A stretch of 64,000 nucleotides of DNA, taken from contig CANMSI010000002.1 of NCBI GenBank assembly GCA_947500575.1, positions 620,001 to 684,000 on the forward strand. The letters are read 5' to 3'. A program made the position numbers and the translations under genes. Of the stretch, positions 1 through 64,000 are shown piece by piece. Every line of letters starts with the position of its first letter. Within the stretch, counting starts at the first letter, position 1. The notes beneath the pieces were generated by a model, which worked only from the letters and a program-made list of their open reading frames with translations, made no database searches and was not told the DNA's origin. The stretch is from an uncultured Flavobacteriaceae bacterium (GTDB taxonomy: Bacteria; Bacteroidota; Bacteroidia; Flavobacteriales; Flavobacteriaceae).

Positions 1-1
1 A

Positions 2-475
2 AAAAACAATGAACAATCATCTTATTTAACGAAAGAAGAAAAATTAAAATTTGCTACCTTATTAGAAACCTCAGAAGAGAATATTAAGAATGAGAAATTG
101 TATGCAACCATCAACGAATGGTTGGGGGTTCCATATCTATGGGGAGGTAATAGTAAAAAGGGAATTGATTGTTCTGCCTTTGTGCAACAAGTCTATGAAG
201 ATGTTTATGATCATAGCCTGCCTAGAACTTCTATTGAACAGTTTTACGAAGACACTAAAGCACATTTTCAAGATCAACAATATCTGGAAGAAGGGGATCT
301 TATTTTTTTCAGATTACGACATAAAGATAAAGTAGTATCACATGTGGGTATTTATCTTCAAAATGGTAAGTTCCTAGGCTCAAATTCCCCAAGAGGAGTA
401 GAAATTGTAGACCTTAATAGCGTGTATTGGCAAGATAAATATGTAGCTTCCTCTAGGCTTTTGAATAATCAATAA
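2..475 (+). CDS. NlpC/P60-family cell-wall peptidase, 5' end outside window
   Basis: The reading frame is open to the left edge, so only the last 157 residues are seen. The NlpC/P60 papain-like fold is recognisable: the catalytic Cys at about residue 57 of the visible part (GIDCSAFV), the His at about residue 114 (SHVGIYL) and a polar third residue near GSNSPRG. Family members cut the D-Glu-to-diamino-acid bond in peptidoglycan stems. The TTG at 98 is an internal Leu codon rather than a start, because the frame continues upstream without a stop. It ends 2 bases before tssG in the T6SS gene run, so a role in opening the wall for the secretion apparatus is a reasonable inference. A secreted wall-degrading effector is the alternative. 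Confidence 0.8.
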   Translation, partial: KNNEQSSYLTKEEKLKFATLLETSEENIKNEKLYATINEWLGVPYLWGGNSKKGIDCSAFVQQVYEDVYDHSLPRTSIEQFYEDTKAHFQDQQYLEEGDLIFFRLRHKDKVVSHVGIYLQNGKFLGSNSPRGVEIVDLNSVYWQDKYVASSRLLNNQ

Positions 476-477
476 AT

Positions 478-1392
478 ATGCGCAAAAAATCTACCTCACA
501 ACAACTTAAAAAAGAAGTTTTAGATCTTGGTTTTGATATTAAGGCGGAAACCTTTGCTGCCTATTTAAAAGATGAAACACCCCTTAGTTTTGCATTTTCA
601 GACTACTTTAAAAGGAGGTTTAGCCATGATATCACGGATATTTCTGAAATAGAAACCTCTTATAAAAAATTACAGGTACATCTAAGTAGACGAAGTTTTT
701 ACGACATTTTCCCAGAACGTTTTTTTCATAGCACTTATAGCAGCACTCCCTATGTAGAGACCATGGTAGATGACTATAAGAATCGTAAGATAGAAGAACA
801 ACATGCTCGTGCATTTTTTGAACCTTTAGAGGAAGAGTTCTTTCTTCATAAAGTTGCCGCGGAGGAGGAAGAAAATCGTATTTTTAAATCTTTAGGAAGT
901 CCAGAATTGGTTAATTTTTTAACCAACCTGTGGAACATTGATCCAAAATTCCCTAAGGTGATGGCCACTAAGATTTTAAAAACAATCCCTTTTATGTATA
1001 AGATAGCAGGGGATTTACCGTTGTTAACACGGATATTGGAAACGATCATTCAAGAAGACATCAAAGTAACCAAAGATTTTGCAACTATAGATACCAACGG
1101 AATAAAAGATAATACCCCCTTGCAATTAGGTGTTAACTTAGCTACCGCTAGTAGTGGAAAAACATTTCTTCCTAAGTATACTTTTACCATAGATCAGGTG
1201 AAGCAGCCCGAAGAAATTGCTCATTATCTTCCTCAAGGAAGCATCGCGGCGGTTGTTCACTTTTTTTTAAAGCATACCTTACCCTTTGAATGCGGTTTTG
1301 AAGTTAACTTTACCCTAGCGAAAAAGAAACAAGAATTTGTAATGAGTGAGGCCGTATATGCGGGTAGGCTCGGAATATCATCTACAATATAG
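478..1392 (+). CDS. tssG: T6SS baseplate protein TssG
   Basis: The protein has 304 residues, close to the TssG size. The C-terminal half carries the TssG-like pattern LPQGS, then a hydrophobic strand-forming stretch (VVHFFLKHTLPFECGFEV) and a terminal LGISSTI that resembles the LGWTSWL-type ending of TssG. TssG pairs with TssF and TssK to make the wedge of the T6SS baseplate on the cytoplasmic face of the inner membrane. It is packed between the NlpC/P60 gene (2-base gap) and tssN (6-base gap), as expected in one operon. The N-terminal third is poorly conserved, so the call rests on the C-terminus, the length and the locus. Confidence 0.78.
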   Translation: MRKKSTSQQLKKEVLDLGFDIKAETFAAYLKDETPLSFAFSDYFKRRFSHDITDISEIETSYKKLQVHLSRRSFYDIFPERFFHSTYSSTPYVETMVDDYKNRKIEEQHARAFFEPLEEEFFLHKVAAEEEENRIFKSLGSPELVNFLTNLWNIDPKFPKVMATKILKTIPFMYKIAGDLPLLTRILETIIQEDIKVTKDFATIDTNGIKDNTPLQLGVNLATASSGKTFLPKYTFTIDQVKQPEEIAHYLPQGSIAAVVHFFLKHTLPFECGFEVNFTLAKKKQEFVMSEAVYAGRLGISSTI

Positions 1393-1398
1393 AACTGT

Positions 1399-2265
1399 AT
1401 GTGGAGAAGTTACGTTAAAAATCTTATTAGTTTTGAAGCATTGATACCCTTTGCAATTATTGTAATGCTGGTATTGTTAACCCTGCGACTGCTTTCAAGA
1501 AAAACTCCTGGCTTTAAAAAAAGGCGTAAAAAATACTATCTCTATCTTTTATCTGCGATTGCAATTATGGCCATCTTTACTGCCATACTCTATAATCTAA
1601 AGCAAACCACTTTAATGTTGCGGTATTTCTCATTTTTAGCCTTTGCTTTTACCTTGGGTACGCTGCATGTCTATTTCTATCGTGAATTTTTTATGAAGTT
1701 TGACAGCAATAATTATTTTAAGGAAATTCTTTATGCCTTTATTACCTCCTGCGCATTGCTGGTGCCTGTACTTATGATTGCTACATTCTTTTTGGACCTT
1801 CAATATCTTGGGTATTATTTTCTAATAACAGCTGCTTTTACCATTCCCAGCTGCTTTTTTGTACTGTTCAACTATTCTGTATCCATTCCTACAAAACTAT
1901 ATTCCAAGTGGTATTACCCACTAGGAAAAAAATACGAAACACCTAAGCACTATGAGTTGAAAAATATGATTGTGCTTAACTTTATGTTTTACAAAAACAC
2001 CAAAGAGAGTTATATGACAAGTTTTAAAGCAAAAGCGCCAAAGGATATGGATTTTGGTCGACTTTTCTTTTTCTTTATCAATGATTATAATGATCGAAAA
2101 ACAACTACAAGAATAGAACTAACGGAAGATTCTGGTGATCCATATGGCTGGTATTTTTATACAAAACCAAAGTGGTATGGCGCATCTAGACATATTGATT
2201 CTGAGTTAACTGTAGAGCAAAACAACCTAAGCGACGGAGACATTGTAGTCTGTCAGCGAATTTAA
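1399..2265 (+). CDS. tssN: T6SS membrane protein TssN
   Basis: The 288-residue protein has about five predicted membrane segments in its first 160 residues (roughly 12-32, 47-66, 73-93, 107-130 and 136-158). A soluble C-terminal domain of about 125 residues follows, ending in an acidic stretch and DGDIVVCQRI. This layout and length match TssN, found only in the Bacteroidota T6SS subtype iii, where TssN to TssR are thought to replace the TssJLM membrane complex of Proteobacteria. No TssJ, TssL or TssM is visible here, in line with that subtype. The gene lies between tssG and tssK with gaps of 6 and 10 bases. Confidence 0.83.
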   Translation: MWRSYVKNLISFEALIPFAIIVMLVLLTLRLLSRKTPGFKKRRKKYYLYLLSAIAIMAIFTAILYNLKQTTLMLRYFSFLAFAFTLGTLHVYFYREFFMKFDSNNYFKEILYAFITSCALLVPVLMIATFFLDLQYLGYYFLITAAFTIPSCFFVLFNYSVSIPTKLYSKWYYPLGKKYETPKHYELKNMIVLNFMFYKNTKESYMTSFKAKAPKDMDFGRLFFFFINDYNDRKTTTRIELTEDSGDPYGWYFYTKPKWYGASRHIDSELTVEQNNLSDGDIVVCQRI

Positions 2266-2275
2266 AAAAACGAGT

Positions 2276-3418
2276 ATGATAGAAGATATAAAACATTTCA
2301 AAATCAATTGGATTGATGGCATGAAAATCTCCAAAGAGCATTTTCAAAGCCTTCAAGATTTTGCAGATTCTAGAATAAAAGATGGTATCAGCGCTCAAAT
2401 GCAGCGTCATGGATATGGACTCCTCCCCTCCTATCTCAGTGACAATAGCGAATACGCAGTTAATATTGACGCCCATAAGAGCTTAAAAATATCCATCAAA
2501 AAGATGAGAGCGTTAACTCCATCGGGCAATAGAATAGAAATTACACAGAAAACACCTGCAGTAAAGGAAGAAGTGATCGTAGAAGAATTTGCAGATAAAA
2601 AATTCGAAGATGGTTATGTCTTACTCAACGTAGATACCGAAAATTCTGTTCCATTTGGGGAACAAGATGCCAAAGAAATTCCACCAAGGTATCCGTTTGT
2701 AACGAACAACTACTTTTTCTCTTTTGCAAATGCCAAAGAGTTAGAAAAATCTGGCTTGGGAATGCATCAGTTACCCATTGCCAAGATTGTGAAAGAAGGT
2801 AGCACCTTGGCTACCTCCAACTCTTATATTCCTCCTTGTGTTACCTTAGGAGCTCATGAACGCTTAATTGACTTCTATAACGAAGCGGAGAGCTTTCTAA
2901 AAATGACCGAAAGAAATGCCATTTTGATTGTTCAGAAGATTATGACCAAACAAAGTGACAACCCTATTGCAGATGCAATGCACATTGTAGTAGATAAGTT
3001 ATATGCCTATTTAGCACAACAAATCACCTATGTGAAATGGGAAGAATATCAAATACATCCTAAAAAATTATTGGAAATTATTGTGAGTTTTGCCCGCGTT
3101 TTCAAAGGATCGGTAGATGTTTCCTCGCCAGAAAACAAAGAACAACTCTTTAATTATTTTGGAGAGTGGACCGATTTAAAAGGGGGCGATTATGAAAAGA
3201 TATTCACAGATATTATCAATATGGAATATCACCATCTAGATATTGATCAAAATTTGAGTCTTATCGGTGGTTTTATGACCACAATAGAAAAACTGTTTAC
3301 CATACTTACACAAGTAGACTATATTGGTAAAAGAAGAGACATGGGCATTTTTGTTAATGAAAATATTGTTAGGGATAAACCAGGCAAATCTGGTGGATCA
3401 ACCTTTTTAGCTGAATAA
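2276..3418 (+). CDS. tssK: T6SS baseplate adaptor TssK
   Basis: The protein has 380 residues. The N-terminus INWIDGMKISKEHFQSLQDF matches the TssK opening pattern (W-x-EGM-x-L-x-x-QHFQ), the part that binds the TssFG wedge. The rest alternates a beta-rich shoulder domain (to about residue 190) and a helical region typical of the TssK stem and head. TssK links the cytoplasmic baseplate to the membrane complex. The gene starts 10 bases after tssN and ends 11 bases before tssO, so it is probably cotranscribed. In this subtype its head domain should meet TssN-type partners rather than TssL, which is inference. Confidence 0.85.
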   Translation: MIEDIKHFKINWIDGMKISKEHFQSLQDFADSRIKDGISAQMQRHGYGLLPSYLSDNSEYAVNIDAHKSLKISIKKMRALTPSGNRIEITQKTPAVKEEVIVEEFADKKFEDGYVLLNVDTENSVPFGEQDAKEIPPRYPFVTNNYFFSFANAKELEKSGLGMHQLPIAKIVKEGSTLATSNSYIPPCVTLGAHERLIDFYNEAESFLKMTERNAILIVQKIMTKQSDNPIADAMHIVVDKLYAYLAQQITYVKWEEYQIHPKKLLEIIVSFARVFKGSVDVSSPENKEQLFNYFGEWTDLKGGDYEKIFTDIINMEYHHLDIDQNLSLIGGFMTTIEKLFTILTQVDYIGKRRDMGIFVNENIVRDKPGKSGGSTFLAE

Positions 3419-3429
3419 ATACAGATATC

Positions 3430-3939
3430 ATGGAAATTTTGAATAAAAAAGAAAGAGTATCATCCTTTCTACTTTTCTTACTCATGTTTGTTGTCACAGT
3501 AGGCATCATATTCGTTGCTGTTTTCTTTAGCTACAAACTACCATGGAAGGAAAATGAAATCCTTAGAGCTGAAAATCAAAGGATTCAGTATGAATTCCGC
3601 TATCAAAAGAAATTCATGCAAGAATTAGAAAAAATTGATGTCTTAATCGATTCTTTAGACAATACAAGAGAAGGATATTTCTTCTTGGAGCAATCTATTA
3701 ACGCCGATCTAATTGATATAAAAAGTGATATTCCTAAAGATTCTTTGGATGACAAAAGCATGTACGAAAATTTAATCCTTACGTACAAGAAATTTATGGA
3801 TGCCAAACGCGATCTAAAGCAGGTGGAAAATGCCAAAACAGAAATTGATGACTTAAATGATCAAATTAGAGATTATGAAAAAGAAATTCGTCAATTGGAA
3901 AATGCCTTAGAATTATCACGTCGTTTAAACAATAATTAA
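3430..3939 (+). CDS. tssO: T6SS protein TssO, single membrane span with coiled coil
   Basis: The 169-residue protein has one membrane segment at about residues 13-34, then a long charged helical domain, and a coiled coil at about 125-165. This bitopic layout and its place between tssK and tssH match TssO, a component specific to Bacteroidota T6SS and thought to belong to the trans-envelope complex. The positive residues before the membrane span suggest a cytoplasmic N-terminus with the coiled-coil region in the periplasm. The stop is 6 bases before the tssH start. The fold is not conserved enough for residue-level claims. Confidence 0.8.
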   Translation: MEILNKKERVSSFLLFLLMFVVTVGIIFVAVFFSYKLPWKENEILRAENQRIQYEFRYQKKFMQELEKIDVLIDSLDNTREGYFFLEQSINADLIDIKSDIPKDSLDDKSMYENLILTYKKFMDAKRDLKQVENAKTEIDDLNDQIRDYEKEIRQLENALELSRRLNNN

Positions 3940-3945
3940 TTTTAG

Positions 3946-6417
3946 ATGAGCGCAATAGAAGTTGACAAAGCGATCCGTATTGCATCTCAGATTGCTGATG
4001 AACATCAGCATCAGAATTATGGGCCTGCACATCTTTTAAAAGCAGCATTAAACAGGGATCTTTCCCTGCTAAGACTGCTACACGATATGGGTGTGGATGT
4101 ATATTATATAGAAGACTGGGCAGAATTGCGCTTAGAAAACTACCCAAAAAGATCTTTTCAGAATGGTGCAGTTAAAGCAGACAGCGAAGCAACCACCGTT
4201 TTTGAAGAAGCAGAAGACGTTCAAACAAAATTAAACAAAGAAGAAGTAGATCTAGTATCTGTATTTATCGCCGCCATCACTCCCGGTGTTGGTTTTAGTT
4301 TTGATCAGTTAAAGTCCTTACCCGTTAATCACAACCAATTATTACAAGCGCTACAAGGCCCTGAAACCGCCAAAGGGGTGAATAAAATATCTCCCGATTC
4401 CAATACCGAAACCCCCTTTGCCAAAGAGAATGATCTTTTAAAAAAATATACCGTTGATATTTTGGCAGAAGCCGCCCAAGGCAAATACAATCATATTGTA
4501 AACAGAGATAGAGAATTAAAAAAAATTGCTGAGATTTTAAGTAGAAAATCGAAACCAAATGTCATCATTCTGGGCGATTCTGGTGTTGGAAAAACGGTAC
4601 TGATGCAGAATTTGGCATTGGAGATCCATCGAACTAAGATGGTAAACAGTCTACAGCAAGTTCATTTGCTAGAAATTGACACAGCCACTTTACTTCTGGG
4701 AGCTTCTTACAAAGGTGAGGTGGAAGATCGACTTCAAAATATTTTTAACGAAGCCAAAAACTTAGCAAAGCCTGTTATTTTAATAGATGACTTTCATTCA
4801 CTCTTAGAAGACAGTAGTACCAGCCAAGGGATTTTGAACGTTATTAAATCAGAGTTAAACAAAGGAGAGGTTATTCTTATTGGAATTACATCTACAGACA
4901 ATCATAGAAAGTATATTGCCAAAGACATTGCTTTAAACAGAAGGTTTGAGACCGTTAGCTTGGAAGAACCATCTCAAGAAATGGCATTGCGCATTTTGAA
5001 AAGCGTTGCGGCAACCTATAGCGAACATCATGAATTAAGCATTTCGGAGGATGCGCTAACAGAGGCCATCCGTCTTTCCAAAAGGTATTTAAAAGATAAA
5101 AGCCTCCCTGATTCTGCCCTAGATCTCATAGACCGCACCATGGCGGCAGCCAACGTATCTGCCCAATCCTTGCCGTCAGATGTAGCAGAGTTACAAAAAC
5201 AATTAGCGGAAACTGAGCAAGAAGCCTCTAACAAATCTGAAGAAGAAAACAGCAAGGCTATTGATGAAATCTATAGTGCTTTTAAAAACAAACTAAGTCC
5301 CATTGTACAGGGAAAATACGATACGGAAGATGCCTTTTCCCTTTCCAAATACGAAGATAAAGTTGCTTATTTGAAACCGCTTTTAGACCGCATTGAAGCG
5401 CATGCTAAAAAGGAATTAAAAAGTGTATCTCAGGAAGATTTAGCAGCTATGGTCTCAAATATCACTGGGATCCCTGCGGGGAAGGTACAGTCGCAAGAAC
5501 GAGAACGCCTTTTGGAAATGGAAGACACGCTTAAAAAGCGAGTAATTGGACAAGATTATGCGGTAAAAACTGTGGCAGAAGCCATCATAGAATCAAGATC
5601 TGGGCTTTCAAAAGCAGGACAACCAATAGGTTCTTTCTTTTTCTCAGGTCCCACTGGTACTGGAAAAACAGAATTAGCCAAATCGCTAGCAGAATTTCTA
5701 TTCAATGATGAAAGTGCCATCATTCGATTCGATATGTCAGAATTCAAGGAAGAGCACTCCGCGGCACTCCTTTATGGAGCTCCTCCAGGATATGTAGGTT
5801 ATGAAGAGGGAGGCGTTTTAGTTAATAAGATTAGGCAAAAACCATATGCTATTGTTCTCTTTGATGAAATAGAAAAAGCACATCAGTCCGTTTTTGACGT
5901 ATTTCTTCAAATACTAGACGAAGGTAAATTGAGTGATCGGTTGGGCAAAGAAGGTGATTTTTCCAATGCGGTAATTTTATTTACTTCTAACATTGGATCG
6001 GAGTTTATTTCCGAATCTATGAATGCAGGTAAAATTCCTTCTGGAGATCGATTACTGGAAATTATGTCGGGCTATTTTAGACCTGAATTTTTAGGTCGTA
6101 TTACCGAAATAGTACCCTTCGCCCCTATTTCTGAGGAAAATGCGCCTATGATTTTTGACTTGCATTTAAGAAAAGAATTATTAGCACTAACAGCACGTTT
6201 AGGTATAACCGTTGAGATTGACAAGAAAACAAGAGCTCATTTATCGTTAGATGGATTTTCTCCAACATACGGGGTTCGCCCGTTAAAAGCAGTAATCCGA
6301 AACAAATTAAAAAGACCCTTATCAAAGATGTTAATCTCTGGAGAACTCAAGGCCCCACAAAAGGTAAAAGTGGGACTCAAAAATAATGAGGTAACTTTTA
6401 CCGTTATTGATACGTAA
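3946..6417 (+). CDS. tssH: T6SS sheath-recycling ATPase TssH/ClpV
   Basis: This is an 823-residue Clp/Hsp100 ATPase. The N domain (about 1-140) is a double Clp-N repeat, with the opening EVDKAIRIASQIADEHQHQN. The first AAA+ module has Walker A GDSGVGKT near residue 210 and Walker B VILIDDF. The second has Walker A GPTGTGKT near residue 568, Walker B IVLFDEIEKAH and the pore-loop GYVGYEEGG motif. The middle domain is short. ClpV extracts and unfolds contracted TssB/TssC sheath so it can be reused. Its place inside the tss operon separates it from housekeeping ClpB, which is usually longer (about 860 residues). Confidence 0.92.
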   Translation: MSAIEVDKAIRIASQIADEHQHQNYGPAHLLKAALNRDLSLLRLLHDMGVDVYYIEDWAELRLENYPKRSFQNGAVKADSEATTVFEEAEDVQTKLNKEEVDLVSVFIAAITPGVGFSFDQLKSLPVNHNQLLQALQGPETAKGVNKISPDSNTETPFAKENDLLKKYTVDILAEAAQGKYNHIVNRDRELKKIAEILSRKSKPNVIILGDSGVGKTVLMQNLALEIHRTKMVNSLQQVHLLEIDTATLLLGASYKGEVEDRLQNIFNEAKNLAKPVILIDDFHSLLEDSSTSQGILNVIKSELNKGEVILIGITSTDNHRKYIAKDIALNRRFETVSLEEPSQEMALRILKSVAATYSEHHELSISEDALTEAIRLSKRYLKDKSLPDSALDLIDRTMAAANVSAQSLPSDVAELQKQLAETEQEASNKSEEENSKAIDEIYSAFKNKLSPIVQGKYDTEDAFSLSKYEDKVAYLKPLLDRIEAHAKKELKSVSQEDLAAMVSNITGIPAGKVQSQERERLLEMEDTLKKRVIGQDYAVKTVAEAIIESRSGLSKAGQPIGSFFFSGPTGTGKTELAKSLAEFLFNDESAIIRFDMSEFKEEHSAALLYGAPPGYVGYEEGGVLVNKIRQKPYAIVLFDEIEKAHQSVFDVFLQILDEGKLSDRLGKEGDFSNAVILFTSNIGSEFISESMNAGKIPSGDRLLEIMSGYFRPEFLGRITEIVPFAPISEENAPMIFDLHLRKELLALTARLGITVEIDKKTRAHLSLDGFSPTYGVRPLKAVIRNKLKRPLSKMLISGELKAPQKVKVGLKNNEVTFTVIDT

Positions 6418-6426
6418 TAACCCATT

Positions 6427-6858
6427 ATGGCAAAACCCTACTACCAAGCACCCTTAAATTTTAAGCGTTTTTTTGAACAAAAAGAGTTGAAAAAAATTAC
6501 GCTTCAGGAATCTATTTCCCAGTTTATAAGCATCATCATAACTACCTGTTTTGAAGAGTATGCTTTTGACGATGATTTTGGTAGTGAAATATGGGAAACC
6601 GACTTTGATCTTTTAGTGAACACAAACGTTCTTAAAGAGCGTATTAAGAGATCGTTACGAAACCAAATAAACACCTATGAAAAACGTCTTTCCAATGTAA
6701 ATTTGACCATTGACCTAAAAGAGGATATTTCAGGAAAATCAAATAAAATACGGCTCAAAAAATACCTCAAAATAGGAATCACAGCAACCATAGTAAAAAC
6801 CGATGAGCCTTATAGCTTTGTAGGCGACTATTATTTGGCACCTCTTTCCTATAAATAA
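6427..6858 (+). CDS. tssE: T6SS baseplate protein TssE (gp25-like)
   Basis: The 143-residue protein has the size of the gp25/TssE family. It shows the expected features: a helical first part with LQESISQFISIIITT, an acidic FGSEIWETDFD stretch similar to the conserved gp25 core, and basic strands at the end. TssE sits at the bottom of the contractile sheath and nucleates its polymerisation on the baseplate. It lies 9 bases after tssH and 14 bases before tssF. A pairing of tssE with tssF is usual in T6SS loci and strengthens the call. Confidence 0.8.
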   Translation: MAKPYYQAPLNFKRFFEQKELKKITLQESISQFISIIITTCFEEYAFDDDFGSEIWETDFDLLVNTNVLKERIKRSLRNQINTYEKRLSNVNLTIDLKEDISGKSNKIRLKKYLKIGITATIVKTDEPYSFVGDYYLAPLSYK

Positions 6859-6872
6859 AATACTTTGTTATT

Positions 6873-8735
6873 ATGAAAAGTCTTACTAAAGAAGAAATTA
6901 AGGACCGGCTAATTAGAAGAGCAGCGGAGACTTGGGGAGTAGACGATATAGAAATTGAGTATTCTTTTGATCCCATAGTAAGTATTCTTTTTGATGCCTG
7001 TGCTCACGAATTTGAGCGTATTTCAGACACCATAAAAACAAGTAGGACCAGAATAACAGAGCGCTTAGTAGATCTATTAACCCCTGAAGTTTCAGTATCT
7101 GCCAAGCCCGCGCATGCCATTATGCATGCCTTACCTACAGATGCATTTATAGATATTAATGAACGTACCCAGTTTTATCACAGAAAACGAATGCCCATCT
7201 TTAGGGAGCAGGGAAAAAATGACTTTGAAGATTTTTTCTTTACACCAGCGGGAGATTTTAGGCTGAATGATTGCGAATTGAAGTTTATAGCATATCCTGA
7301 TAAGATTGTTACGTATGAAAATCATAGAGGGACACCCTTTGTTTCAAAAGATAACTTTATCCAAAACCCAGATAATTCCTGTATTTACATGGCTATTAAA
7401 CCTGGTAAAGGGGTTAATGAATTAGAGCAGCTACTCTGCTACTTTGATCTGCTTAATTTTTCTCAAAAAGAGTTATTGGCGCATCATATAGGCATTTCCA
7501 AATGGTCCATTAAAGACTCAGAATTAAAAGTAGTTAAGGGGTATAACGACACTAGTGAAACTCTTGGGGATTTTAGCGCTTACATCAATGAATCTATTCA
7601 AAGTAAGCAACAGTTCTATGAGGCCTATGTAAAACAGTTTTACCAAAATCATTTTTATACAATAGATCAGGCCATTCCTATCAAAGGAAACACAGAAAAA
7701 TATCCTAAAACTTTTGAAGAGTTTTTATCAGAAGAGGATTTAGCTGCCTTTAAAGACCCTCTTATTTGGATAAAAATTTCCTTTTCTAGCGTTGTTTCTG
7801 GGCCTATGCTTACCAACCTACATTGTCACATCAATTGTTTTCCCGTACTCAATAAGAAACCGCATAATACAAATAGAAGACTGCAACCCTATTTCAACAT
7901 ACTTCCCTTAGAGGTAGGTGATGACTTCTTTTATGACGTGCATAATGTACTAGGTGATAGTGGCAATAAATACTATGTGCAGAATAGAGATAAAAACGAT
8001 TTTGGACAACCTCAGGCGTATTTGAGGTATGGTGGAGTTTCCAGGTTTGATGAACGAGACGCCTCGGAATTATTAAATTACACTTTAGACTTACTAAAAG
8101 AAGATAGTGTCGCTTTCTCTGCAATGAACGATGATTTCATCAATTCGAACGTAAAGGATTTAAAGCAAATAATTTCTAGGATAGGACAACAAATTGAGCT
8201 GCGAGATTTTACCAAAAATAAAGTGCCCTATTTAATCATAAACAAAAATAGCATTGATAAAAACAAGGACGAAATTGTATATGCAACCTACTGGACTACT
8301 TCTGGTGAAAAAGCAAATAAAATTCATCCTTATGTAAAACTATTTCAATACGCAGGAACCGCATTTATCCCAAGTTCTCTTACGTTAATTACCGGTTCCG
8401 TAGGTGGTAAAAACGAACCAGCACCCAGTGAAAAAATCTATGCCTATAGAGAGCATATTTTATCCAAAGGCAGAATTATTACACAGCAGGATATTATTCA
8501 GCATTGTTTTAATATTTATAAGACCAGTGTGAAAGATGTAGTAATTCAAAAGGGCGTTATGGTGGGGCAAGAAGAAGGTGTTGGCTATACACCAACCACC
8601 GACATTTATATCACCAAAAACTCAGATGCAGATTACAATGAAGACGATTGGGATCATCTCAAAAAAGAATTGCTCATTGGCTTAGAAACAAAATCGGCCA
8701 ACATTCTCCCTTTTCGCATCTTTTACAAAGACTAA
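6873..8735 (+). CDS. tssF: T6SS baseplate protein TssF
   Basis: The 620-residue protein matches TssF in length. The N-terminal region reads like TssF: an FDPIVSILFDACAHEFERISDTI segment comparable to the conserved VxRLIEAFAFLTARI region, followed by LVDLLTPEVSVSAKPAHAIM, which parallels the conserved P-x-P-x-x-x-M element. TssF forms the bulk of the baseplate wedge with TssG. It is the last of the tightly packed tss genes: the next gene, vgrG, starts 127 bases downstream, so the cargo module may have its own promoter. Confidence 0.85.
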   Translation: MKSLTKEEIKDRLIRRAAETWGVDDIEIEYSFDPIVSILFDACAHEFERISDTIKTSRTRITERLVDLLTPEVSVSAKPAHAIMHALPTDAFIDINERTQFYHRKRMPIFREQGKNDFEDFFFTPAGDFRLNDCELKFIAYPDKIVTYENHRGTPFVSKDNFIQNPDNSCIYMAIKPGKGVNELEQLLCYFDLLNFSQKELLAHHIGISKWSIKDSELKVVKGYNDTSETLGDFSAYINESIQSKQQFYEAYVKQFYQNHFYTIDQAIPIKGNTEKYPKTFEEFLSEEDLAAFKDPLIWIKISFSSVVSGPMLTNLHCHINCFPVLNKKPHNTNRRLQPYFNILPLEVGDDFFYDVHNVLGDSGNKYYVQNRDKNDFGQPQAYLRYGGVSRFDERDASELLNYTLDLLKEDSVAFSAMNDDFINSNVKDLKQIISRIGQQIELRDFTKNKVPYLIINKNSIDKNKDEIVYATYWTTSGEKANKIHPYVKLFQYAGTAFIPSSLTLITGSVGGKNEPAPSEKIYAYREHILSKGRIITQQDIIQHCFNIYKTSVKDVVIQKGVMVGQEEGVGYTPTTDIYITKNSDADYNEDDWDHLKKELLIGLETKSANILPFRIFYKD

Positions 8736-8862
8736 ATTTGAAGGATTAGTTCCTTTTAAACGTAGAAAATACCCGCTTTAAGGTAATTGAACGAAATCAC
8801 CTCTCTTTTTTTGCATCCTAGTTTTTTTGTCATTATTTTAATTGTTAAAATAAAAATCTGTT

Positions 8863-10674
8863 ATGTCTAAAATTGTAGCCGCTTCACTGATTATAGATGG
8901 ATCCGTTTTCTTACCAAAATCTAGCTATAGAGTTACCATTGAACAAAGTGTAGGTTCTCATAGTGCTTTCAGAGTAATTTTTCCATCCAACACTACTGAA
9001 GGATATGGCGGTACCCTTATGAACAATTCATTAAAATATGTAGGGAAGAAAATATCCATTGGACTAGACGAGGGAGCTATGGAATTTGTAGGCATAATTA
9101 CATCAGTAGATGTGCAAAAAGGAAATGGTGCAGCCGGAATTTTAGTGCTTTCTGGCTACAGTCCTAGCATTCTACTATCAAGGTCTGTTCAATGTTTTAG
9201 CTATGAAGAAGGCACTTCTTTTAGTCAGGTAATAGCCGATACTTTTAAAGACCATGCAGCGGATCTTTTAAAAACAAGTACCGGCACTGGTACGGATCTT
9301 AAACTTCCCTATACAGTGCAGTACAATGAAAGTGATTTTGATTTTATTCAAAGAATGTGCATGCGATATGGTATATGGATGTACGATAACGGTAAGGAAT
9401 TCTGTGTTGGACGCAGTGGTGATAAACAATTACAAGGAATCTACGGTGAAGATATACAGGCGTTTAATGTTTCTGCCAACTTGCAAGGACAAGCTTTTGG
9501 ACTGAAATCACATGATTGGATGAACGATACCGCCCTAGAAGCAGATTCAGCGGCGCATCAGCCACAAGGGTCGCATTCCTACTTAGATGTAGTAAAAAAA
9601 GAATCGGACGCTGTATTTTCGAAAAAAGGGAATTATAACTGGGTACACGATCAAAACGAATTTAGTGGACAACAAGGTGTCGATAATACCACGAAAGTGG
9701 CAACCCTTGGAAAGGCCGCTGGGATGATTATAGCCTCAGGAACTTCTGAAATTACATCCCTTAGAGTTGGAGATACGCTCTCTGTAGAAGGACTTAATTT
9801 TACAGATGCTACAAAGAAAGACCCTTTTGGATCTTATATGATTACCAAAATAACACATCAATTTGATCATAGCGGACATTACCGTAATGAATTTGAAGGT
9901 GTTCCAGACGGAACAGTACATCCTACTTATAGCAACGTATTTAGTATCCCCAAGGCGGAAGCACAACGCGGAATTGTTCTAGACAATGCCGATCCTGATG
10001 GAATGGGAAGAATAAAAGTGCAATTCAATTGGCAAAAACCAATGGGTACCGCTACCCCCTGGATCAAAATGTTGACCCCCTATGCAGGGTCTGATAAAGG
10101 CTTCTATATGATTCCTGAAATCGGTGAAGAAGTTTTAGTTGGGTTTGAAAGCGATAATCCTGAAAGGCCCTATGTGTTAAGCGCAGCTTACAATCAAAGC
10201 CAGAACAGTAGTTTTGCAGATGCCGATAATAATTTAAAAGCTATCAAAACAAGAAGTGGGCATATTATTGAACTGAATGATACAGATGGAGGAGAAATAA
10301 TAACTATAAAGGATAAAAACGAAAATATTTTCACCATCGACACCGTCAAAAATGACATCACTATTAATGCGAATAATAATATCACTTTAAATGCTGTTGA
10401 AACTATTCAGCTTTCTGCGAAGAATATTGAATTAAAAGCTATTGAAGATGTGATTGAAGATGCGGGGAAAAGTATTAGTGAAACTGCAGGCGAAAATCAT
10501 AATATTATTGCGAAAAACAAAAATGTGGTAGTAGAAGAAAGTAGTACAGAACAATCTAAAGTATCTGAAAAAATTGCAGAAGAAGTAGTGGTGAATAGTA
10601 CTGCCAAAAACATGACATTATTTTCTGAGAAATCTGTAGATATTCAGAGTAATGAAAAAGTGAAACTCTATTAA
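8863..10674 (+). CDS. vgrG: T6SS spike protein VgrG (TssI)
   Basis: The 603-residue protein has an N-terminal gp27-like part (about 1-350), then a gp5-like OB fold from about residue 369 (GIVLDNADPDGMGRIKVQF, with the W-K-x-x-x-PYAG element after it). The C-terminal triple-stranded beta-helix (about 470-603) shows repeating short hydrophobic/polar units such as NNITLNAVETIQLSAKNIEL. VgrG trimers form the spike on the Hcp tube and carry tip and effector proteins. No extra C-terminal toxin domain is present, so cargo must be a separate protein, presumably the genes that follow. The 127-base upstream gap is AT-rich with T-runs. I could not fix a promoter in it. Confidence 0.92.
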   Translation: MSKIVAASLIIDGSVFLPKSSYRVTIEQSVGSHSAFRVIFPSNTTEGYGGTLMNNSLKYVGKKISIGLDEGAMEFVGIITSVDVQKGNGAAGILVLSGYSPSILLSRSVQCFSYEEGTSFSQVIADTFKDHAADLLKTSTGTGTDLKLPYTVQYNESDFDFIQRMCMRYGIWMYDNGKEFCVGRSGDKQLQGIYGEDIQAFNVSANLQGQAFGLKSHDWMNDTALEADSAAHQPQGSHSYLDVVKKESDAVFSKKGNYNWVHDQNEFSGQQGVDNTTKVATLGKAAGMIIASGTSEITSLRVGDTLSVEGLNFTDATKKDPFGSYMITKITHQFDHSGHYRNEFEGVPDGTVHPTYSNVFSIPKAEAQRGIVLDNADPDGMGRIKVQFNWQKPMGTATPWIKMLTPYAGSDKGFYMIPEIGEEVLVGFESDNPERPYVLSAAYNQSQNSSFADADNNLKAIKTRSGHIIELNDTDGGEIITIKDKNENIFTIDTVKNDITINANNNITLNAVETIQLSAKNIELKAIEDVIEDAGKSISETAGENHNIIAKNKNVVVEESSTEQSKVSEKIAEEVVVNSTAKNMTLFSEKSVDIQSNEKVKLY

Positions 10675-10686
10675 TAGCGAAGTAGC

Positions 10687-11619
10687 TTGGAAGAACCTGT
10701 AGAATTTCAACCGAACCATACCTTAAGTTTAAACCCGCATAATTTAAAACGGGTGTATGGTATTACCGTTGAATTTAATCAGGATGGCAAAGAAAAACAA
10801 GTCATTCGATATGAACTAGAGGTACTTGCCGAAAAGAACAAGAAAACAAAAACATGGCTTTTTCAATTTGATAGAAGAAATATGTTTATCAATATGAAGA
10901 AACCAGATACCATTGCAGAAAAGTTAGCATATGAATGTGGACAGGTAATGTATCCTTTGCAAATAGAAGTCACTGGCAATTGGTCTAAACGAATTGTAAA
11001 AAGTAGAAGTCTTGCTAAAGAGCAATTAAAGGAATTAGAGGAGAAAACAAGAGCCATTTATAACAGTGGTATTATTGATGATTATTTTGAAAAGGCTTGG
11101 GAAACATTAGATGATACAAACAAATATATAAGAGCCGTAGAACAGAATCTTTTTTTATCGTTTTTTTTTGCTCCCTTGTATGAACGTTATAATATGCTCG
11201 AAAATATAGCTGAAACGGAAATGCAGTTACCCATTATTCCTTTTTGCAAACCTGTGCTGTATAATACCGTTCAAAAAGTGATGCCAAACTATACACGTTA
11301 TAATACGATCACGGTAATACAAGACGGGGAAATTAGGGATGGTAGAACCGAAAAAGATTTTTTAAATCGTTTTGATGAGCCCGTATTTATTGGTAAAGGG
11401 CAATCCAAAAAGACCAAAGGTAAATTGCAGGCGAAGTATGAATTAAATATGGATACAAGGGTATTGCATTCCTTAACTGCTAAAGGCAGTATTGATTTGC
11501 CTAAGAAACAAGGCAGATCTTTTGAATTGCAAGCTTACTATTTATCTGAACGCAACAAAGTAATAAAAGATAGTGTTATAGTACCTATACAACCTACCAA
11601 AAAGAAAAAAGATGAGTAG
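10687..11619 (+). CDS. unknown protein between vgrG and PAAR-like gene; candidate effector adaptor
   Basis: I do not recognise a family. The TTG at 10687 is the only sensible start: a stop lies four codons upstream, there is no earlier ATG, and the first in-frame ATG would remove more than 60 residues. The 310-residue product has no signal peptide or membrane span. It has a beta-rich first part, a central helical section (about 98-180) and a Lys-rich C-terminus. It begins 12 bases after vgrG and overlaps the DUF4280 gene by 8 bases, so the three are coupled. Proteobacterial T6SS islands place effector chaperones or adaptors exactly here. An adaptor role for this protein is inference from position only. 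Confidence 0.7.
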   Translation: MEEPVEFQPNHTLSLNPHNLKRVYGITVEFNQDGKEKQVIRYELEVLAEKNKKTKTWLFQFDRRNMFINMKKPDTIAEKLAYECGQVMYPLQIEVTGNWSKRIVKSRSLAKEQLKELEEKTRAIYNSGIIDDYFEKAWETLDDTNKYIRAVEQNLFLSFFFAPLYERYNMLENIAETEMQLPIIPFCKPVLYNTVQKVMPNYTRYNTITVIQDGEIRDGRTEKDFLNRFDEPVFIGKGQSKKTKGKLQAKYELNMDTRVLHSLTAKGSIDLPKKQGRSFELQAYYLSERNKVIKDSVIVPIQPTKKKKDE

Positions 11620-12106
11620 CGAAAAGATTTTGGTATGCCAAGGAGCTATGTGTCAGTGCAAACAGGGATTTGCACCAGACAAACTCAAGGTGCTTAGTCA
11701 TAAGAAATACTATATCAATGATAGTAGCGGTGGTGATAAGTTGGTGGGTAATACCATGGATTTAGGAATTCCCTTTGAAGCTGGCACTTTTGGACAATGT
11801 AAGCTGCAACCCTCAGGAAGTAGTTATTTACCTTGTGTACCAAGCATTGTAAAATGGGATAAGTTTTACGAAAAAGTAGAATTGGGAAATGGAGGAATGA
11901 TCCTTACCGAAGAAAGCAAAGGTGTATGTGCTATTGCTGGGAGTCCTGTTGTAGAGTTTATGACCAATGGACAAATGGGTGCCCCACAGGCATCTAATTT
12001 TGAAGAGGAAGATGAGAATGTGCAAAACCAATTGAATCCACTAGTAAATCCAGAAGAAATAATTAATGATGACCCTTTTAAAGGGGTCACCGCAAAATCT
12101 GTTTAA
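11612..12106 (+). CDS. DUF4280 PAAR-like T6SS tip protein
   Basis: The 164-residue protein matches the DUF4280/PAAR-like pattern: an N-terminal VCQGAMCQCKQG cysteine cluster, then GQCKLQPSGSSYLPCVP, and a later GVCAIAGSPVVEF strand. The repeated short Cys-containing hairpins fit a cone-shaped tip that caps the VgrG spike, as PAAR proteins do. The C-terminal 35 residues are acidic and probably disordered. It overlaps the upstream gene by 8 bases and ends 9 bases before the large candidate effector gene. The combination vgrG, unknown protein, DUF4280, large protein and lipoprotein reads as one cargo module. Confidence 0.82.
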   Translation: MSSEKILVCQGAMCQCKQGFAPDKLKVLSHKKYYINDSSGGDKLVGNTMDLGIPFEAGTFGQCKLQPSGSSYLPCVPSIVKWDKFYEKVELGNGGMILTEESKGVCAIAGSPVVEFMTNGQMGAPQASNFEEEDENVQNQLNPLVNPEEIINDDPFKGVTAKSV

Positions 12107-12115
12107 ATTGCTTTT

Positions 12116-14929
12116 ATGTCGTCCATAGGAATCAAAACATTAAGCTTAGTTAGTAGCAATCCTGGCGTTACGCTACAGGAAGGTGTCTCCATTAATGGAA
12201 AACCTCATAAATTGCTCAAAATAAAACTTGGGTTTGAAGCTCATATGGAAATTGAGGTCTTTTTTACAAGTATTATGGCTACCACGGAAATTAGAAATAA
12301 AGCAAAATGGATTTGGGCCATTCAAGACGATACTACCAAAGAATGGACTTTAAATGGTTGGACTGACCCAAAAGACATTCCAATTGAGATTAATGGGAAA
12401 GAGACCACTCAATATGCAGACTCTCCGCGTGTTTTGATCACTACAAGTGAAGAACATAGCTTGGGCAATCTTTATTGGCTAGAAGCTTTTGTACATTATC
12501 CGGAAATGCCAAACGCTTCTATACCCAAAGGTGTTTATGTTACTTTTGAAGATTCTCCGATGCTCAAAAAAGCATGTTTTTCAGACAAAGGTTTTTGTAA
12601 TTTCACAGCAAAAGAATTGCAATATATCCCGGTAGCACAATATGGGAAGACCATTAATCTTTTCTTGAGTACGTATAAATTACCCGACCCAAATTTAAGA
12701 CACCATAATTATGGTTCGTTCAAAGTTACCATCTTTTCAAAAAAAACAGGAAAAGCGGTACAGGATGAAATCATTTATCAACAAGAAGCCGAAGGTGTTG
12801 ACTCTTTCCTTGGAACCACTAAATTGTCCCTTTTGGTTTCTGAAGAATGGCGCGCTAAAGTAAATCATAAAGAGAAGACGGAGGAAGAGTTTTACGCAGA
12901 AATAACACCTATTTTTAATGAAAATAAAAATGCCACCTTAGCTTCTAAAGGATTCCCTAGAAGACCTATGATGGGTTTAAATAGAGAAAGATTTGAACCT
13001 ACGGAAGCCCCAAATGATGATGATGTTCTTATTTCTTACTACCAACCTAAAAGATTAACGCTATGGTCTAGCTTCACTGCCGCTAGAGTCAACAGTAAAC
13101 AAACGGATTACGAAGAGACCGAATTAGACACAGACAACAGCATTAATACGTTTAAGGTTATATATAATACAGGAGAAGAGATATTGCTTGAGCGCGCAAA
13201 TAAGGTGGGAGAGCAAATGGCAACAATTGCGGATACTAATCATGAATGTATTCCAAACGCATATGAATGTAAATACACCTCTATTAAGCTCACAGAACCA
13301 GATCGAAGTGAACCAATTATAATTTTGGAAGAGAATGATCAATCTGAAGTAAAAGATCTAACGGCTACTGCTGTTGAAATAATTTCAGGAGACGATAAAA
13401 AGAAAGATGTCAAAATTATTCTGGGAGATTTGACTTATGCAGAAACCCCTGTTGAGTGCCTAAAAATTGGCAGGTACCATGAGACGGCGGAAGATGTCTT
13501 TGGCATGAATGAAGCTTTAATGCATCTTCAATGGTTGAAAAAAGAAGACGTAATCGTTAAGGAAAATGAATTAACCTTAAAATTAAAATACAACTACAAC
13601 GAAAGTTACGAAAGCCAAATCCTTGACTTTTTAGCATTAAAAACGGGTTTTTTAAAAGGAGGTATCCTAGAATTGAAAAATATTTGGGTTATAAAATATC
13701 TGATCAAAATAGCAAAAGGAGAATCTTTAGCTCAAAATTATTTCGTTCCTATATCTACTTGTAGATATCCATATCAAAAGGTACTCATAGACGTCTACCC
13801 CGATATGAAGTGGATTATTAATGTGAATTATAACATCCAAACTCCAATATATTATAAATCAACTTCCGCCTTAAACAACTTCTATGCTAAACATAGTGCT
13901 TTAGACGGGAATAGTACAAGCAATTCTAGAAAAAGAAAAGGTAATATTGATGGTAATATTACAAATGCATTGATGGGTGATGTAGGCCAGAAATCAAGTT
14001 TTGAAGTAGGTATAGAATGTGAATTAAGTGGAAGATCTCCTCTAAATTTAAATACTGAATTCGCCGAAAAAATAAGAGGCATACTTGCCCCTATTCTATG
14101 GATTCATGATAAATTAAATTCTGACATTGGTGTTTCTAATGCAAAGAAAGAAAATAATCGGTTAAAAGCATCTGGTAGATCCGGTTTATTAAAAAGGTTG
14201 AGTCGAGCACCAATGAGTTTTACACTGGTTTCTCCAAAAATTGGTTTTGGAGTAGGTATTGGATACGGAGAGACAGAGGGTTTTAAAATAGGTTATGAGT
14301 TAGAAGGCAGACTTATAATGAATCCAATAATCGGAGCTGATATAAAATTGGATGTACTTGCACTAGGAAGTAAGTTTAAACCATGGGGGGCAATTATAGA
14401 CGCTTTAGACATTGTATCATGGGCTGTTGGATTTTGTTCTGGCGGAAAAGCTGAACTCGACTATAAAATAGATATCATCTTTAGTGCCGAGGTTAAATTA
14501 CTTGGTACCGGATCGTCTGATGGCTCCACCACTCCAGCTGACATCCACTATAATTTTCTTAGCAAAAGGTTTGGTGGAAATGTTGCCATACAGGGAAAAT
14601 TAACTGGAAAGATAGAAGCGAGTATTGAAATGAAATACTTGGTGGAAGAAGAATCGAATAAAAAATTCAAACAAGTTAAACCAAACAAGAAAAAAGCCTT
14701 TGAATTGGGCGTTGGAATCGAAGCGGAATCATATGTTACTTTAACCCTAGGCAAGAATTGGGGGGTTAAAGATGATTTTTCTGCGGACTTTTATTTTTCT
14801 GGTGTTACTATGAAAGTATGGGTGAAAGCTGGATTTGCAAAACCAGGGGATAAACCTAAACTTGTTAACTTAGTGCCAGACGTAGATAAATCTTTTAATA
14901 TCCTTAAAAATAAAGGAGAATATAAATAA
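12116..14929 (+). CDS. candidate T6SS effector, 937 aa, unknown toxin domain
   Basis: No known enzyme motif is visible. There is no signal peptide. Residues 1 to about 280 are beta-rich and may be the part that docks on the PAAR-like tip. The middle is charged, with scattered Cys. From about residue 700 the protein changes: Gly-rich amphipathic strands (FGVGIGYGETEGFKIGYELEG), a hydrophobic helix near IIDALDIVSWAVGF, then more alternating strands up to the C-terminus. This is the look of a membrane-inserting or pore-forming domain, but that is inference. It follows the DUF4280 gene by 9 bases and its stop overlaps the start of a lipoprotein gene (TAATG), the usual layout of an effector and its immunity gene. 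It could instead be a structural or adhesive cargo protein. Confidence 0.6.
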   Translation: MSSIGIKTLSLVSSNPGVTLQEGVSINGKPHKLLKIKLGFEAHMEIEVFFTSIMATTEIRNKAKWIWAIQDDTTKEWTLNGWTDPKDIPIEINGKETTQYADSPRVLITTSEEHSLGNLYWLEAFVHYPEMPNASIPKGVYVTFEDSPMLKKACFSDKGFCNFTAKELQYIPVAQYGKTINLFLSTYKLPDPNLRHHNYGSFKVTIFSKKTGKAVQDEIIYQQEAEGVDSFLGTTKLSLLVSEEWRAKVNHKEKTEEEFYAEITPIFNENKNATLASKGFPRRPMMGLNRERFEPTEAPNDDDVLISYYQPKRLTLWSSFTAARVNSKQTDYEETELDTDNSINTFKVIYNTGEEILLERANKVGEQMATIADTNHECIPNAYECKYTSIKLTEPDRSEPIIILEENDQSEVKDLTATAVEIISGDDKKKDVKIILGDLTYAETPVECLKIGRYHETAEDVFGMNEALMHLQWLKKEDVIVKENELTLKLKYNYNESYESQILDFLALKTGFLKGGILELKNIWVIKYLIKIAKGESLAQNYFVPISTCRYPYQKVLIDVYPDMKWIINVNYNIQTPIYYKSTSALNNFYAKHSALDGNSTSNSRKRKGNIDGNITNALMGDVGQKSSFEVGIECELSGRSPLNLNTEFAEKIRGILAPILWIHDKLNSDIGVSNAKKENNRLKASGRSGLLKRLSRAPMSFTLVSPKIGFGVGIGYGETEGFKIGYELEGRLIMNPIIGADIKLDVLALGSKFKPWGAIIDALDIVSWAVGFCSGGKAELDYKIDIIFSAEVKLLGTGSSDGSTTPADIHYNFLSKRFGGNVAIQGKLTGKIEASIEMKYLVEEESNKKFKQVKPNKKKAFELGVGIEAESYVTLTLGKNWGVKDDFSADFYFSGVTMKVWVKAGFAKPGDKPKLVNLVPDVDKSFNILKNKGEYK

Positions 14930-15885
14930 TGAGTATTTTCAAAAACAAATTGTTTGCTTTTAGCCTGTTACTATTTCTTTTTTCCTGTAATCAGAGTAAA
15001 AAGGAAACTAGTCAAGAACTAAATAAAAACATTAATAACAAAATAACAGTGAAAAAAGACGCTAAAAAATATTCTGTTTACTATGAATTAAATCTTCCTT
15101 TTGAAATTTTAGTTAATGATATGGTTGTGGAAAAAAATTTAGAGATTGGGATGGATGGTCCTGATCAAATTAATCAATTCATTATAGAAAATGGATCTCA
15201 AAAAATAAAAATAAAGGCAATTCACCCTTATGCAGAAAATGGTGGAAAAATACAACCACAAGATATACCTCTAATTAACGAACGTCTTGCCATTTATTTA
15301 AAAGATTCAACCATTAATGATAGTAAATTACAGCTTATTACAGCACTTCAATTTCCGGAAATAGAAGAAGAAACCCCATATATAGAACATGAGTGGACTT
15401 TTGATGCTGAAGTTCCTTTTAAACTTAACGGTTGGGCAAACTCAAAGAATTTGACCCAAATGGATAAAGAAGAGCTTAAGAAAAAAGTGATCCAAAAGTT
15501 CAGAGATCTTAGGAATTTGTTAGAATCTGGACAGGCAAATAGTTTTATGAAGGAACTTAAAAACTGCCATAATGATTTTTACACTGCAAACTATTTTGAT
15601 AATAATCAAATTAAAGAATATGAATCAAACCTCACTACTTTCTATAATGAGCATAAGGAACATATGATTCTATTTGAGGATAATGTTGCCATTAAAATAA
15701 TGGGGGACGGAAAAGTAGTTTCTCTAGAGCTTATAGGTCATTTCCAAGGCCAAGGGGTTTTAACGGCTATAGATAAAGAACAAAAAACACTTTATTTAAA
15801 TTACGTGATGCTTCACATTCCTAAAAATAGTGATGAATTAGAGATCGTAAGGATCAACAGTAAATTAACCTCAATGGATGATTAA
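14929..15885 (+). CDS. lipoprotein, candidate immunity protein for the 937-aa effector
   Basis: The 318-residue protein begins with a lipoprotein signal peptide ending in LFSC (lipidated Cys at residue 20), then a Lys/Asn-rich linker. The rest is a soluble alpha/beta domain I cannot assign; it contains two parts, a beta-rich one (about 45-160) and a helical one (about 170-240). The start codon shares one base with the stop of the preceding gene, so translation is probably coupled. Immunity proteins that act outside the cytoplasm are often lipoproteins, which would place the effector target in the periplasm or membrane. The coding sequence is visibly richer in A and T than the tss genes, as is common for transferred effector-immunity pairs. 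Confidence 0.6.
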   Translation: MSIFKNKLFAFSLLLFLFSCNQSKKETSQELNKNINNKITVKKDAKKYSVYYELNLPFEILVNDMVVEKNLEIGMDGPDQINQFIIENGSQKIKIKAIHPYAENGGKIQPQDIPLINERLAIYLKDSTINDSKLQLITALQFPEIEEETPYIEHEWTFDAEVPFKLNGWANSKNLTQMDKEELKKKVIQKFRDLRNLLESGQANSFMKELKNCHNDFYTANYFDNNQIKEYESNLTTFYNEHKEHMILFEDNVAIKIMGDGKVVSLELIGHFQGQGVLTAIDKEQKTLYLNYVMLHIPKNSDELEIVRINSKLTSMDD

Positions 15886-15898
15886 CAACCAAGTTAAA

Positions 15899-16807
15899 TT
15901 ACATCTTATCCAATCGGAGTACCAATTTCTGTTTTCCTTTTAAAGCATCCAACATTACATATACTTGCTGGTCACTTCCCAAACTAAAGTTCTTAAAAAC
16001 ATATACCATAGAAGCGCTATTTCCTGCCGATATCACTTTCTGATAATTATAAGCATACAAAACCTGCATCTTTAAAGGAGCAGTATTCGATTTGGTTTTT
16101 ACAAAAAACTGAGGCTCCTGCATCTGATAATCTTCAGCCAAACGGTTTTCAATCTCTAAGGTTACATAGACTTCATTCATATCTTCAATAACCGATTTTA
16201 CCCCCATCCGAATTCCGCCTATCTCGGTATTTTTATCCTTTAAGCGCGCTTCTTGCATATAGTTATTTTCACAAAATATACGGTAGTACTCCAAACGATC
16301 CATTTCGTATAACGTGTGTGCCCTCCCACCTTTATTCTTAGATACTACAGCGGTTTCCGTTTTCGATGTCTCTCTTTTCAACGATTTCTCGTTTGATACA
16401 CTTTTATCAGAAGAAATAGTCTTTGGTTTTTGAGTAGACACTTCTTTGGATTTCGCATGTGCAACAGCACCAGCTGCTTGTTCTTTAGAAAGCACATAGG
16501 TAAAGTTTTCTATCTTCTCACCATAAATTAGAGAGAAGGAAAAAATTAGTCCATCTATTGTAATAACTGTTAAATTACTGTTGGTTCCTTTACGACCTCT
16601 TAAAGTACCTAGATTTTCATTTGTATTGTAAACGAATTGAAAGTTATTTGCTGGTGCAATTACTTTATCAATTTCGGAGGGAAAAAACAGGGTTACGGTA
16701 AAATTCTCATTAGCGGTTACTGCAATAGGCCCTCTATTTGCAAAAGCTGTTGCACTATTCAATAGACAGCTTAAAACAAGTACACAAATGGTAGAATACA
16801 ATTTCAT
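15899..16807 (-). CDS. DUF4138 (TraN-like) secreted protein
   Basis: From the ATG at 16807 the product has 302 residues and a classic signal peptide (MKLYSTICVLVLSCLLNSA, cleaved near AFA). An ATG at 16888 would add 27 residues ahead of the signal and run through a hairpin, so I reject it. The first domain (about 25-115) matches DUF4138: LFFP, then SNLTVITIDGLIFSFSLIY. A Lys/Ser-rich linker (about 120-165) leads to a C-terminal domain. DUF4138 proteins are known as TraN of Bacteroidota conjugative transposons, which are outer-envelope components. No other tra gene is visible here. It converges on the effector operon with only 13 bases between stop codons. Confidence 0.72.
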   Translation of the reverse strand: MKLYSTICVLVLSCLLNSATAFANRGPIAVTANENFTVTLFFPSEIDKVIAPANNFQFVYNTNENLGTLRGRKGTNSNLTVITIDGLIFSFSLIYGEKIENFTYVLSKEQAAGAVAHAKSKEVSTQKPKTISSDKSVSNEKSLKRETSKTETAVVSKNKGGRAHTLYEMDRLEYYRIFCENNYMQEARLKDKNTEIGGIRMGVKSVIEDMNEVYVTLEIENRLAEDYQMQEPQFFVKTKSNTAPLKMQVLYAYNYQKVISAGNSASMVYVFKNFSLGSDQQVYVMLDALKGKQKLVLRLDKM

Positions 16808-16868
16808 AAAACAATGATTTAGAGCAGTTTTGGGAATACTATAAATACAATTGTAAGAAAGATACCTC

Positions 16869-16894
16869 AAAATTGGAATCTCTGCCAATTTTTT
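16869..16894. terminator. terminator-like hairpin between gapN and the DUF4138 gene
   Basis: An 8-bp stem AAAATTGG/CCAATTTT with an 8-base loop is followed on the plus strand by a run of T. On the minus strand it would separate the ilv-gapN run from the DUF4138 gene. A second short hairpin, GGCTATA/TATAGCC, lies at 16903-16925. The stems are AT-rich, so strength is uncertain. Confidence 0.4.
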
Positions 16895-16943
16895 CGATAT
16901 ACGGCTATAGAATTTAGATATAGCCTTGCTTTCATGGATTCAG

Positions 16944-18533
16944 CTATAAAAGATAATCTGTACTTATAAAATTGGAAAGTTTTGTTTCCAATAACTTCTC
17001 TAGTATTTCATTATTCAACTCATTGTCTTTGGAAGCAACAAATGTTCTAATGGAAAATGAGCGCAAAGCATCATGAACACTTAAAGTGGCCACAGCAGAA
17101 TCTTTTCTTCCCGTAAAGGGATATACATCTGGACCTCGTTGACAAGAACTATTTAAGTTAACTCTGCATACCAGATTTGCCAACGCATCTATTAAGGGTG
17201 CCAAGGCATACACATCTTTACCAAACAAGCTCACCTGTTGCCCATAATTAGATTCAGCCATATTGTCTAAAGGTTCTTCAATATCTTTAAAAGTCACAAC
17301 AGGTATTACAGGTCCAAATTGTTCTTCCTCATAGACCCGCATATCTTTGCTAACGGGATGGAGTATGGCAGGCCAAATAAAATTGTCAAAATGAGTACCC
17401 CCTTTTTTGTTTACTACCATTGCACCTTTCTCTTTTGCATCGTCAATTAGTTCTTGAATATATGCGGATTTCCCAGGTTCGGGTAAGGGTGTTAATTTTA
17501 CACCATCATCCCATGGATTGCCAAATTTTAAAGCATCTACGCGTTTAGAGAAACGTTTATTAAACTCCTCGGCAATACTCTCGTGCACATAAACTACTTT
17601 TAAAGCGGTACAGCGCTGTCCATTGAAGGATAATGTACCTGCCAAGCACTCTTCAATAGCCAAGTCCAAATTGGCATCTGCTAAGACAATTGCTGGGTTT
17701 TTCGCTTCTAAACCTAGGACCAAACGAAGTCGATTGCTTTTTGGATGCTGCTCTTGCAAAGCGTTCGCCGATTTACTATTTCCAATAAGTGCCAGTACAT
17801 CTACCTTTCCAGTAGCCATTATTGGGCCTGCTACCGCCCTTCCTCTACCGAACAGAATATTCACTACCCCTTTCGGGAAACTACTTTGAAAAGCTTCTAA
17901 CAATGGGGTAATTAGCAATACGCCATGTTTTGCGGGCTTAAATATGGTAGTGTTTCCCATAATGATGGCAGGAATCAGTAATGCAAAGGTCTCATTCAAA
18001 GGATAATTATAAGGTCCTAAACACAATACTACTCCTAAAGGTCCTCTACGAATATGCGCATATACGCCTGCGTTTTTTTCAAATTTTGCGGAATCTCGAT
18101 CCAACTGCTTGTAATCCTCAATCGTATCATAAATATATTCAACGGTTCGATCAAACTCCTTTTGCGAATCTGGAAGCGACTTTCCAATCTCCCACATCAA
18201 TAGTTTTACAACTTCGTCTCGCTTGGTTTCCATTTTAGCGACAAAGTTTTCCATACATTCAATACGGTCTTTGACGCGCATGGTTGGCCAAGCACCTTGA
18301 CCTTTATTATAAGCCACTACAGCAGCATCTAAGGCATCTAAAGCCTCTCCCTCTCCCATTGTTGGAATACTCCCTAGTAAAGTAGGTGCATAGTCTGAAG
18401 TAGAAGATATTGTGGAATATACTTCTGTCACTTTTCCTGTCCACTCCTTTAATTCCCCTTTAACCAAATATTTTCTTTGATGTAAAGGACTATTGATTTG
18501 AAATTCTGATGGTATTGTTACTGAATCACTCAT
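16944..18533 (-). CDS. gapN: NADP-dependent non-phosphorylating glyceraldehyde-3-phosphate dehydrogenase
   Basis: This is a 529-residue member of the aldehyde dehydrogenase superfamily, of the long GapN-like form. Visible motifs are the PYNYPLNE cofactor-site segment, IFKPAKHG, and the catalytic Cys at about residue 308 in [10 protein letters not shown]. The C-terminal [22 protein letters not shown] segment is typical of GapN. The enzyme oxidises glyceraldehyde 3-phosphate to 3-phosphoglycerate and makes NADPH in the cytoplasm. It starts 58 bases after ilvC on the same strand with no clear terminator between, so it may be the last gene of the ilv operon; ilvC uses NADPH, which would make sense of the link. 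The substrate call is from overall similarity. Confidence 0.82.
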
Positions 18534-18591
18534 AGCATATAGTTGGTTACTATTCTAGATGGAAAATAATTGTTGGTTGAGCTACTTTTCT

Positions 18592-20067
18592 CTATACAAT
18601 GGGTTTCATTGCAGTCATAGAAGCTCTTAACCTACTTCCTACCACTTCTACCGGATGCTCTCTTAACGCCTTATTTACTTCAATTAGTTTTACGTTATCT
18701 ACTGCATTATCCGAATCTTTTCCGAATACAGTACCTATAACATCTACCTCTACACCTTTCATGAAGTTCTCTAAAAGAGGCTTACAAGCATGATCAAATA
18801 AATAACAGCCATATTCTGCAGTGTCTGAGATTACTCTATTCATTTCAAATAACTTTTTTCTGGCTATGGTATTTGCTATTAAGGGTGTTTCATGCAAAGA
18901 TTCGTAATAAGCAGACTCTGCAATAATACCAGATGCGGTCATGGACTCAAAAGCCAATTCTACTCCCGCTCTTACGAAAGCGACCATAATCACTCCATTA
19001 TCGTAAAATTCCTGTTCCGATATAACTACATCACCAGCAGGTGTTTTCTCAAAAGCTGTTTCTCCGGTAGCAGCTCGCCAAGTGAGTAAATTTGCATCAT
19101 CATTAGCCCAATCTTCCATCATTGTTTTGGAAAAATGTCCACTCATAATATCGTCCATATGCTTTTGAAATAAAGGACGCATAATATCTTTGAGCTCTTC
19201 GGATAGATCAAAAGCCTTTATTTTTGCGGGATTAGACAAACGATCCATCATATGGGTAATCCCTCCATATTTTAAACCTTCGGTGATGGTCTCCCATCCA
19301 TACTGAATAAGCTTGGAGGCATAACCCGCATCGATCCCTTTTTCAATCATTTTATTAAAACATACAATAGATCCTGTTTGCAAAAGACCGCAGAGTATGG
19401 TTTGCTCTCCCATTAAATCTGATTTTACCTCAGCCACAAAAGAAGATTCCAATACGCCAGCTTTATCTCCACCAGTGGCTACAGCATACGCTTTGGCTTG
19501 TATAAAACCTTTTCCTTCAGGATCATTATCTGGATGCACTGCTATTAAGGTAGGCACTCCAAAACCTCTTTTATACTCTTCTCTTACTTCTGAACCAGGG
19601 CATTTAGGAGCTACCATAATTACAGTAAGGTCTTTTCGAATTTGCATCCCCTCTTCTACAATATTGAAACCATGTGAATATGAAAGTGTCGCTCCCTGCT
19701 TCATAAGTGGCATTACAGCTTTAACTACATTTGTATGCTGCTTATCTGGAGTAAGGTTAATTACCATGTCGGCAGTAGGGATAAGTTCTTCATACGTCCC
19801 AACCATAAATGCATTTTCGGTAGCATTTTTAAAAGAGGCGCGTTGCTCTTTGATAGCTGCTTCTCTTAAGGTATATGAAATGTCTAATCCAGAATCTCGC
19901 ATGTTGAGTCCTTGGTTAAGTCCTTGAGCTCCGCACCCAACGATCACAATTTTTTTTCCTTTTAAGGCGGATACACCATCAGAAAATTCTCCTGATTCCA
20001 TAAATCTACATTTGCCTAGTTGCAGCAATTGCTCTCTTAATGATAGTGTATTAAAATAATTTGCCAT
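18592..20067 (-). CDS. ilvC: ketol-acid reductoisomerase, class II
   Basis: The 491-residue length marks the long class II form. The N-terminal Rossmann motif [11 protein letters not shown] (near residue 41) binds NADPH. The region [17 protein letters not shown] and the repeated C-terminal knotted domain follow. The enzyme converts 2-acetolactate or 2-aceto-2-hydroxybutyrate to the dihydroxy acid in valine, leucine and isoleucine synthesis, with Mg as cofactor. It lies 50 bases downstream of ilvN in the operon controlled by the leader at about 25.0 kb. Confidence 0.95.
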
Positions 20068-20117
20068 TTTTAATTCTTGTTTTATGAATTCCCAATCTAG
20101 GGAATGAATTATATTAA

Positions 20118-20645
20118 TTAGTGTTCTTGAAATTCATTTAAAAGTGCTGTAATGGGCATTTCCGCTTTGGAAACTGCTATTCTCCCAGACCTAACAAACT
20201 GCATAATTCCGAAAGGTTTTAAGAGCTGATGCATTTCATCTATTTCTCCCCTTCTGCCTGTCTTTGCCAAAACAAAAAACTCCCTTGCAACAGTTACGAT
20301 TTGGGCATTGCTTTCCTTAATTATATTCTGTATCTGACGTTCATCAAATAGCAAATCAGAAGCAATTTTAAACAAGGCAGATTCTTGATAAATAGTTTCT
20401 TCATCTGTATGATAAAAGGCTTTTATGACCTCAACTTGTCTTTCAATTTGACCCACAATTTTATGCGCTGTTTCTTCGGTAATAAAATTTACTACAGTAA
20501 ACTTTGAAACATTATCAATTTCTGATTTAGAGACATTTAAACTTTCTATATTCACGTGTCGCTTTAAGAATATTCCAGATATTCTATTTAGCAAACCTAC
20601 ATTGTTTTCTGAATACACTGATATGGTAAACCATTTCTTATCCAT
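20118..20645 (-). CDS. ilvN: acetolactate synthase small (regulatory) subunit
   Basis: The 175-residue protein starts with an ACT domain ([32 protein letters not shown], written here only as its start and end: [13 protein letters not shown] to NIESL), which binds valine or other branched-chain amino acids. The C-terminal half is the ALS small-subunit domain that activates the catalytic subunit. Length and layout are normal for IlvN/IlvH. It is separated from its catalytic partner ilvB by an intervening methyltransferase gene, which is unusual. Confidence 0.92.
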
Positions 20646-20662
20646 GGGGTTCTTCCTTTAAT

Positions 20663-21244
20663 TTAACTTTTCTTTACACCAATAATAATTCCAGTAGACC
20701 AATTCATTTTGGTGATACTTAAATCTGTTCTATTTTCTAGTTCTTGAATCAGACTACTAGCCTTCTCTTCATGTCCCTCAGGCCAATTGCTTTGTGGCAA
20801 CATATCATCCACTACATAAAAGCCTCCTATATTCAACAGCGCTAAAACCTCCTCCAACTCACTGTATTTACCTGGCCATGAATCTGCAAAAATCATATCA
20901 AATCTTGGTCCCACATACGCTTTTAACCATGTTGAACCATCCGTGCAAACAAGCTCTATTCTTGGATCAGCTCCAAAATAGGTTGCGGCTATGTTTATAC
21001 ACTTTGGATCATTGTCTATTGAAATCAAAGAACCAACAGAGTCCATCCCATCAACCATCCAAGACAATGATAATCCAGTTCCAGTACCTAATTCTAAAAT
21101 TCGAGATCCGGGCTTTGAGACAACAATTGTTCTGAGCAAACTTCCTAGTTGCATATCAGAAGACATGTCGAATCCAATCGCCTTTGATCGTTCCTCGATC
21201 TTCGAATATGTATTTGGTTTGTCTAAAATGTTGAAATCGTTCAT
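20663..21244 (-). CDS. class I SAM-dependent O-methyltransferase-like protein inside the ilv operon
   Basis: The 193-residue protein shows the class I methyltransferase fold: motif I ILELGTGTGLSLSW at about residues 49-62, an acidic SAM-ribose contact near ISIDNDP (about 95), a DGSTW segment, and DMIFADSWPGKY with FYVVDDML after it. The arrangement resembles the catechol O-methyltransferase/YrrM group, whose metal site uses nearby Asp residues. The substrate is unknown. It fits tightly between ilvB (4 bases) and ilvN (17 bases) on the same strand, so it should be made with the pathway enzymes. It is not a known step of branched-chain amino acid synthesis. Confidence 0.75.
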   Translation of the reverse strand: MNDFNILDKPNTYSKIEERSKAIGFDMSSDMQLGSLLRTIVVSKPGSRILELGTGTGLSLSWMVDGMDSVGSLISIDNDPKCINIAATYFGADPRIELVCTDGSTWLKAYVGPRFDMIFADSWPGKYSELEEVLALLNIGGFYVVDDMLPQSNWPEGHEEKASSLIQELENRTDLSITKMNWSTGIIIGVKKS

Positions 21245-21248
21245 AATC

Positions 21249-22982
21249 CTATTTCAATCGAATATCCGAAACAGAGGCCCCCGAAGGAATCATAGGGAAC
21301 ACATTATCTTCTTTCTCCACTTTAACTTCTAAAAAGTAAGGTTCTTTAGATGCCATCATTTCTTGTATAGTAGCTTTTAAATCGTTTCGTTCGCTTACCC
21401 TCTTCGACTTAATATGATAGCCTTCTGCGATTTTCACAAAATCGGGATTTACCATGACGGTAGAGGCATATCGTTTTTCAAAAAATAGTTCTTGCCATTG
21501 ACGTACCATGCCTAAGTGGTCGTTATTTAATACCACAATTTTAACGGGAACCTGATGCTGAAAAATAACACCCAACTCCTGAATGGTCATTTGATATCCA
21601 CCATCTCCAATTATTGCCACTACCTCCCTATCCATAGCGCCCATCTTGGCGCCAATGGCAGCAGGTAAAGCAAAACCCATGGTACCCAAACCTCCTGATG
21701 TAATATTGCTTTTAGTTTGGTTAAACTTGGCATATCTGCAAGCAACCATTTGGTGTTGTCCAACGTCCGTTACGATAACAGCTTTGTTCTTTGAGGCCAA
21801 ATTAATCTCTTCTATAACCTCTCCCATGGTGAGACCCGATTTATTAGGAAACAAATCGTTCTTAATAACCGTATCAAATTCTATCTCATGTTTTTCTTTA
21901 AATAAATTATGCCATTCTTCATGACTATTTTCCTTCACTTTAGGCAATAGTAATTCCAATGTTTCTTTGGCATTCCCTAAAACTCCAATGTCAACTTTTA
22001 CATTTTTATTTATCTCTGCTGGATCAATTTCGAAATGAATAATTTTTGCTTGTTTGGCATAGGTTTCTAAACTTCCAGTGACACGGTCGTCGAAACGCAT
22101 ACCAATGGCAATCAACAAATCGCATTCATTGGTTAAAACATTAGGACCATAGTTTCCATGCATCCCTACCATTCCCACGTTTAGTGGGTGTTCTGTATCC
22201 ATTGCAGAAAGACCAAGAATGGTCCACGCTGCTGGTATTCCAGCTTTTTCCACTAAAGCTTTCAGTTGTTCCTCTGCTTGCCCCAAAATAACACCTTGTC
22301 CATAGACAATAAATGGTTTTTTTGCCGCATTTATTAAGCTTGCTGCGATATCAATTGCCTTTACATCGGGTTTTGGGACTGGATTATAGCTTCTAATGCG
22401 TGTACAGGGTTTATAACTAAAATCAAATTCCTCGAACTGAGCATTTTTAGTAATATCAATAAGTACTGGGCCTGGGCGTCCCGACTTTGCAATGTAAAAT
22501 GCCTTAGCTATAATTTCTGGTATCTCTGCCGCATGTGTAATTTGATAATTCCATTTGGTTACTGGAGTAGAAATTCCAATAATATCTGTTTCTTGGAACG
22601 CATCCGAACCTAATAAATGTCTTGGTACTTGCCCAGTAATGCATATCATAGGTGTTGAATCTATCTGTGCGTCTGCCAAACCTGTTACCAAATTAGTAGC
22701 TCCAGGACCAGAAGTAGCCATGGCTACACCCACCTTACCTGTTACTCTCGCAAAGCCCTGAGCTGCATGAGTGGCTCCTTGCTCATGACGTGTAAGAATA
22801 TGTGTAAGCTTATCCTGAAACTTATATAGTTCATCATAGACCGGCATAATAGCTCCTCCTGGATATCCATATATTAAATCGACTCCTTCTGCCAATAAAC
22901 AATGAATAATTGCTTCCGCTCCACTTATTTTAATGGTATTGGTCTTTGATTGCTCGGTTTTCTTTTCTCTTGTTGTTTCCAT
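21249..22982 (-). CDS. ilvB: acetolactate synthase large (catalytic) subunit
   Basis: This 577-residue thiamine diphosphate enzyme has the GYPGGAIMPVYDEL N-terminus, the catalytic Glu in RHEQGATHAAQGFAR, and the ThDP-Mg motif GDGGYQMTIQELG with NNDHLGMVRQWQ after it. It condenses two pyruvates, or pyruvate with 2-oxobutyrate, at the start of branched-chain amino acid synthesis. The start lies 2 bases after the ilvD stop, so translation is probably coupled. The regulatory subunit is ilvN, one gene further on. Confidence 0.95.
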   Translation of the reverse strand: METTREKKTEQSKTNTIKISGAEAIIHCLLAEGVDLIYGYPGGAIMPVYDELYKFQDKLTHILTRHEQGATHAAQGFARVTGKVGVAMATSGPGATNLVTGLADAQIDSTPMICITGQVPRHLLGSDAFQETDIIGISTPVTKWNYQITHAAEIPEIIAKAFYIAKSGRPGPVLIDITKNAQFEEFDFSYKPCTRIRSYNPVPKPDVKAIDIAASLINAAKKPFIVYGQGVILGQAEEQLKALVEKAGIPAAWTILGLSAMDTEHPLNVGMVGMHGNYGPNVLTNECDLLIAIGMRFDDRVTGSLETYAKQAKIIHFEIDPAEINKNVKVDIGVLGNAKETLELLLPKVKENSHEEWHNLFKEKHEIEFDTVIKNDLFPNKSGLTMGEVIEEINLASKNKAVIVTDVGQHQMVACRYAKFNQTKSNITSGGLGTMGFALPAAIGAKMGAMDREVVAIIGDGGYQMTIQELGVIFQHQVPVKIVVLNNDHLGMVRQWQELFFEKRYASTVMVNPDFVKIAEGYHIKSKRVSERNDLKATIQEMMASKEPYFLEVKVEKEDNVFPMIPSGASVSDIRLK

Positions 22983-22984
22983 AG

Positions 22985-24661
22985 CTATATCTCATCGGTT
23001 ACGCAGCCTTGGGAGGCAGAAGAAACTGTTTTTGCATATTTATATAAACTTCCTTTTCGAACTTTAAGAGCTGGCTTCACCCAATTTGCCATGCGCTTTG
23101 CTAATTCATCTTCTGACAAATTAACCGAAATACTGTTTTTCTCAGCATCTATTGTAATCATATCACCATCTTTTAATAAGGCAATAGTTCCTCCATCTTG
23201 TGCTTCTGGAGATACATGTCCAACTACAAAACCATGAGTACCCCCGGAGAATCGACCATCTGTGATTAGCGCAACACTTTTCCCTAAACCAGCTCCCATT
23301 ATTGCTGCTGTAGGTTTTAGCATTTCAGGCATTCCTGGGCCTCCTTTAGGTCCCTCATATCTTATAACCACTACATCTCCTTCCTTTACCAGGCCTTTTC
23401 CAATTCCCTCATTAGCTAAAAATTCATCATCGAATACTTTAGCTGGTCCTGTGAAATGTAATCCCTCTTTTCCTGTGATTTTAGCAACCGATCCTTCCGT
23501 TGCAAGGTTTCCGTATAAAATTCTTAAATGTCCTGTTTCTTTTATTGGATTAGCCAGTGGTTTCACTACCTGCTGCCCTGGTATTAGATCTGGAACATCT
23601 GCTAAATTTTCAGCAATTGTTTTACCAGCCACCGTTAAACAATCTCCATGTAACATTCCATTATTCAACATAAATTTCATAATTGCAGGAATCCCTCCAA
23701 CGCGGTGTACATCTTCCATTAAGAATTTACCACTGGGCTTTAAATCTGCTAAAAATGGTGTGGTATCACTTATTTTTTGAAAATCATCTAAATCAAAATG
23801 TATTTCAGCTGCTTTTGCAATAGCCAAAAAATGTAGTACTGCATTTGTAGAACCTCCCATAACAATTATGAGTCTAACCGCATTTTCCAATGACTTCCTT
23901 GTGATGATATCGCTTGGTTTTATATCATTTTCCAGTAAATAACGTAAGGCTTTACCAGATGCTATACAGTCTTCTTTCTTTGTATTCCCAACCGCTGGAT
24001 TAGATGAATTATAAGGCATAGCCATCCCCAAAGCTTCAATCGCCGAAGCCATAGTATTGGCCGTATACATGCCACCACAAGCACCTGCACCAGGACACGC
24101 ATTTTGAATAACATTTGTATAGGCTTCTTCATCCATTGTACCTGCAACTTTCTCACCCCATGCTTCAAAAGCAGATACTACATCTAATTTCTTTCCATTT
24201 AAGCAACCAGATGCAATAGTACCTCCATATACTAAAATAGAAGGTCTATTTAAACGAATCATTGCCATTAAAGCGCCTGGCATATTTTTATCGCAACCAA
24301 CCACAGTAACCAAACCGTCATAGTTCATTGCTTGTACTACCGTTTCCATAGAATCTGCAATAATATCTCTGGATGGCAATGAATAACGCATCCCATAGGT
24401 TCCCATGGAAATGCCATCACTTACACCAATGGTATTAAAAACCAATCCAACTAAATCACTAGAATTAACCCCTTCCTTCACCTCTTGGGCCAAATCATTC
24501 AAATGCATATTACAAGGGTTCCCTTCGTAGCCAGTGCTTCCTATTCCGATAAGGGGTTTTTTTAAATCATCAGTGGTTAATCCTATAGCGTGCAACATAG
24601 CTTGTGCAGCAGGTTGCGTTGGATCTTGGGTTACATTCTTACTATGCTTATTTAATTCCAT
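22985..24661 (-). CDS. ilvD: dihydroxy-acid dehydratase
   Basis: The 558-residue protein matches IlvD. Conserved iron-sulfur cysteines are visible in [21 protein letters not shown] and [12 protein letters not shown], along with [19 protein letters not shown] near the C-terminus. It dehydrates dihydroxy acids to the 2-keto acids in the third shared step of the pathway. It is the first structural gene of the operon. About 220 bases separate it from the leader-peptide attenuator, and a second promoter-like element lies in that gap. Confidence 0.95.
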
Positions 24662-24710
24662 TAATGTGTTCTTCTATTAGCGTAATTCAATTGTATTTGG
24701 GCGCTTTAGT

Positions 24711-24718
24711 CAAAGATA
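24711..24718 (-). promoter_or_regulatory. possible second promoter of ilvD (-7 element TATCTTTG)
   Basis: On the minus strand the sequence TATCTTTG fits the Bacteroidota -7 consensus TAnnTTTG. The upstream -33 element is weak (TTA at 18 bases or TTG at 15 bases). Transcription from here would give a leader of roughly 45 bases before ilvD and bypass the attenuator. Such octamers are common in AT-rich DNA. Confidence 0.35.
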
Positions 24719-24883
24719 CTTGTTTCCAAAACCCAATAATTTTAACATTTTCAACTGGTTCAAATCCAAGCGGTGCTGAGTTTCATTAACATTCTGAAAA
24801 TCAACACAGTAAAGTTCCCATATATATCATATTCAATTCTTTTGGAGAAGACTTCAAAAAGCCTGCTACCTCATGTTTTTCCA

Positions 24884-24950
24884 TAAAAAAAGCCTGTATC
24901 AAAGGGTATCTGATACAGGCTTCAAAAATTAATGCAAGACTATATCACCC
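24884..24950 (-). promoter_or_regulatory. transcription attenuator of the ilv operon (terminator plus antiterminator)
   Basis: On the minus strand, 24921-24911 (AGCCTGTATCA) pairs perfectly over 11 bp with 24901-24891 (TGATACAGGCT) around a 9-base loop and is followed by a T-run at 24890-24885. This is a strong intrinsic terminator about 220 bases ahead of ilvD. The segment at 24947-24940 (TGATATAG), which overlaps the stop codon of the leader peptide, can pair with the left terminator arm CTGTATCA (24918-24911) over 8 bp with one G-U, and GGG just before it can pair with CCC in the terminator loop. The two structures exclude each other, the hallmark of ribosome-mediated attenuation. Hand folding only; no energies were computed. 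Confidence 0.8.
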
Positions 24951-25001
24951 CCCTGAAGGAATAATAATGACCACACTAATGATATTGAAATTTACTTTCA
25001 T
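24945..25001 (-). CDS. ilvL: ilv leader peptide (18 codons, Ile/Val rich)
   Basis: The small frame reads MKVNFNIISVVIIIPSGG and then TGA. Five Ile and three Val codons fall in 18 codons, including the block IISVVIII. It ends on the antiterminator segment and 24 bases before the terminator hairpin. When charged Ile-tRNA or Val-tRNA is scarce the ribosome should stall in that block, leave TGATATAG free and allow the antiterminator; when it reaches the stop codon it masks this segment and the terminator forms. No Leu codon is present, so leucine is probably not sensed. The role is inferred from sequence logic known for enterobacterial ilv leaders. Confidence 0.8.
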   Translation of the reverse strand: MKVNFNIISVVIIIPSGG

Positions 25002-25006
25002 TAGTA

Positions 25007-25037
25007 CAAGGTTAAGGATTATTTGGTTACCTACAAA
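25007..25037 (-). promoter_or_regulatory. candidate promoter of the ilv leader
   Basis: On the minus strand TTTG (25037-25034) is followed after 19 bases by TAACCTTG (25014-25007). This fits the Bacteroidota pattern TTTG-N19-TAnnTTTG with one mismatch. The expected start of transcription is about 25003, only a base or two before the leader ATG at 25001, so the message may be leaderless. Confidence 0.5.
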
Positions 25038-25116
25038 AGATCCCCACTTATTTCTTAAATTCGACTTTTATTTATGTACCCTGAGCTTGCTATTGAGATA
25101 AACCTAATTGTATTTT

Positions 25117-25845
25117 ATGGAAAAGACTGTTACTGAAGCGATCTACTACAGAAGATCTGTACGTGTTTTTAAAGCTGATCATCCACTCGAAGACGAAAAA
25201 GTAAAACATTGCATTCAAAATGCAGTTTTAGCTCCAACAAGTAGTAATTTACAATTGTGGGAATTTCAACATATCACTGAAAAAGAAACACTAAAAAAAT
25301 TAACCAAAGCATGTTTAGGGCAAAATGCTGCCAAGACTGCCAATCAACTGGTCGTTGTAATTGCCAGAAAAGATCTTTGGAAAAAACGTGCAAAGTCAAA
25401 CATTAAGTTTCTAAAGGAGGTTTATGGAAATAAAAGTGAAAAGGATTACAGTAAACGAGAAAAATTTGCACTCGCTTATTACAAAAAATTAATTCCATCC
25501 TTGTACACAGATTTTCTTGGAATCCTTGGATGGTTAAAATTCATCTTATTTAGTGCTATTGGTTTCTTTAAGCCCATGTATAGGCAAGTACGACAATCAG
25601 ACATGCGTATTGTAGCACATAAAAGTGCTGGGCTAGCGGCGCAAAATTTTATGACTAGTATGGCCGCTATCGGCTATGATACGTGTCCGATGGAAGGTAG
25701 TGACACGCGCTTGGTGAAACAAATTTTAGGGCTTCCATGGGGAGCTGAGATTAATATGATAATTGGTTGTGGTATTAGAGAAGAAGATGGGATTTATGGT
25801 CCAAGGTTTAGAGTTCCTTTTGAAGAAGTCTATAAAAAAGTATAG
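25117..25845 (+). CDS. nitroreductase-family flavoprotein with hydrophobic insert
   Basis: The ATG at 25117 gives 242 residues; a TTG three codons upstream is less likely. The N-terminus (AIYYRRSVRVFKADHPL, then NAVLAPTSSNLQLWEF) is the FMN-binding pattern of nitroreductases. The C-terminal part has AAQNFMTSMAAIGYDTCPMEG and MIIGCGIREEDG. Family members use FMN and NAD(P)H to reduce nitro compounds, quinones or similar substrates. Odd here is a strongly hydrophobic stretch at about residues 129-151 in the middle, which could be a membrane contact or a substrate lid. It is divergent from the ilv leader and convergent with pxpC, 5 bases away. Substrate unknown. Confidence 0.8.
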   Translation: MEKTVTEAIYYRRSVRVFKADHPLEDEKVKHCIQNAVLAPTSSNLQLWEFQHITEKETLKKLTKACLGQNAAKTANQLVVVIARKDLWKKRAKSNIKFLKEVYGNKSEKDYSKREKFALAYYKKLIPSLYTDFLGILGWLKFILFSAIGFFKPMYRQVRQSDMRIVAHKSAGLAAQNFMTSMAAIGYDTCPMEGSDTRLVKQILGLPWGAEINMIIGCGIREEDGIYGPRFRVPFEEVYKKV

Positions 25846-25850
25846 AAACT

Positions 25851-26696
25851 TTAAACCTCTATTAATTTTAGAGAAATCTGATCTCCATATTTTTTTTGCG
25901 CCAAGATAGAAATTGCTTTTTTAGACAATTGTAATATTCTAGAATACCCCCCTGTAGTTTGCCCATCGCGCATAAGAATAATTATTTTCCCCTCTGAGGT
26001 TAATTGCACGGTCCCAGGCAAAGTTGCCGAAGTAAGCATAGAAATTTCATGTCCTTCTATAAATTCCTCTAATTGGTAGGCCATTCTATTGTTCTCTTTA
26101 GCAATGGTAAACTCTTTTGAAAAAAGTTGTTTTAGCTGTTTACCAGTAAGCTGTTCATATTCCGGACCTTTAGATACCGTAAGTACGCTTTCGCTAAAAA
26201 GCGACTCCATTTGGAGTTCTTGTAATTTTGATTCGAAAGATGGTGTGGTTATGTAGGGTATTTCCATATGATCCTTTAACCTGTTTAAAGAAGTTAGCGG
26301 CTTATAGAAAGAACGACTCCCTAAGACAAATTCAGTTTGAAATCCGCCCTTCACTGCCAAATAATTTCGAAACCCATTTTCTAGTTTTCCATAGGAGAGT
26401 ATATCCCCTGCTACAATTTTATAAATCTTATACAGTTGAACAGGTACATTATTAAGGGTAGTTTCCAGTTTTGCGCCCCCCATACATATATAGGTATCCT
26501 CTTCGAATACCAAGGTAGGACCTGTCATGGTAATTTCTAGGCACGCCGCTGTTGCATCATTCTCTAATAATTGATTCACATAAGTACTGGCCACCTGATC
26601 CATAGTCCCAGAAACTGGCACTCCCATATTTCTATAATTAAATCTCCCCCTATCCTGAATAGTGGTATAAAAACCCGCTTTTAGCACTTTAAGCAT
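25851..26696 (-). CDS. pxpC: 5-oxoprolinase subunit PxpC (biotin-dependent carboxyltransferase-like fold)
   Basis: The 281-residue protein matches the KipA/AHS2 family: FYTTIQDRGRFNYRNMGVPVSGTMD at the start (shown by its ends FYTTIQDRG and PVSGTMD), CLEITMTGP, and the C-terminal RDGQTTGGYSRI motif. With PxpA and PxpB it forms the ATP-dependent 5-oxoprolinase of prokaryotes, which opens 5-oxoproline to glutamate. It overlaps pxpB by 8 bases, so the subunits are translationally coupled. Confidence 0.9.
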   Translation of the reverse strand: MLKVLKAGFYTTIQDRGRFNYRNMGVPVSGTMDQVASTYVNQLLENDATAACLEITMTGPTLVFEEDTYICMGGAKLETTLNNVPVQLYKIYKIVAGDILSYGKLENGFRNYLAVKGGFQTEFVLGSRSFYKPLTSLNRLKDHMEIPYITTPSFESKLQELQMESLFSESVLTVSKGPEYEQLTGKQLKQLFSKEFTIAKENNRMAYQLEEFIEGHEISMLTSATLPGTVQLTSEGKIIILMRDGQTTGGYSRILQLSKKAISILAQKKYGDQISLKLIEV

Positions 26697-27426
26697 CTAG
26701 TATCGTTTTCTGAAGTTTAAAAATACCAACATTGGCTTCTATCTTTCGTAAATCGTATTCCCCCATAGAAACTTGATAAAATTGGACTTGATCTCCAACT
26801 TTCACGAAACAAGGAGGACTTTCTTCTATATCAAAAATTGGTATGGGGCAGTTTCCAATAATGTTCCATCCGCCAGGAGATTGTTGCGGATATATACCTG
26901 TTTGTTTTCCTGCTAATCCTACGGCCCCCTTTTCTACTTTTAAGCGGGGAATACTTCTCCTAGCTATTTCTAAACTTTTTGGCAAGCCTCCTAAATACAT
27001 AAAGCCAGGAAGAAAACCGATGCCATATATGGTATACGGTTTCTGTGTATGTTGTTTTATTAATGTTTCTTCAGACATTTTTAAATGATTCGCAACTTCT
27101 GCAATATCAATTCCAAAAACGGGGTCATAACAAACTGGTAAACGCCAAAGCACCTTAGTGGAGGTGTCGCTATTTGTTTTTTCCAAATACCATTGCTTTA
27201 ATTGTTTCTCTAAAGAGGAAAAAGAAATAGGTTGTTCTTTTGATATTAATGTAAGGGAATTATAGGCAGATATCGTTTCCCATTCCTTTAAAGAACTCAA
27301 CTTTGCTTTTAAAGCATCTGTAAAGCTTAAGATATCTTCTAAAATCTCTGTGCTAACCTGTTTAGGCCACTCAATAAGAATTGCGTTAGAACCAAAGGGT
27401 TTAATAGAAATGGGGAAATCACTCAC
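26689..27426 (-). CDS. pxpB: 5-oxoprolinase subunit PxpB (KipI family)
   Basis: The 245-residue protein belongs to the KipI/AHS1 family: YGIGFLPGFMYLGGLP and VGLAGKQTGIYPQQSPGGW are its signature regions, followed by the beta-rich C-terminus. It is the second subunit of the PxpABC 5-oxoprolinase, acting in the cytoplasm. Its start overlaps the pxpA stop by 4 bases (ATGA) and its end overlaps pxpC by 8 bases. Members outside such operons can act as kinase inhibitors (KipI of Bacillus), but the operon favours the enzyme. Confidence 0.9.
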   Translation of the reverse strand: MSDFPISIKPFGSNAILIEWPKQVSTEILEDILSFTDALKAKLSSLKEWETISAYNSLTLISKEQPISFSSLEKQLKQWYLEKTNSDTSTKVLWRLPVCYDPVFGIDIAEVANHLKMSEETLIKQHTQKPYTIYGIGFLPGFMYLGGLPKSLEIARRSIPRLKVEKGAVGLAGKQTGIYPQQSPGGWNIIGNCPIPIFDIEESPPCFVKVGDQVQFYQVSMGEYDLRKIEANVGIFKLQKTILDA

Positions 27427-28166
27427 TTTTTGATCTGAATTTGATGTTTGGGTAATTCTTTAGAAAGATACATCAATATTTCTAGAGCTGAAGGCGTATC
27501 CCCATGAACACAATAGGTATCTGCTAAGATGGAAATACTTTCGCCAGTAACCGTTACTACTTCTTGATCGCGGGCTATTTTAACCAGATGTTCTAATACT
27601 TCTTTTGGCTTTTCTATTAATGCCTTTGGCAACCTTCTGGATACCAAGCTTAAATCGGAATTATAACTTCTATCAGCAAATGCCTCTCTCTTCACCAAAT
27701 ACCCTTGATTTAAAGCCATTTTTTCTATTACGGAATTATAAGGTATATATACATAAGCGTTTCTTTTATAAGGAGCAATAGCTTTCAGGAAAATCGAAGC
27801 TAATGCCACATCTTTGGCCACATTGTTATAAAGAGCACCATGAGGTTTTATATGATGTAGTGGAACTCCTTCAGCATCTAATACCGATATCAAGCTTGCA
27901 ATTTGTTCTTGGATACTTTGCAACAAAATATCGTCTTCAATTTGCATGGATACCCTCCCGAAATTAATGGGATCAGGATAAGAAGGGTGCGCTCCTACTT
28001 TTATAGCATGCAATTTAGCGATGCGTACTACTTCTTGCATACTTTGCGTATTTCCTGCATGCCCTCCGCATGCAATATTGCAAGAAGAAATAAAAGGCAA
28101 TATCTGAGTTTCATTACCTATTCCCTCTCCTACATCACAATTAATATCAATACCTATTTGCTTCAA
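27423..28166 (-). CDS. pxpA: 5-oxoprolinase subunit PxpA (LamB/YcsF family)
   Basis: The 247-residue protein has the LamB/YcsF signature: IDINCDVGEGIGNE at the N-terminus, SCNIACGGHAGN, GAHPSYPD, then HIKPHGALYN. These Asp and His residues probably form the active site of the subunit. With PxpB and PxpC it hydrolyses 5-oxoproline to glutamate using ATP. The start lies 11 bases after the transporter gene, so the transporter and the enzyme are probably made together. Confidence 0.92.
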   Translation of the reverse strand: MKQIGIDINCDVGEGIGNETQILPFISSCNIACGGHAGNTQSMQEVVRIAKLHAIKVGAHPSYPDPINFGRVSMQIEDDILLQSIQEQIASLISVLDAEGVPLHHIKPHGALYNNVAKDVALASIFLKAIAPYKRNAYVYIPYNSVIEKMALNQGYLVKREAFADRSYNSDLSLVSRRLPKALIEKPKEVLEHLVKIARDQEVVTVTGESISILADTYCVHGDTPSALEILMYLSKELPKHQIQIKK

Positions 28167-28177
28167 GGCTTCATCTA

Positions 28178-29371
28178 TTAAAAAATACCAAAAACTTTTA
28201 AAATACTTCGCAAGCCCAACAAAACAGACAAACTAATAATGATAATTCCCGTCATGTTTTGAAAAACTGTGTTCTTGTATTTCCCAAGTACAGCAGTTTT
28301 ATTTACTACCCATAATAGAAAAATAGCAATAAAAGGCAATAAAATACCATTGGCTACTTGGGCAAACTTTATAATTTCTATTGGTTTTATATCAAAGGAA
28401 AGGAAAAACACACCTAATCCTAATATAAAGATCCAAACGCTTCTGAATTTAAAATCTTTTAACCCAGCTTGCCAACCAAAACAACTATTCACTACATAGG
28501 CTGCTGCAAGTGGTGCGGTAATGGCAGAGGTAATACCTGCTGCAAATAATCCAATACCCATAAAGTACTTAGCACTATCACCATACAAAGGCTCTAAGCC
28601 TTTTGCTAAATCTAATGCACTCGAAATTTCGCCTCCTTTAATTGTAGAAGCTGCCACTATTACCGCCATAGATACAAGTCCGCCCAAAGCAATGGCAATG
28701 AAGGTATCTTTCCTTGCCGTATTTAAATCGTCAATATGTTTCCACTTTTCACTCACCAAAGAAGCATGTAAGAACAAGTTATAAGGAACTACGGTGGTAC
28801 CCACCAAAGCAATAATGGTTAGGATACTATCTTGAGGGATACTAGGAACTAATAATCCTTTTAGAATTCCTATCAGGTTTGGTTTGGTGATAATTGCGGT
28901 CACCAAAAAGGAAAGACTCATTAGAATCACTAAAGAAACCAACACACGTTCCAATATTTTATAATTACCAATATAGAGCAACACAAAGGCTAAAACTCCT
29001 ATGACTAGGGGGTAGAAATTGCTAAATTTGGTTCCAAATAAGGCTTCCAATCCCAAAGTAGCACCTCCTATATTACCCGCCTCATATGCCGCATTTCCCA
29101 AGACGATAGCACTTAATATAAGACCCAATACGAGGTATTTTGATACTTTGTTGGGCAACGCCGCTTTAATTACTTCGGCCAATCCTTTTTGAGTTACTAT
29201 GCCTAGGCGAGCAGCCATTTCTTGTAAAACCAAAGTTGCAATTATAGAAAGTAACATAGCCCATAACAATGCATATCCAAAAGAGACACCTGCCAAAGTA
29301 CAGGCGGTTACTGTACCTGGCCCTATAAAGGCAGCCGCTACTAAAACACCAGGTCCTATTTTTTTAAACAT
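28178..29371 (-). CDS. Nramp-fold transporter with altered metal site, likely tied to 5-oxoproline use
   Basis: The 397-residue protein has about 11 membrane segments and clear Nramp similarity. The first segment should carry DPGN, which binds the metal ion, but here reads GPGT (residues 17-20). The sixth should read GATVMPHN, but here reads GTTVVPYN (191-198), so the metal-liganding Met and the following His are also changed. Transport of Mn or Fe is therefore unlikely. Related transporters (YcsG type) sit beside pxpA in other bacteria. An organic substrate such as 5-oxoproline fits the operon, but this is inference. It lies 11 bases before pxpA and 26 bases after the DUF2891 gene. Confidence 0.82.
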   Translation of the reverse strand: MFKKIGPGVLVAAAFIGPGTVTACTLAGVSFGYALLWAMLLSIIATLVLQEMAARLGIVTQKGLAEVIKAALPNKVSKYLVLGLILSAIVLGNAAYEAGNIGGATLGLEALFGTKFSNFYPLVIGVLAFVLLYIGNYKILERVLVSLVILMSLSFLVTAIITKPNLIGILKGLLVPSIPQDSILTIIALVGTTVVPYNLFLHASLVSEKWKHIDDLNTARKDTFIAIALGGLVSMAVIVAASTIKGGEISSALDLAKGLEPLYGDSAKYFMGIGLFAAGITSAITAPLAAAYVVNSCFGWQAGLKDFKFRSVWIFILGLGVFFLSFDIKPIEIIKFAQVANGILLPFIAIFLLWVVNKTAVLGKYKNTVFQNMTGIIIISLSVLLGLRSILKVFGIF

Positions 29372-29397
29372 CTTATATTTGTTACTTTACTTTACTT

Positions 29398-30501
29398 TTA
29401 ATTGACACTTTTTAAAGCGTATAGTGCAAAACTTCCTAGCCAGTGGGTACCACTATAGTTATCATCTACCAAATTCGGTAACGAATATTGCATATGTTCG
29501 TCTGCAATTTTGTTTAAGTGACCATACTCTGGTAGAGTTTCGGCAATACCGTATAAACACCAAGCCCTACTAAAATTAAGTCCATCTAAATGCACTAGCT
29601 TCCCATCTGTCCTATCCGTTACTCTTCCTGGTTCTAAAGCAAATGATTCCTCAGTTAATTGTGGTAGAAAGTTGATGAACCATTCTCTAAACACTTTAGG
29701 TGTATATATTTTACGTGCTAAATTTGCTTCTTCCAAACAAGGAGATAAAAAATCAAATCCGCTAGGTTCCCATGACAAGGGGCATGCTGTATCTTGTGTA
29801 TAAAAGCGATCAAAACTTCCTTTGATAGCATCTTTTAATACTTCCTTACGCAGCGTATGCGCATAATCCCAAGCCAGGGATAAGCCAAAAGCCGTATTGC
29901 TATGTTCCCCTACTCTAATTGGATATTGAAGTTTGGGTAAAAAATCAATATAGGCTTTAGCAATAAGATCTGTAAGAGGTTGCAAGTTAGCTTCTAAATC
30001 TCTGGCTAAGGGATCATCCCAAGTATGTAGTTCTTCTGCTAACTTTAGTACCCAAGCCCATCCATACGTGCGCTCATACGAACTATTTCCTACTTTATTG
30101 AAATAAGCTACTTCTGCAGAGATATGCTGTTTAGACATATTTTCTACCAAACGCTGTCTAATGGTAGCTGCTTGGTTCAAACTTGGATATTTCTTCAGTA
30201 ATGCCACCAAAGACCAATGCCCATGTACCGAAGAATGCCAATCAAAACACCCATAAAAGGCAGGGTGTAGTTCTTTTGGATTCCCTATATGTGTTGAATC
30301 ATTTAAAGTTTGTCCTAATCTGTTTGGGTATTCTACTTGCATACATTCCAATGGTAAACTTGCCAAACGATTGGCTTGGGCAAAAGAAAGTGAAGGGGCC
30401 TCCCTCTTGGTTGAATCTACATGGACAGAAGTATGTGCCTCTTTACAACCTATATATAATGTTATAATAAGAACCGTAATAATGACTTTTTTTGTTTGCA
30501 T
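29398..30501 (-). CDS. DUF2891 lipoprotein
   Basis: The 367-residue protein matches DUF2891: ELHPAFYGCFDWHSSVHGHWSL, YGWAWVLKLAEEL, the EHSNTAFGLSLAWDYA region and a C-terminal YSGTHWLGSFALYAL. The N-terminus has a lipoprotein signal ending near LYIGC (Cys at about 19), so it should be anchored on the envelope. The domain looks all-helical, as in alpha/alpha toroid sugar or cell-wall enzymes, and conserved His, Asp and Trp residues suggest an active site, but no activity is established to my knowledge. It lies upstream of the pxp operon on the same strand and may share its transcript. Confidence 0.82.
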   Translation of the reverse strand: MQTKKVIITVLIITLYIGCKEAHTSVHVDSTKREAPSLSFAQANRLASLPLECMQVEYPNRLGQTLNDSTHIGNPKELHPAFYGCFDWHSSVHGHWSLVALLKKYPSLNQAATIRQRLVENMSKQHISAEVAYFNKVGNSSYERTYGWAWVLKLAEELHTWDDPLARDLEANLQPLTDLIAKAYIDFLPKLQYPIRVGEHSNTAFGLSLAWDYAHTLRKEVLKDAIKGSFDRFYTQDTACPLSWEPSGFDFLSPCLEEANLARKIYTPKVFREWFINFLPQLTEESFALEPGRVTDRTDGKLVHLDGLNFSRAWCLYGIAETLPEYGHLNKIADEHMQYSLPNLVDDNYSGTHWLGSFALYALKSVN

Positions 30502-30610
30502 GGAATAATGCCTTTTTTGAGAATTTTAATTACTAATAGTAAATATAGAGGTTCGCAATCGAATCTAAGTTTATGCTTCAAAAATTTTATCGACGAACGT
30601 CACTCAAAAG

Positions 30611-30645
30611 TGCATTTCATCTAAAAATTTGCATTTCGTCTAAAA
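30611..30645. repeat. tandem operator-like direct repeat, TGCATTTCrTCTAAAA twice
   Basis: TGCATTTCATCTAAAA at 30611-30626 and TGCATTTCGTCTAAAA at 30630-30645 differ at one base and are 19 bases apart, start to start. They lie in the 226-base region between the divergent DUF2891 gene and the gene at 30728, about 50 bases ahead of a TATATTTA box (30695-30702). Two nearly identical sites on the same helix face are typical of a dimeric regulator. LytTR-type response regulators bind such direct repeats, but the family here is a guess. Confidence 0.6.
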
Positions 30646-30727
30646 GAAGGGTGTCATACATCGATAGGTTATACTATTCCAAAAAACACAGGGTTATATT
30701 TATCCCAAATCAAAATTAACCTACTTA

Positions 30728-31171
30728 ATGACCTGTTTAGAATGTAACACATCGCTTAGCTATATTGACCATAAACGCTCCATGGATTTTTTTGGAGTTG
30801 AGTTGTGTCAGCAGCATCAAAAGCGAATGGAGAAATTAATTGAGAAAAATAATACTCCCCCAGAGGCTATTCAATTGTATTATGGCCTAAAAGACGCGGG
30901 AATTAATCCCATGATGGAATGGTGGGACGGAAAGAAGTCCGTTGACCTTGCCATCTCTAGGGTAAAACTCAATATTGAAATTGACACGGAATATCATATG
31001 ATAACGCATGAACAAGCCATCAATGATTTAGAAGAGGCCATGCATTCATTTAAAAATGGTTTTACTACCATTCGTATTCCACATGTTCTAGTAAAATATT
31101 ACCTCAAAGAGACCGTGAATAATATTCTTGGTATTGTTGAGGGATTAAGAGAAAATATTAAGGCGATATAG
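30728..31171 (+). CDS. zinc-finger plus DUF559-like nuclease-fold protein
   Basis: The 147-residue protein has an N-terminal Cys/His cluster (C3, C6, C27, H30), likely a zinc ribbon. The C-terminal part reads VDLAISRVKLNIEIDTEYH (D73, E84, D86, H90), which closely follows the PD-(D/E)XK-like pattern of DUF559 and Vsr-related nucleases (VDF, then IEIDGxxH). Later comes FKNGFTTIRIPHVLV, similar to the DUF559 segment with a conserved arginine after a turn. A nucleic-acid cleaving or binding role is inference. It stands alone, downstream of the tandem repeats at 30611-30645. Confidence 0.6.
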   Translation: MTCLECNTSLSYIDHKRSMDFFGVELCQQHQKRMEKLIEKNNTPPEAIQLYYGLKDAGINPMMEWWDGKKSVDLAISRVKLNIEIDTEYHMITHEQAINDLEEAMHSFKNGFTTIRIPHVLVKYYLKETVNNILGIVEGLRENIKAI

Positions 31172-31222
31172 CTTTTATTAGCTATGGCAAGTCGTTTCCA
31201 TCCCCCCTAAAAACAAAAGGAA

Positions 31223-31516
31223 ATGAATAGTATTAAAGATCACATCGAAGTATCGTATCGTATCAGCATAACTATTCTGGTACTATTAACTGTAGCAATT
31301 TTAGCAGTTATCTGGGTAAACAGCATAGAGCTCGCCCGCCTTATGTTCAAATTACCTGTGGTAAGTTCTGGAATTCTAGGCTGTGTTGGCACGGCCTTAT
31401 TGGTGAAGGGCAATAAAGAACCCATGACAGAAAAAAAGATCATAGCCCTCACCGTTAATTTAGGAATGGTACTCCTATGCTGCGTTATTGTATTCGTGAA
31501 CCTCTTAGATAGTTAA
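31223..31516 (+). CDS. small membrane protein, 97 aa
   Basis: No family is recognised. Three hydrophobic segments are visible (about 14-32, 44-58 and 73-94), with charged ends, so it should sit in the inner membrane. The ATG at 31223 follows an aggaa-type purine stretch, fair for this genome. It lies 51 bases after the nuclease-like gene and about 100 bases before another membrane protein, with a long hairpin in between. Confidence 0.55.
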   Translation: MNSIKDHIEVSYRISITILVLLTVAILAVIWVNSIELARLMFKLPVVSSGILGCVGTALLVKGNKEPMTEKKIIALTVNLGMVLLCCVIVFVNLLDS

Positions 31517-31539
31517 AAAATAATTCATACCAATATTGA

Positions 31540-31588
31540 ACAAATACTTCTTCCGAGAAGCATATGCCTCTTGGGAAGAAGTGTTTGT
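31540..31588 (+). repeat. long imperfect hairpin between two membrane-protein genes
   Basis: A 15-base arm at 31540-31554 pairs with 31574-31588 (one G-T pair), and after one unpaired base an inner 9-bp stem centred on GCATATGC continues to the middle (one G-T pair, one mismatch). Almost no loop remains. It is not followed by a clear T-run, so it is a weak terminator candidate; an RNA processing site or a small palindromic repeat element is also possible. Confidence 0.6.
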
Positions 31589-31617
31589 ATGAAATTCATT
31601 TGACCTTAAACTAAACC

Positions 31618-32169
31618 ATGGAAAACCAAACAGAACAATCATCAAATTCGACCACTAATAACGAAGAAAGTGGAAAAGTAGTTTCTTTAAATCAGCGGAA
31701 ATTAGACCGTTTTATGGAGAAATTACGTCAAGAACAAAACTTACCTATGGGCGTTATAGCAGGGCTTATTGCAGCACTGGTAGGTGCGCTTTTATGGGCG
31801 GCTATTACCATTGCCACCGAGTATCAAATTGGTTATATGGCAGTCGCCATTGGCTTTTTGGTAGGCTTTACCATGCGATTTGCAGGAAAAGGGATTGATC
31901 AAATTTTTGGAGTCATTGGTGCTGTTTTAGCACTCCTTGGCTGCCTCTTAGGAAACTTTTTCACAATCATTGGTTTTGTAGCCAATACTGAAAATTTAGG
32001 TTACCTAGAAACCTTATCTATGTTAGACTTTGCAATGATTCCCGATATAATGATGGAGTCTTTTAGTCCTATCGACTTACTCTTTTATGGTATTGCGATA
32101 TACGAAGGATATAAACTAGCTTTTAGACCCATTACAGACGAGGAGCTCATAGACAACGCCACGGAATAA
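31618..32169 (+). CDS. membrane protein, 183 aa, unknown function
   Basis: The first 40 residues are polar and charged. Then come about four hydrophobic segments: about 42-66, 71-87, 99-120 and a weaker one near 158-170. The pattern of a soluble N-terminus followed by a Gly-rich membrane bundle is seen in many uncharacterised Bacteroidota proteins, and I cannot assign a role. The gene ends 14 bases before a strong bidirectional terminator. Confidence 0.6.
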   Translation: MENQTEQSSNSTTNNEESGKVVSLNQRKLDRFMEKLRQEQNLPMGVIAGLIAALVGALLWAAITIATEYQIGYMAVAIGFLVGFTMRFAGKGIDQIFGVIGAVLALLGCLLGNFFTIIGFVANTENLGYLETLSMLDFAMIPDIMMESFSPIDLLFYGIAIYEGYKLAFRPITDEELIDNATE

Positions 32170-32183
32170 GATTACTTTCAAAC

Positions 32184-32213
32184 AAAAAAGGCAGCTTAAC
32201 GCTGCCTTTTTTT
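32184..32213. terminator. bidirectional intrinsic terminator
   Basis: GGCAGC/GCTGCC with a 5-base loop is flanked by A6 on the left and T7 on the right, so it works in both directions. It serves the convergent genes ending at 32169 (plus) and 32230 (minus). Confidence 0.88.
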
Positions 32214-32229
32214 ATATCATTTTTGCGTC

Positions 32230-32559
32230 TTACGAATTGTCTACTATAGATGCATCTGGTGCATTCTTAGCAACCGAAGCAATACCATTATTCATTGCAG
32301 AAGTACTAGAATACATTTCACTTTTTCCAATTACTTGACCGTTAGAAGCCTTCAAATTGAAGTAAGGACTTCCGTTTTTGGCTGTATTTCTTTCAAACTT
32401 ACTATCGTCCTGTGAGTTGGTGCGTACAGAAGCAATCCCATTCTCACATGCAGACTTGGCCTTATACCCTTCACTACTCAAGATTACCTGACCGTTTCTT
32501 GCTTTTAAATTAAACCTGAACTCGCCACGCTTATCCTTTTTAATTTCAAATTTACCCAT
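32230..32559 (-). CDS. YegP/DUF1508 family protein
   Basis: The 109-residue protein consists of two DUF1508 repeats: FEIKKDKRGEFRFNLKARNG (about 4-23) with GQVILSSEGYKAKSACENGI after it, and KNGSPYFNLKASNGQVIGKS with a matching SAMNNGI end. Two-repeat YegP proteins are small, soluble and widespread, with no established function; some are linked to stress. The start is supported by the first repeat beginning right after MG. A TATGTTTG promoter-like element lies about 54 bases upstream. Confidence 0.9.
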   Translation of the reverse strand: MGKFEIKKDKRGEFRFNLKARNGQVILSSEGYKAKSACENGIASVRTNSQDDSKFERNTAKNGSPYFNLKASNGQVIGKSEMYSSTSAMNNGIASVAKNAPDASIVDNS

Positions 32560-32612
32560 AATGTTAATTGTTTTTTATATCCACCTAAAATTACAATTAA
32601 TCTTAAGAAAAT

Positions 32613-32620
32613 CAAACATA
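32613..32620 (-). promoter_or_regulatory. candidate -7 element of yegP (TATGTTTG)
   Basis: The minus-strand octamer TATGTTTG fits TAnnTTTG exactly and sits 54 bases upstream of the yegP start. A clear -33 TTG at the usual spacing is not present. Confidence 0.4.
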
Positions 32621-32715
32621 AGTATTAAACATCCTTAGGTATTAACAGACCAGCGCCATATTTAGGCTACTATTCCTAAGGTATAAATTCTATAAAAACG
32701 ATATTGTTAAATGGC

Positions 32716-32742
32716 AAAAATCCCCATTGATAGGGATTTTTT
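32716..32742. terminator. terminator-like hairpin upstream of the 32810 gene
   Basis: AAAAATCCC/GGGATTTTT forms a 9-bp stem with an 8-base loop and a terminal T. No gene end lies just before it on either strand, so it may act in a 5' leader or be a relic. It falls inside the false N-terminal extension from the ATG at 32711. Confidence 0.5.
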
Positions 32743-32809
32743 CATCTTTAAAACACCACTACCTTTCTCCCAAATATCTTTTTATAAGGAACTGTACAAA
32801 GAAAGTAGT

Positions 32810-33379
32810 ATGTCGAATTCAGAATCTACCTTTTCCAAAATAATTGTAGGGGTGTCAGTACCCGTCCTTTCAACCATTATTTTGGTGTATTTTGGTTTTA
32901 AATCTGGAGATGATTCAAAATCCAATGAAAACGGAAAATCACCTCAGACAGAAACCAATTTTACCCCGTCAACAGATGAAGGAAAAAAAACCAACTATCA
33001 ACAGCCAACTGCGAATGTACAAACTCCACCTCCAGCCTTTAAACCAGCAGTTTTTGGCAAATACATGGGAAGTTGCTACAACGAAACTGTGATGCAAGAA
33101 GCACAGGTTATTCTTACTATAGAACATCTAGCTTCCGGAAAAGTAGTAGGTAGCATTCATATTTATGGTTTGTTAGCCGGAACAAATAAGTTCGAAGGTT
33201 TTTTAGATGGGAATGAACTTTCATTTACCACCAGAGAAGTCGCAACATCTGTACAAATCACATGGGAAGGGATTGTAGAAGGAAATATGATCTATGGCGA
33301 TTATTTCGTATCCATGCCCGAAGTTTATAAAATGCAGGGTTATACAGATCAATATGGCACTTGGAGTGTTTCCAAATAA
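32810..33379 (+). CDS. membrane-anchored beta-rich protein, unknown function
   Basis: I start the gene at the ATG at 32810 (189 residues), because an earlier ATG at 32711 would place a terminator-like hairpin in the coding sequence and a poor N-terminus before the signal anchor. Residues about 10-27 form a membrane anchor, followed by a polar Ser/Thr/Pro/Gln-rich linker (about 30-85). The C-terminal 100 residues are a compact beta domain with repeated strands (KYMGSCYNE, KVVGSIHIYG, NKFEGFLDGNELSF, GTWSV), like small lipocalin-like or beta-sandwich domains. No family is recognised. Confidence 0.6.
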   Translation: MSNSESTFSKIIVGVSVPVLSTIILVYFGFKSGDDSKSNENGKSPQTETNFTPSTDEGKKTNYQQPTANVQTPPPAFKPAVFGKYMGSCYNETVMQEAQVILTIEHLASGKVVGSIHIYGLLAGTNKFEGFLDGNELSFTTREVATSVQITWEGIVEGNMIYGDYFVSMPEVYKMQGYTDQYGTWSVSK

Positions 33380-33449
33380 GTATTTTTTTAAACCGCTCAT
33401 TATTTCCATTCAACAAATATTTGTAACTTAATTCCATAACTAACACATT

Positions 33450-34562
33450 ATGAAGAATACAGATAGAAGACAATGGCTTAAAACCATCGGTCTATCAGGC
33501 GGATTTGTACTTATGGGCGGATTGGAAGGTTTGGCCATGTCTGGCGGTCAAACTGATGTAATCAATAACGAGATTGCCAAATTAAATTCCAATGAAAATC
33601 CCTTTGGTCCCTCTGCACGAGTGCGAAAAGCCATTAGCAATAGTTTTGATATGGCTTGCCGTTATCCATATCAATCTTTGAGAAGTCTTGTGGATATGAT
33701 TGCTGAAAAAGAAGGGGTAAGCAGTAAGCATATTGTAATAACTGGAGGTTCTACTGAAGGATTAAAAGCAGTAGGGCTCACTTACGGACTTAAAGGAGGA
33801 GAACTAATTGCGGCCGACCCAACATTCCAGTCCATGCTTCGATATGCAGAGAATTTCGGTGCTTACGTACATCGAGTGCCGGTTAGAAAGGATATGGGAC
33901 ATGATTTGGAAGCCATGGCAAAACGGGTTACTAATAAAACCCGACTTATTTTTGTTTGTAATCCAAACAATCCCACGGGAACACTGATTCAAAAAAATAA
34001 GTTAAAAGATTTCTGCACCTCAGTAGACGATAAGGCAGTGGTTTTTAGTGATGAGGCTTATTATGACTTCATCACCGAACCAGAATATCCTTCCATGGTA
34101 AGTTTGGTTAAAGAAGGCCGGAATGTTATCGTTTCCAAAACCTTTTCAAAGGTATTTGGAATGGCAGGTTTGCGCATCGGGTATATGATAGCACGACCTG
34201 ATATTGCAAACCGACTTAAAGCAAGCGTTATGGCCAACACCAATATTTTAGCCATTGAAGCAGCAAAAGAAGCCCTAAGAGATACGGAGTTTTATAAGTT
34301 TAGTATTGCTAAAACCATAGAAGCCAAAAAGCTTATTTATGACACTTTAGATACCTTGGGATTAGAATATATACCATCACATACGAATTTCGTATTCTTT
34401 AAATCTGGTCGTCATATAAGTGAACTTCAAAAACAAATGTTAGCAGAAAAGGTAATGATTGGTAGACCTTTCCCTCCCTTCTATGACTGGGCTAGAATTA
34501 GCACAGGTACCATAGCAGATGTAGAACGTTTTGGAGATGCTCTAAAGAAAGTACTAAGCTAA
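33450..34562 (+). CDS. HisC-like PLP aminotransferase with Tat signal peptide
   Basis: The 370-residue protein has a twin-arginine signal (TDRRQWLKTIGLSGGFVLMGG, R6-R7), so a folded, cofactor-loaded enzyme should be exported. The fold-type I aminotransferase core follows: NPNNPTGT at 171-178, DEAYYD at 201-206, the PLP Lys K234 in KTFSKVFGMAGLRIG, and a C-terminal Arg that binds the substrate carboxylate. It is nearest to histidinol-phosphate aminotransferases, but is not in a his operon. A periplasmic aminotransferase is unusual. Its amino acid substrate is unknown. Confidence 0.82.
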   Translation: MKNTDRRQWLKTIGLSGGFVLMGGLEGLAMSGGQTDVINNEIAKLNSNENPFGPSARVRKAISNSFDMACRYPYQSLRSLVDMIAEKEGVSSKHIVITGGSTEGLKAVGLTYGLKGGELIAADPTFQSMLRYAENFGAYVHRVPVRKDMGHDLEAMAKRVTNKTRLIFVCNPNNPTGTLIQKNKLKDFCTSVDDKAVVFSDEAYYDFITEPEYPSMVSLVKEGRNVIVSKTFSKVFGMAGLRIGYMIARPDIANRLKASVMANTNILAIEAAKEALRDTEFYKFSIAKTIEAKKLIYDTLDTLGLEYIPSHTNFVFFKSGRHISELQKQMLAEKVMIGRPFPPFYDWARISTGTIADVERFGDALKKVLS

Positions 34563-34618
34563 ATTTGGGGTTATTTTACTAGATCTGTATACCACTACAA
34601 TCCTATCGTATCGCAAGC

Positions 34619-34762
34619 ATGTTATACCTAATTTTTATCCTACTTTTCGCACCAGCATTAATCAAAGCAATTTTTGCTATTATTTCTGATCGTAAAAAAC
34701 GGACAAGAGCAGCAAAAAGATTAAAAAGACTGCAAGAAAAAGAGTATCATAAAAATCAATAA
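34619..34762 (+). CDS. small membrane protein, 47 aa
   Basis: An ATG at 34619 opens a 47-codon frame ending at TAA 34762. The product begins with a hydrophobic helix (LYLIFILLFAPALIKAIFAI) and ends in a very basic tail (KKRTRAAKRLKRLQEKEY), the plan of a single-span membrane peptide with a cytoplasmic C-terminus. It lies 56 bases after the aminotransferase gene. Coding is supported only by this clear amphipathic design and by the absence of another frame. Confidence 0.5.
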   Translation: MLYLIFILLFAPALIKAIFAIISDRKKRTRAAKRLKRLQEKEYHKNQ

Positions 34763-34769
34763 CATCATA

Positions 34770-34797
34770 TTGCGGATTAACAATTAGCGTAGTTTTG
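34770..34797 (+). promoter_or_regulatory. candidate promoter for the lipoprotein gene at 34871
   Basis: TTG at 34770-34772 is followed after 17 bases by TAGTTTTG (34790-34797), an exact match to TAnnTTTG. The start of transcription would lie about 70 bases ahead of the ATG at 34871. Confidence 0.5.
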
Positions 34798-34870
34798 GGT
34801 TTGACATGGCTTCTTTGGTGCAATAAAGTATCGATTATTAACGTTACTTTATCTCTAAAAACAACACGCC

Positions 34871-35401
34871 ATGACCAAATCAAAATTCTACTTTTTACTA
34901 GCTACCGTTTTAATGCTCTCCATGTTAAGTTCTTGTGGAGCCATTGTAAAGTCCAAAGCAAATAAATATTTAACCGAAGAAGAAGGTGCTATTCCTCCTG
35001 ACTTTGGAAAGGAAAATACAACCCTGTTATTTATAACACATCGAAATAGTTATAACAAGTACCTTAAGAAAAATACAAGAAAAATATATCAGGGAGATTA
35101 TGAATTGATCTCTAAAAAAGAGTTTGAATCTAATTCAAAATATGAAGATATTTCGAAATATAGGTTCGTTTTTGACTATAGTGCAGTGTCTCCTGGGTAT
35201 ACCGTAATTAGAGGAGATGGTTCTATGAGAGACCCTTTATACGATGTGAAAAAATTTAGAATTTTAGATAGAAAAAGCGAGAAAGAATACGTAAGTAAAA
35301 TGACTTCAAGTTTTTGGAGTAAACTTCAAAAAGTATATCTTAAAAATTTGAATGAAAAATTGCTATCAGAACAGCAATCTAAGCTTGCTACCACTAAGTA
35401 G
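34871..35401 (+). CDS. lipoprotein, 176 aa, unknown function
   Basis: The signal peptide ends in LSSC (Cys at about 22), a lipobox. The mature part is a small alpha/beta domain with many Lys and Tyr residues (YNKYLKKNTRKIYQGDYELISKKEF shown by its ends YNKYLKK and LISKKEF). A Ser/Asp-rich DYSAVSPGYTVIRGDGSMRDP segment follows, then a helical C-terminus. No family is recognised. It stands alone, with a promoter-like element 74 bases upstream and a weak hairpin after its end. Confidence 0.65.
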   Translation: MTKSKFYFLLATVLMLSMLSSCGAIVKSKANKYLTEEEGAIPPDFGKENTTLLFITHRNSYNKYLKKNTRKIYQGDYELISKKEFESNSKYEDISKYRFVFDYSAVSPGYTVIRGDGSMRDPLYDVKKFRILDRKSEKEYVSKMTSSFWSKLQKVYLKNLNEKLLSEQQSKLATTK

Positions 35402-35702
35402 ATTATGAAGGTAAATAGAATTGCTTGGTGAATACAAAATTTCTTATAGTATACATGTAAGTTAAAAAACCTCCTAGTACAAAATTTATATAGGTGCCAT
35501 CAAAATTGGATTTAACACCTATTATTATTTCCAGAACTTTTAGTATAAAATACTATCTTGTCTAAGACCCGATTTCAAGCTTCCATAGAGAAAGTGAAAA
35601 AATTATGAGGATTCAGAAATTAAATATTTTTCCACTATATAACTTTTATCCTATATTCTTTTAGTATTTTTATTATTTTAAGAATTTATAATCGGCATTT
35701 AT
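35402..35702. other. gene-free AT-rich stretch with a weak hairpin
   Basis: About 300 bases without a supportable gene. ATAGGTG (35490-35496) can pair with CACCTAT (35516-35522), followed by a T-rich stretch, a weak terminator candidate for the lipoprotein gene. No promoter matching the Bacteroidota consensus was found before the next gene. Confidence 0.5.
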
Positions 35703-37580
35703 TTGAGTTCATTTATTTTAGATACTAGAAGATTTCTTCAAATACTTTTAATTGGCCTATTTATTTCAAGTTGTAGTATGCCCGACTCGGATTCTACAGA
35801 AGTAAAAACCTTAGCTATCTTATCAACAACCGGTGCTAAAAATATCACTAAAAACTCTGTAAGCACAGGTGGCGATATTACTAGTAGTGGAGGAAGTACT
35901 ATAACATCAAGGGGAGTTTGTTGGAGTTTACAGCAGAATCCGACAATAGCTGATGGCACTACCCAAAATGGAACAGGCATTGGTACATTTACTAGTGAAA
36001 TTACTGGGTTAAGTCCGGACACTCAATATTTTATAAGAGCATATGCAACCAATAAAGAGGGAGTAGCTTACGGAAATCAAATAAATTTTAAAACTTCAAA
36101 GATGGCAGCTGTCATTTTTGAAGGTGACGTAATATTGTCAAGTCAAGAAGAAGTCAACAATTTTGGTAGTAAAGGCTACACAGAAGTTACAGGCAGTGTT
36201 ACAATAGGTTTCCCTGGAGGCGCTACACCTAGTGACATTACCAATTTGAATGCACTTGACAATCTTTCAATTATCGGCTCTTTTTTAACAATTATAAGTA
36301 ATGATCTATTATTAAACATAGATGGTTTGCAATCACTATCTGCCATAGGTGGTAGTCTTACCTTTTCCTTTAATGACTCAATTTTAAATGTTGATGGTTT
36401 AAATGGGTTAACAACTATTGGTGGTGGGTTAATATTTTCAGGCAATGATTTAGTCAACAACCTCAATGGTTTATTAAATTTAATATCAATTGAGGAAGAG
36501 CTGACTATAGGGAATAACGATGCTCTTGTCAGTTTAGAAGGTTTAAATGGATTATCTACTCTAAAAAGAGGTTTAAATATTCTGTTGAATGACCAACTAG
36601 AGAGCATCAATGGATTAAGAAACATTAAGTCTATTGGAGGGGATGTACAAATTTCTTCTAATGCTCGTTTAACGAGCATAAATAGTTTATCTAAAGTTGA
36701 AATGATAACTGGTTCTTTCATTATCAACCAAAATGCGATGATTACTGATATCAACGGTTTTTCGTTGTTAGAAACAATAGACGGCAGTATTAAAATGACT
36801 AACAATAATTCACTGCAAACAATTAATGGATTTGAGAACCTTTCTTCTAATGTAACCGAAATTTCTATAAACCAAAATAGTTCTTTAATTCAGATTAATG
36901 CTTTTAGTAATTTAACTCTTGTTTCTGGTGACTTTAAAATCTTTGGAAATGGTTCATTAGAAAACATGGGAGGTTTTAAGAGGCTTTCCACAATTCAGGG
37001 TTCCGTTTCTATTTGGGCGAACAAATTAACCAATCTAAATGACCTAAGTGAAATAGCTTTTGTCGGAGCTAATATGCTAATTGGAATTGATAGTTCATTA
37101 ACTAGTCTAGATGGCCTCCAAAAATTGACTACGGTACCGGGCGATCTTTCTATTGAACAGACTAGAGCTTTGCGAAATATAGATGATTTAAGAAATATTA
37201 CATCTATTGGAGGCGACTTAAAAATATACGACAATAGTGATTTAATATCTATTAATGGTTTGGGGAATTTAGCATCCGTAGGAGGAAACATAATAGTGGA
37301 AAATAATGGACTTTTCTTTAGCGAATTAGATGGTTTAAATCGGTTAACCACTGTCACAGGAAATATTAAAATAGGAGAAAATAGCAGTCTAAATGATCTT
37401 GATGGTTTGCAAAACTTAAATTTGGTAGATGGAGGTATTGAACTTATAAATAATTCAACACTATCCGATTTTTGCGGTTTGAGTTCACTTCTAACAAATG
37501 GTTTTACAGGTACTTATGTAGTCTCAGGAAACGCCTTTAATCCTTCACAACAAAGTATTATTGACGGTATTTGTAGATAA
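35703..37580 (+). CDS. surface lipoprotein with Fn3-like and leucine-rich (receptor L-like) repeats
   Basis: The frame opens with TTG at 35703, because a stop lies seven codons upstream and no ATG occurs before the signal peptide. The lipobox is FISSC (Cys about residue 24). Residues about 35-130 form an Fn3-like domain with the Bacteroidota pattern GGSTITSRGVCWS and TQYFIRAYATNKEG. From about residue 170 to 600 come some 18 leucine-rich repeats of about 24 residues (for example L-x-x-I-x-G-L-x-x-L-x-x-I-G-G). Such receptor L-like proteins are exposed on the outer membrane and may bind proteins or glycans. The C-terminus caps with a Cys (about 585) and no type IX sorting signal. Confidence 0.75.
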   Translation: MSSFILDTRRFLQILLIGLFISSCSMPDSDSTEVKTLAILSTTGAKNITKNSVSTGGDITSSGGSTITSRGVCWSLQQNPTIADGTTQNGTGIGTFTSEITGLSPDTQYFIRAYATNKEGVAYGNQINFKTSKMAAVIFEGDVILSSQEEVNNFGSKGYTEVTGSVTIGFPGGATPSDITNLNALDNLSIIGSFLTIISNDLLLNIDGLQSLSAIGGSLTFSFNDSILNVDGLNGLTTIGGGLIFSGNDLVNNLNGLLNLISIEEELTIGNNDALVSLEGLNGLSTLKRGLNILLNDQLESINGLRNIKSIGGDVQISSNARLTSINSLSKVEMITGSFIINQNAMITDINGFSLLETIDGSIKMTNNNSLQTINGFENLSSNVTEISINQNSSLIQINAFSNLTLVSGDFKIFGNGSLENMGGFKRLSTIQGSVSIWANKLTNLNDLSEIAFVGANMLIGIDSSLTSLDGLQKLTTVPGDLSIEQTRALRNIDDLRNITSIGGDLKIYDNSDLISINGLGNLASVGGNIIVENNGLFFSELDGLNRLTTVTGNIKIGENSSLNDLDGLQNLNLVDGGIELINNSTLSDFCGLSSLLTNGFTGTYVVSGNAFNPSQQSIIDGICR

Positions 37581-37690
37581 ACCCGAAATACTTATATAGA
37601 AAGTGAAAAGGAACCAATAATCACCAGAACATAATAGGTAAAAAGCACCTAAATTTCCACCAGCCTGAACTGGCGACTACCCGAACAACA

Positions 37691-37762
37691 ACTACCCTAA
37701 CCTATTCAACTTTTTTTGTCCAAACTCCTATATTGGATGGCTAAACTTATATGCTCTTTTGG
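37691..37762 (-). pseudogene. degenerate copy of the 3' end of yifB
   Basis: The stretch aligns with the true end of yifB at 39583-39651 in the same orientation: 55 of 67 ungapped positions match by hand, with three gaps (1, 5 and 1 bases). Shared blocks include ACCCTAAC and GTCCAAACT. Read on the minus strand it has an in-frame stop and a shifted ending, so it is not coding. The 289-base gap around it (37581-37869) holds no other feature I can support. Confidence 0.6.
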
Positions 37763-37869
37763 TTGTGAACTTGCTAATCTACTCTAAAGCATGACTACTC
37801 ATTAAATTGATTCAAAAATAAATACCCAATAAAAACGTTCTATTGATCCCAACGCTTAACCCACTTGCA

Positions 37870-38997
37870 ATGAAATTTTCCTTTTCTAAACTAGACCGCT
37901 TATTTTTCTGTAGCGTATTTGTTTTCAGTTTTTTAATGATCACTTCTTGTAGCAAAGATTCCATGAACGATGGTTCAGAGACAGATCCGGAGATATCTCA
38001 GAATCCTGATCCAAATAATGACCCCGGTGACGATGAGGGATCCGAAAACCCCACGACTGGAAGCATTGTATTTGAAGATAATTTTGTTTTAGATGAATCT
38101 CGTTCTCATACCAATCTGGTACTTTCAGAAGATGCGTATGACCAGTTCATTGCTGGCGAGGGAGATTTAAAGATGATTTCAGAAAAAGTCTATCAGTATA
38201 TGAATGATGATTTTGACTTTATGATTATTCTTTCCATAGAAGAAACACAACCCAGTGGCTTGTTTTTTGGAAGGTCTACATCAACCCGTAACAATGTAGA
38301 TGGACTTGGAGGTAACCTCTTTGATGCAACCGCTAATTATGGTTCCGAAGGGCGTTTGAATGCCATTATCTATATGCCGAGAGTTGAATACGTTCGTAAC
38401 GGTCCATTTTTACACGAAATAGCCCATACATGGGGGAACAAAGGTTTTATCCCTAGCACGGTAGGCGGTCATTGGGGATATGCCAATACTGCTGGACAAC
38501 TAGGTGGATTTGATGAGTTAATTGACCTTGGAAATAATACCTATAAAGGAAGATTGAATGACCGAGATGGTTTTGGCACCTTTGCCAATGGAGGTAATTC
38601 GCTTCCCTATGGGAACTTAGAATTATATCTTATGGGGCTTATTGGCGCTGATGAATTAGAAACAGTGCAAGTAGCTGTAAATCCGGCTTCTGGTGCTAGT
38701 GCCGGTGAATTTACTGCAGATCGCATTGATTCATATACATCTGAAACACTAATTTCGCAACATGGTGCCAGAGTACCTAGTGTTGACAATTCTCAAAAAG
38801 ACTTTAGTGCTTTAGTAGTGATTATTTCTAAAACACCTATCAGCGAAGAAAAGACAGCCCAAATTAATAGTAATCTAGAAAACTTTGCTAGGCAAGATGC
38901 ACCAGATGCATCTTGGGGAAATCTTCATAATTTTTGGATGGCTACCCAAGGAAAAGCCACTATTAGTTTTCAGGTGTTGCAAGAATCAATTCGGTAA
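37870..38997 (+). CDS. lipoprotein with HExxH motif, putative metalloprotease
   Basis: The ATG at 37870 starts a lipoprotein signal peptide (LFFCSVFVFSFLMITSC) and gives 375 residues; a TTG nine codons upstream is less likely. An acidic Pro/Asp/Asn-rich linker follows (about 30-65). The core has GPFLHEIAHTWGNKG with HExxH at 182-186, and a later His near GGHWGYA (about 201) that could be a third zinc ligand, as in many metallopeptidases. No named peptidase family is recognised. A Gly-rich YLMGLIGADELE stretch follows. The protein should lie on the outer membrane, facing outward or inward. Its activity is inference from the motif. Confidence 0.65.
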   Translation: MKFSFSKLDRLFFCSVFVFSFLMITSCSKDSMNDGSETDPEISQNPDPNNDPGDDEGSENPTTGSIVFEDNFVLDESRSHTNLVLSEDAYDQFIAGEGDLKMISEKVYQYMNDDFDFMIILSIEETQPSGLFFGRSTSTRNNVDGLGGNLFDATANYGSEGRLNAIIYMPRVEYVRNGPFLHEIAHTWGNKGFIPSTVGGHWGYANTAGQLGGFDELIDLGNNTYKGRLNDRDGFGTFANGGNSLPYGNLELYLMGLIGADELETVQVAVNPASGASAGEFTADRIDSYTSETLISQHGARVPSVDNSQKDFSALVVIISKTPISEEKTAQINSNLENFARQDAPDASWGNLHNFWMATQGKATISFQVLQESIR

Positions 38998-39039
38998 ATG
39001 ATATTTTAATAGTTCCTTCTACCCTGAGTATCATAGCTC

Positions 39040-39399
39040 TTATATCTTGAACAATTCTTTTTGACCTATGGCTCTTTCTATGGCAACTTTAAGGGATTTA
39101 TGGCTATTAAAGAAGTACTTCTTAGAAGTAAGCTGAATCCTTGCTATTAAAAGACCATCTTTTCTCTTTTTAATGGAAGTTACTTCTACTTTTTTCCCAG
39201 CAAGATTTTTATAATTCACTATTCCGCCTTTTTTAATAATGAAGTTGGGCTTTGGAAATACAATGTGTTGATAATCATTTTGAGCAACTTTACCAAGAAC
39301 AAAAATATCACCAACACTAACGTTCGACTCAGAGTTCTGAGCATATATTGCACTAGAAAGCAAACATAACCCTACCGTTAATAAGATGCGATTATTCAT
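39040..39399 (-). CDS. small secreted protein, 119 aa
   Basis: A signal peptide (MNNRILLTVGLCLLSSAIYAQ) is followed by a basic, beta-rich mature part of about 98 residues with a GDIFVLGKVAQN start and a KKVEVTSIKKRKDG hairpin. No family is recognised. It lies in the 1.9-kb segment bracketed by the yifB 3'-end repeats and converges with the HExxH lipoprotein gene, 42 bases away. Confidence 0.6.
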   Translation of the reverse strand: MNNRILLTVGLCLLSSAIYAQNSESNVSVGDIFVLGKVAQNDYQHIVFPKPNFIIKKGGIVNYKNLAGKKVEVTSIKKRKDGLLIARIQLTSKKYFFNSHKSLKVAIERAIGQKELFKI

Positions 39400-39584
39400 A
39401 TGAAATAGTATTGATTTGCTTTATAAAAATACCAAAATTCTAGCAGAAGATCCAATGTTAGTTAGGCAGAAGATGATCTATATTTATAGAACTTTTATAC
39501 ATTTATTTTAAACCCTATACAGCCTGAAAGCACAAAGATCAACGCTAAACCACCGTGGTATTATCGTTAAAAACGCATTAGAAC

Positions 39585-41120
39585 TTACCCTAACCAACCT
39601 TCTCTGTCCAAACTACGGTATTGTATAGCTTCACTGATATGATCTTTTTGGATATTAGTTTCTAGGTCCAAATCGGCAATAGTCCTAGCCACCTTTAGGA
39701 TACGGTCATAGGCCCTTGCCGAAAGATTTAACCGTTCCATGGCATTTTTCAAAAGACCTTTTGCAACTGCATCTAGCCTGCAATACTGGCGTATCTGCTG
39801 GGTGTTCATCTGTGCATTGTAGTGCAACTGTTCCAAGCTTTTAAAACGCTGTGTTTGTAGCTCTCTTGCTTTAATAACTCGCTGACGAATCATCTTACTA
39901 GTTTCTCCTTTTCGTTCATCAGACAACTTATCAAACGGTACTGGGGTCACTTCTATGTGCAAATCTATTCGATCCAATAAAGGGCCTGATATTTTACCGA
40001 GATAGCGTTGCATTTCCATAGGAGATGATACTACAGGGGCATCTGAGTTATTAAAATAGCCACTAGGGCTAGGATTCATGCTGGCTACTAGCATAAAACT
40101 ACAGGGATAGGTGACTGTGAACCGAGCTCTAGAAATGGTTACTTCTCTATCTTCTAGCGGTTGTCGCATTACTTCCAACACCCCGCGTTTAAACTCGGGC
40201 AACTCATCTAAAAACAATACTCCGTTATGAGATAAAGAGATTTCTCCAGGTTGAGGGTACGCCCCTCCCCCAACTAAAGCAACATCGGAGATAGTATGAT
40301 GTGGACTTCGAAAGGGGCGTTGACTCATAAGCCCTCTGTTTTTCACCTTTCCCACTACACTATGAATCTTAGTAGTTTCTAGAGCCTCATGCAAAGTCAT
40401 GGGCGGTAAAATAGAGGGCAATCGTTTGGCCAACATGGTCTTTCCTGAACCAGGCGGACCAATTAATACAATATTGTGCCCCCCAGCCGCGGCAATTTCC
40501 ATACAACGTTTAATACTCTCTTGTCCTTTTACATCTGAAAAATCAAACTCAGGAAAATCCAATTGTTTATAAAACTCCTTACGAGTATCAACCGTGGTTC
40601 TTTTTAATGGCTTTTGAGCATCAAAAAACTGAATTAGTTCTGAAATATTTTGAATACCATATACTTCAATGCCTTGCACAATTGCTGCTTCTTTCGCATT
40701 TTCTTTGGGCAATATAAAACCTTTGTAACCTTCCTCTTTTGCTTTAATGGCAATAGGCAATGCCCCAGTAATGGGTTGTAGACTTCCATCTAAGGAAAGC
40801 TCTCCCATAATGATATAGTTTTCTATATCCTCAGAAGCTATTTGTCCCGAGGCCATTAGAATGCCCATGGCAATGGTAAGATCATAAGCAGATCCTTCCT
40901 TGCGGACATCCGCAGGTGCCATATTAATGGTAATCTTTTTTCCAGGGATTTTGTAGCTATTATTGAGCAGGGCTGCGGCAATACGATAGTTGCTCTCTTT
41001 CACGGCATTGTCTGGCAAACCTACCAGATGATAGCCAATACCTTTATCAACGTTAACTTCTACGGTTATGGTAGAAGCTTCTACCCCAAAAACAGCACTC
41101 CCGTACGTTCGAATCAACAT
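39585..41120 (-). CDS. YifB/ComM-family Mg-chelatase-like AAA+ ATPase
   Basis: The 511-residue protein matches YifB/ComM. Its N-terminal Lon-like domain starts IRTYGSAVFGVEASTITVEV (trimmed), with LDGSLQPITGALPIA. The Mg-chelatase AAA+ core has Walker A GPPGSGKTMLAKR and GVLFLDELPEF as Walker B, plus RPFRSPHHTISD. ComM is a helicase that helps branch migration during natural transformation. Its C-terminus ends SLDREGWLG. A degenerate copy of this end lies at 37.7 kb. Confidence 0.93.
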   Translation of the reverse strand: MLIRTYGSAVFGVEASTITVEVNVDKGIGYHLVGLPDNAVKESNYRIAAALLNNSYKIPGKKITINMAPADVRKEGSAYDLTIAMGILMASGQIASEDIENYIIMGELSLDGSLQPITGALPIAIKAKEEGYKGFILPKENAKEAAIVQGIEVYGIQNISELIQFFDAQKPLKRTTVDTRKEFYKQLDFPEFDFSDVKGQESIKRCMEIAAAGGHNIVLIGPPGSGKTMLAKRLPSILPPMTLHEALETTKIHSVVGKVKNRGLMSQRPFRSPHHTISDVALVGGGAYPQPGEISLSHNGVLFLDELPEFKRGVLEVMRQPLEDREVTISRARFTVTYPCSFMLVASMNPSPSGYFNNSDAPVVSSPMEMQRYLGKISGPLLDRIDLHIEVTPVPFDKLSDERKGETSKMIRQRVIKARELQTQRFKSLEQLHYNAQMNTQQIRQYCRLDAVAKGLLKNAMERLNLSARAYDRILKVARTIADLDLETNIQKDHISEAIQYRSLDREGWLG

Positions 41121-41176
41121 TGTAGAATTTTTTCTAAATATAGAAAAAATACACTAAAGTTAATACCCAAACACTT

Positions 41177-41671
41177 TTATTTCTTTTTGTAATTAAATTT
41201 CACCTCTTCTCGTTTGCCATTTTCTTCTATTACTACATAAATATTCATCTCCTTCTCATTCACTTTTTCAAAGGTAAAATCATCAAAAAACAGCTTATCA
41301 TCCCCTACTTTTACCAATTTGGCATCTACAGTATCGTCTTTCTCTTCCCAGCCTTTTAAATTGGCATGAAAATGCTTAAGCTGTAGTATCAAAGTGCCTT
41401 CCACTTCCTTGATATATCCAATTTCATAAAACTGCACCTCGTTTTCCACTACTAACTTAAAAACAAACATCATAGAACCTCCTAATGGTGGGGTCCATAC
41501 TTCTTCTGTGATGCCGCCAAAAGCCTCCCCCATCCAATGCCCAGCAATCCACGCCGCATCTGCTAAGCTTGCTTTAGTGGTTTCTGTATCTGCAGTCCAT
41601 TGCAGCGTGTTTTCTTGTCCAAATAGGAGCTGTGCTCCTACCAACATACATAAAAGTAGATACCGCTTCAT
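41177..41671 (-). CDS. DUF6265 secreted protein
   Basis: The 164-residue protein has a signal peptide (MKRYLLLCMLVGAQLLFGQ) and the DUF6265 pattern: WIAGHWMGEAFGGITEEVWTPP (shown by WIAGHWMG and EEVWTPP), GGSMMFVFKL, then FYEIGYIKEVEGTLILQLKHF. The domain is a lipocalin-like beta barrel, and its function is unknown. It starts 5 bases after the penicillin acylase gene ends, so the two are cotranscribed. Confidence 0.8.
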   Translation of the reverse strand: MKRYLLLCMLVGAQLLFGQENTLQWTADTETTKASLADAAWIAGHWMGEAFGGITEEVWTPPLGGSMMFVFKLVVENEVQFYEIGYIKEVEGTLILQLKHFHANLKGWEEKDDTVDAKLVKVGDDKLFFDDFTFEKVNEKEMNIYVVIEENGKREEVKFNYKKK

Positions 41672-41676
41672 TTTAT

Positions 41677-44085
41677 TTATTTTTTAGGTTCAAATATCAA
41701 CACGGATTTTGCATTTTCTTTAATGCCTTTTTCATTGAGCATCATAGGTCTAAACTCCCCTTTTACAAACATCTTTGCTTGGTCTTGGTAATGCGGACTC
41801 AACGGGTTTCCAGACTGCCCAGTGGGAAGTATACTCTGACTGTTTTCAATATCGGAGAAATCAATGACTCTTCTAGTAGATGGCCCTGCACCAACACTGT
41901 ACTTTCCTTCTCTATTATGAGCAAAGGCTAAATTATTAATAACCTCACGTGATCCTGGAACTGGAAACGGTCCTACATTAAACAACTTTCGTAACGCATC
42001 AAAAGGAACTTTTGCCGCGCCAATAGGGTGCGGATGTTCTAAGGTATGCACCCTATCCCATGTCCAAGTGCTATGATCCAATCCAAAATCTTTTTCCAAA
42101 GATGCCAATGCCTTTTCTAGAGAAGCCTGTACAATATTTGCTTTTGTTTCCTTTACATCTTTTGTAAATACATTATCCCACCAAACAGATTGCTCTTTAG
42201 CCGCCATAGGGGCTATCAAACGCTTGTGAAAATGAGTCGTCATGAATTGATCAAAAAGTGCTGTTTCTAGCTCATCTTCAAACGTATCCTTTAAGAACCA
42301 ATACATCCATCGGTGGTATATCGTTGCTCCAATACTATTTAATGGGTAATTGCCCCGCCATTCTATTAAATTTTTAAGCTCGCTTTTTTGCATTGCACTG
42401 AGCCTTTTCATTTGTACAGATTTCATCAAATTGGCCACTATGCTAGCATTCACAGAAGAATTCACATCCGTAATCATTCCCTCCACAGCTTTGCGATCCC
42501 AATCATTTTTGGGTGCTAGTAGCTGTTCTATACGCTTAGCTCTATTCTCTGGTAAGTAATAGCCTGGATATAGTTTTCCTGCAATCGTATCTGGTTGGTT
42601 ATTGGCGGAATACACGTAGTTCCAAGGTGGATTGATCGCTTGCGGATTTTCCTTAAAATCCAAATAGCCTAAACGTTCGTCTTTACCTTCGCTTCCATCC
42701 AAAATAAATTTGGTATTCAAACTATCGGGCATGCTATACAATTTAGCCGTGGCCCACCAAGCAACATTTCCTTCCACATCGCCATACATTACATTTAACC
42801 CAGGTGCATGTATTTTAGGAAGTGCATTTTCAAATTCAGCAAGATTTTTAGCGTGGCTCATGCCATACACAGCTGCAATGAGCTGATTCTCTACTTGGGT
42901 ATAAATCCAAGACATACTAATGGGTTGTTCGCTCTGTATTTGATTCGCAATCCCATTTAAAATGGGCCCATGCCTGGTTTTTTTATACATAAAAGGGATT
43001 TCTTCTCCCCCTTTTCCTTTAATAATTTTGGATATTATTTCATATTCTTCCCAACCGTCTTCTGTTTTATATTTAGTGGTATCTGTAGGGTGATTGGTTT
43101 CGTAATAAAAATCTACATCGTCGTTTTCAAACATGGTTAACCCATAGGCTAAATTTCTATCATGGCCCAATAAAGGAAAGGGCATCCCAGCAATGTGATA
43201 GCCATATTTTTCATAGGTAGGAGTGCTAATATGTGCCTCGTACCAAACGGAAGGTTGGGAAAAACCGATATGCGGGTCGTTGGCAAAAATTACGGCTCCG
43301 TTTTTCGTTTTCTCCGGTGCAATTACCCAACTATTGCTCCCCACAAACAAAGGCACTGGTAAATTTTTTAGAGAGCTTGTAACCATTTCATTGATGCTAT
43401 TTTGAAGGATATCTTTTGAAGCCTGGTAATTTTTAAGCAAGGTAGTAGACGGGTCTATATCTATTTCAAGATCTACCAAATAGGCTAGGCCTAATTTGTT
43501 TTTTATTTCGGATAATAAAGGATCTGTCTTATGCGCCATAGCGAAACTAAACCCCATATAACCAATAGTATTGTAGATATCTGCAATGCTAAACTCCCTT
43601 TTTTCAATGCCTGTCATGTAAAATTCAATGGGAGTAGCTCCTTCCTGTACAAACTCATTAATACCATCTACATACGCTTGGGCTATCTGCATCATCTCAC
43701 TATTGGGATCCGAAGTCGAAAGTGTTGCCTGAGTGGCATCGTCAATTCCTAAGGAAAGGAAAAACTGATCAGTTTGGAGCATTCTTTCTGCCCCAAAAAC
43801 CTCTGAAAGTCCTCCTGTACCAATTCTTCGTAAAAGCTCCATCTGCCATAAGCGATCTTGTGCATGCACATAACCAAGTGCTCTAAACGCATCTTGTTCA
43901 TTTTTAGCATAGATATGAGGAATCCCATAGGTATCATAATAGACATCTACCGCTGATGTTAGGTTAGGCAGTTCCTGAGTACCATCGTAATCTGGTTTGT
44001 GTGTGAAATAGAAAATAAGGGTTGCAATCCCAAGCAGTAATAGCAGTATAAGAAGTAGGCGTACACCTTTTTTAAGTAGCTTCAC
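41677..44085 (-). CDS. penicillin acylase-family Ntn hydrolase
   Basis: The 802-residue precursor starts with a membrane anchor or signal (LLILLLLLGIATLIFYF). An alpha-chain part follows (YGIPHIYAKNEQDAFRALGYVHAQDRLWQME, shown by YGIPHIYA and AQDRLWQME). The linker ends at GSNSW, where Ser250 becomes the N-terminal nucleophile after self-cleavage, as in penicillin G acylase (SNMW). A beta-chain Asn and other catalytic residues are in the NDPH and later segments. Such periplasmic enzymes hydrolyse amides, and some cleave acyl-homoserine lactones. The natural substrate is unknown here. Confidence 0.92.
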   Translation of the reverse strand: MKLLKKGVRLLLILLLLLGIATLIFYFTHKPDYDGTQELPNLTSAVDVYYDTYGIPHIYAKNEQDAFRALGYVHAQDRLWQMELLRRIGTGGLSEVFGAERMLQTDQFFLSLGIDDATQATLSTSDPNSEMMQIAQAYVDGINEFVQEGATPIEFYMTGIEKREFSIADIYNTIGYMGFSFAMAHKTDPLLSEIKNKLGLAYLVDLEIDIDPSTTLLKNYQASKDILQNSINEMVTSSLKNLPVPLFVGSNSWVIAPEKTKNGAVIFANDPHIGFSQPSVWYEAHISTPTYEKYGYHIAGMPFPLLGHDRNLAYGLTMFENDDVDFYYETNHPTDTTKYKTEDGWEEYEIISKIIKGKGGEEIPFMYKKTRHGPILNGIANQIQSEQPISMSWIYTQVENQLIAAVYGMSHAKNLAEFENALPKIHAPGLNVMYGDVEGNVAWWATAKLYSMPDSLNTKFILDGSEGKDERLGYLDFKENPQAINPPWNYVYSANNQPDTIAGKLYPGYYLPENRAKRIEQLLAPKNDWDRKAVEGMITDVNSSVNASIVANLMKSVQMKRLSAMQKSELKNLIEWRGNYPLNSIGATIYHRWMYWFLKDTFEDELETALFDQFMTTHFHKRLIAPMAAKEQSVWWDNVFTKDVKETKANIVQASLEKALASLEKDFGLDHSTWTWDRVHTLEHPHPIGAAKVPFDALRKLFNVGPFPVPGSREVINNLAFAHNREGKYSVGAGPSTRRVIDFSDIENSQSILPTGQSGNPLSPHYQDQAKMFVKGEFRPMMLNEKGIKENAKSVLIFEPKK

Positions 44086-44169
44086 GTGTATCGTTTGCTG
44101 CTAAAGATACGTATTTATAAAACGCATCTAAAATGAACTTCGAAGTAAAGCAAGGAAGACTTATATAAC

Positions 44170-46155
44170 TTATTCTTCCGCGATCTTATCTGTCTTTCTA
44201 AAATTTACCAAGCCTTTTAGCAACCATTCTCTGTAGGTATCTTTGTCGGCACTTTGAATAGGTGCATTTAAAACTTCCATCTCAGGAGAAAGTAATACAT
44301 AATAAGGTTGTGAGGCCGCATTAAAATTTAAGGTTTGAAAAGTACCCCATTTCTGCCCAATGGTTTTGATGGTTTTTACCCTCCCGGAATTAAACTTAAA
44401 ATCGAATTGCTTCTCCGCTGGCAGTTCCATACGATCATCTACATAGAGGGAAATAAGTACATAGTCCTTGTCCAAAATTGGAAATACATCAGACTCACTC
44501 CAGACACTTTCTTCCATCTTACGACAGTTTACACAAGCCCACCCAGTAAAATCGACCAACACCGGTTTATTTACTTCTTTGGCATATGCCATCCCTTCTT
44601 CAAAATCTTTATAACAATCAATACCTAGTGGACAATCTGATTCAGTTTCATAAATACTATAAAAATCGGGTGGAAGGAATCCAAATAATTTTAAATCGTA
44701 TACCTGCAAAGCTCCTAAGGCCAAATACACGGCAAAACCAGAAGATAAAAGTCCTAGAATTAACCTTGGAAACGGGAGTTTCTTCATTTTACCATCGTGC
44801 GGAAAGCGTATCATTCCAAATAAATACAGTGCCAATAAGACAAATAAGAAAACCCAAATGGCAATAAATATTTCTCTCTTTAATATACCCCAATGTCCAA
44901 CTAAATCTGCGTTGGATAAAAATTTAAATGCAAGCACTAATTCCAAAAAGCCCAATACTACTTTTACGGTGGTCATCCATCCACCAGATTTGGGTAAAGA
45001 ATTTAACCAACTTGGAAATAGAGCGAATAACGCAAAAGGCAAAGCCAGAGCCGTTCCAAAGCCTAACATTCCTGTAGACAAATTGGTGGCAACGTTTCCT
45101 TCTGCTAGAGCAGTACTCCCCAACAAGCCACCTAAAATGGGACCTGTACAAGAAAAAGATACTATGGCCAAAGTCACTGCCATAAAAAAGATGCCAATGA
45201 AGCCTCCTGCTTTAGACGAGGCAGCATCCATTTTATTTGCCCAAGAACTTGGTAAGGTAAGTTCATAATATCCAAAAAACGAGAACGCAAAAAATATAAA
45301 AATCAGAAAGAAAAAGAGGTTCAGCCAAATATTAGTGGCAATAGTATTAAGAATTTGCGAGTCTATGGAATCAAATAAATGAAAAGGCAAACTCAACAAA
45401 AAGTAGATCAAAATAATAAAGAACCCATATAAAAGGGCATCAGAAATACCTCTTCCCTTGCTATCCGAACGTTTTGTGAAAAAAGATACCGTTAAGGGGA
45501 TCATTGGAAAGACACAAGGTGTTAACAAGGCTATAAGTCCTCCTATAAAACCAAGTCCAAAAATCATCCATAAACTAGAATCTGCGGTAATAGTAGCATC
45601 GCTGTTAGCACTTAAACGCTCTCTTTGCTTTAAATCTAATTGCAGGGCATTGCCTAGCAATTTACTTCGCTCATCAATATTTTTTTCGGCCCTTACAATT
45701 TCATTACCATTCAGCGAAAAACTAAAGTCTTCATCTACAGGAATACATACTTCTTTACATACTTGACAAATTAGATTTACATCTATTTGCGTAATTGCAG
45801 GGTTGAGCAATTTTATGCGCTGCGTAAAAACGGCTTTTTCTTTAAAAAACACTTCATCTACCTCAAATATTTCGCTAAATTCTGTGATTGTTTTGCTTTC
45901 TTTAGTCTTCCCAACAAGCTCATAATCTTCTCCTGCCCTGGCAAAAGTAAACTCACTAGGCATAGAACCTCCCTCTGGTGTGCGTTGAGAATATACGTGC
46001 CAGCCTTCAAAAATGGTACCGCTAAGAACCAATTCAAATTCTGTCTCCGAAATTTTATGTACCTCTTTTGTCCATACAACTGGATCCTCATCTGTCTGGG
46101 CAAAGCCCATAAAAAAAGAACAAAAAAACAGTGCTATGGTGATTATGAATCTCAT
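44170..46155 (-). CDS. thiol:disulfide interchange protein, DsbD family
   Basis: The 661-residue protein has a signal peptide and an N-terminal DsbD-alpha-like domain with the redox pair in [11 protein letters not shown] transmembrane block of about eight segments follows (about 195-460), with the proline-flanked cysteine [10 protein letters not shown] in the first segment and [14 protein letters not shown] in a later one. A C-terminal thioredoxin domain has [17 protein letters not shown] (CxxC). DsbD passes electrons from cytoplasmic thioredoxin to the periplasm. Its start overlaps the tilS stop by 4 bases. Confidence 0.9.
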
Positions 46156-47459
46156 TTTTCTATGGTAAATTTTATCGTGTCTTTTGTTGTTTCCGTTATT
46201 CTAAATCGGTCATCGGCGCGTTTTCCAATCACCCAAACAATAGTGTCATCTGAAACCAACAACCATTGATTTTCTTTTGCAATAACACTCATTTTTTCAT
46301 CCTTAAAGAATTTTGAAAGCTTTTTTTTGCCTTGCATTCCAAAGGGATAAAAATAGTCGCCTTTTTTCCACTTTCTTACTACTAGTGGATACTTTAACGT
46401 TTTTTGATCTACATATAGTATATGTTTTCCAGTTTCTGCAACGGTATCTACGGCTCTTATTTTAATGCCAATAGGCTCTTTAAGCTCTGTATCACTTCTC
46501 TGGATCTTAAATGTTTTAGAAACCTCAGGGGCCAACTTTTGTAATAGCAGATGATCGCGATCTTTTAGCAACCGATGTGTTTTAGATACCACCTCTTTAC
46601 CGCTCATACCTGCTAACAAGTTCAAAATATCTTTCCATGCATTAAAGTGATAAGGTTTAAACAAGGCATAGAGGTAGCCTTTTAACGGTTTTAATGCAAG
46701 AAGTTCCTTCGTAGAAATAAGGGTGGTATCGTTTTCAGTAATAAAAAGACGGTTCCGTACCGCATCTATATGATTCTTGCTGATGGTTGAAGTCTCTGAT
46801 AAATAAGATTGGGTGTTTTGAAAATTATCTAAAAAGGAAGGGTGTAATTCTTTAAGAAGGGGTACAATTTTGTGTCTAATTTTATTGCGTAAATATTTTA
46901 CCTCTGTATTACTGCTATCTTCCCTCCATCTTAATTTTTTGGTATGGGCATATGCTAAAATCTGAGCCCTAGAAAAGGGTAGTAAAGGTCTAGAAATAGT
47001 AGCAGTTTTTGAAGGAATACCTGCAAGACCATCAATTCCGGTTCCTCGCGATAGATTAATGAGGAAGGTTTCTAGTTGATCGTTTGCCTGATGTGCAGTT
47101 ACCACGCAATTGTACTTGTGTTTCGCTAGCAATTCTTTAAACCAAGCATACCGCATCTCCCTTGCTGCCATTTGAATAGACGCTTTATTAGCATCTACAT
47201 AATCAACTGTATTGAAATCAGTTGTGTAATTTTTTACATTTAATTCATTACAATGTTCCTCTACAAAAGAAGCGTCTTCATCGCTTTCAGTTCCTCTTAA
47301 CTTAAAATTACAATGTGCTACAGAAAAATTTAATTTTAAACGAAAACAGAGATCTAAAAGCACCATACTATCCACTCCACCGCTGCACGCTAAAAGGAAA
47401 GCATGTTCTTTTAGGTTTGGGAATTCTGTTTGAATATGATTTTCAAATGCTTCTAACAC
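46152..47459 (-). CDS. tilS: tRNA(Ile)-lysidine synthase TilS
   Basis: The PP-loop SGGVDS ([15 protein letters not shown], about residues 20-33 from the chosen start) identifies TilS. TilS modifies C34 of the CAU-anticodon tRNA-Ile to lysidine and so changes its decoding to AUA. The longest frame begins at 47561, but it would overlap the hydrolase gene by about 90 bases. A GTG at 47459 gives 435 residues, begins [10 protein letters not shown] as in relatives and lies 13 bases downstream of the hydrolase stop, so I prefer it. The C-terminal TilS domain ends with FRITE and KFTIEK. Confidence 0.92.
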
Positions 47460-47472
47460 GCCACAAAAGTAC

Positions 47473-48297
47473 TTAAACTTGCTTCTGTAACCAATTTTGA
47501 ATGTATGCAAGCATTTCTTGTTCGCATAGGTCATTATGCAGTTCATGATATCCCCCCTCAAAAAGTTCTAAAGTAGTTTTAGAGGCGTTTTCATGAAATT
47601 GAACCGTTGCTTTATGATCTATAATAGGGTCCATAGTACCATGCAATAACAAACAGGGAATTGCCAACGCATCTGCATTATGAATAGCCCACTCCCCTGC
47701 TTCCATAATAGGAAAAGAATACATAGGACTTACTTTATCTTGCACCAAAGGATCTGCAATATATTTCGCTACCTCCTCAGGAATTCTCGAAATACCCGCT
47801 GGGTCTAATCCTGAAGGCAAGGTAATAGAGGGCAGTAGGCGCATCATGAGTTTTCCAAGCTTCATTTTCCATGCAGGAGGATTAAAAGCTAAGCGCAAAT
47901 AGGGACTGGTAGCAATGATTCCATTTAAATTCGTTGTTTTTCTCAGTTCATAATTTAATACCAGATTACCTCCCATACTATGCCCGTAAAGCCATAACGG
48001 TACGTTAGGAAAGATGGAGGCAGCTTTAGAAATAACCGTATCTAGAATATCTAAAAGGGTATTATAGCCTTGGCAATGTCCTCTCTTACCATCAGATTTT
48101 CCATGCCCTTCATTGTCATAAGCTACCACGGCAAAGCCTGTTTTTACCAACATGGGTATTACATGGGATGTATACCTTCCTAAGTGCTCTCCAAACCCAT
48201 GCACCAAAACTACGAGCCCTTTGACCTCTTTTGGTTGAACGTAGGTGGTATATATGAAAGTCTTTTTATAATGAAAGCTAATTTCGTGGTATTCCAT
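47473..48297 (-). CDS. alpha/beta hydrolase, monoacylglycerol-lipase-like
   Basis: The 274-residue protein has the Hydrolase_4 pattern: VVLVHGFGEHLGRYTSHV, the DNEGHGKSDGKRGH loop, and the nucleophile elbow GHSMGGNL, with Asp in LLLHGTMDPIIDHKA and the catalytic His in GGYHELHND. This fits lysophospholipase or monoacylglycerol lipase enzymes that release fatty acids in the cytoplasm. No signal peptide is seen. It ends 13 bases before tilS. Confidence 0.88.
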   Translation of the reverse strand: MEYHEISFHYKKTFIYTTYVQPKEVKGLVVLVHGFGEHLGRYTSHVIPMLVKTGFAVVAYDNEGHGKSDGKRGHCQGYNTLLDILDTVISKAASIFPNVPLWLYGHSMGGNLVLNYELRKTTNLNGIIATSPYLRLAFNPPAWKMKLGKLMMRLLPSITLPSGLDPAGISRIPEEVAKYIADPLVQDKVSPMYSFPIMEAGEWAIHNADALAIPCLLLHGTMDPIIDHKATVQFHENASKTTLELFEGGYHELHNDLCEQEMLAYIQNWLQKQV

Positions 48298-48357
48298 GCT
48301 TAAAAATAGGTTTTCTATTCCTTTCCAAAAAACTTCGTTTGCATAGGAAATTACATC

Positions 48358-49662
48358 TTATTGGTTTTCTAATACTTGCCGCATGGCTTTCGCTTTTAAT
48401 AAACACTCTTCATATTCTTTTTCAGGAGAGGCTTTAGCTGTAATAGCGCCTCCGACCGAAAAGGAAACATATTTTTCAGAAGCGTTGTATAAAATACTGC
48501 GGATAACTACATTAAAATCAAAATCGTTACTTGGAGAAAAATAACCAATAGCACCACTGTACACCCCCCTTTTGGTTGCCTCTAATTCCTCTATGATTTT
48601 CATAGCTGCTATTTTAGGAGCTCCCGTCATACTGCCCATTGGAAAGCTTTCTTTAATTATTTCCACCGGATTCTTATCCATAGCAACTTCCGAACTTATG
48701 GTAGAAATCATCTGATGTACTTGTTCAAAAGTATACACTTTGCATAACTCCTTTACGGTAACGCTTCCTTTTAAAGCACTTTTAGAAAGATCGTTGCGAA
48801 CCAGGTCAACAATCATGATATTTTCTGCACGTTCTTTTTCATCCTTTGCTAGTTCGTTTTTTAAAAGAGCGTCTTCTTTCAAATCTTCTGCTCTTTTAGC
48901 GGTTCCCTTAATAGGTTGCGAAGTAATAGTAGTGCCCTCTTTATTTAAATAGCGTTCTGGAGAAGCACATAATACATAGGTATCATTATTCTTTAAAAAA
49001 GCTGCAAAGGGAGGCTTCGAAATTACATTTAGATTCTTATAGGTTGTAAAAGGGTCTATCTCTGTATCTGTGGCATAAAATTCTTGACAAAAATTCGCTT
49101 CATAAATATCCCCTCTGTAAATATGAGCAAGCATCTGATCTATTCTCTTAAAATACTGATCTTTAAAAATTCGCATCCTAATACGGATGGGAGGTTTCTT
49201 TGTAGCCTGCACCTCCTCCAGATCGCCAGCTATTGCAAGAATGGTATTGAAGTCTTTTTCAACCTCCTCGGAAACAAGGTTTAAATACTCAAAACGAGCC
49301 TTAGCTCCCTCTATAAATACTAATTTCTTTGGCTGAAAGAAAAAGAGGTCCGAAAAACCCAATCCATCATCGTTTTGTGAGGTCAAAACCTCCACATCGT
49401 TTTTCAAGTCGTAGGATAGGTATCCAAAAATCCAATCCTGTGTTGTTTCCTGATATTCCTTTAGATTCTCAAAACTATCTTCTGCATCCGTTTCTATGCT
49501 TGTTAATGCATCTACTGCAAGAACGCCTTCAAACTTACCATAGGCATCTGCATGCCCATTGCTATCCAACCAAACTACTTCATAGAATTGTTTACTCCAT
49601 AGAAGTAAGGCTTCCTTAAACTGCGGAAGGTCTGTAATTGAATAGGTAATCGATTTTCGCAA
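48358..49662 (-). CDS. pabB: aminodeoxychorismate synthase component I (PabB)
   Basis: The 434-residue chorismate-binding enzyme has SQPIKGTAKR, the PIKGT form seen in PabB (anthranilate synthase uses PIAGT), with the active Lys. Further motifs are ENIMIVDLVRNDL, SFPMGSMTGAPK and YSGAIGYFSPS. It makes 4-amino-4-deoxychorismate, a folate precursor, with a glutamine amidotransferase not visible here. It starts 7 bases after the FMN-reductase gene ends. Confidence 0.9.
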   Translation of the reverse strand: MRKSITYSITDLPQFKEALLLWSKQFYEVVWLDSNGHADAYGKFEGVLAVDALTSIETDAEDSFENLKEYQETTQDWIFGYLSYDLKNDVEVLTSQNDDGLGFSDLFFFQPKKLVFIEGAKARFEYLNLVSEEVEKDFNTILAIAGDLEEVQATKKPPIRIRMRIFKDQYFKRIDQMLAHIYRGDIYEANFCQEFYATDTEIDPFTTYKNLNVISKPPFAAFLKNNDTYVLCASPERYLNKEGTTITSQPIKGTAKRAEDLKEDALLKNELAKDEKERAENIMIVDLVRNDLSKSALKGSVTVKELCKVYTFEQVHQMISTISSEVAMDKNPVEIIKESFPMGSMTGAPKIAAMKIIEELEATKRGVYSGAIGYFSPSNDFDFNVVIRSILYNASEKYVSFSVGGAITAKASPEKEYEECLLKAKAMRQVLENQ

Positions 49663-49669
49663 ACTAAGG

Positions 49670-50203
49670 TTAAATTATGGCTAAAAAATCGTCTAAAGCT
49701 TGTTGAAGTTTTCGAGAAAAATCTTCAGAAGTAATTCCTTTTTCCGAATCAAAATTCTCTCCAAAAGAAGGCAAGGAAATAGCAGGAATAACGGCTGCTC
49801 CAAAGCGTGTAAGTCTATTGTTGGTTTCTTCAAACGCCCCTAACCCTCCTCGTTTCCCTGGAGATGTAGACATTAAGAGAATTTTTTTGTCTTGTAAAAA
49901 AGAGCGATCTAACCTAGAAAGCCAATCCATTAAATTCTTAAAATAAGCAGAGGGAGCCCCATTATGCTCATTTACAGAGATTATAAGCCCTAAAGCCTCT
50001 TTTATATCTTTGTGCAGCTCTATCAGTGAATTAGAAAAACCATTTTCCTTCTCATGATCCTCACTATACATAGGAAAAGGATAATTTGCCATATTCAATA
50101 AGGCTACTTTCTCCGTAGTTATTAAAGATGCCGTATGTTTTACTAAAGCATAGTTGATAGAGGTGGTGGAATTACTTCCTGCAAAAGCCAATACATTTCC
50201 CAT
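49670..50203 (-). CDS. NADPH-dependent FMN reductase (flavodoxin-like)
   Basis: Starting at the ATG at 50203 gives 177 residues beginning MGNVLAFAGSNSTTSIN; 13 residues upstream (from 50242) do not fit the family. The FMN phosphate loop GSNSTTSINYALVK and the SVNEHNGAPSAYFKNLMDWLSR flavin-site segment are visible (shown here by SVNEHNG and NLMDWLSR). The enzyme uses NAD(P)H to reduce FMN, quinones or azo dyes. It starts the minus-strand run that includes pabB. Confidence 0.87.
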   Translation of the reverse strand: MGNVLAFAGSNSTTSINYALVKHTASLITTEKVALLNMANYPFPMYSEDHEKENGFSNSLIELHKDIKEALGLIISVNEHNGAPSAYFKNLMDWLSRLDRSFLQDKKILLMSTSPGKRGGLGAFEETNNRLTRFGAAVIPAISLPSFGENFDSEKGITSEDFSRKLQQALDDFLAII

Positions 50204-50269
50204 TTGTACGTTTATTTTGTTTCTAGAACGAAAGTACCGCAAACAAGATTAAATTGCGAGTATTTTTTC

Positions 50270-50277
50270 TAATTTTG
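50270..50277 (+). promoter_or_regulatory. candidate -7 element (TAATTTTG) for the 50334 gene
   Basis: An exact TAnnTTTG match about 57 bases upstream of the ATG at 50334. A -33 TTG occurs at 50254-50256, but at only 13 bases spacing, so the element is incomplete. Confidence 0.4.
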
Positions 50278-50333
50278 CACAAGGAAACATCCAAAAGACT
50301 TGTTTATAAGTATATTAGGATGTAGATGAGTAT

Positions 50334-51530
50334 ATGGACAAGAAGACTACAAGACTATATTTTATAGATGCCATGCGCGCATGGGCTATCCTTATGATGC
50401 TGCAAGGGCATTTTATGGATGGTCTTTTAGAGAACGTTTTTAGAACTTCTTCAGATACCGGATTTACTATTTGGAGGTATTTTAGAGGCATTACAGCACC
50501 TGTCTTTTTTACTGTTTCTGGTTTTATCTTTACATTTTTGTTGTTAAGAGTACCACAAAAGGGCTTGGAAAATCCTAGAGTAAAAAAAGGAATTAAAAGA
50601 GGGTTACAGCTACTCCTAATTGGTTATTTGCTTCGCTTAAATCTTTTTGGACTTCTAATAGGTGAAATATACGGTTCCTTTTTTCTGGTGGACGTTTTAC
50701 ACTGCATTGGCTTATCCATTCTAAGTATAATAGGCATCTATGTGCTCACAAGCAGAAAAAACACCTGGGTATTACCTGCTGTATTATTTACAATTACGAT
50801 ACTCCTTTTCACCTTTGAACCGTATTACAAACAATTCAGTTTTGGTTTTCTACCAGAAGCGATTGCCAATTATTTTACAAAAGCCAATGGTTCGGTATTT
50901 ACCATTTTACCATGGTTAGGCTATGCTACCTTTGGTGGTTTTCTTTCTATTCTATTTAAAAAGTTTAAGGATGCTAAATATTTATATCCCGCTGCTATTG
51001 CAATTGCCGTCGTAGCTGGGAGTGGTCTTATTTTTTATTCCTCAGATTTATTCTTAAGCCTTTCTAGAGCTACGGAAATTCAACTCTTTTCCGATATCTA
51101 TTTCAATAATTACCTCTTTATCCGTTTAGGGGATGTATTCTTAGTATTTGCATTTTTTATGCTGTTTAGAAGTTTTATGAAGCATGCAACCATATTGAAA
51201 ATAGGACAAAGCACACTCTCTATTTACGTAATTCATTTTATCATCCTTTATGGAAGTTTCACTGGCTTGGGTCTTTACAGATTTTTTGAGCATTCTTTAA
51301 CTCCCCCTGTTGCCATTATAGGAGCCATTGCCTTTATGATTAGCTGTAGCTTCTTGGCCCTGCAATATGAGAAGCACAAAACATATATAAAGCTAAATAT
51401 TGTAACATCGCTACGTTTTCTCCTTGTTAAAATTGAGGTATTTCAAAGCAAGCTGGTAAAAGTTCTCCGATTGGTCTTCGATCGAATCAAATACTTAGCG
51501 TTAAAGCTATTTAGATTGGCTAAAAATTAG
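50334..51530 (+). CDS. DUF1624-like polytopic membrane protein
   Basis: The 398-residue protein has some nine or ten hydrophobic segments. It opens with RLYFIDAMRAWAILMMLQGHFMDG, the pattern of DUF1624 / heparan-alpha-glucosaminide N-acetyltransferase-like proteins (D-x-x-R-x-x-A-I-x-x-M, then a catalytic-type His in QGHF). Members may transfer acyl groups across the membrane. The C-terminal 50 residues are basic and cytoplasmic. The gene is divergent from the FMN reductase gene. Substrate unknown. Confidence 0.75.
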   Translation: MDKKTTRLYFIDAMRAWAILMMLQGHFMDGLLENVFRTSSDTGFTIWRYFRGITAPVFFTVSGFIFTFLLLRVPQKGLENPRVKKGIKRGLQLLLIGYLLRLNLFGLLIGEIYGSFFLVDVLHCIGLSILSIIGIYVLTSRKNTWVLPAVLFTITILLFTFEPYYKQFSFGFLPEAIANYFTKANGSVFTILPWLGYATFGGFLSILFKKFKDAKYLYPAAIAIAVVAGSGLIFYSSDLFLSLSRATEIQLFSDIYFNNYLFIRLGDVFLVFAFFMLFRSFMKHATILKIGQSTLSIYVIHFIILYGSFTGLGLYRFFEHSLTPPVAIIGAIAFMISCSFLALQYEKHKTYIKLNIVTSLRFLLVKIEVFQSKLVKVLRLVFDRIKYLALKLFRLAKN

Positions 51531-51586
51531 AACATCCCATCCACTTTTTTTTTCTTTTCCATTATATTTAGGTTCAAAAAAATAGC

Positions 51587-51823
51587 ATGAGCGAAGAAAA
51601 GAAAAACTATACTCCTATAGGAGTTGATTTAGAAAAGGACAAAAATTACGCCTGGTGTACTTGTAGCCATAGTAGCGATCAACCTTTTTGCGATGGCTCT
51701 CATAGAGCAAATAACGCAACACCATCTTTACGTTTCTCGGTAGAAGAAGACAAGACTGCATATCTATGTACTTGTAAAAAAACAAGCAATCCTCCTTACT
51801 GCGACGGTTCTCATAATAAGTAG
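51587..51823 (+). CDS. CDGSH iron-sulfur protein with two clusters
   Basis: The 78-residue protein has two CDGSH motifs: C24-x-C26 with C35DGSH39, and C61-x-C63 with C72DGSH76. Each binds one 2Fe-2S cluster through three Cys and one His. Proteins of this size with two motifs form a compact pseudo-symmetric fold. The role is redox or cluster transfer and is not resolved in bacteria. It stands alone, about 55 bases after the DUF1624-like gene, with a weak TATATTTA box upstream. Confidence 0.93.
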   Translation: MSEEKKNYTPIGVDLEKDKNYAWCTCSHSSDQPFCDGSHRANNATPSLRFSVEEDKTAYLCTCKKTSNPPYCDGSHNK

Positions 51824-51922
51824 ACCTCCCTGCGCTTTTTACACTAGTAGAATTCACAAATAATCGTTAAAATTCAAATTTAGACGATAAACTACGACTC
51901 ATAGTGCAATAATAATAGCACA

Positions 51923-53335
51923 ATGGTCTCATATTTAAAATTTGGAAGTCTTCTTTGTTTTCTGGCAAGTTCCTTAGTATTGGTGCGTTATTTCCAGAAG
52001 ACGATAGCGTTTGAACAACGCACTGAGGTTGTTACTCAGCATCCTTCTGAAAATGATATTTCCAATTTCGTATATCTGGTTACTCAGGAAGATAAGAATA
52101 CGATTAACAAGGCAATTACCACTATAGATGCGAACTGGGAGCAAGGCCACGATATTTTCTTAATAGAGGCGCTCTATTTTACGCAGCATCGGGATATTTC
52201 AAAAAAGATCCTTAGCCTATTAGAAAGAAAGACGAATAAAAAGTTTGGATACGACTTTGATAAATGGTTTCATTGGATGTGGAATAAGGAACAAGAATAT
52301 CCTGATTCTTACTTTCAATTCAAATCTCGTTTGCACGAACTTATCGACCCGAAATTTGGACGGTATTTTCTAAATCGCGAAAAACAAAGTACCATACGCT
52401 TGGATGAAGTTAGGTGGGGTGGGGTTTTACAAGATGGGATTCCTCCGCTTAGGAATCCAAGGATGATTGCTGCAGAAGATGCTAGCTATCTAAAAAATAA
52501 CCATATTGTATTTGGGATTGAAGTAAACGGAGACGCAAGAGCCTATCCAAAAAGAATTTTGGCATGGCATGAGATGTTTGTAGATACCGTTGGAGATACT
52601 CCAGTGGCGGGAGTCTATTGTACTTTGTGTGGTACCGTAATTTTGTATAAAACCACACATAATGAGGTAGAACACCAAATGGGCACTAGTGGTTTTTTAT
52701 ATCGATCTAATAAACTAATGTACGATCAGGCTACGCAATCATTGTGGAGTACCTTAGAAGGAGAACCTGTTATAGGCCCGCTTGTAGGCAAAGGAATCAA
52801 ACTAGATTACCTAAGTGTGGTTACTACTACTTGGGGAGAATGGAAAAAAAGACATCCAGAAACATCCGTATTGTCCTTACAAACTGGACACCGCCGGGAT
52901 TATGGAGAAGGTGTAGCATACCAAGAGTACTTTGCTACAGACAACTTAATGTTTACGGTACCGAAGATTGATAAAAGCTTGCGAAATAAGGATGAGATCC
53001 TTTCCATTCGCATTCCGGGCGAAACAGATGAAAACATCGCTATTGCAAGTCGGTTTTTAAAAAGAAATACCATATACCAGTCGCAAATAGGTACAGTCAA
53101 CTTCGTTGTATTCACAGATACTTCAGGAGCGCATCGTGTATATCGCTCTGGCACCACTATATTTGAAAGCTATGATGGCAATTCAACAGCGATAGATAAT
53201 ACTGGAAATAGTTGGCATCTTTCGGAAGAAAAAATGACATCAGAAACGGATAAAGCCTTAAAACGCCTGCCAACTCATAATGCATTTTGGTTTGGTTACA
53301 AAGCCGCCTTCCCAGATACGCGGTTAATTAAATAA
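51923..53335 (+). CDS. DUF3179 protein with membrane anchor
   Basis: The 470-residue protein starts with a hydrophobic anchor (FGSLLCFLASSLVLVRYF). The DUF3179 region (about 170-460) has GIPPLRNPRMIAAEDASYL, VFGIEVNGDARAYPKRIL, HEMFVDTVGDTPVAGVYCTLCGT and the later SGFLYRSNKLMYDQATQSLWS. The Cys pair YCTLCG and a His are conserved and may bind metal. The protein should act on the periplasmic side. The function is unknown. It ends 23 bases before a bidirectional terminator. Confidence 0.85.
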   Translation: MVSYLKFGSLLCFLASSLVLVRYFQKTIAFEQRTEVVTQHPSENDISNFVYLVTQEDKNTINKAITTIDANWEQGHDIFLIEALYFTQHRDISKKILSLLERKTNKKFGYDFDKWFHWMWNKEQEYPDSYFQFKSRLHELIDPKFGRYFLNREKQSTIRLDEVRWGGVLQDGIPPLRNPRMIAAEDASYLKNNHIVFGIEVNGDARAYPKRILAWHEMFVDTVGDTPVAGVYCTLCGTVILYKTTHNEVEHQMGTSGFLYRSNKLMYDQATQSLWSTLEGEPVIGPLVGKGIKLDYLSVVTTTWGEWKKRHPETSVLSLQTGHRRDYGEGVAYQEYFATDNLMFTVPKIDKSLRNKDEILSIRIPGETDENIAIASRFLKRNTIYQSQIGTVNFVVFTDTSGAHRVYRSGTTIFESYDGNSTAIDNTGNSWHLSEEKMTSETDKALKRLPTHNAFWFGYKAAFPDTRLIK

Positions 53336-53358
53336 AGAAGTTGTTGCTATGAAAAGGA

Positions 53359-53392
53359 GAAACCCCATTATGCATTTTGCAAATGGGGTTTC
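53359..53392. terminator. intrinsic hairpin between convergent DUF3179 and lpd genes
   Basis: GAAACCCCATT/AATGGGGTTTC makes an 11-bp stem with a 12-base loop. The flanking T-runs are short on both strands, but the place between two convergent gene ends supports a terminator role. Confidence 0.7.
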
Positions 53393-53418
53393 ATGTTCTA
53401 TATAATTCCTGTAGGATA

Positions 53419-54825
53419 TTATATGTGCAAGGCTCTATCCTCTGTGGCAGCCAAAGCCGCTTCTTTTACTGCTTCGGCGTAGGTAGGATGTGCATGACTC
53501 ATGCGCGCAATATCTTCTGCAGAAGCTCTAAACTCCATAGCGGTAACGGCTTCAGTAATTAAATCTGCACAACGTGCACCAATCATATGCACTCCTAAAA
53601 CCTCATCTGTAGTAGCGTCTGCTAAAATTTTTACAAAGCCATCAATATCCATACTAGCACGAGACCGTCCTAGAGCGCGCATTGGAAATTGACCTGTTTT
53701 ATAAGCAATACCGGCTTCTTTTAATTCTTCTTCCGTTTTTCCTACGGCAGCCACTTCTGGCCAAGTATATACTACCCCTGGAATTAAATTGTAATTGATA
53801 TGTGGCTTTTGTCCTGCTAATTGCTCTGCAACCAAAGTACCTTCTTCCTCTGCTTTATGGGCAAGCATTGCACCTCTTACCACATCGCCTATTGCATAGA
53901 TGTTAGGAACATTCGTTTGTAAATGTTCGTTTACCGCTATTCTGCCTCTTTCATCCAATTGAACACCTGCCGCATCCGCATTTAATCCATCAGTATAGGG
54001 TCTACGACCCACAGAAACCAAGCAGTAATCTCCTGTAAATGTTACTTCTTCCCCTTTTTTATTATCAGCCTTTACAATCACCTCTTTACCCTTACGAGTA
54101 ACTGATTTCACTTTATGTGAAAGATTGAATTTGACTTTTTGTTTCTTCAAAACTTTCATTAATTCTTTTGAAAGTCCGGCATCCATTCCAGGAATAATTC
54201 GGTCCATATATTCTACAACCGTCACCTCTGCCCCTAATCTTTTATATACCTGACCCAACTCTAAACCAATCACTCCACCTCCAATTACAATCATATGCTT
54301 TGGAATTTCCTTTAGCTTTAATGCCTCAGTAGAAGTAATTACCCGCTCTTTATCAATTTTTATAAATGGAAGAGAAGATGGTTTAGAACCAGTAGCAATA
54401 ATAATATTCTTTGCTTCTATCGTCTCTACCTTACCATCGTTCTTTTTAATATTTACATGGGTAGCATCTTTAAAACTTCCCAATCCTTCAAAAACGGTGA
54501 TTTTATTTTTATCCATCAAAAACTGAATCCCTTTGGTTGTCATATCAACAACGCCCTGCTTTCTGGCAATCATCTGCTCTAGATTTACCTTTACCTCTCC
54601 AGGGATTTCTATCCCATGTTCTGAAAAGTGTTTTACGGCATCTTCGTAATGATGCGAAGAATCTAACAAAGCTTTGGAAGGGATACATCCCACATTAAGA
54701 CAGGTACCGCCAAGGGTGGCATACTTTTCTATGATCGCAGTTTTCATCCCCAATTGCGCACATCTAATTGCTGCTACATATCCTCCAGGGCCAGAGCCAA
54801 TTACGGCTACATCAAATGAACTCAT
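53419..54825 (-). CDS. lpdA: dihydrolipoyl dehydrogenase
   Basis: The 468-residue flavoprotein has FAD motif VIGSGPGGYVAAIRC, the redox disulfide GGTCLNVGCIPSKALL (C42, C47), NAD motif VIGGGVIGLELGQVYKRLG, and the C-terminal catalytic HAHPTYAEA (His and Glu). It is the E3 component of pyruvate, 2-oxoglutarate or branched-chain keto-acid dehydrogenase complexes and of glycine cleavage. It stands apart from E1 and E2 genes. A TAATTTTG element lies just upstream. Confidence 0.95.
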   Translation of the reverse strand: MSSFDVAVIGSGPGGYVAAIRCAQLGMKTAIIEKYATLGGTCLNVGCIPSKALLDSSHHYEDAVKHFSEHGIEIPGEVKVNLEQMIARKQGVVDMTTKGIQFLMDKNKITVFEGLGSFKDATHVNIKKNDGKVETIEAKNIIIATGSKPSSLPFIKIDKERVITSTEALKLKEIPKHMIVIGGGVIGLELGQVYKRLGAEVTVVEYMDRIIPGMDAGLSKELMKVLKKQKVKFNLSHKVKSVTRKGKEVIVKADNKKGEEVTFTGDYCLVSVGRRPYTDGLNADAAGVQLDERGRIAVNEHLQTNVPNIYAIGDVVRGAMLAHKAEEEGTLVAEQLAGQKPHINYNLIPGVVYTWPEVAAVGKTEEELKEAGIAYKTGQFPMRALGRSRASMDIDGFVKILADATTDEVLGVHMIGARCADLITEAVTAMEFRASAEDIARMSHAHPTYAEAVKEAALAATEDRALHI

Positions 54826-54850
54826 AAATTTTTTGCTTTTAGTTCGATAA

Positions 54851-54858
54851 CAAAATTA
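54851..54858 (-). promoter_or_regulatory. candidate -7 element of lpd (TAATTTTG)
   Basis: An exact minus-strand match to TAnnTTTG, 25 bases upstream of the lpd ATG, with TTT in place of TTG at 18 bases further up. Transcription would start near 54847. Confidence 0.45.
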
Positions 54859-54918
54859 GCACTATTTTCTGGTTTTAAACGTCACCTTATGGGGAAAGTT
54901 GCATCGGTATAAGACAAT

Positions 54919-55380
54919 CTATATTTCTATCACCGTTGTTCGCTTTACCTCACTGATAACAAAAGAACTCTGTGTACTTCCAATGTGATTAATAGCCGTT
55001 AGCTTCGTCACCATAAAATCGCGATAAGCTTCCATATCACTTACATAAATTTTTAAAATATAATCGTAATCACCACTAATGTGGTAGCACTCTACCACTT
55101 CTTGTAATTTTTGAACTTCCTTTTCAAACTGGAGTACAAATGCTTTCATATGTTGTATGAGTTTCACATGACAAAAAGCTACAAATCCCCTATCAATTTT
55201 TTGAGGATCCACCAGCGCCACATAACCTGTTATAACCCCTGTTTTCTCTAAACGCTTAATACGTTCATATACAGCAGTGATAGAAAGGTTTAATTGATTT
55301 GCATATTCCTTGGTGGTCATTTTACTATTATTTTGTAAAAGACCCAAAAGCTGACGATCTGTAGCATCAAATTGCATCAT
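54919..55380 (-). CDS. Lrp/AsnC-family transcriptional regulator
   Basis: The 153-residue protein has an N-terminal helix-turn-helix (DATDRQLLGLLQNNSKMTTKEYANQLNLS, shown by DATDRQLL and EYANQLNLS) and the C-terminal RAM domain with CYHISGDYDYILKIYV. Such regulators bind amino acids through RAM and form octamers. It diverges from the PLP lyase gene across 153 bases, so it most likely controls that gene and itself. The effector amino acid could be methionine or another substrate of the lyase. Confidence 0.92.
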   Translation of the reverse strand: MMQFDATDRQLLGLLQNNSKMTTKEYANQLNLSITAVYERIKRLEKTGVITGYVALVDPQKIDRGFVAFCHVKLIQHMKAFVLQFEKEVQKLQEVVECYHISGDYDYILKIYVSDMEAYRDFMVTKLTAINHIGSTQSSFVISEVKRTTVIEI

Positions 55381-55533
55381 GATATATTTTCTTTAAAAAA
55401 ACGAATTCAAGACAAGATACTTTAATATTTTCTATTAAATTAACAATATATAGTTTTATTTACTATTTATTGTTCAATCAATTGACTAACATTCTATCAT
55501 TCATTATTTTTAAAGAATAAATGATTTTTAGAT

Positions 55534-56754
55534 ATGGATTACAAAGCATCAGATCGCATACAAGATTTACAGTATTTTGGAGAATTTGGAGGAGTAAACC
55601 CTTCTATTTCAGATTCTTCCACCTACACTTTCCTATCCGCCAAAACCATGTTCGACACCTTTGAGGGCAATACGGAAGGATGTTATCTATATACGCGCCA
55701 CTCCTCTCCTTCCAATCTTTATCTTGGTGAGGCACTGGCTGCTTTAGAAGGCACCGAAAGTGCTAATGTCTATGCTAGTGGTATGGGCGCTATTACCTCC
55801 GTAATTTTTCAATTATGCGATGCCCAAGATCATATAGTAAGTAGTAGAACTATTTACGGTGGCACCTATGCCTTTATGAAAAACTTTTTAAAGAAGTTCA
55901 CCATTGAAACTTCCTTTGTAGATATGACCAATTTGGATGCAGTAGAACAGGCCATTACTCCTCAAACTAAAATGATTTACTGCGAAGCAATTAGTAACCC
56001 CCTATTAGAAGTTGCTAATATCAAAGCGCTTTCTACATTGGCAAAAAAGCACGGTATTCCTCTGGTAGTGGATAATACTTTTTCTCCATTATCCATTGCG
56101 CCTGCCCAATTAGGTGCAGATATTGTAATTCATAGTCTGACCAAATTTATAAACGGAAGCAGCGATTGTGTTGCGGGTGTCGTATGCGGTACAACCGAAT
56201 TTTGTTTAAGCCTTAAGGATGTAAATCATGGAGCAGGAATGTTACTTGGTAGCACATTAGATGGTTTACGGGCGGCATCGATTTTAAAAAACCTAAGAAC
56301 TCTTCATATCCGAATGAAAAAACACAGTGAAAATGCCTTGTTTTTAGCAGAGAAATTTGAAGATGATGGTCTAAAAGTAGTCTATCCAGGGCTTAGCTCT
56401 CATCCTGGGTTTGAAGTAATGCAACAACAAATGCATCCAAAATACGGTTTTGGTGGTATTATGACATTGGATGTAGGCTCTTTAGAAAAAGCCAATCTCT
56501 TAATGGAAATGATGCAACAAAAAAACCTTGGATACCTAGCTGTGAGTCTTGGATTCTACAAAACCTTGTTCAGTGCTCCTGGAACTTCCACCTCTTCGGA
56601 GATTCCATTGGAAGAACAAGAAGCTATGGGTTTATCTGATGGGCTCATCCGATTCTCCATTGGCCTGGACGACGATATAAATCGCACTTATGAAATAATG
56701 AAAAGCTGTATGAATGAGCTTGGTATTTTAAATAAAAAACAACTGGCAGAATAA
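55534..56754 (+). CDS. methionine gamma-lyase-like Cys/Met-metabolism PLP enzyme
   Basis: The 406-residue protein is of the Cys/Met-metabolism PLP family: YTRHSSPSNLYLGEALAALEG, ANVYASGMGAI for the phosphate, VVDNTFSPLSIAPAQLGADIV, and the PLP Lys K204 in HSLTKFINGSSD. The C-terminus has SLGFYKTLFSAPGTSTSSEIP. It probably eliminates a sulfur group from methionine or homocysteine and makes 2-oxobutyrate. Cystathionine lyase or O-acetylhomoserine sulfhydrylase activity cannot be excluded. It faces an Lrp regulator and is followed by an NhaC transporter. Confidence 0.85.
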   Translation: MDYKASDRIQDLQYFGEFGGVNPSISDSSTYTFLSAKTMFDTFEGNTEGCYLYTRHSSPSNLYLGEALAALEGTESANVYASGMGAITSVIFQLCDAQDHIVSSRTIYGGTYAFMKNFLKKFTIETSFVDMTNLDAVEQAITPQTKMIYCEAISNPLLEVANIKALSTLAKKHGIPLVVDNTFSPLSIAPAQLGADIVIHSLTKFINGSSDCVAGVVCGTTEFCLSLKDVNHGAGMLLGSTLDGLRAASILKNLRTLHIRMKKHSENALFLAEKFEDDGLKVVYPGLSSHPGFEVMQQQMHPKYGFGGIMTLDVGSLEKANLLMEMMQQKNLGYLAVSLGFYKTLFSAPGTSTSSEIPLEEQEAMGLSDGLIRFSIGLDDDINRTYEIMKSCMNELGILNKKQLAE

Positions 56755-56817
56755 AAGCTCGCTTGCACATCCGTTTCCAAAATCGTAATATTACGAGAAA
56801 AGAAACTCAAACCACCT

Positions 56818-58293
56818 ATGCAAAGCAACGACATAAATCCAATGGGGCCAGAAAACGAACACATTGCTGAAAATCCGGCATTGAATATCTGGGCTGCCTT
56901 AGTTCCCGTTTTTCTCCTCATGATTATGCTCGCTTACAACATTTTTTTCGCAGATGGTGAGCTTATGGGCGAATATTCCAATCAATACATTTTACTAATT
57001 GCAGGAGGAATTGCTGCAATTGTTGGTTTTATTTATAAGGTAACTATTCAAACAATGGCAGCTGAGATATGGGAAAACCTTAAAAGTGTAGCCATCCCAA
57101 TTATGATTCTATTTTTTGTTGGAGCATTGGCAGGTACATGGTTAGTAAGTGGTATTATCCCTGCAATGGTCTATTACGGCTTGCAAGTTCTAAATCCCAC
57201 AATTTTCCTGCCGGCATCTGTTATTATTGCTGCCATCATATCTATTGCAACAGGAAGTTCATGGACAACATCAGCTACCGTTGGTATTGCACTAGTAGGA
57301 ATTGGAGCCGCATTGGGAATTCCCTCAGGAATGATCGCCGGAGCTGTGATATCTGGTGCTTACTTCGGTGATAAAATGTCGCCCTTGAGCGATACCACCA
57401 ATTTAGCGCCTGCCATGGCGGGTACTGATTTATTTACACATATTAGATATATGTCGCTTACAACCATTCCATCCATTTTAATAACCTTGGTGGTTTTTGT
57501 AATTATTAGTTTAAATATTGATACCACGGGAACGGCAGATATTAGCAATCTACTAAATACAATAGACAATACCTTTCATATTACACCCTATTTATTTATT
57601 GTTCCTTTAACGGTAATAGCACTCATACTTTTAAAAACAAAACCCCTAATTGCGCTAGGCGCTGGGATTGCAATGGCAGTTGTTTTCGCTTTAATTTTTC
57701 AGTCTGAAGTGCTAACAGAAATCACAGAAACAAGTACTTCTACCTTATTGAATGCCATTTTTACAGATACTGCTATTGTAACGGAAAATGAGGCTCTTAA
57801 TGAACTCTTTAGTTCGGGTGGAATGAAAGGAATGCTCTGGACCATTTTTTTAATTACTTGCGCCATGGTCTTTGGAGGTATTATGGATGGTATAGGTGCT
57901 TTGGCTAAAATAACAAAGGTCTTGCTTTCCTTTGCAACTACTGTATTTGGCCTATTTACAACAACTGTAATTAGTTGTCTAGGATTAAATACCATTGCCA
58001 GTGATCAATATTTAGCGATTGTCATTCCTGGAAAAATGTTTAAGAAAGCCTACGAAGACAAAGGATTAGCGCCAGAAAATTTGAGTAGAACACTAGAAGA
58101 TTCTGGTACCGTTACTTCTGTTCTTATTCCTTGGAATACTTGTGGTGCATATCAATCCCAGGTACTAGGTGTTGGCGTAGGTGAATACTTTCTGTATGCA
58201 ATTTTCAATTGGCTAAGCCCTTTTACAACCTTACTTTTCGCCGCTTTTAAAATAAAAATAAGACAGCTCAATACTTCTAAAAAGACGAACTAA
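56818..58293 (+). CDS. nhaC: Na+/H+ antiporter NhaC family
   Basis: The 491-residue protein has some 12 membrane segments and the NhaC-typical ATGSSWTTSATVGIALVGIG and SGAYFGDKMSPLSDTTNLAPA motifs, with TVTSVLIPWNTCGAYQ near the end. NhaC-type proteins exchange Na+ for H+, and some carry amino acids or malate/lactate instead. It lies 63 bases after the PLP lyase gene on the same strand, so a role in moving the lyase substrate or product is possible. I keep the family call. Confidence 0.87.
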   Translation: MQSNDINPMGPENEHIAENPALNIWAALVPVFLLMIMLAYNIFFADGELMGEYSNQYILLIAGGIAAIVGFIYKVTIQTMAAEIWENLKSVAIPIMILFFVGALAGTWLVSGIIPAMVYYGLQVLNPTIFLPASVIIAAIISIATGSSWTTSATVGIALVGIGAALGIPSGMIAGAVISGAYFGDKMSPLSDTTNLAPAMAGTDLFTHIRYMSLTTIPSILITLVVFVIISLNIDTTGTADISNLLNTIDNTFHITPYLFIVPLTVIALILLKTKPLIALGAGIAMAVVFALIFQSEVLTEITETSTSTLLNAIFTDTAIVTENEALNELFSSGGMKGMLWTIFLITCAMVFGGIMDGIGALAKITKVLLSFATTVFGLFTTTVISCLGLNTIASDQYLAIVIPGKMFKKAYEDKGLAPENLSRTLEDSGTVTSVLIPWNTCGAYQSQVLGVGVGEYFLYAIFNWLSPFTTLLFAAFKIKIRQLNTSKKTN

Positions 58294-58399
58294 TAAGTAA
58301 TATGCTTTTAAGCTATATGGGAAGTAGATTTTTCTATAGTTATCTTTAAATATCGCGTATATATTTTTTAATTTCGCATGGAACTTAAAAAACACAACT

Positions 58400-58906
58400 A
58401 TGGCTACAGTAACGCTTCACGGAAATCCAATTAATACCCTTGGCACATTACCAGCAAGTGGAAGCACTGCAAAGGATTTTAGTCTTACCAAAGGAGATTT
58501 ATCAATGACTTCTTTGGAAGATTATAAAGGAAAAAAGCTTGTACTCAACATATTTCCAAGTATTGATACAGGTACCTGCGCTCAATCTGTTCGCCAATTT
58601 AATACAGAAGCAGCAGAACTAGAAAATACAGTAGTATTATGTATTTCTAAAGATTTACCATTTGCTCAAGCTCGTTTTTGTGGTGCAGAAGGCATTAAAA
58701 ATGTAGAAATGTTGTCGGATTTTAGAGATGGGAATTTTGGAAAATCTTATGAAGTATCATTTACAGATGGGCCTTTAGCGCCATTGCATTCTCGCGCTGT
58801 GGTGGTTCTGAACGAAAATGGTACCGTACTCTACTCCGAACAAGTATCAGAAATTGTTGATGAACCCAATTACAAAGCAGCTTTAGAAGCATTAATGGAT
58901 GCCTAA
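58400..58906 (+). CDS. tpx: thiol peroxidase (Tpx)
   Basis: The 168-residue peroxiredoxin has [21 protein letters not shown] with the peroxidatic Cys C60 (trimmed: [12 protein letters not shown]) and the resolving Cys C94 in ARFCGAEG, the atypical 2-Cys arrangement of Tpx. It removes H2O2 and organic hydroperoxides using thioredoxin. The gene overlaps dgkA by 8 bases. It starts the plus-strand run that leads to lptF. Confidence 0.95.
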
Positions 58907-59264
58907 AGAAAGTTTTTTTGTCAATAGAATAAAGAGTGTAGGCTATGCCCTTAGAGGTGCCTTATTACTTATTCGAACAGAAGCAAGTATTAAAATCCAG
59001 GTGTTTATTGCGTTGGTAGTAACAGCAGCTGGGTTTTATTACGAAATTTCAGCCACTGAATGGATTCTACAAATCTTCGCCATTGCTTTGGTAATAGGTA
59101 TTGAAGCCATGAATACAGTAGCGGAAAAAATCGCCGACTATATACAACCAGAATTTGATAAAAAAATAGGATTTATTAAAGATATTTCTGCTGGGGCGGT
59201 TATGCTAGTGTCGATTGCAGCTGCCATCATTGGCTTCATTATATATATTCCTAAAATTTTTTAA
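58899..59264 (+). CDS. dgkA: diacylglycerol kinase family protein (DgkA-like)
   Basis: The 121-residue protein has three membrane segments and the DgkA-type signature [20 protein letters not shown] with conserved Glu and Asn, and a later [14 protein letters not shown]. Members phosphorylate diacylglycerol or undecaprenol in the inner membrane. The latter is common outside Proteobacteria. The start overlaps the tpx end by 8 bases, so translation is coupled. This is the core of a conserved tpx-dgk-ftsK run. Confidence 0.87.
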
Positions 59265-59291
59265 ACTCTGAAAGGGGGGCAGCTTCGTCTG

Positions 59292-59299
59292 TAAATTTG
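59292..59299 (+). promoter_or_regulatory. candidate -7 element of ftsK (TAAATTTG)
   Basis: An exact TAnnTTTG match 30 bases upstream of the ftsK ATG. No canonical TTG at -33 (CTG at 21 bases). It suggests that ftsK can be made apart from tpx-dgkA. Confidence 0.4.
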
Positions 59300-59328
59300 T
59301 ATTTTAGCCCAACAGAACTATCAATTTC

Positions 59329-61689
59329 ATGGCAAAAAAAAGGAAAAAAGCTACCCCAAAATCTGCAAAAAAGCGGTTTTCTTTAAGCATATCAAAACAA
59401 AATAAAATTATTTTAGGAAGTCTGTTAATACTTCTTAGCATCGCATTATTCTTTTCTTTTATCTCCTTTTATTTCACTTGGAGAGCAGACCAGAGTTTAC
59501 TTACAGAATTTGCCAATCGCAATGAAGAGGCTAAAAATTTACTGAAAAAATTTGGAGCCTCTGTAGGTTATTTGTTCGTTTACAAAGGTTTTGGAGTGGC
59601 CTCCCTTATTTTTTCTGGATTGGTAGCTATTACCGGACTCTACCTCTTTCTTAGCTTACCGCTAAAAGGACTCCTTAAAAAGTGGATTTGGGGTTTTGTT
59701 TTCATCATCTGGATTGCTATTGCTTTGGGCTTTTTCGCTTATCAGCAACCCTTATTGGGTGGTTTAGTTGGGTATGAAATTGCAGACTTCTTAGAAGACT
59801 ATACAGGGAAGGTAGGGATTATATTGATATTGCTTTTTGGATTAATCTTCATTCTTGTACGACTCTTTAAATTTAGTCCAGATGAGTTTGCTAGTTACTT
59901 TAACAGAAAGGGGAAAGCCATCGCTTCTGAATTTAAACCTGCCGTTGCAACCGAAAAGCAAAGCATAACCCTTGATTTAAAAGAGGAGGCACCTATATCT
60001 GTAGACACCTATACACATAAAAAAGACATTCCATCCCTAGCACCAGAACCCCCAAAGGAAATGGAAATAAAAATTCCAGAGCCAGAGCCAGAAGAGCAGA
60101 TTTCCATGGAAGTAAAAGAGGTTACCGAGGAAAAGGAAGAAAAAGATAATATCGCAGACAAATTGGTATCAGACTTTGGTGAATTTGATCCCACTCTAGA
60201 ACTGGGAAAATATAAATTTCCACCAATTGACTTATTAGATAATCATGGCGCTTCTGGTGGCATCACCATTAACCAAGAGGAGCTAGAAGAGAATAAGAAT
60301 AAAATTGTAGAAACGCTAAAGAACTACAAAATTGGTATTGCTCAGATCAAAGCGACCATTGGGCCTACGGTAACTTTATATGAAATTGTTCCAGACGCAG
60401 GTGTTAGAATCTCTAAAATTAAAAACCTAGAAGATGACATTGCCCTTTCACTAGCTGCTTTAGGCATTAGAATTATTGCGCCTATTCCTGGTAAAGGAAC
60501 CATCGGTATAGAGGTTCCTAATAAAAATGCGACCATTGTTTCTATGCGATCGGTGATAGCAGCCACCAAATTTCAAAAAGCAGAAATGGAATTGCCTATT
60601 GCTTTTGGGAAAACCATTAGCAATGAGACCTTTGTAGTAGATTTGGCTAAAATGCCTCATATGTTAATGGCAGGAGCTACTGGGCAAGGAAAATCAGTAG
60701 GCTTAAATGCAGTGCTTACCTCCCTTTTGTACAAAAAACATCCGGCTGAAGTCAAATTTGTTCTAATAGATCCAAAAAAGGTAGAGCTTACACTTTACAA
60801 TAAAATAGAACGCCATTTCCTAGCAAAATTGCCAGATTCTGAAGATGCTATTATTACGGACAATACCAAAGTGATTCATACATTGAACTCTTTGTGTATT
60901 GAAATGGATAATCGTTATGAGTTATTGAAACTTGCGATGGTGCGTAATATCAAAGAATACAATGTGAAATTTAAAAGTAGAAAACTGAACCCAAATGATG
61001 GGCATATGTTTCTTCCTTACATTGTCTTGGTAATAGATGAATTTGCAGACCTTATTATGACTGCTGGAAAAGAGGTGGAAACTCCAATAGCCCGTTTGGC
61101 GCAACTAGCCAGAGCTATAGGGATCCATTTAATTATTGCTACCCAAAGACCTTCCGTAAATGTAATTACTGGAATTATTAAAGCCAACTTCCCTGCTCGT
61201 ATTGCCTTTAGAGTAACCTCTAAAATAGATTCTAGGACCATTTTAGATGCTCAAGGCGCAGATCAACTCATTGGTAGAGGGGATATGCTGTTTACCCAAG
61301 GGAATGATGTGACCCGTTTGCAATGTGCTTTTGTAGACACCCCAGAAGTAGATAAAATCACCTCTTATATAGGATCGCAAAGAGCTTATCCAGAAGCACA
61401 TTTATTGCCAGAATATGTAGGCGAAGAGTCTGGCACAAGTATTGATTATAATATATCGGAACGAGATGCCATGTTTAGAGATGCCGCAGAAGTTATTGTA
61501 ACCGCACAGCAAGGTTCAGCTTCTCTAATACAGCGGAAGTTAAAGCTAGGATACAATCGTGCCGGCAGAATTATCGATCAGTTGGAAGCAGCTGGTATTG
61601 TTGGTTCTTTTGAGGGCAGCAAGGCTAGACAGGTGTTGGTACCAGATTTATATGCATTGGAACAATTATTAAACAACGAAAAAAAATAA
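59329..61689 (+). CDS. ftsK: DNA translocase FtsK
   Basis: The 786-residue protein has four membrane segments in residues 1-190 and a variable Glu/Pro-rich linker (about 200-290). The motor domain has Walker A GATGQGKS near residue 449 and Walker B YIVLVIDEFADLI. The C-terminal winged-helix gamma domain (ERDAMFRDAAEVIVTAQQGS and LKLGYNRAGRIIDQLEAAGI) reads polar DNA signals. FtsK coordinates septum formation with chromosome dimer resolution. The length is usual for Bacteroidota, with a short linker. Confidence 0.95.
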   Translation: MAKKRKKATPKSAKKRFSLSISKQNKIILGSLLILLSIALFFSFISFYFTWRADQSLLTEFANRNEEAKNLLKKFGASVGYLFVYKGFGVASLIFSGLVAITGLYLFLSLPLKGLLKKWIWGFVFIIWIAIALGFFAYQQPLLGGLVGYEIADFLEDYTGKVGIILILLFGLIFILVRLFKFSPDEFASYFNRKGKAIASEFKPAVATEKQSITLDLKEEAPISVDTYTHKKDIPSLAPEPPKEMEIKIPEPEPEEQISMEVKEVTEEKEEKDNIADKLVSDFGEFDPTLELGKYKFPPIDLLDNHGASGGITINQEELEENKNKIVETLKNYKIGIAQIKATIGPTVTLYEIVPDAGVRISKIKNLEDDIALSLAALGIRIIAPIPGKGTIGIEVPNKNATIVSMRSVIAATKFQKAEMELPIAFGKTISNETFVVDLAKMPHMLMAGATGQGKSVGLNAVLTSLLYKKHPAEVKFVLIDPKKVELTLYNKIERHFLAKLPDSEDAIITDNTKVIHTLNSLCIEMDNRYELLKLAMVRNIKEYNVKFKSRKLNPNDGHMFLPYIVLVIDEFADLIMTAGKEVETPIARLAQLARAIGIHLIIATQRPSVNVITGIIKANFPARIAFRVTSKIDSRTILDAQGADQLIGRGDMLFTQGNDVTRLQCAFVDTPEVDKITSYIGSQRAYPEAHLLPEYVGEESGTSIDYNISERDAMFRDAAEVIVTAQQGSASLIQRKLKLGYNRAGRIIDQLEAAGIVGSFEGSKARQVLVPDLYALEQLLNNEKK

Positions 61690-61699
61690 AACAAATACC

Positions 61700-62341
61700 A
61701 TGAAAAGATTAGTAGTAATTGCATTGCTTTTTAGTGCCTCCTTAGGGTTTTCTCAAAATTCCTCTAAGGCAAAAGCCTTGTTAGATGAGGTATATGGCAA
61801 AGTAACTAGTTACGACAATATTTACGTTGACTTCAAATATGTGCTTAACAATGCCGAAGCAAATATTAACCAAGAGACTAGAGGTGATGTTACAATGCAG
61901 GGCGATAAGTACCTTTTTAACTACCTTGGTGCGCAGCAACTTTATGATGGAAAAAAAGTATATACCATAGATCCGGAAAATGAAGAAGTAACCATAGAAA
62001 ATAAGTCTGAAGAAGACAATACCATCACCCCATCCAAAATGCTTACTTTTTACAAACAGGGGCATAATTATGAATGGGATATTCTTCAGAATATTCAGGG
62101 AAGAAAAGTGCAATTCGTAAAATTAATTCCTATTGATACAAATTCAGAAATTAAGTCCATCTTACTTGGTATAGACATAGAAACAAAACATATTTTTAAG
62201 CTAATAGAGACTGGTAAAAATGGTACACAAACTACCATTACTGTTAATTCTTTTAAAACAGATCAGCCATTATCAAAAACCTTATTTACCTTTGATGAGA
62301 GTAAGTACAAGAATGACGGGTACTACATCATAAGAAGTTAA
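61700..62341 (+). CDS. lolA: outer-membrane lipoprotein carrier LolA
   Basis: The 213-residue protein has a signal peptide (MKRLVVIALLFSASLGFSQ) and the LolA fold: VTSYDNIYVDFKY, then RGDVTMQGDKYLFNYLG, YDGKKVYTIDPENEEVTIE and TVNSFKTDQPLSKTLFTFD. It carries lipoproteins from the inner to the outer membrane in the periplasm. The neighbour ftsK is 10 bases upstream and lptF starts 4 bases after its stop, an arrangement frequent in Flavobacteriia. Confidence 0.88.
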   Translation: MKRLVVIALLFSASLGFSQNSSKAKALLDEVYGKVTSYDNIYVDFKYVLNNAEANINQETRGDVTMQGDKYLFNYLGAQQLYDGKKVYTIDPENEEVTIENKSEEDNTITPSKMLTFYKQGHNYEWDILQNIQGRKVQFVKLIPIDTNSEIKSILLGIDIETKHIFKLIETGKNGTQTTITVNSFKTDQPLSKTLFTFDESKYKNDGYYIIRS

Positions 62342-62345
62342 GACT

Positions 62346-64000
62346 TTGAAACTATTAGACCGATATATATTATACCGTTTTCTATTTAATTTTTTCAGCT
62401 CGTTTGTAATACTGATGTTCATCTTCATATTTCAAGCGATCTGGCTTTTTATAGACGATTTAGCAGGAAAAGGACTCGACTTTGTTATCATTGGAAAGTT
62501 CCTTTTTTACTTAATGCCAAACGTTACAGAAAAAGTACTCCCCTTAACGGTCTTACTTTCCTCTATTCTCACCTTTGGAACTTTTGCAGAGAATTATGAG
62601 TTTGCGGCGATGAAAGCTTCGGGTATTTCGCTACAAAGAGCTATGAGAAGCCTCATTGTTTTTGTGATATTCCTTGGGGGTGTCACTTTCTTTTTTGCCA
62701 ATAATGTGATCCCTGCCTCTGAGCAAAAAACCTTCAACCTTCGAAGAAATATTGCCAAGGTAAAACCTGCTGTTGCCATTACGGAAGGTGTTTTTAGTGA
62801 TATGGAAGGTACTGGTATGAATATTAAAGTAGATAAGAAATATGGGGAGAACGACCGCTTCTTAGATAATGTAATTATTCATAGAAAGTCCGTTACCAAT
62901 ATTAATAATACAGTCATCAAAGCGCAAACCGGAGAACTTAGAAGTAGTGAAAGTTCGGACATTATACAACTGGTATTAAAAGATGGGCATTATTATGAAG
63001 ATGTGAGGTCCAAATCTAGCAAAGAGAAAAAGAAGAAACCCTTCGCAAAGATGCACTTTGAAACCTATACCATGAATATTGATATTTCTGAACTCAACAA
63101 CGTTGATTTAGAAGAAGACCGTGGTATAAGTACGGATAAAATGAAGAATATAAGTCGTTTATCTAAAGATATTGATTCTTTAAAAATAGAATATGGAAAT
63201 ATTGTAGGCGCATTTTCCAAAAATATAACGAATAGAATGGGGGCTTTTAGCCCCGTAATCCCTCAAGATACCATTACTATAGAGAACGAAGGTCCGCAAT
63301 TGGAAAATGGGCTTAAACCAGAAAACGCTGCCATAACAAATCCCGCTGCTGGGAATACACCACAAACCAATTTTCCAAAAAAGAAAGTAAGACCTACGGG
63401 GAATAGTATTATTGATTTATACCCAGAATGGCAGCAAACGCAGGTGATAAATTCCGCAAAAAATGCTACCACTAACATTCTTACTTCGGTAAAAGGAAAA
63501 CGAAATGAATTAGACAAACGATATAAAGTCTACAACCTTCATATTTTATCCCTACATCGTAAATATGCCTTAGCATTCTCTTGTATTATTCTGTTTTTCG
63601 TAGGAGCACCTTTAGGAGCTATTATCCGTAAAGGAGGACTTGGCTTGCCCATGGTAATTGCTATTGTATTGTTCTTAGTGTATTACTTTCTAGGGGTTTT
63701 TGCTGGCAACTATTCTAAGGAAGGGAATATTCATCCTATGCTAGGAGCCTGGATGTCTACACTAATTATGCTGCCCTTGGGAGTCTTCTTAACGAAGCGA
63801 GCAACAGAAGATAAGGGACTCATAACATTTGGTAGTATTGGGGACTTTTTTAGAAATAAATGGAGTAAGGATACAGAAGAAGAGGTCTTAACCTCTTTTC
63901 CAATTGATAAAAGTGGATCTGATTATAAATTATTAGAAGGCTATGCGGATGATAAAGTAATTGATATCATAAAAAATTATCGTCAGTATGATTACAATCA
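62346..64000 (+). CDS. lptF: LptF/LptG-family permease, 3' end outside window
   Basis: The frame runs from a TTG at 62346 to the right edge with no stop, giving at least 551 codons. The N-terminus LKLLDRYILYRFLFNFFSSF is the typical YjgP/YjgQ opening, with membrane segments after it. The large periplasmic domain is about residues 115-395, with Lys/Glu-rich stretches. Three further membrane segments follow (about 405-480), with SLHRKYALAFSCIILFFVGAPLGAIIRKGG (trimmed: SLHRKYALAFS and GAPLGAIIRKGG). LptF and LptG form the inner-membrane part of the LPS transporter with LptB. An extra cytoplasmic tail beyond residue 500 is typical for Bacteroidota. Confidence 0.88.
   Translation, partial: MKLLDRYILYRFLFNFFSSFVILMFIFIFQAIWLFIDDLAGKGLDFVIIGKFLFYLMPNVTEKVLPLTVLLSSILTFGTFAENYEFAAMKASGISLQRAMRSLIVFVIFLGGVTFFFANNVIPASEQKTFNLRRNIAKVKPAVAITEGVFSDMEGTGMNIKVDKKYGENDRFLDNVIIHRKSVTNINNTVIKAQTGELRSSESSDIIQLVLKDGHYYEDVRSKSSKEKKKKPFAKMHFETYTMNIDISELNNVDLEEDRGISTDKMKNISRLSKDIDSLKIEYGNIVGAFSKNITNRMGAFSPVIPQDTITIENEGPQLENGLKPENAAITNPAAGNTPQTNFPKKKVRPTGNSIIDLYPEWQQTQVINSAKNATTNILTSVKGKRNELDKRYKVYNLHILSLHRKYALAFSCIILFFVGAPLGAIIRKGGLGLPMVIAIVLFLVYYFLGVFAGNYSKEGNIHPMLGAWMSTLIMLPLGVFLTKRATEDKGLITFGSIGDFFRNKWSKDTEEEVLTSFPIDKSGSDYKLLEGYADDKVIDIIKNYRQYDYN

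Follow-up and report, generated by a model that had tools for sequence, protein, structure and literature searches.

Sequence and comparative evidence for a ribosome-mediated isoleucine/valine attenuator, with a predicted near-leaderless leader and a putative second promoter, upstream of ilvD in a Flavobacteriaceae genome

The window analysed here is a 64,000-nt stretch of an uncultured Flavobacteriaceae genome. Its minus strand carries the gene order ilvD-ilvB-methyltransferase-ilvN-ilvC (24661-18592). The initial annotation had placed an Ile/Val attenuator ahead of the ilv genes, and Pfam analysis bore this position out, with ilvD, ilvB, ilvN and ilvC downstream on the same strand. The upstream neighbour (25108-25845, plus strand) is divergent and nitroreductase-like, with matches below the curated cut-offs. 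The features of the locus were as follows.

18592-20067, minus strand: ilvC, ketol-acid reductoisomerase
20118-20645, minus strand: ilvN, acetolactate synthase small subunit
21249-22982, minus strand: ilvB, acetolactate synthase large subunit (Pfam TPP_enzyme domains; named from domains and position)
22985-24661, minus strand: ilvD, dihydroxy-acid dehydratase (Pfam ILVD_EDD_N and ILV_EDD_C)
24711-24718, minus strand: predicted P2 -7 box TATCTTTG, behind the terminator, with its start expected close to 24706
24740-24746, minus strand: conserved GTTAAAA, 28 nt upstream of the P2 box
24885-24923, minus strand: intrinsic terminator, 3:4 hairpin 24923-24889 and T-run 24891-24885 (7 T); from terminator search and covariation
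24911-24918, minus strand: region 3, within the left terminator arm; pairing partner of region 2
24940-24951, minus strand: region 2, which includes the leader stop and pairs with region 1 (24951-24943) or with region 3 (24947-24940, antiterminator)
24958-24966, minus strand: region 1, covering the final Ile codons and the beginning of the Pro codon, which pairs with region 2 (helix 1:2)
24945-25001, minus strand: leader peptide ORF MKVNFNIISVVIIIPSGG, stop TGA (24947-24945); from direct reading, conserved frame and Ile/Val enrichment
25007-25014, minus strand: predicted P1 -7 box TAACCTTG; predicted start 25002, one base before the leader AUG
25034-25037, minus strand: predicted P1 -33 element TTTG (TTTG-N19-TAACCTTG at 25037-25007)

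The O-methyltransferase-like gene between ilvB and ilvN (20663-21244, minus strand) had a homologue in 4 of 37 relatives. By coordinates, the homologue follows ilvD after 1.8-1.9 kb, roughly one ilvB length, in G001, G011 and G018, all of which carry an attenuator of the window's kind (type A, below); the copy in G014 was far from ilvD. Upstream, 25851-29371 (minus strand) holds a cluster of the 5-oxoprolinase genes pxpA and pxpB, a CT_A_B-domain gene and an Nramp-family transporter gene.

Direct reading confirmed the leader reported initially, with an ATG at 25001 on the minus strand and 18 codons, five for Ile and three for Val. The terminator was likewise found at the reported site and with the reported T-run; its stem comprised 12 Watson-Crick pairs plus a G-U, that is 13 pairs rather than 11. 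It was the sole terminator-like site within 24500-25500 (one found, 0.6 expected), and its core CCTGTATCA-N3-15-TGATACAGG had a single occurrence in the 4.2-Mb genome. Folding of the 181-nt region gave a z-score of -3.7, equalled by 1 of 200 shuffles. As the initial annotation had proposed, the antiterminator segment TGATATAG (24947-24940) can pair over 8 bp, G-U included, with CTGTATCA (24918-24911). The annotation had missed a third helix, 1:2, in which GGGATGATA pairs with the stretch of the final Ile codons and the Pro codon. The calculated energies were -8.2 kcal/mol for 1:2, -12.9 kcal/mol for 2:3 and -20.3 kcal/mol for 3:4; by these values, 2:3 outcompetes 1:2 in the window when both are exposed.

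The comparison covered 116 loci (L001-L117 except L022, which lay at a contig end; L001 is the window's own), each represented by at most 800 nt of the sequence preceding ilvD. They had been selected for highest ilvD identity and not at random. A strict rule, which asked for a terminator preceded by an ATG-started ORF no longer than 30 codons in which a stretch of eight contained five or more Ile/Val, was satisfied upstream of ilvD in 45 of 115 loci (the window's genome included, one N-containing locus left out), against 0/115 in each of eight dinucleotide shuffles and 0/115 on the opposite strand. A looser rule detected elements in 54 of the 116 loci, of which 22 were type A, 22 type B, 8 type B followed by type A, and 2 doubtful; 62 loci had none. 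The window's own element is of type A, whose terminator core is CCTGTATCA..TGATACAGG; type B has a CCTTCC..GGAAGG core and leaders such as MKKQILNIVSIMVIVIISQG. The doubtful loci L025 and L041, with a terminator and a hydrophobic ORF of other types, were dropped. The looser rule missed L034 (type A, found by motif) and perhaps L029 (type B terminator), and at least 6 of the 62 loci scored as having none carry an element more than 800 nt upstream (L013, L070, L087, L105, L113, and L114). Distribution among the loci was patchy, and the closest relative, L031, was one of those lacking an element within 800 nt.

Type B and type A attenuators stood in series before ilvD, in this order, in L017, L020, L071, L098, L100, L101, L103, and L116. 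Three terminators in series were present before an aminotransferase-like gene in L151 (44-345) and in L152 (71-359, reverse strand reading); in both, the last two terminators had near-identical arms and similar Ile-rich leaders, as if duplicated. Where elements stood about 1 kb from ilvD, the intervening gene began like a branched-chain aminotransferase, which we presume it to be, in the seven loci read (L149, L150, L151, L152, L157, L161, and L162). In type B loci, for example L010, L027, L085, and L116, a small hairpin GTGATTATTTCAC was seen within the leader; judged by eye, its arms change together (GTAA/TTAC, GCGA/TCGC) and the encoded residues change.

Two alignments were prepared: A1 contained 31 type A sequences, and A4 contained the window and 40 named loci, 7 of which repeat sequences of the first set. 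A search of 299 family genomes (the window's own included) with model R1, built from A1, gave 56 matches at E<1e-6 in 54 genomes. The 55 whose position was read (all but the one in G139) were located upstream of ilvD, with contig and strand in common. Their distance from ilvD was either up to about 400 nt or about 1.0-1.2 kb. In a sample of 295 genomes of the class, searched with filters that lose weak matches, E<=1e-6 was reached by two genomes, that of the window and another from its family. In the named set (the 80 with the highest identity out of 584), 40 of 80 ilvD loci matched at E<=3e-7, including loci of Maribacter, Arenibacter, Zobellia, Cellulophaga, and Tenacibaculum; one of them, L184, matched mainly by its terminator and had no ATG leader in A4. 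An R1 match at E<=0.01 was present in 137 of the 299 genomes, and the weaker ones were left uncounted. Among the matches listed, the weaker ones included opposite-strand echoes of the palindromic terminator. In the weak loci L154-L156 and L163-L168, mostly no Ile/Val leader with a terminator was seen; L154, in which an aminotransferase-like gene and then ilvD follow, may be a true weak case.

The 3:4 terminator was paired in 97.3% of cells in A1, with two-sided changes at 7 of 13 pairs (25 cells vs 7.2 in shuffles). In A4, whose pair percentages lean towards the structure because R1 was built from A1 and then found the named set, 98.1% of cells were paired, with two-sided changes at 8 of 13 pairs (24 cells vs 4.4). 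Helix 1:2 was paired in 89.9% of A1 cells and 95.1% of A4 cells, with 22 two-sided cells vs 8.4 in shuffles and 30 vs 10.0, respectively; the number of pairs with two-sided change was at shuffle level (4 vs 3.6 in A1, 5 vs 3.7 in A4), so that only cell counts and scores exceed the controls. The proposed 2:3 antiterminator was paired in 96.0% (A1) and 95.1% (A4) of cells, against 24-46% in slid controls (24-42% in A1). Compensatory change in 2:3 occurred in none of 247 cells in A1 (31 sequences) and in one of 327 in A4 (41 sequences; 0.2 in shuffles), values matched by 500 of 500 (A1) and 71-108 of 500 (A4) column shuffles. The relatedness of the sequences remains in both the slid and the shuffled controls. 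On this alignment evidence, helices 1:2 and 3:4 are backed by compensatory change and 2:3 by conservation. The expectation that both stems would show compensatory changes was thus borne out for the terminator; the antiterminator is conserved, with no covariation beyond shuffles.

Concerted evolution of the antiterminator is not claimed, as a duplex test of the preference of region 2 for its own region 3 was mixed. Type A region 2 formed duplexes of -10.1 kcal/mol with its own arm and -4.2 kcal/mol with type B arms, and type B was unspecific. Among four hand-picked divergent cores, those of L151 and L152 paired well with their own arm and equally well with type A arms, and those of L157 and L160 paired weakly. 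Over 64 elements, own duplexes averaged -8.5 kcal/mol, compared with -5.2 for shuffled region 2, and the own duplex beat 95% of other-type arms in only 36 of the 64.

Type A elements had first been picked by a terminator plus an Ile/Leu/Val-rich ORF, and 27 loci picked by the terminator motif alone served as a check. An ATG ORF of 12-22 codons with at least four Ile and Val codons, ending 8-45 nt before the terminator core, was present in 24 of the 27 (4.8% per locus by chance) and, once GTG was admitted as a start, in all 27 (9.7% per locus by chance). The leader frame is therefore kept among relatives, as had been anticipated for a functional leader. The ORF lay near region 2 in 24 of the terminator-picked loci; L059 and L095 start with GTG, and L071, which has no region 2 reaching 6 of 7 pairs, was unscored. 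Among 30 type A leaders, 28 had 15-19 codons, 28 had an ATG start, and 24 had their stop inside a TGATA/TGATG core. In the other six, the stop was outside this core and a GATA- or GGTA-like core was still present, which points to an RNA constraint apart from the frame.

The codons of the type A leaders were 24.7% Ile, 16.1% Val, and 8.4% Leu, compared with 6.7, 6.8, and 8.9% in ilvD, figures that lean towards enrichment since the selection used an Ile/Leu/Val-rich ORF. Ile and Val were thus enriched over ilvD and Leu was not, in keeping with the original suggestion that Ile and Val are sensed without Leu. Val was encoded by GTC in 59% of type A leader Val codons, vs 14% in ilvD. RNA pairing may be the cause of this preference, because many such Val codons lie in or near region 1.

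The strongly conserved terminator core (CCTGTATCA/TGATACAGG) would also suit a terminator switch that senses a protein or metabolite, either a riboswitch or the target of an RNA-binding protein, with the ORF incidental. This explanation is very improbable in view of the leader frame in the loci picked by terminator alone, and of the frame bias of the codons: in 60 type A and B leaders, 469 Ile and Val codons fell in the leader frame and 90 and 48 in the other two, although the selection favours the leader frame. The window and the loci of eight relatives gave no Rfam match at the gathering score either. Under a relaxed threshold, the matches at the element were far below threshold, with a best E of 0.97; Thr_leader scored 14.8 bits, compared with the 55 needed.

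A promoter-like box was located in front of the leader. In the window alone, the P1 pattern had 5 matches with 4.98 expected, so that it carries weight only through its fixed position across relatives. For this comparison, the start of type A leaders was defined as the most downstream ATG giving 14-22 codons, which brings L005 in and takes L002 out relative to an earlier count, and chance figures for promoter boxes were obtained from mononucleotide shuffles. A TAnn[ATC]TTG box starting 10-17 nt before the leader was found in 15 of 22 single type A elements (chance 1.8% per locus), at -13 or -12 in 13 of the 15. It was found in none of the eight type A leaders that stand second in tandem (Fisher p = 0.002 vs the single elements), and in 20 of 29 further named loci outside the first set and near ilvD (0.6 expected). 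The exact box was lacking in 7 of the 22 single type A elements and 9 of the 29 named loci.

That the intrinsic terminator present here merely ends upstream transcription, with no tie to ilv control, can be given almost no credence. The conserved promoter box and the leader lie between it and the upstream neighbour, and no gene ends at it, since that neighbour is on the opposite strand.

In Flavobacterium psychrophilum, the sigma-A box was placed at -12 to -5 of the transcription start (PMC9723704). Given this rule and the place of the P1 box, the first transcribed base should be that of the leader start itself or lie about one base ahead of it. The box ends 4-5 nt before most single leaders, and by this reckoning the leader mRNA should be almost leaderless, a feature absent from the initial annotation. 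Leaderless mRNAs were put at 5.5% in F. psychrophilum (PMC9723704), and about 3.7% of 5' UTRs were shorter than 10 nt in Bacteroides thetaiotaomicron (PMC7366714). Leaderless leader peptides have been described in C. glutamicum, S. meliloti, and S. lividans.

A second promoter-like box, P2, also new to the present analysis, was located behind the terminator. Of the 22 single type A loci, 20 had TAnnTTTG within the interval 15-65 nt ahead of ilvD (0.7 expected), and all 29 further named loci had it before ilvD. In type B loci it occurred in 1 of 22 (0.6 expected), and the relaxed pattern TAnnTT[TAC]G in 15 of 22 (1.7 expected); in tandem loci the counts were 3 and 7 of 8, respectively. Of 63 loci lacking an attenuator, 34 likewise had P2-like boxes near ilvD (5.2 expected). 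TTAAAA at the matching distance was present in 27 of the 45 loci having a P2-like box. The GTTAAAA ahead of P2 may be a regulator site; in the window's own genome, GTTAAAA-N14-26-TATNTTTG was not general, with 5 matches vs 10 for the reversed control. In L151, L152, and L157, the spacer was 30-37 nt and contained no P2 box, and none was seen in L149 and L150.

On a rival reading of these boxes, P2 drives ilvD and read-through is incidental, the leader region being chiefly an independent unit that ends at its own terminator and yields a short RNA, either a small RNA or the message of a peptide gene. P2 is at least as regular as P1 and is frequent in loci without an attenuator, and attenuator RNAs can act in trans, as reported for rnTrpL of S. 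meliloti (PMC7298713). The explanation is nevertheless unlikely, since ilvD is found downstream of 55 of the 56 strong R1 matches, on their own contig and strand, the control codons match the product pathway, and the mutually exclusive helices 1:2, 2:3, and 3:4 are kept. In addition, the attenuators of L151, L152, and L157 must gate what follows, as no P2 box is present there. Because the conserved box lies between the terminator and ilvD, an attenuator in the window can gate only part of the transcription. Attenuation is therefore unlikely to be the sole control of the ilv genes; most likely, expression in the window has a floor set by the predicted P2, on top of which the attenuator contributes a regulated share.

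The element is very probably a transcription attenuator of the classical ribosome-mediated kind that responds to charged tRNAs for Ile and Val, combined with such a P2 floor. The attenuator reading of the initial annotation is well supported by the leader frame, the covarying terminator, the conserved antiterminator pairing and the Ile/Val enrichment. The start sites, ribosome stalling, antitermination, amino-acid response, and P1 and P2 activity are inferred, as follows. RNA polymerase would initiate at P1, roughly one base ahead of the leader AUG, and the almost leaderless mRNA would take up a ribosome at once. When Ile or Val is scarce, the ribosome would stall in Val10-Val11-Ile12-Ile13-Ile14 and sit on region 1, leaving region 2 free; 2:3 would then pair, no terminator would form, and transcription would read through into ilvD-ilvB-ilvN-ilvC. 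When Ile and Val are plentiful, the ribosome at the UGA would cover region 2, 3:4 would form, and the transcript would end near 24885. Transcription from P2, behind the terminator, would provide a floor untouched by the attenuator.

The exposed RNA before region 4 was folded with the edge of the ribosome footprint assumed to lie 13 nt ahead of the A-site codon. All eight pairs of 2:3 formed with the A site at codons 1-14; pairing was partial at codons 15-16 and absent from codon 17 to the stop. The folding model fits stalling at Val10-Ile14 as the trigger. Since 2:3 wins even with region 1 exposed, the 1:2 hairpin is likelier to be a pause or timing element than a strong protector, and probably keeps polymerase and ribosome in step; a protector role would have to be kinetic, 2:3 being stronger than 1:2.

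In the same genome, a leader MRNRNTHHHFYTGTLAG with three adjacent His codons, followed by a terminator, was observed before hisG (L250, G000:C2 near 255081), so the attenuation mechanism is probably in wider use there. A Leu-rich ORF followed by a terminator was not found before leuC or two leuA-like genes; one Leu-rich ORF lay more than 1 kb before leuC, without a terminator.

Ribosome-mediated attenuation needs a ribosome close behind the polymerase, and Bacteroidota do not rely on Shine-Dalgarno signals, their start signals being unlike textbook ones. A near-leaderless leader would load the ribosome the moment the RNA is made. We tentatively propose, with confidence a little short of even, that Flavobacteriaceae have a distinct design for the control of branched-chain amino acid synthesis, consisting of a near-leaderless leader, one to three Ile/Val attenuators in series and, in single type A loci, a P2 floor. 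If true, this design would imply that ribosome and polymerase are tightly coupled at the 5' end of transcripts in Bacteroidota. The data provide sequence-level evidence for ribosome-mediated attenuation of amino-acid genes in this phylum and supply an RNA family missing from Rfam. The element is short, common in the family and made of fixed parts, and could give reporter access to coupling, leaderless initiation, stacking of attenuators and the bypass promoter.

The enterobacterial ilvGMEDA and ilvBN leaders resemble that of the window in their branched-chain amino acid control codons and alternative 2:3 and 3:4 helices. They differ in having a normal 5' UTR with a Shine-Dalgarno sequence and in the participation of Leu codons; they are not known to have a P2-type promoter straight behind the attenuator. 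The Ile/Val attenuator of Corynebacterium glutamicum ilvBNC (PMC11857589) is described with a leader of similar length (IlvL, 15 aa), transcription beginning a single nucleotide from the start of the leader, three hairpins and an ilv operon, all of which have their counterpart in the window, where the transcription start is a predicted one. It belongs to another phylum and has another sequence, IlvL adds two Leu, the operon begins with ilvB, and the system was studied experimentally, whereas the attenuator of the window is known from sequence. Salmonella mgtCBR (PMC3641672) has tandem attenuators with two leader ORFs before one operon, as in the tandem relatives; in these relatives both elements carry Ile/Val-rich leaders, and the window itself is not tandem. 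No ilv attenuator of Bacteroidota was found in the literature searched; a 2010 survey by Lopatovskaya and colleagues may overlap with the present findings. For F. psychrophilum, leader peptide attenuation was reported to be strongly indicated ahead of operons for amino-acid biosynthesis, with conserved 5' elements named for hisG and pheA (PMC9723704); the main text of that report contains no occurrence of 'ilv', 'isoleucine', or 'valine'. This earlier account of the class, which the initial annotation did not mention, is taken to concern the same family as the window's. The attenuation mechanism is thus known and the class already outlined for F. psychrophilum, and this Ile/Val attenuator is without an Rfam family; its special features are the predicted near-leaderless start and the predicted bypass promoter.
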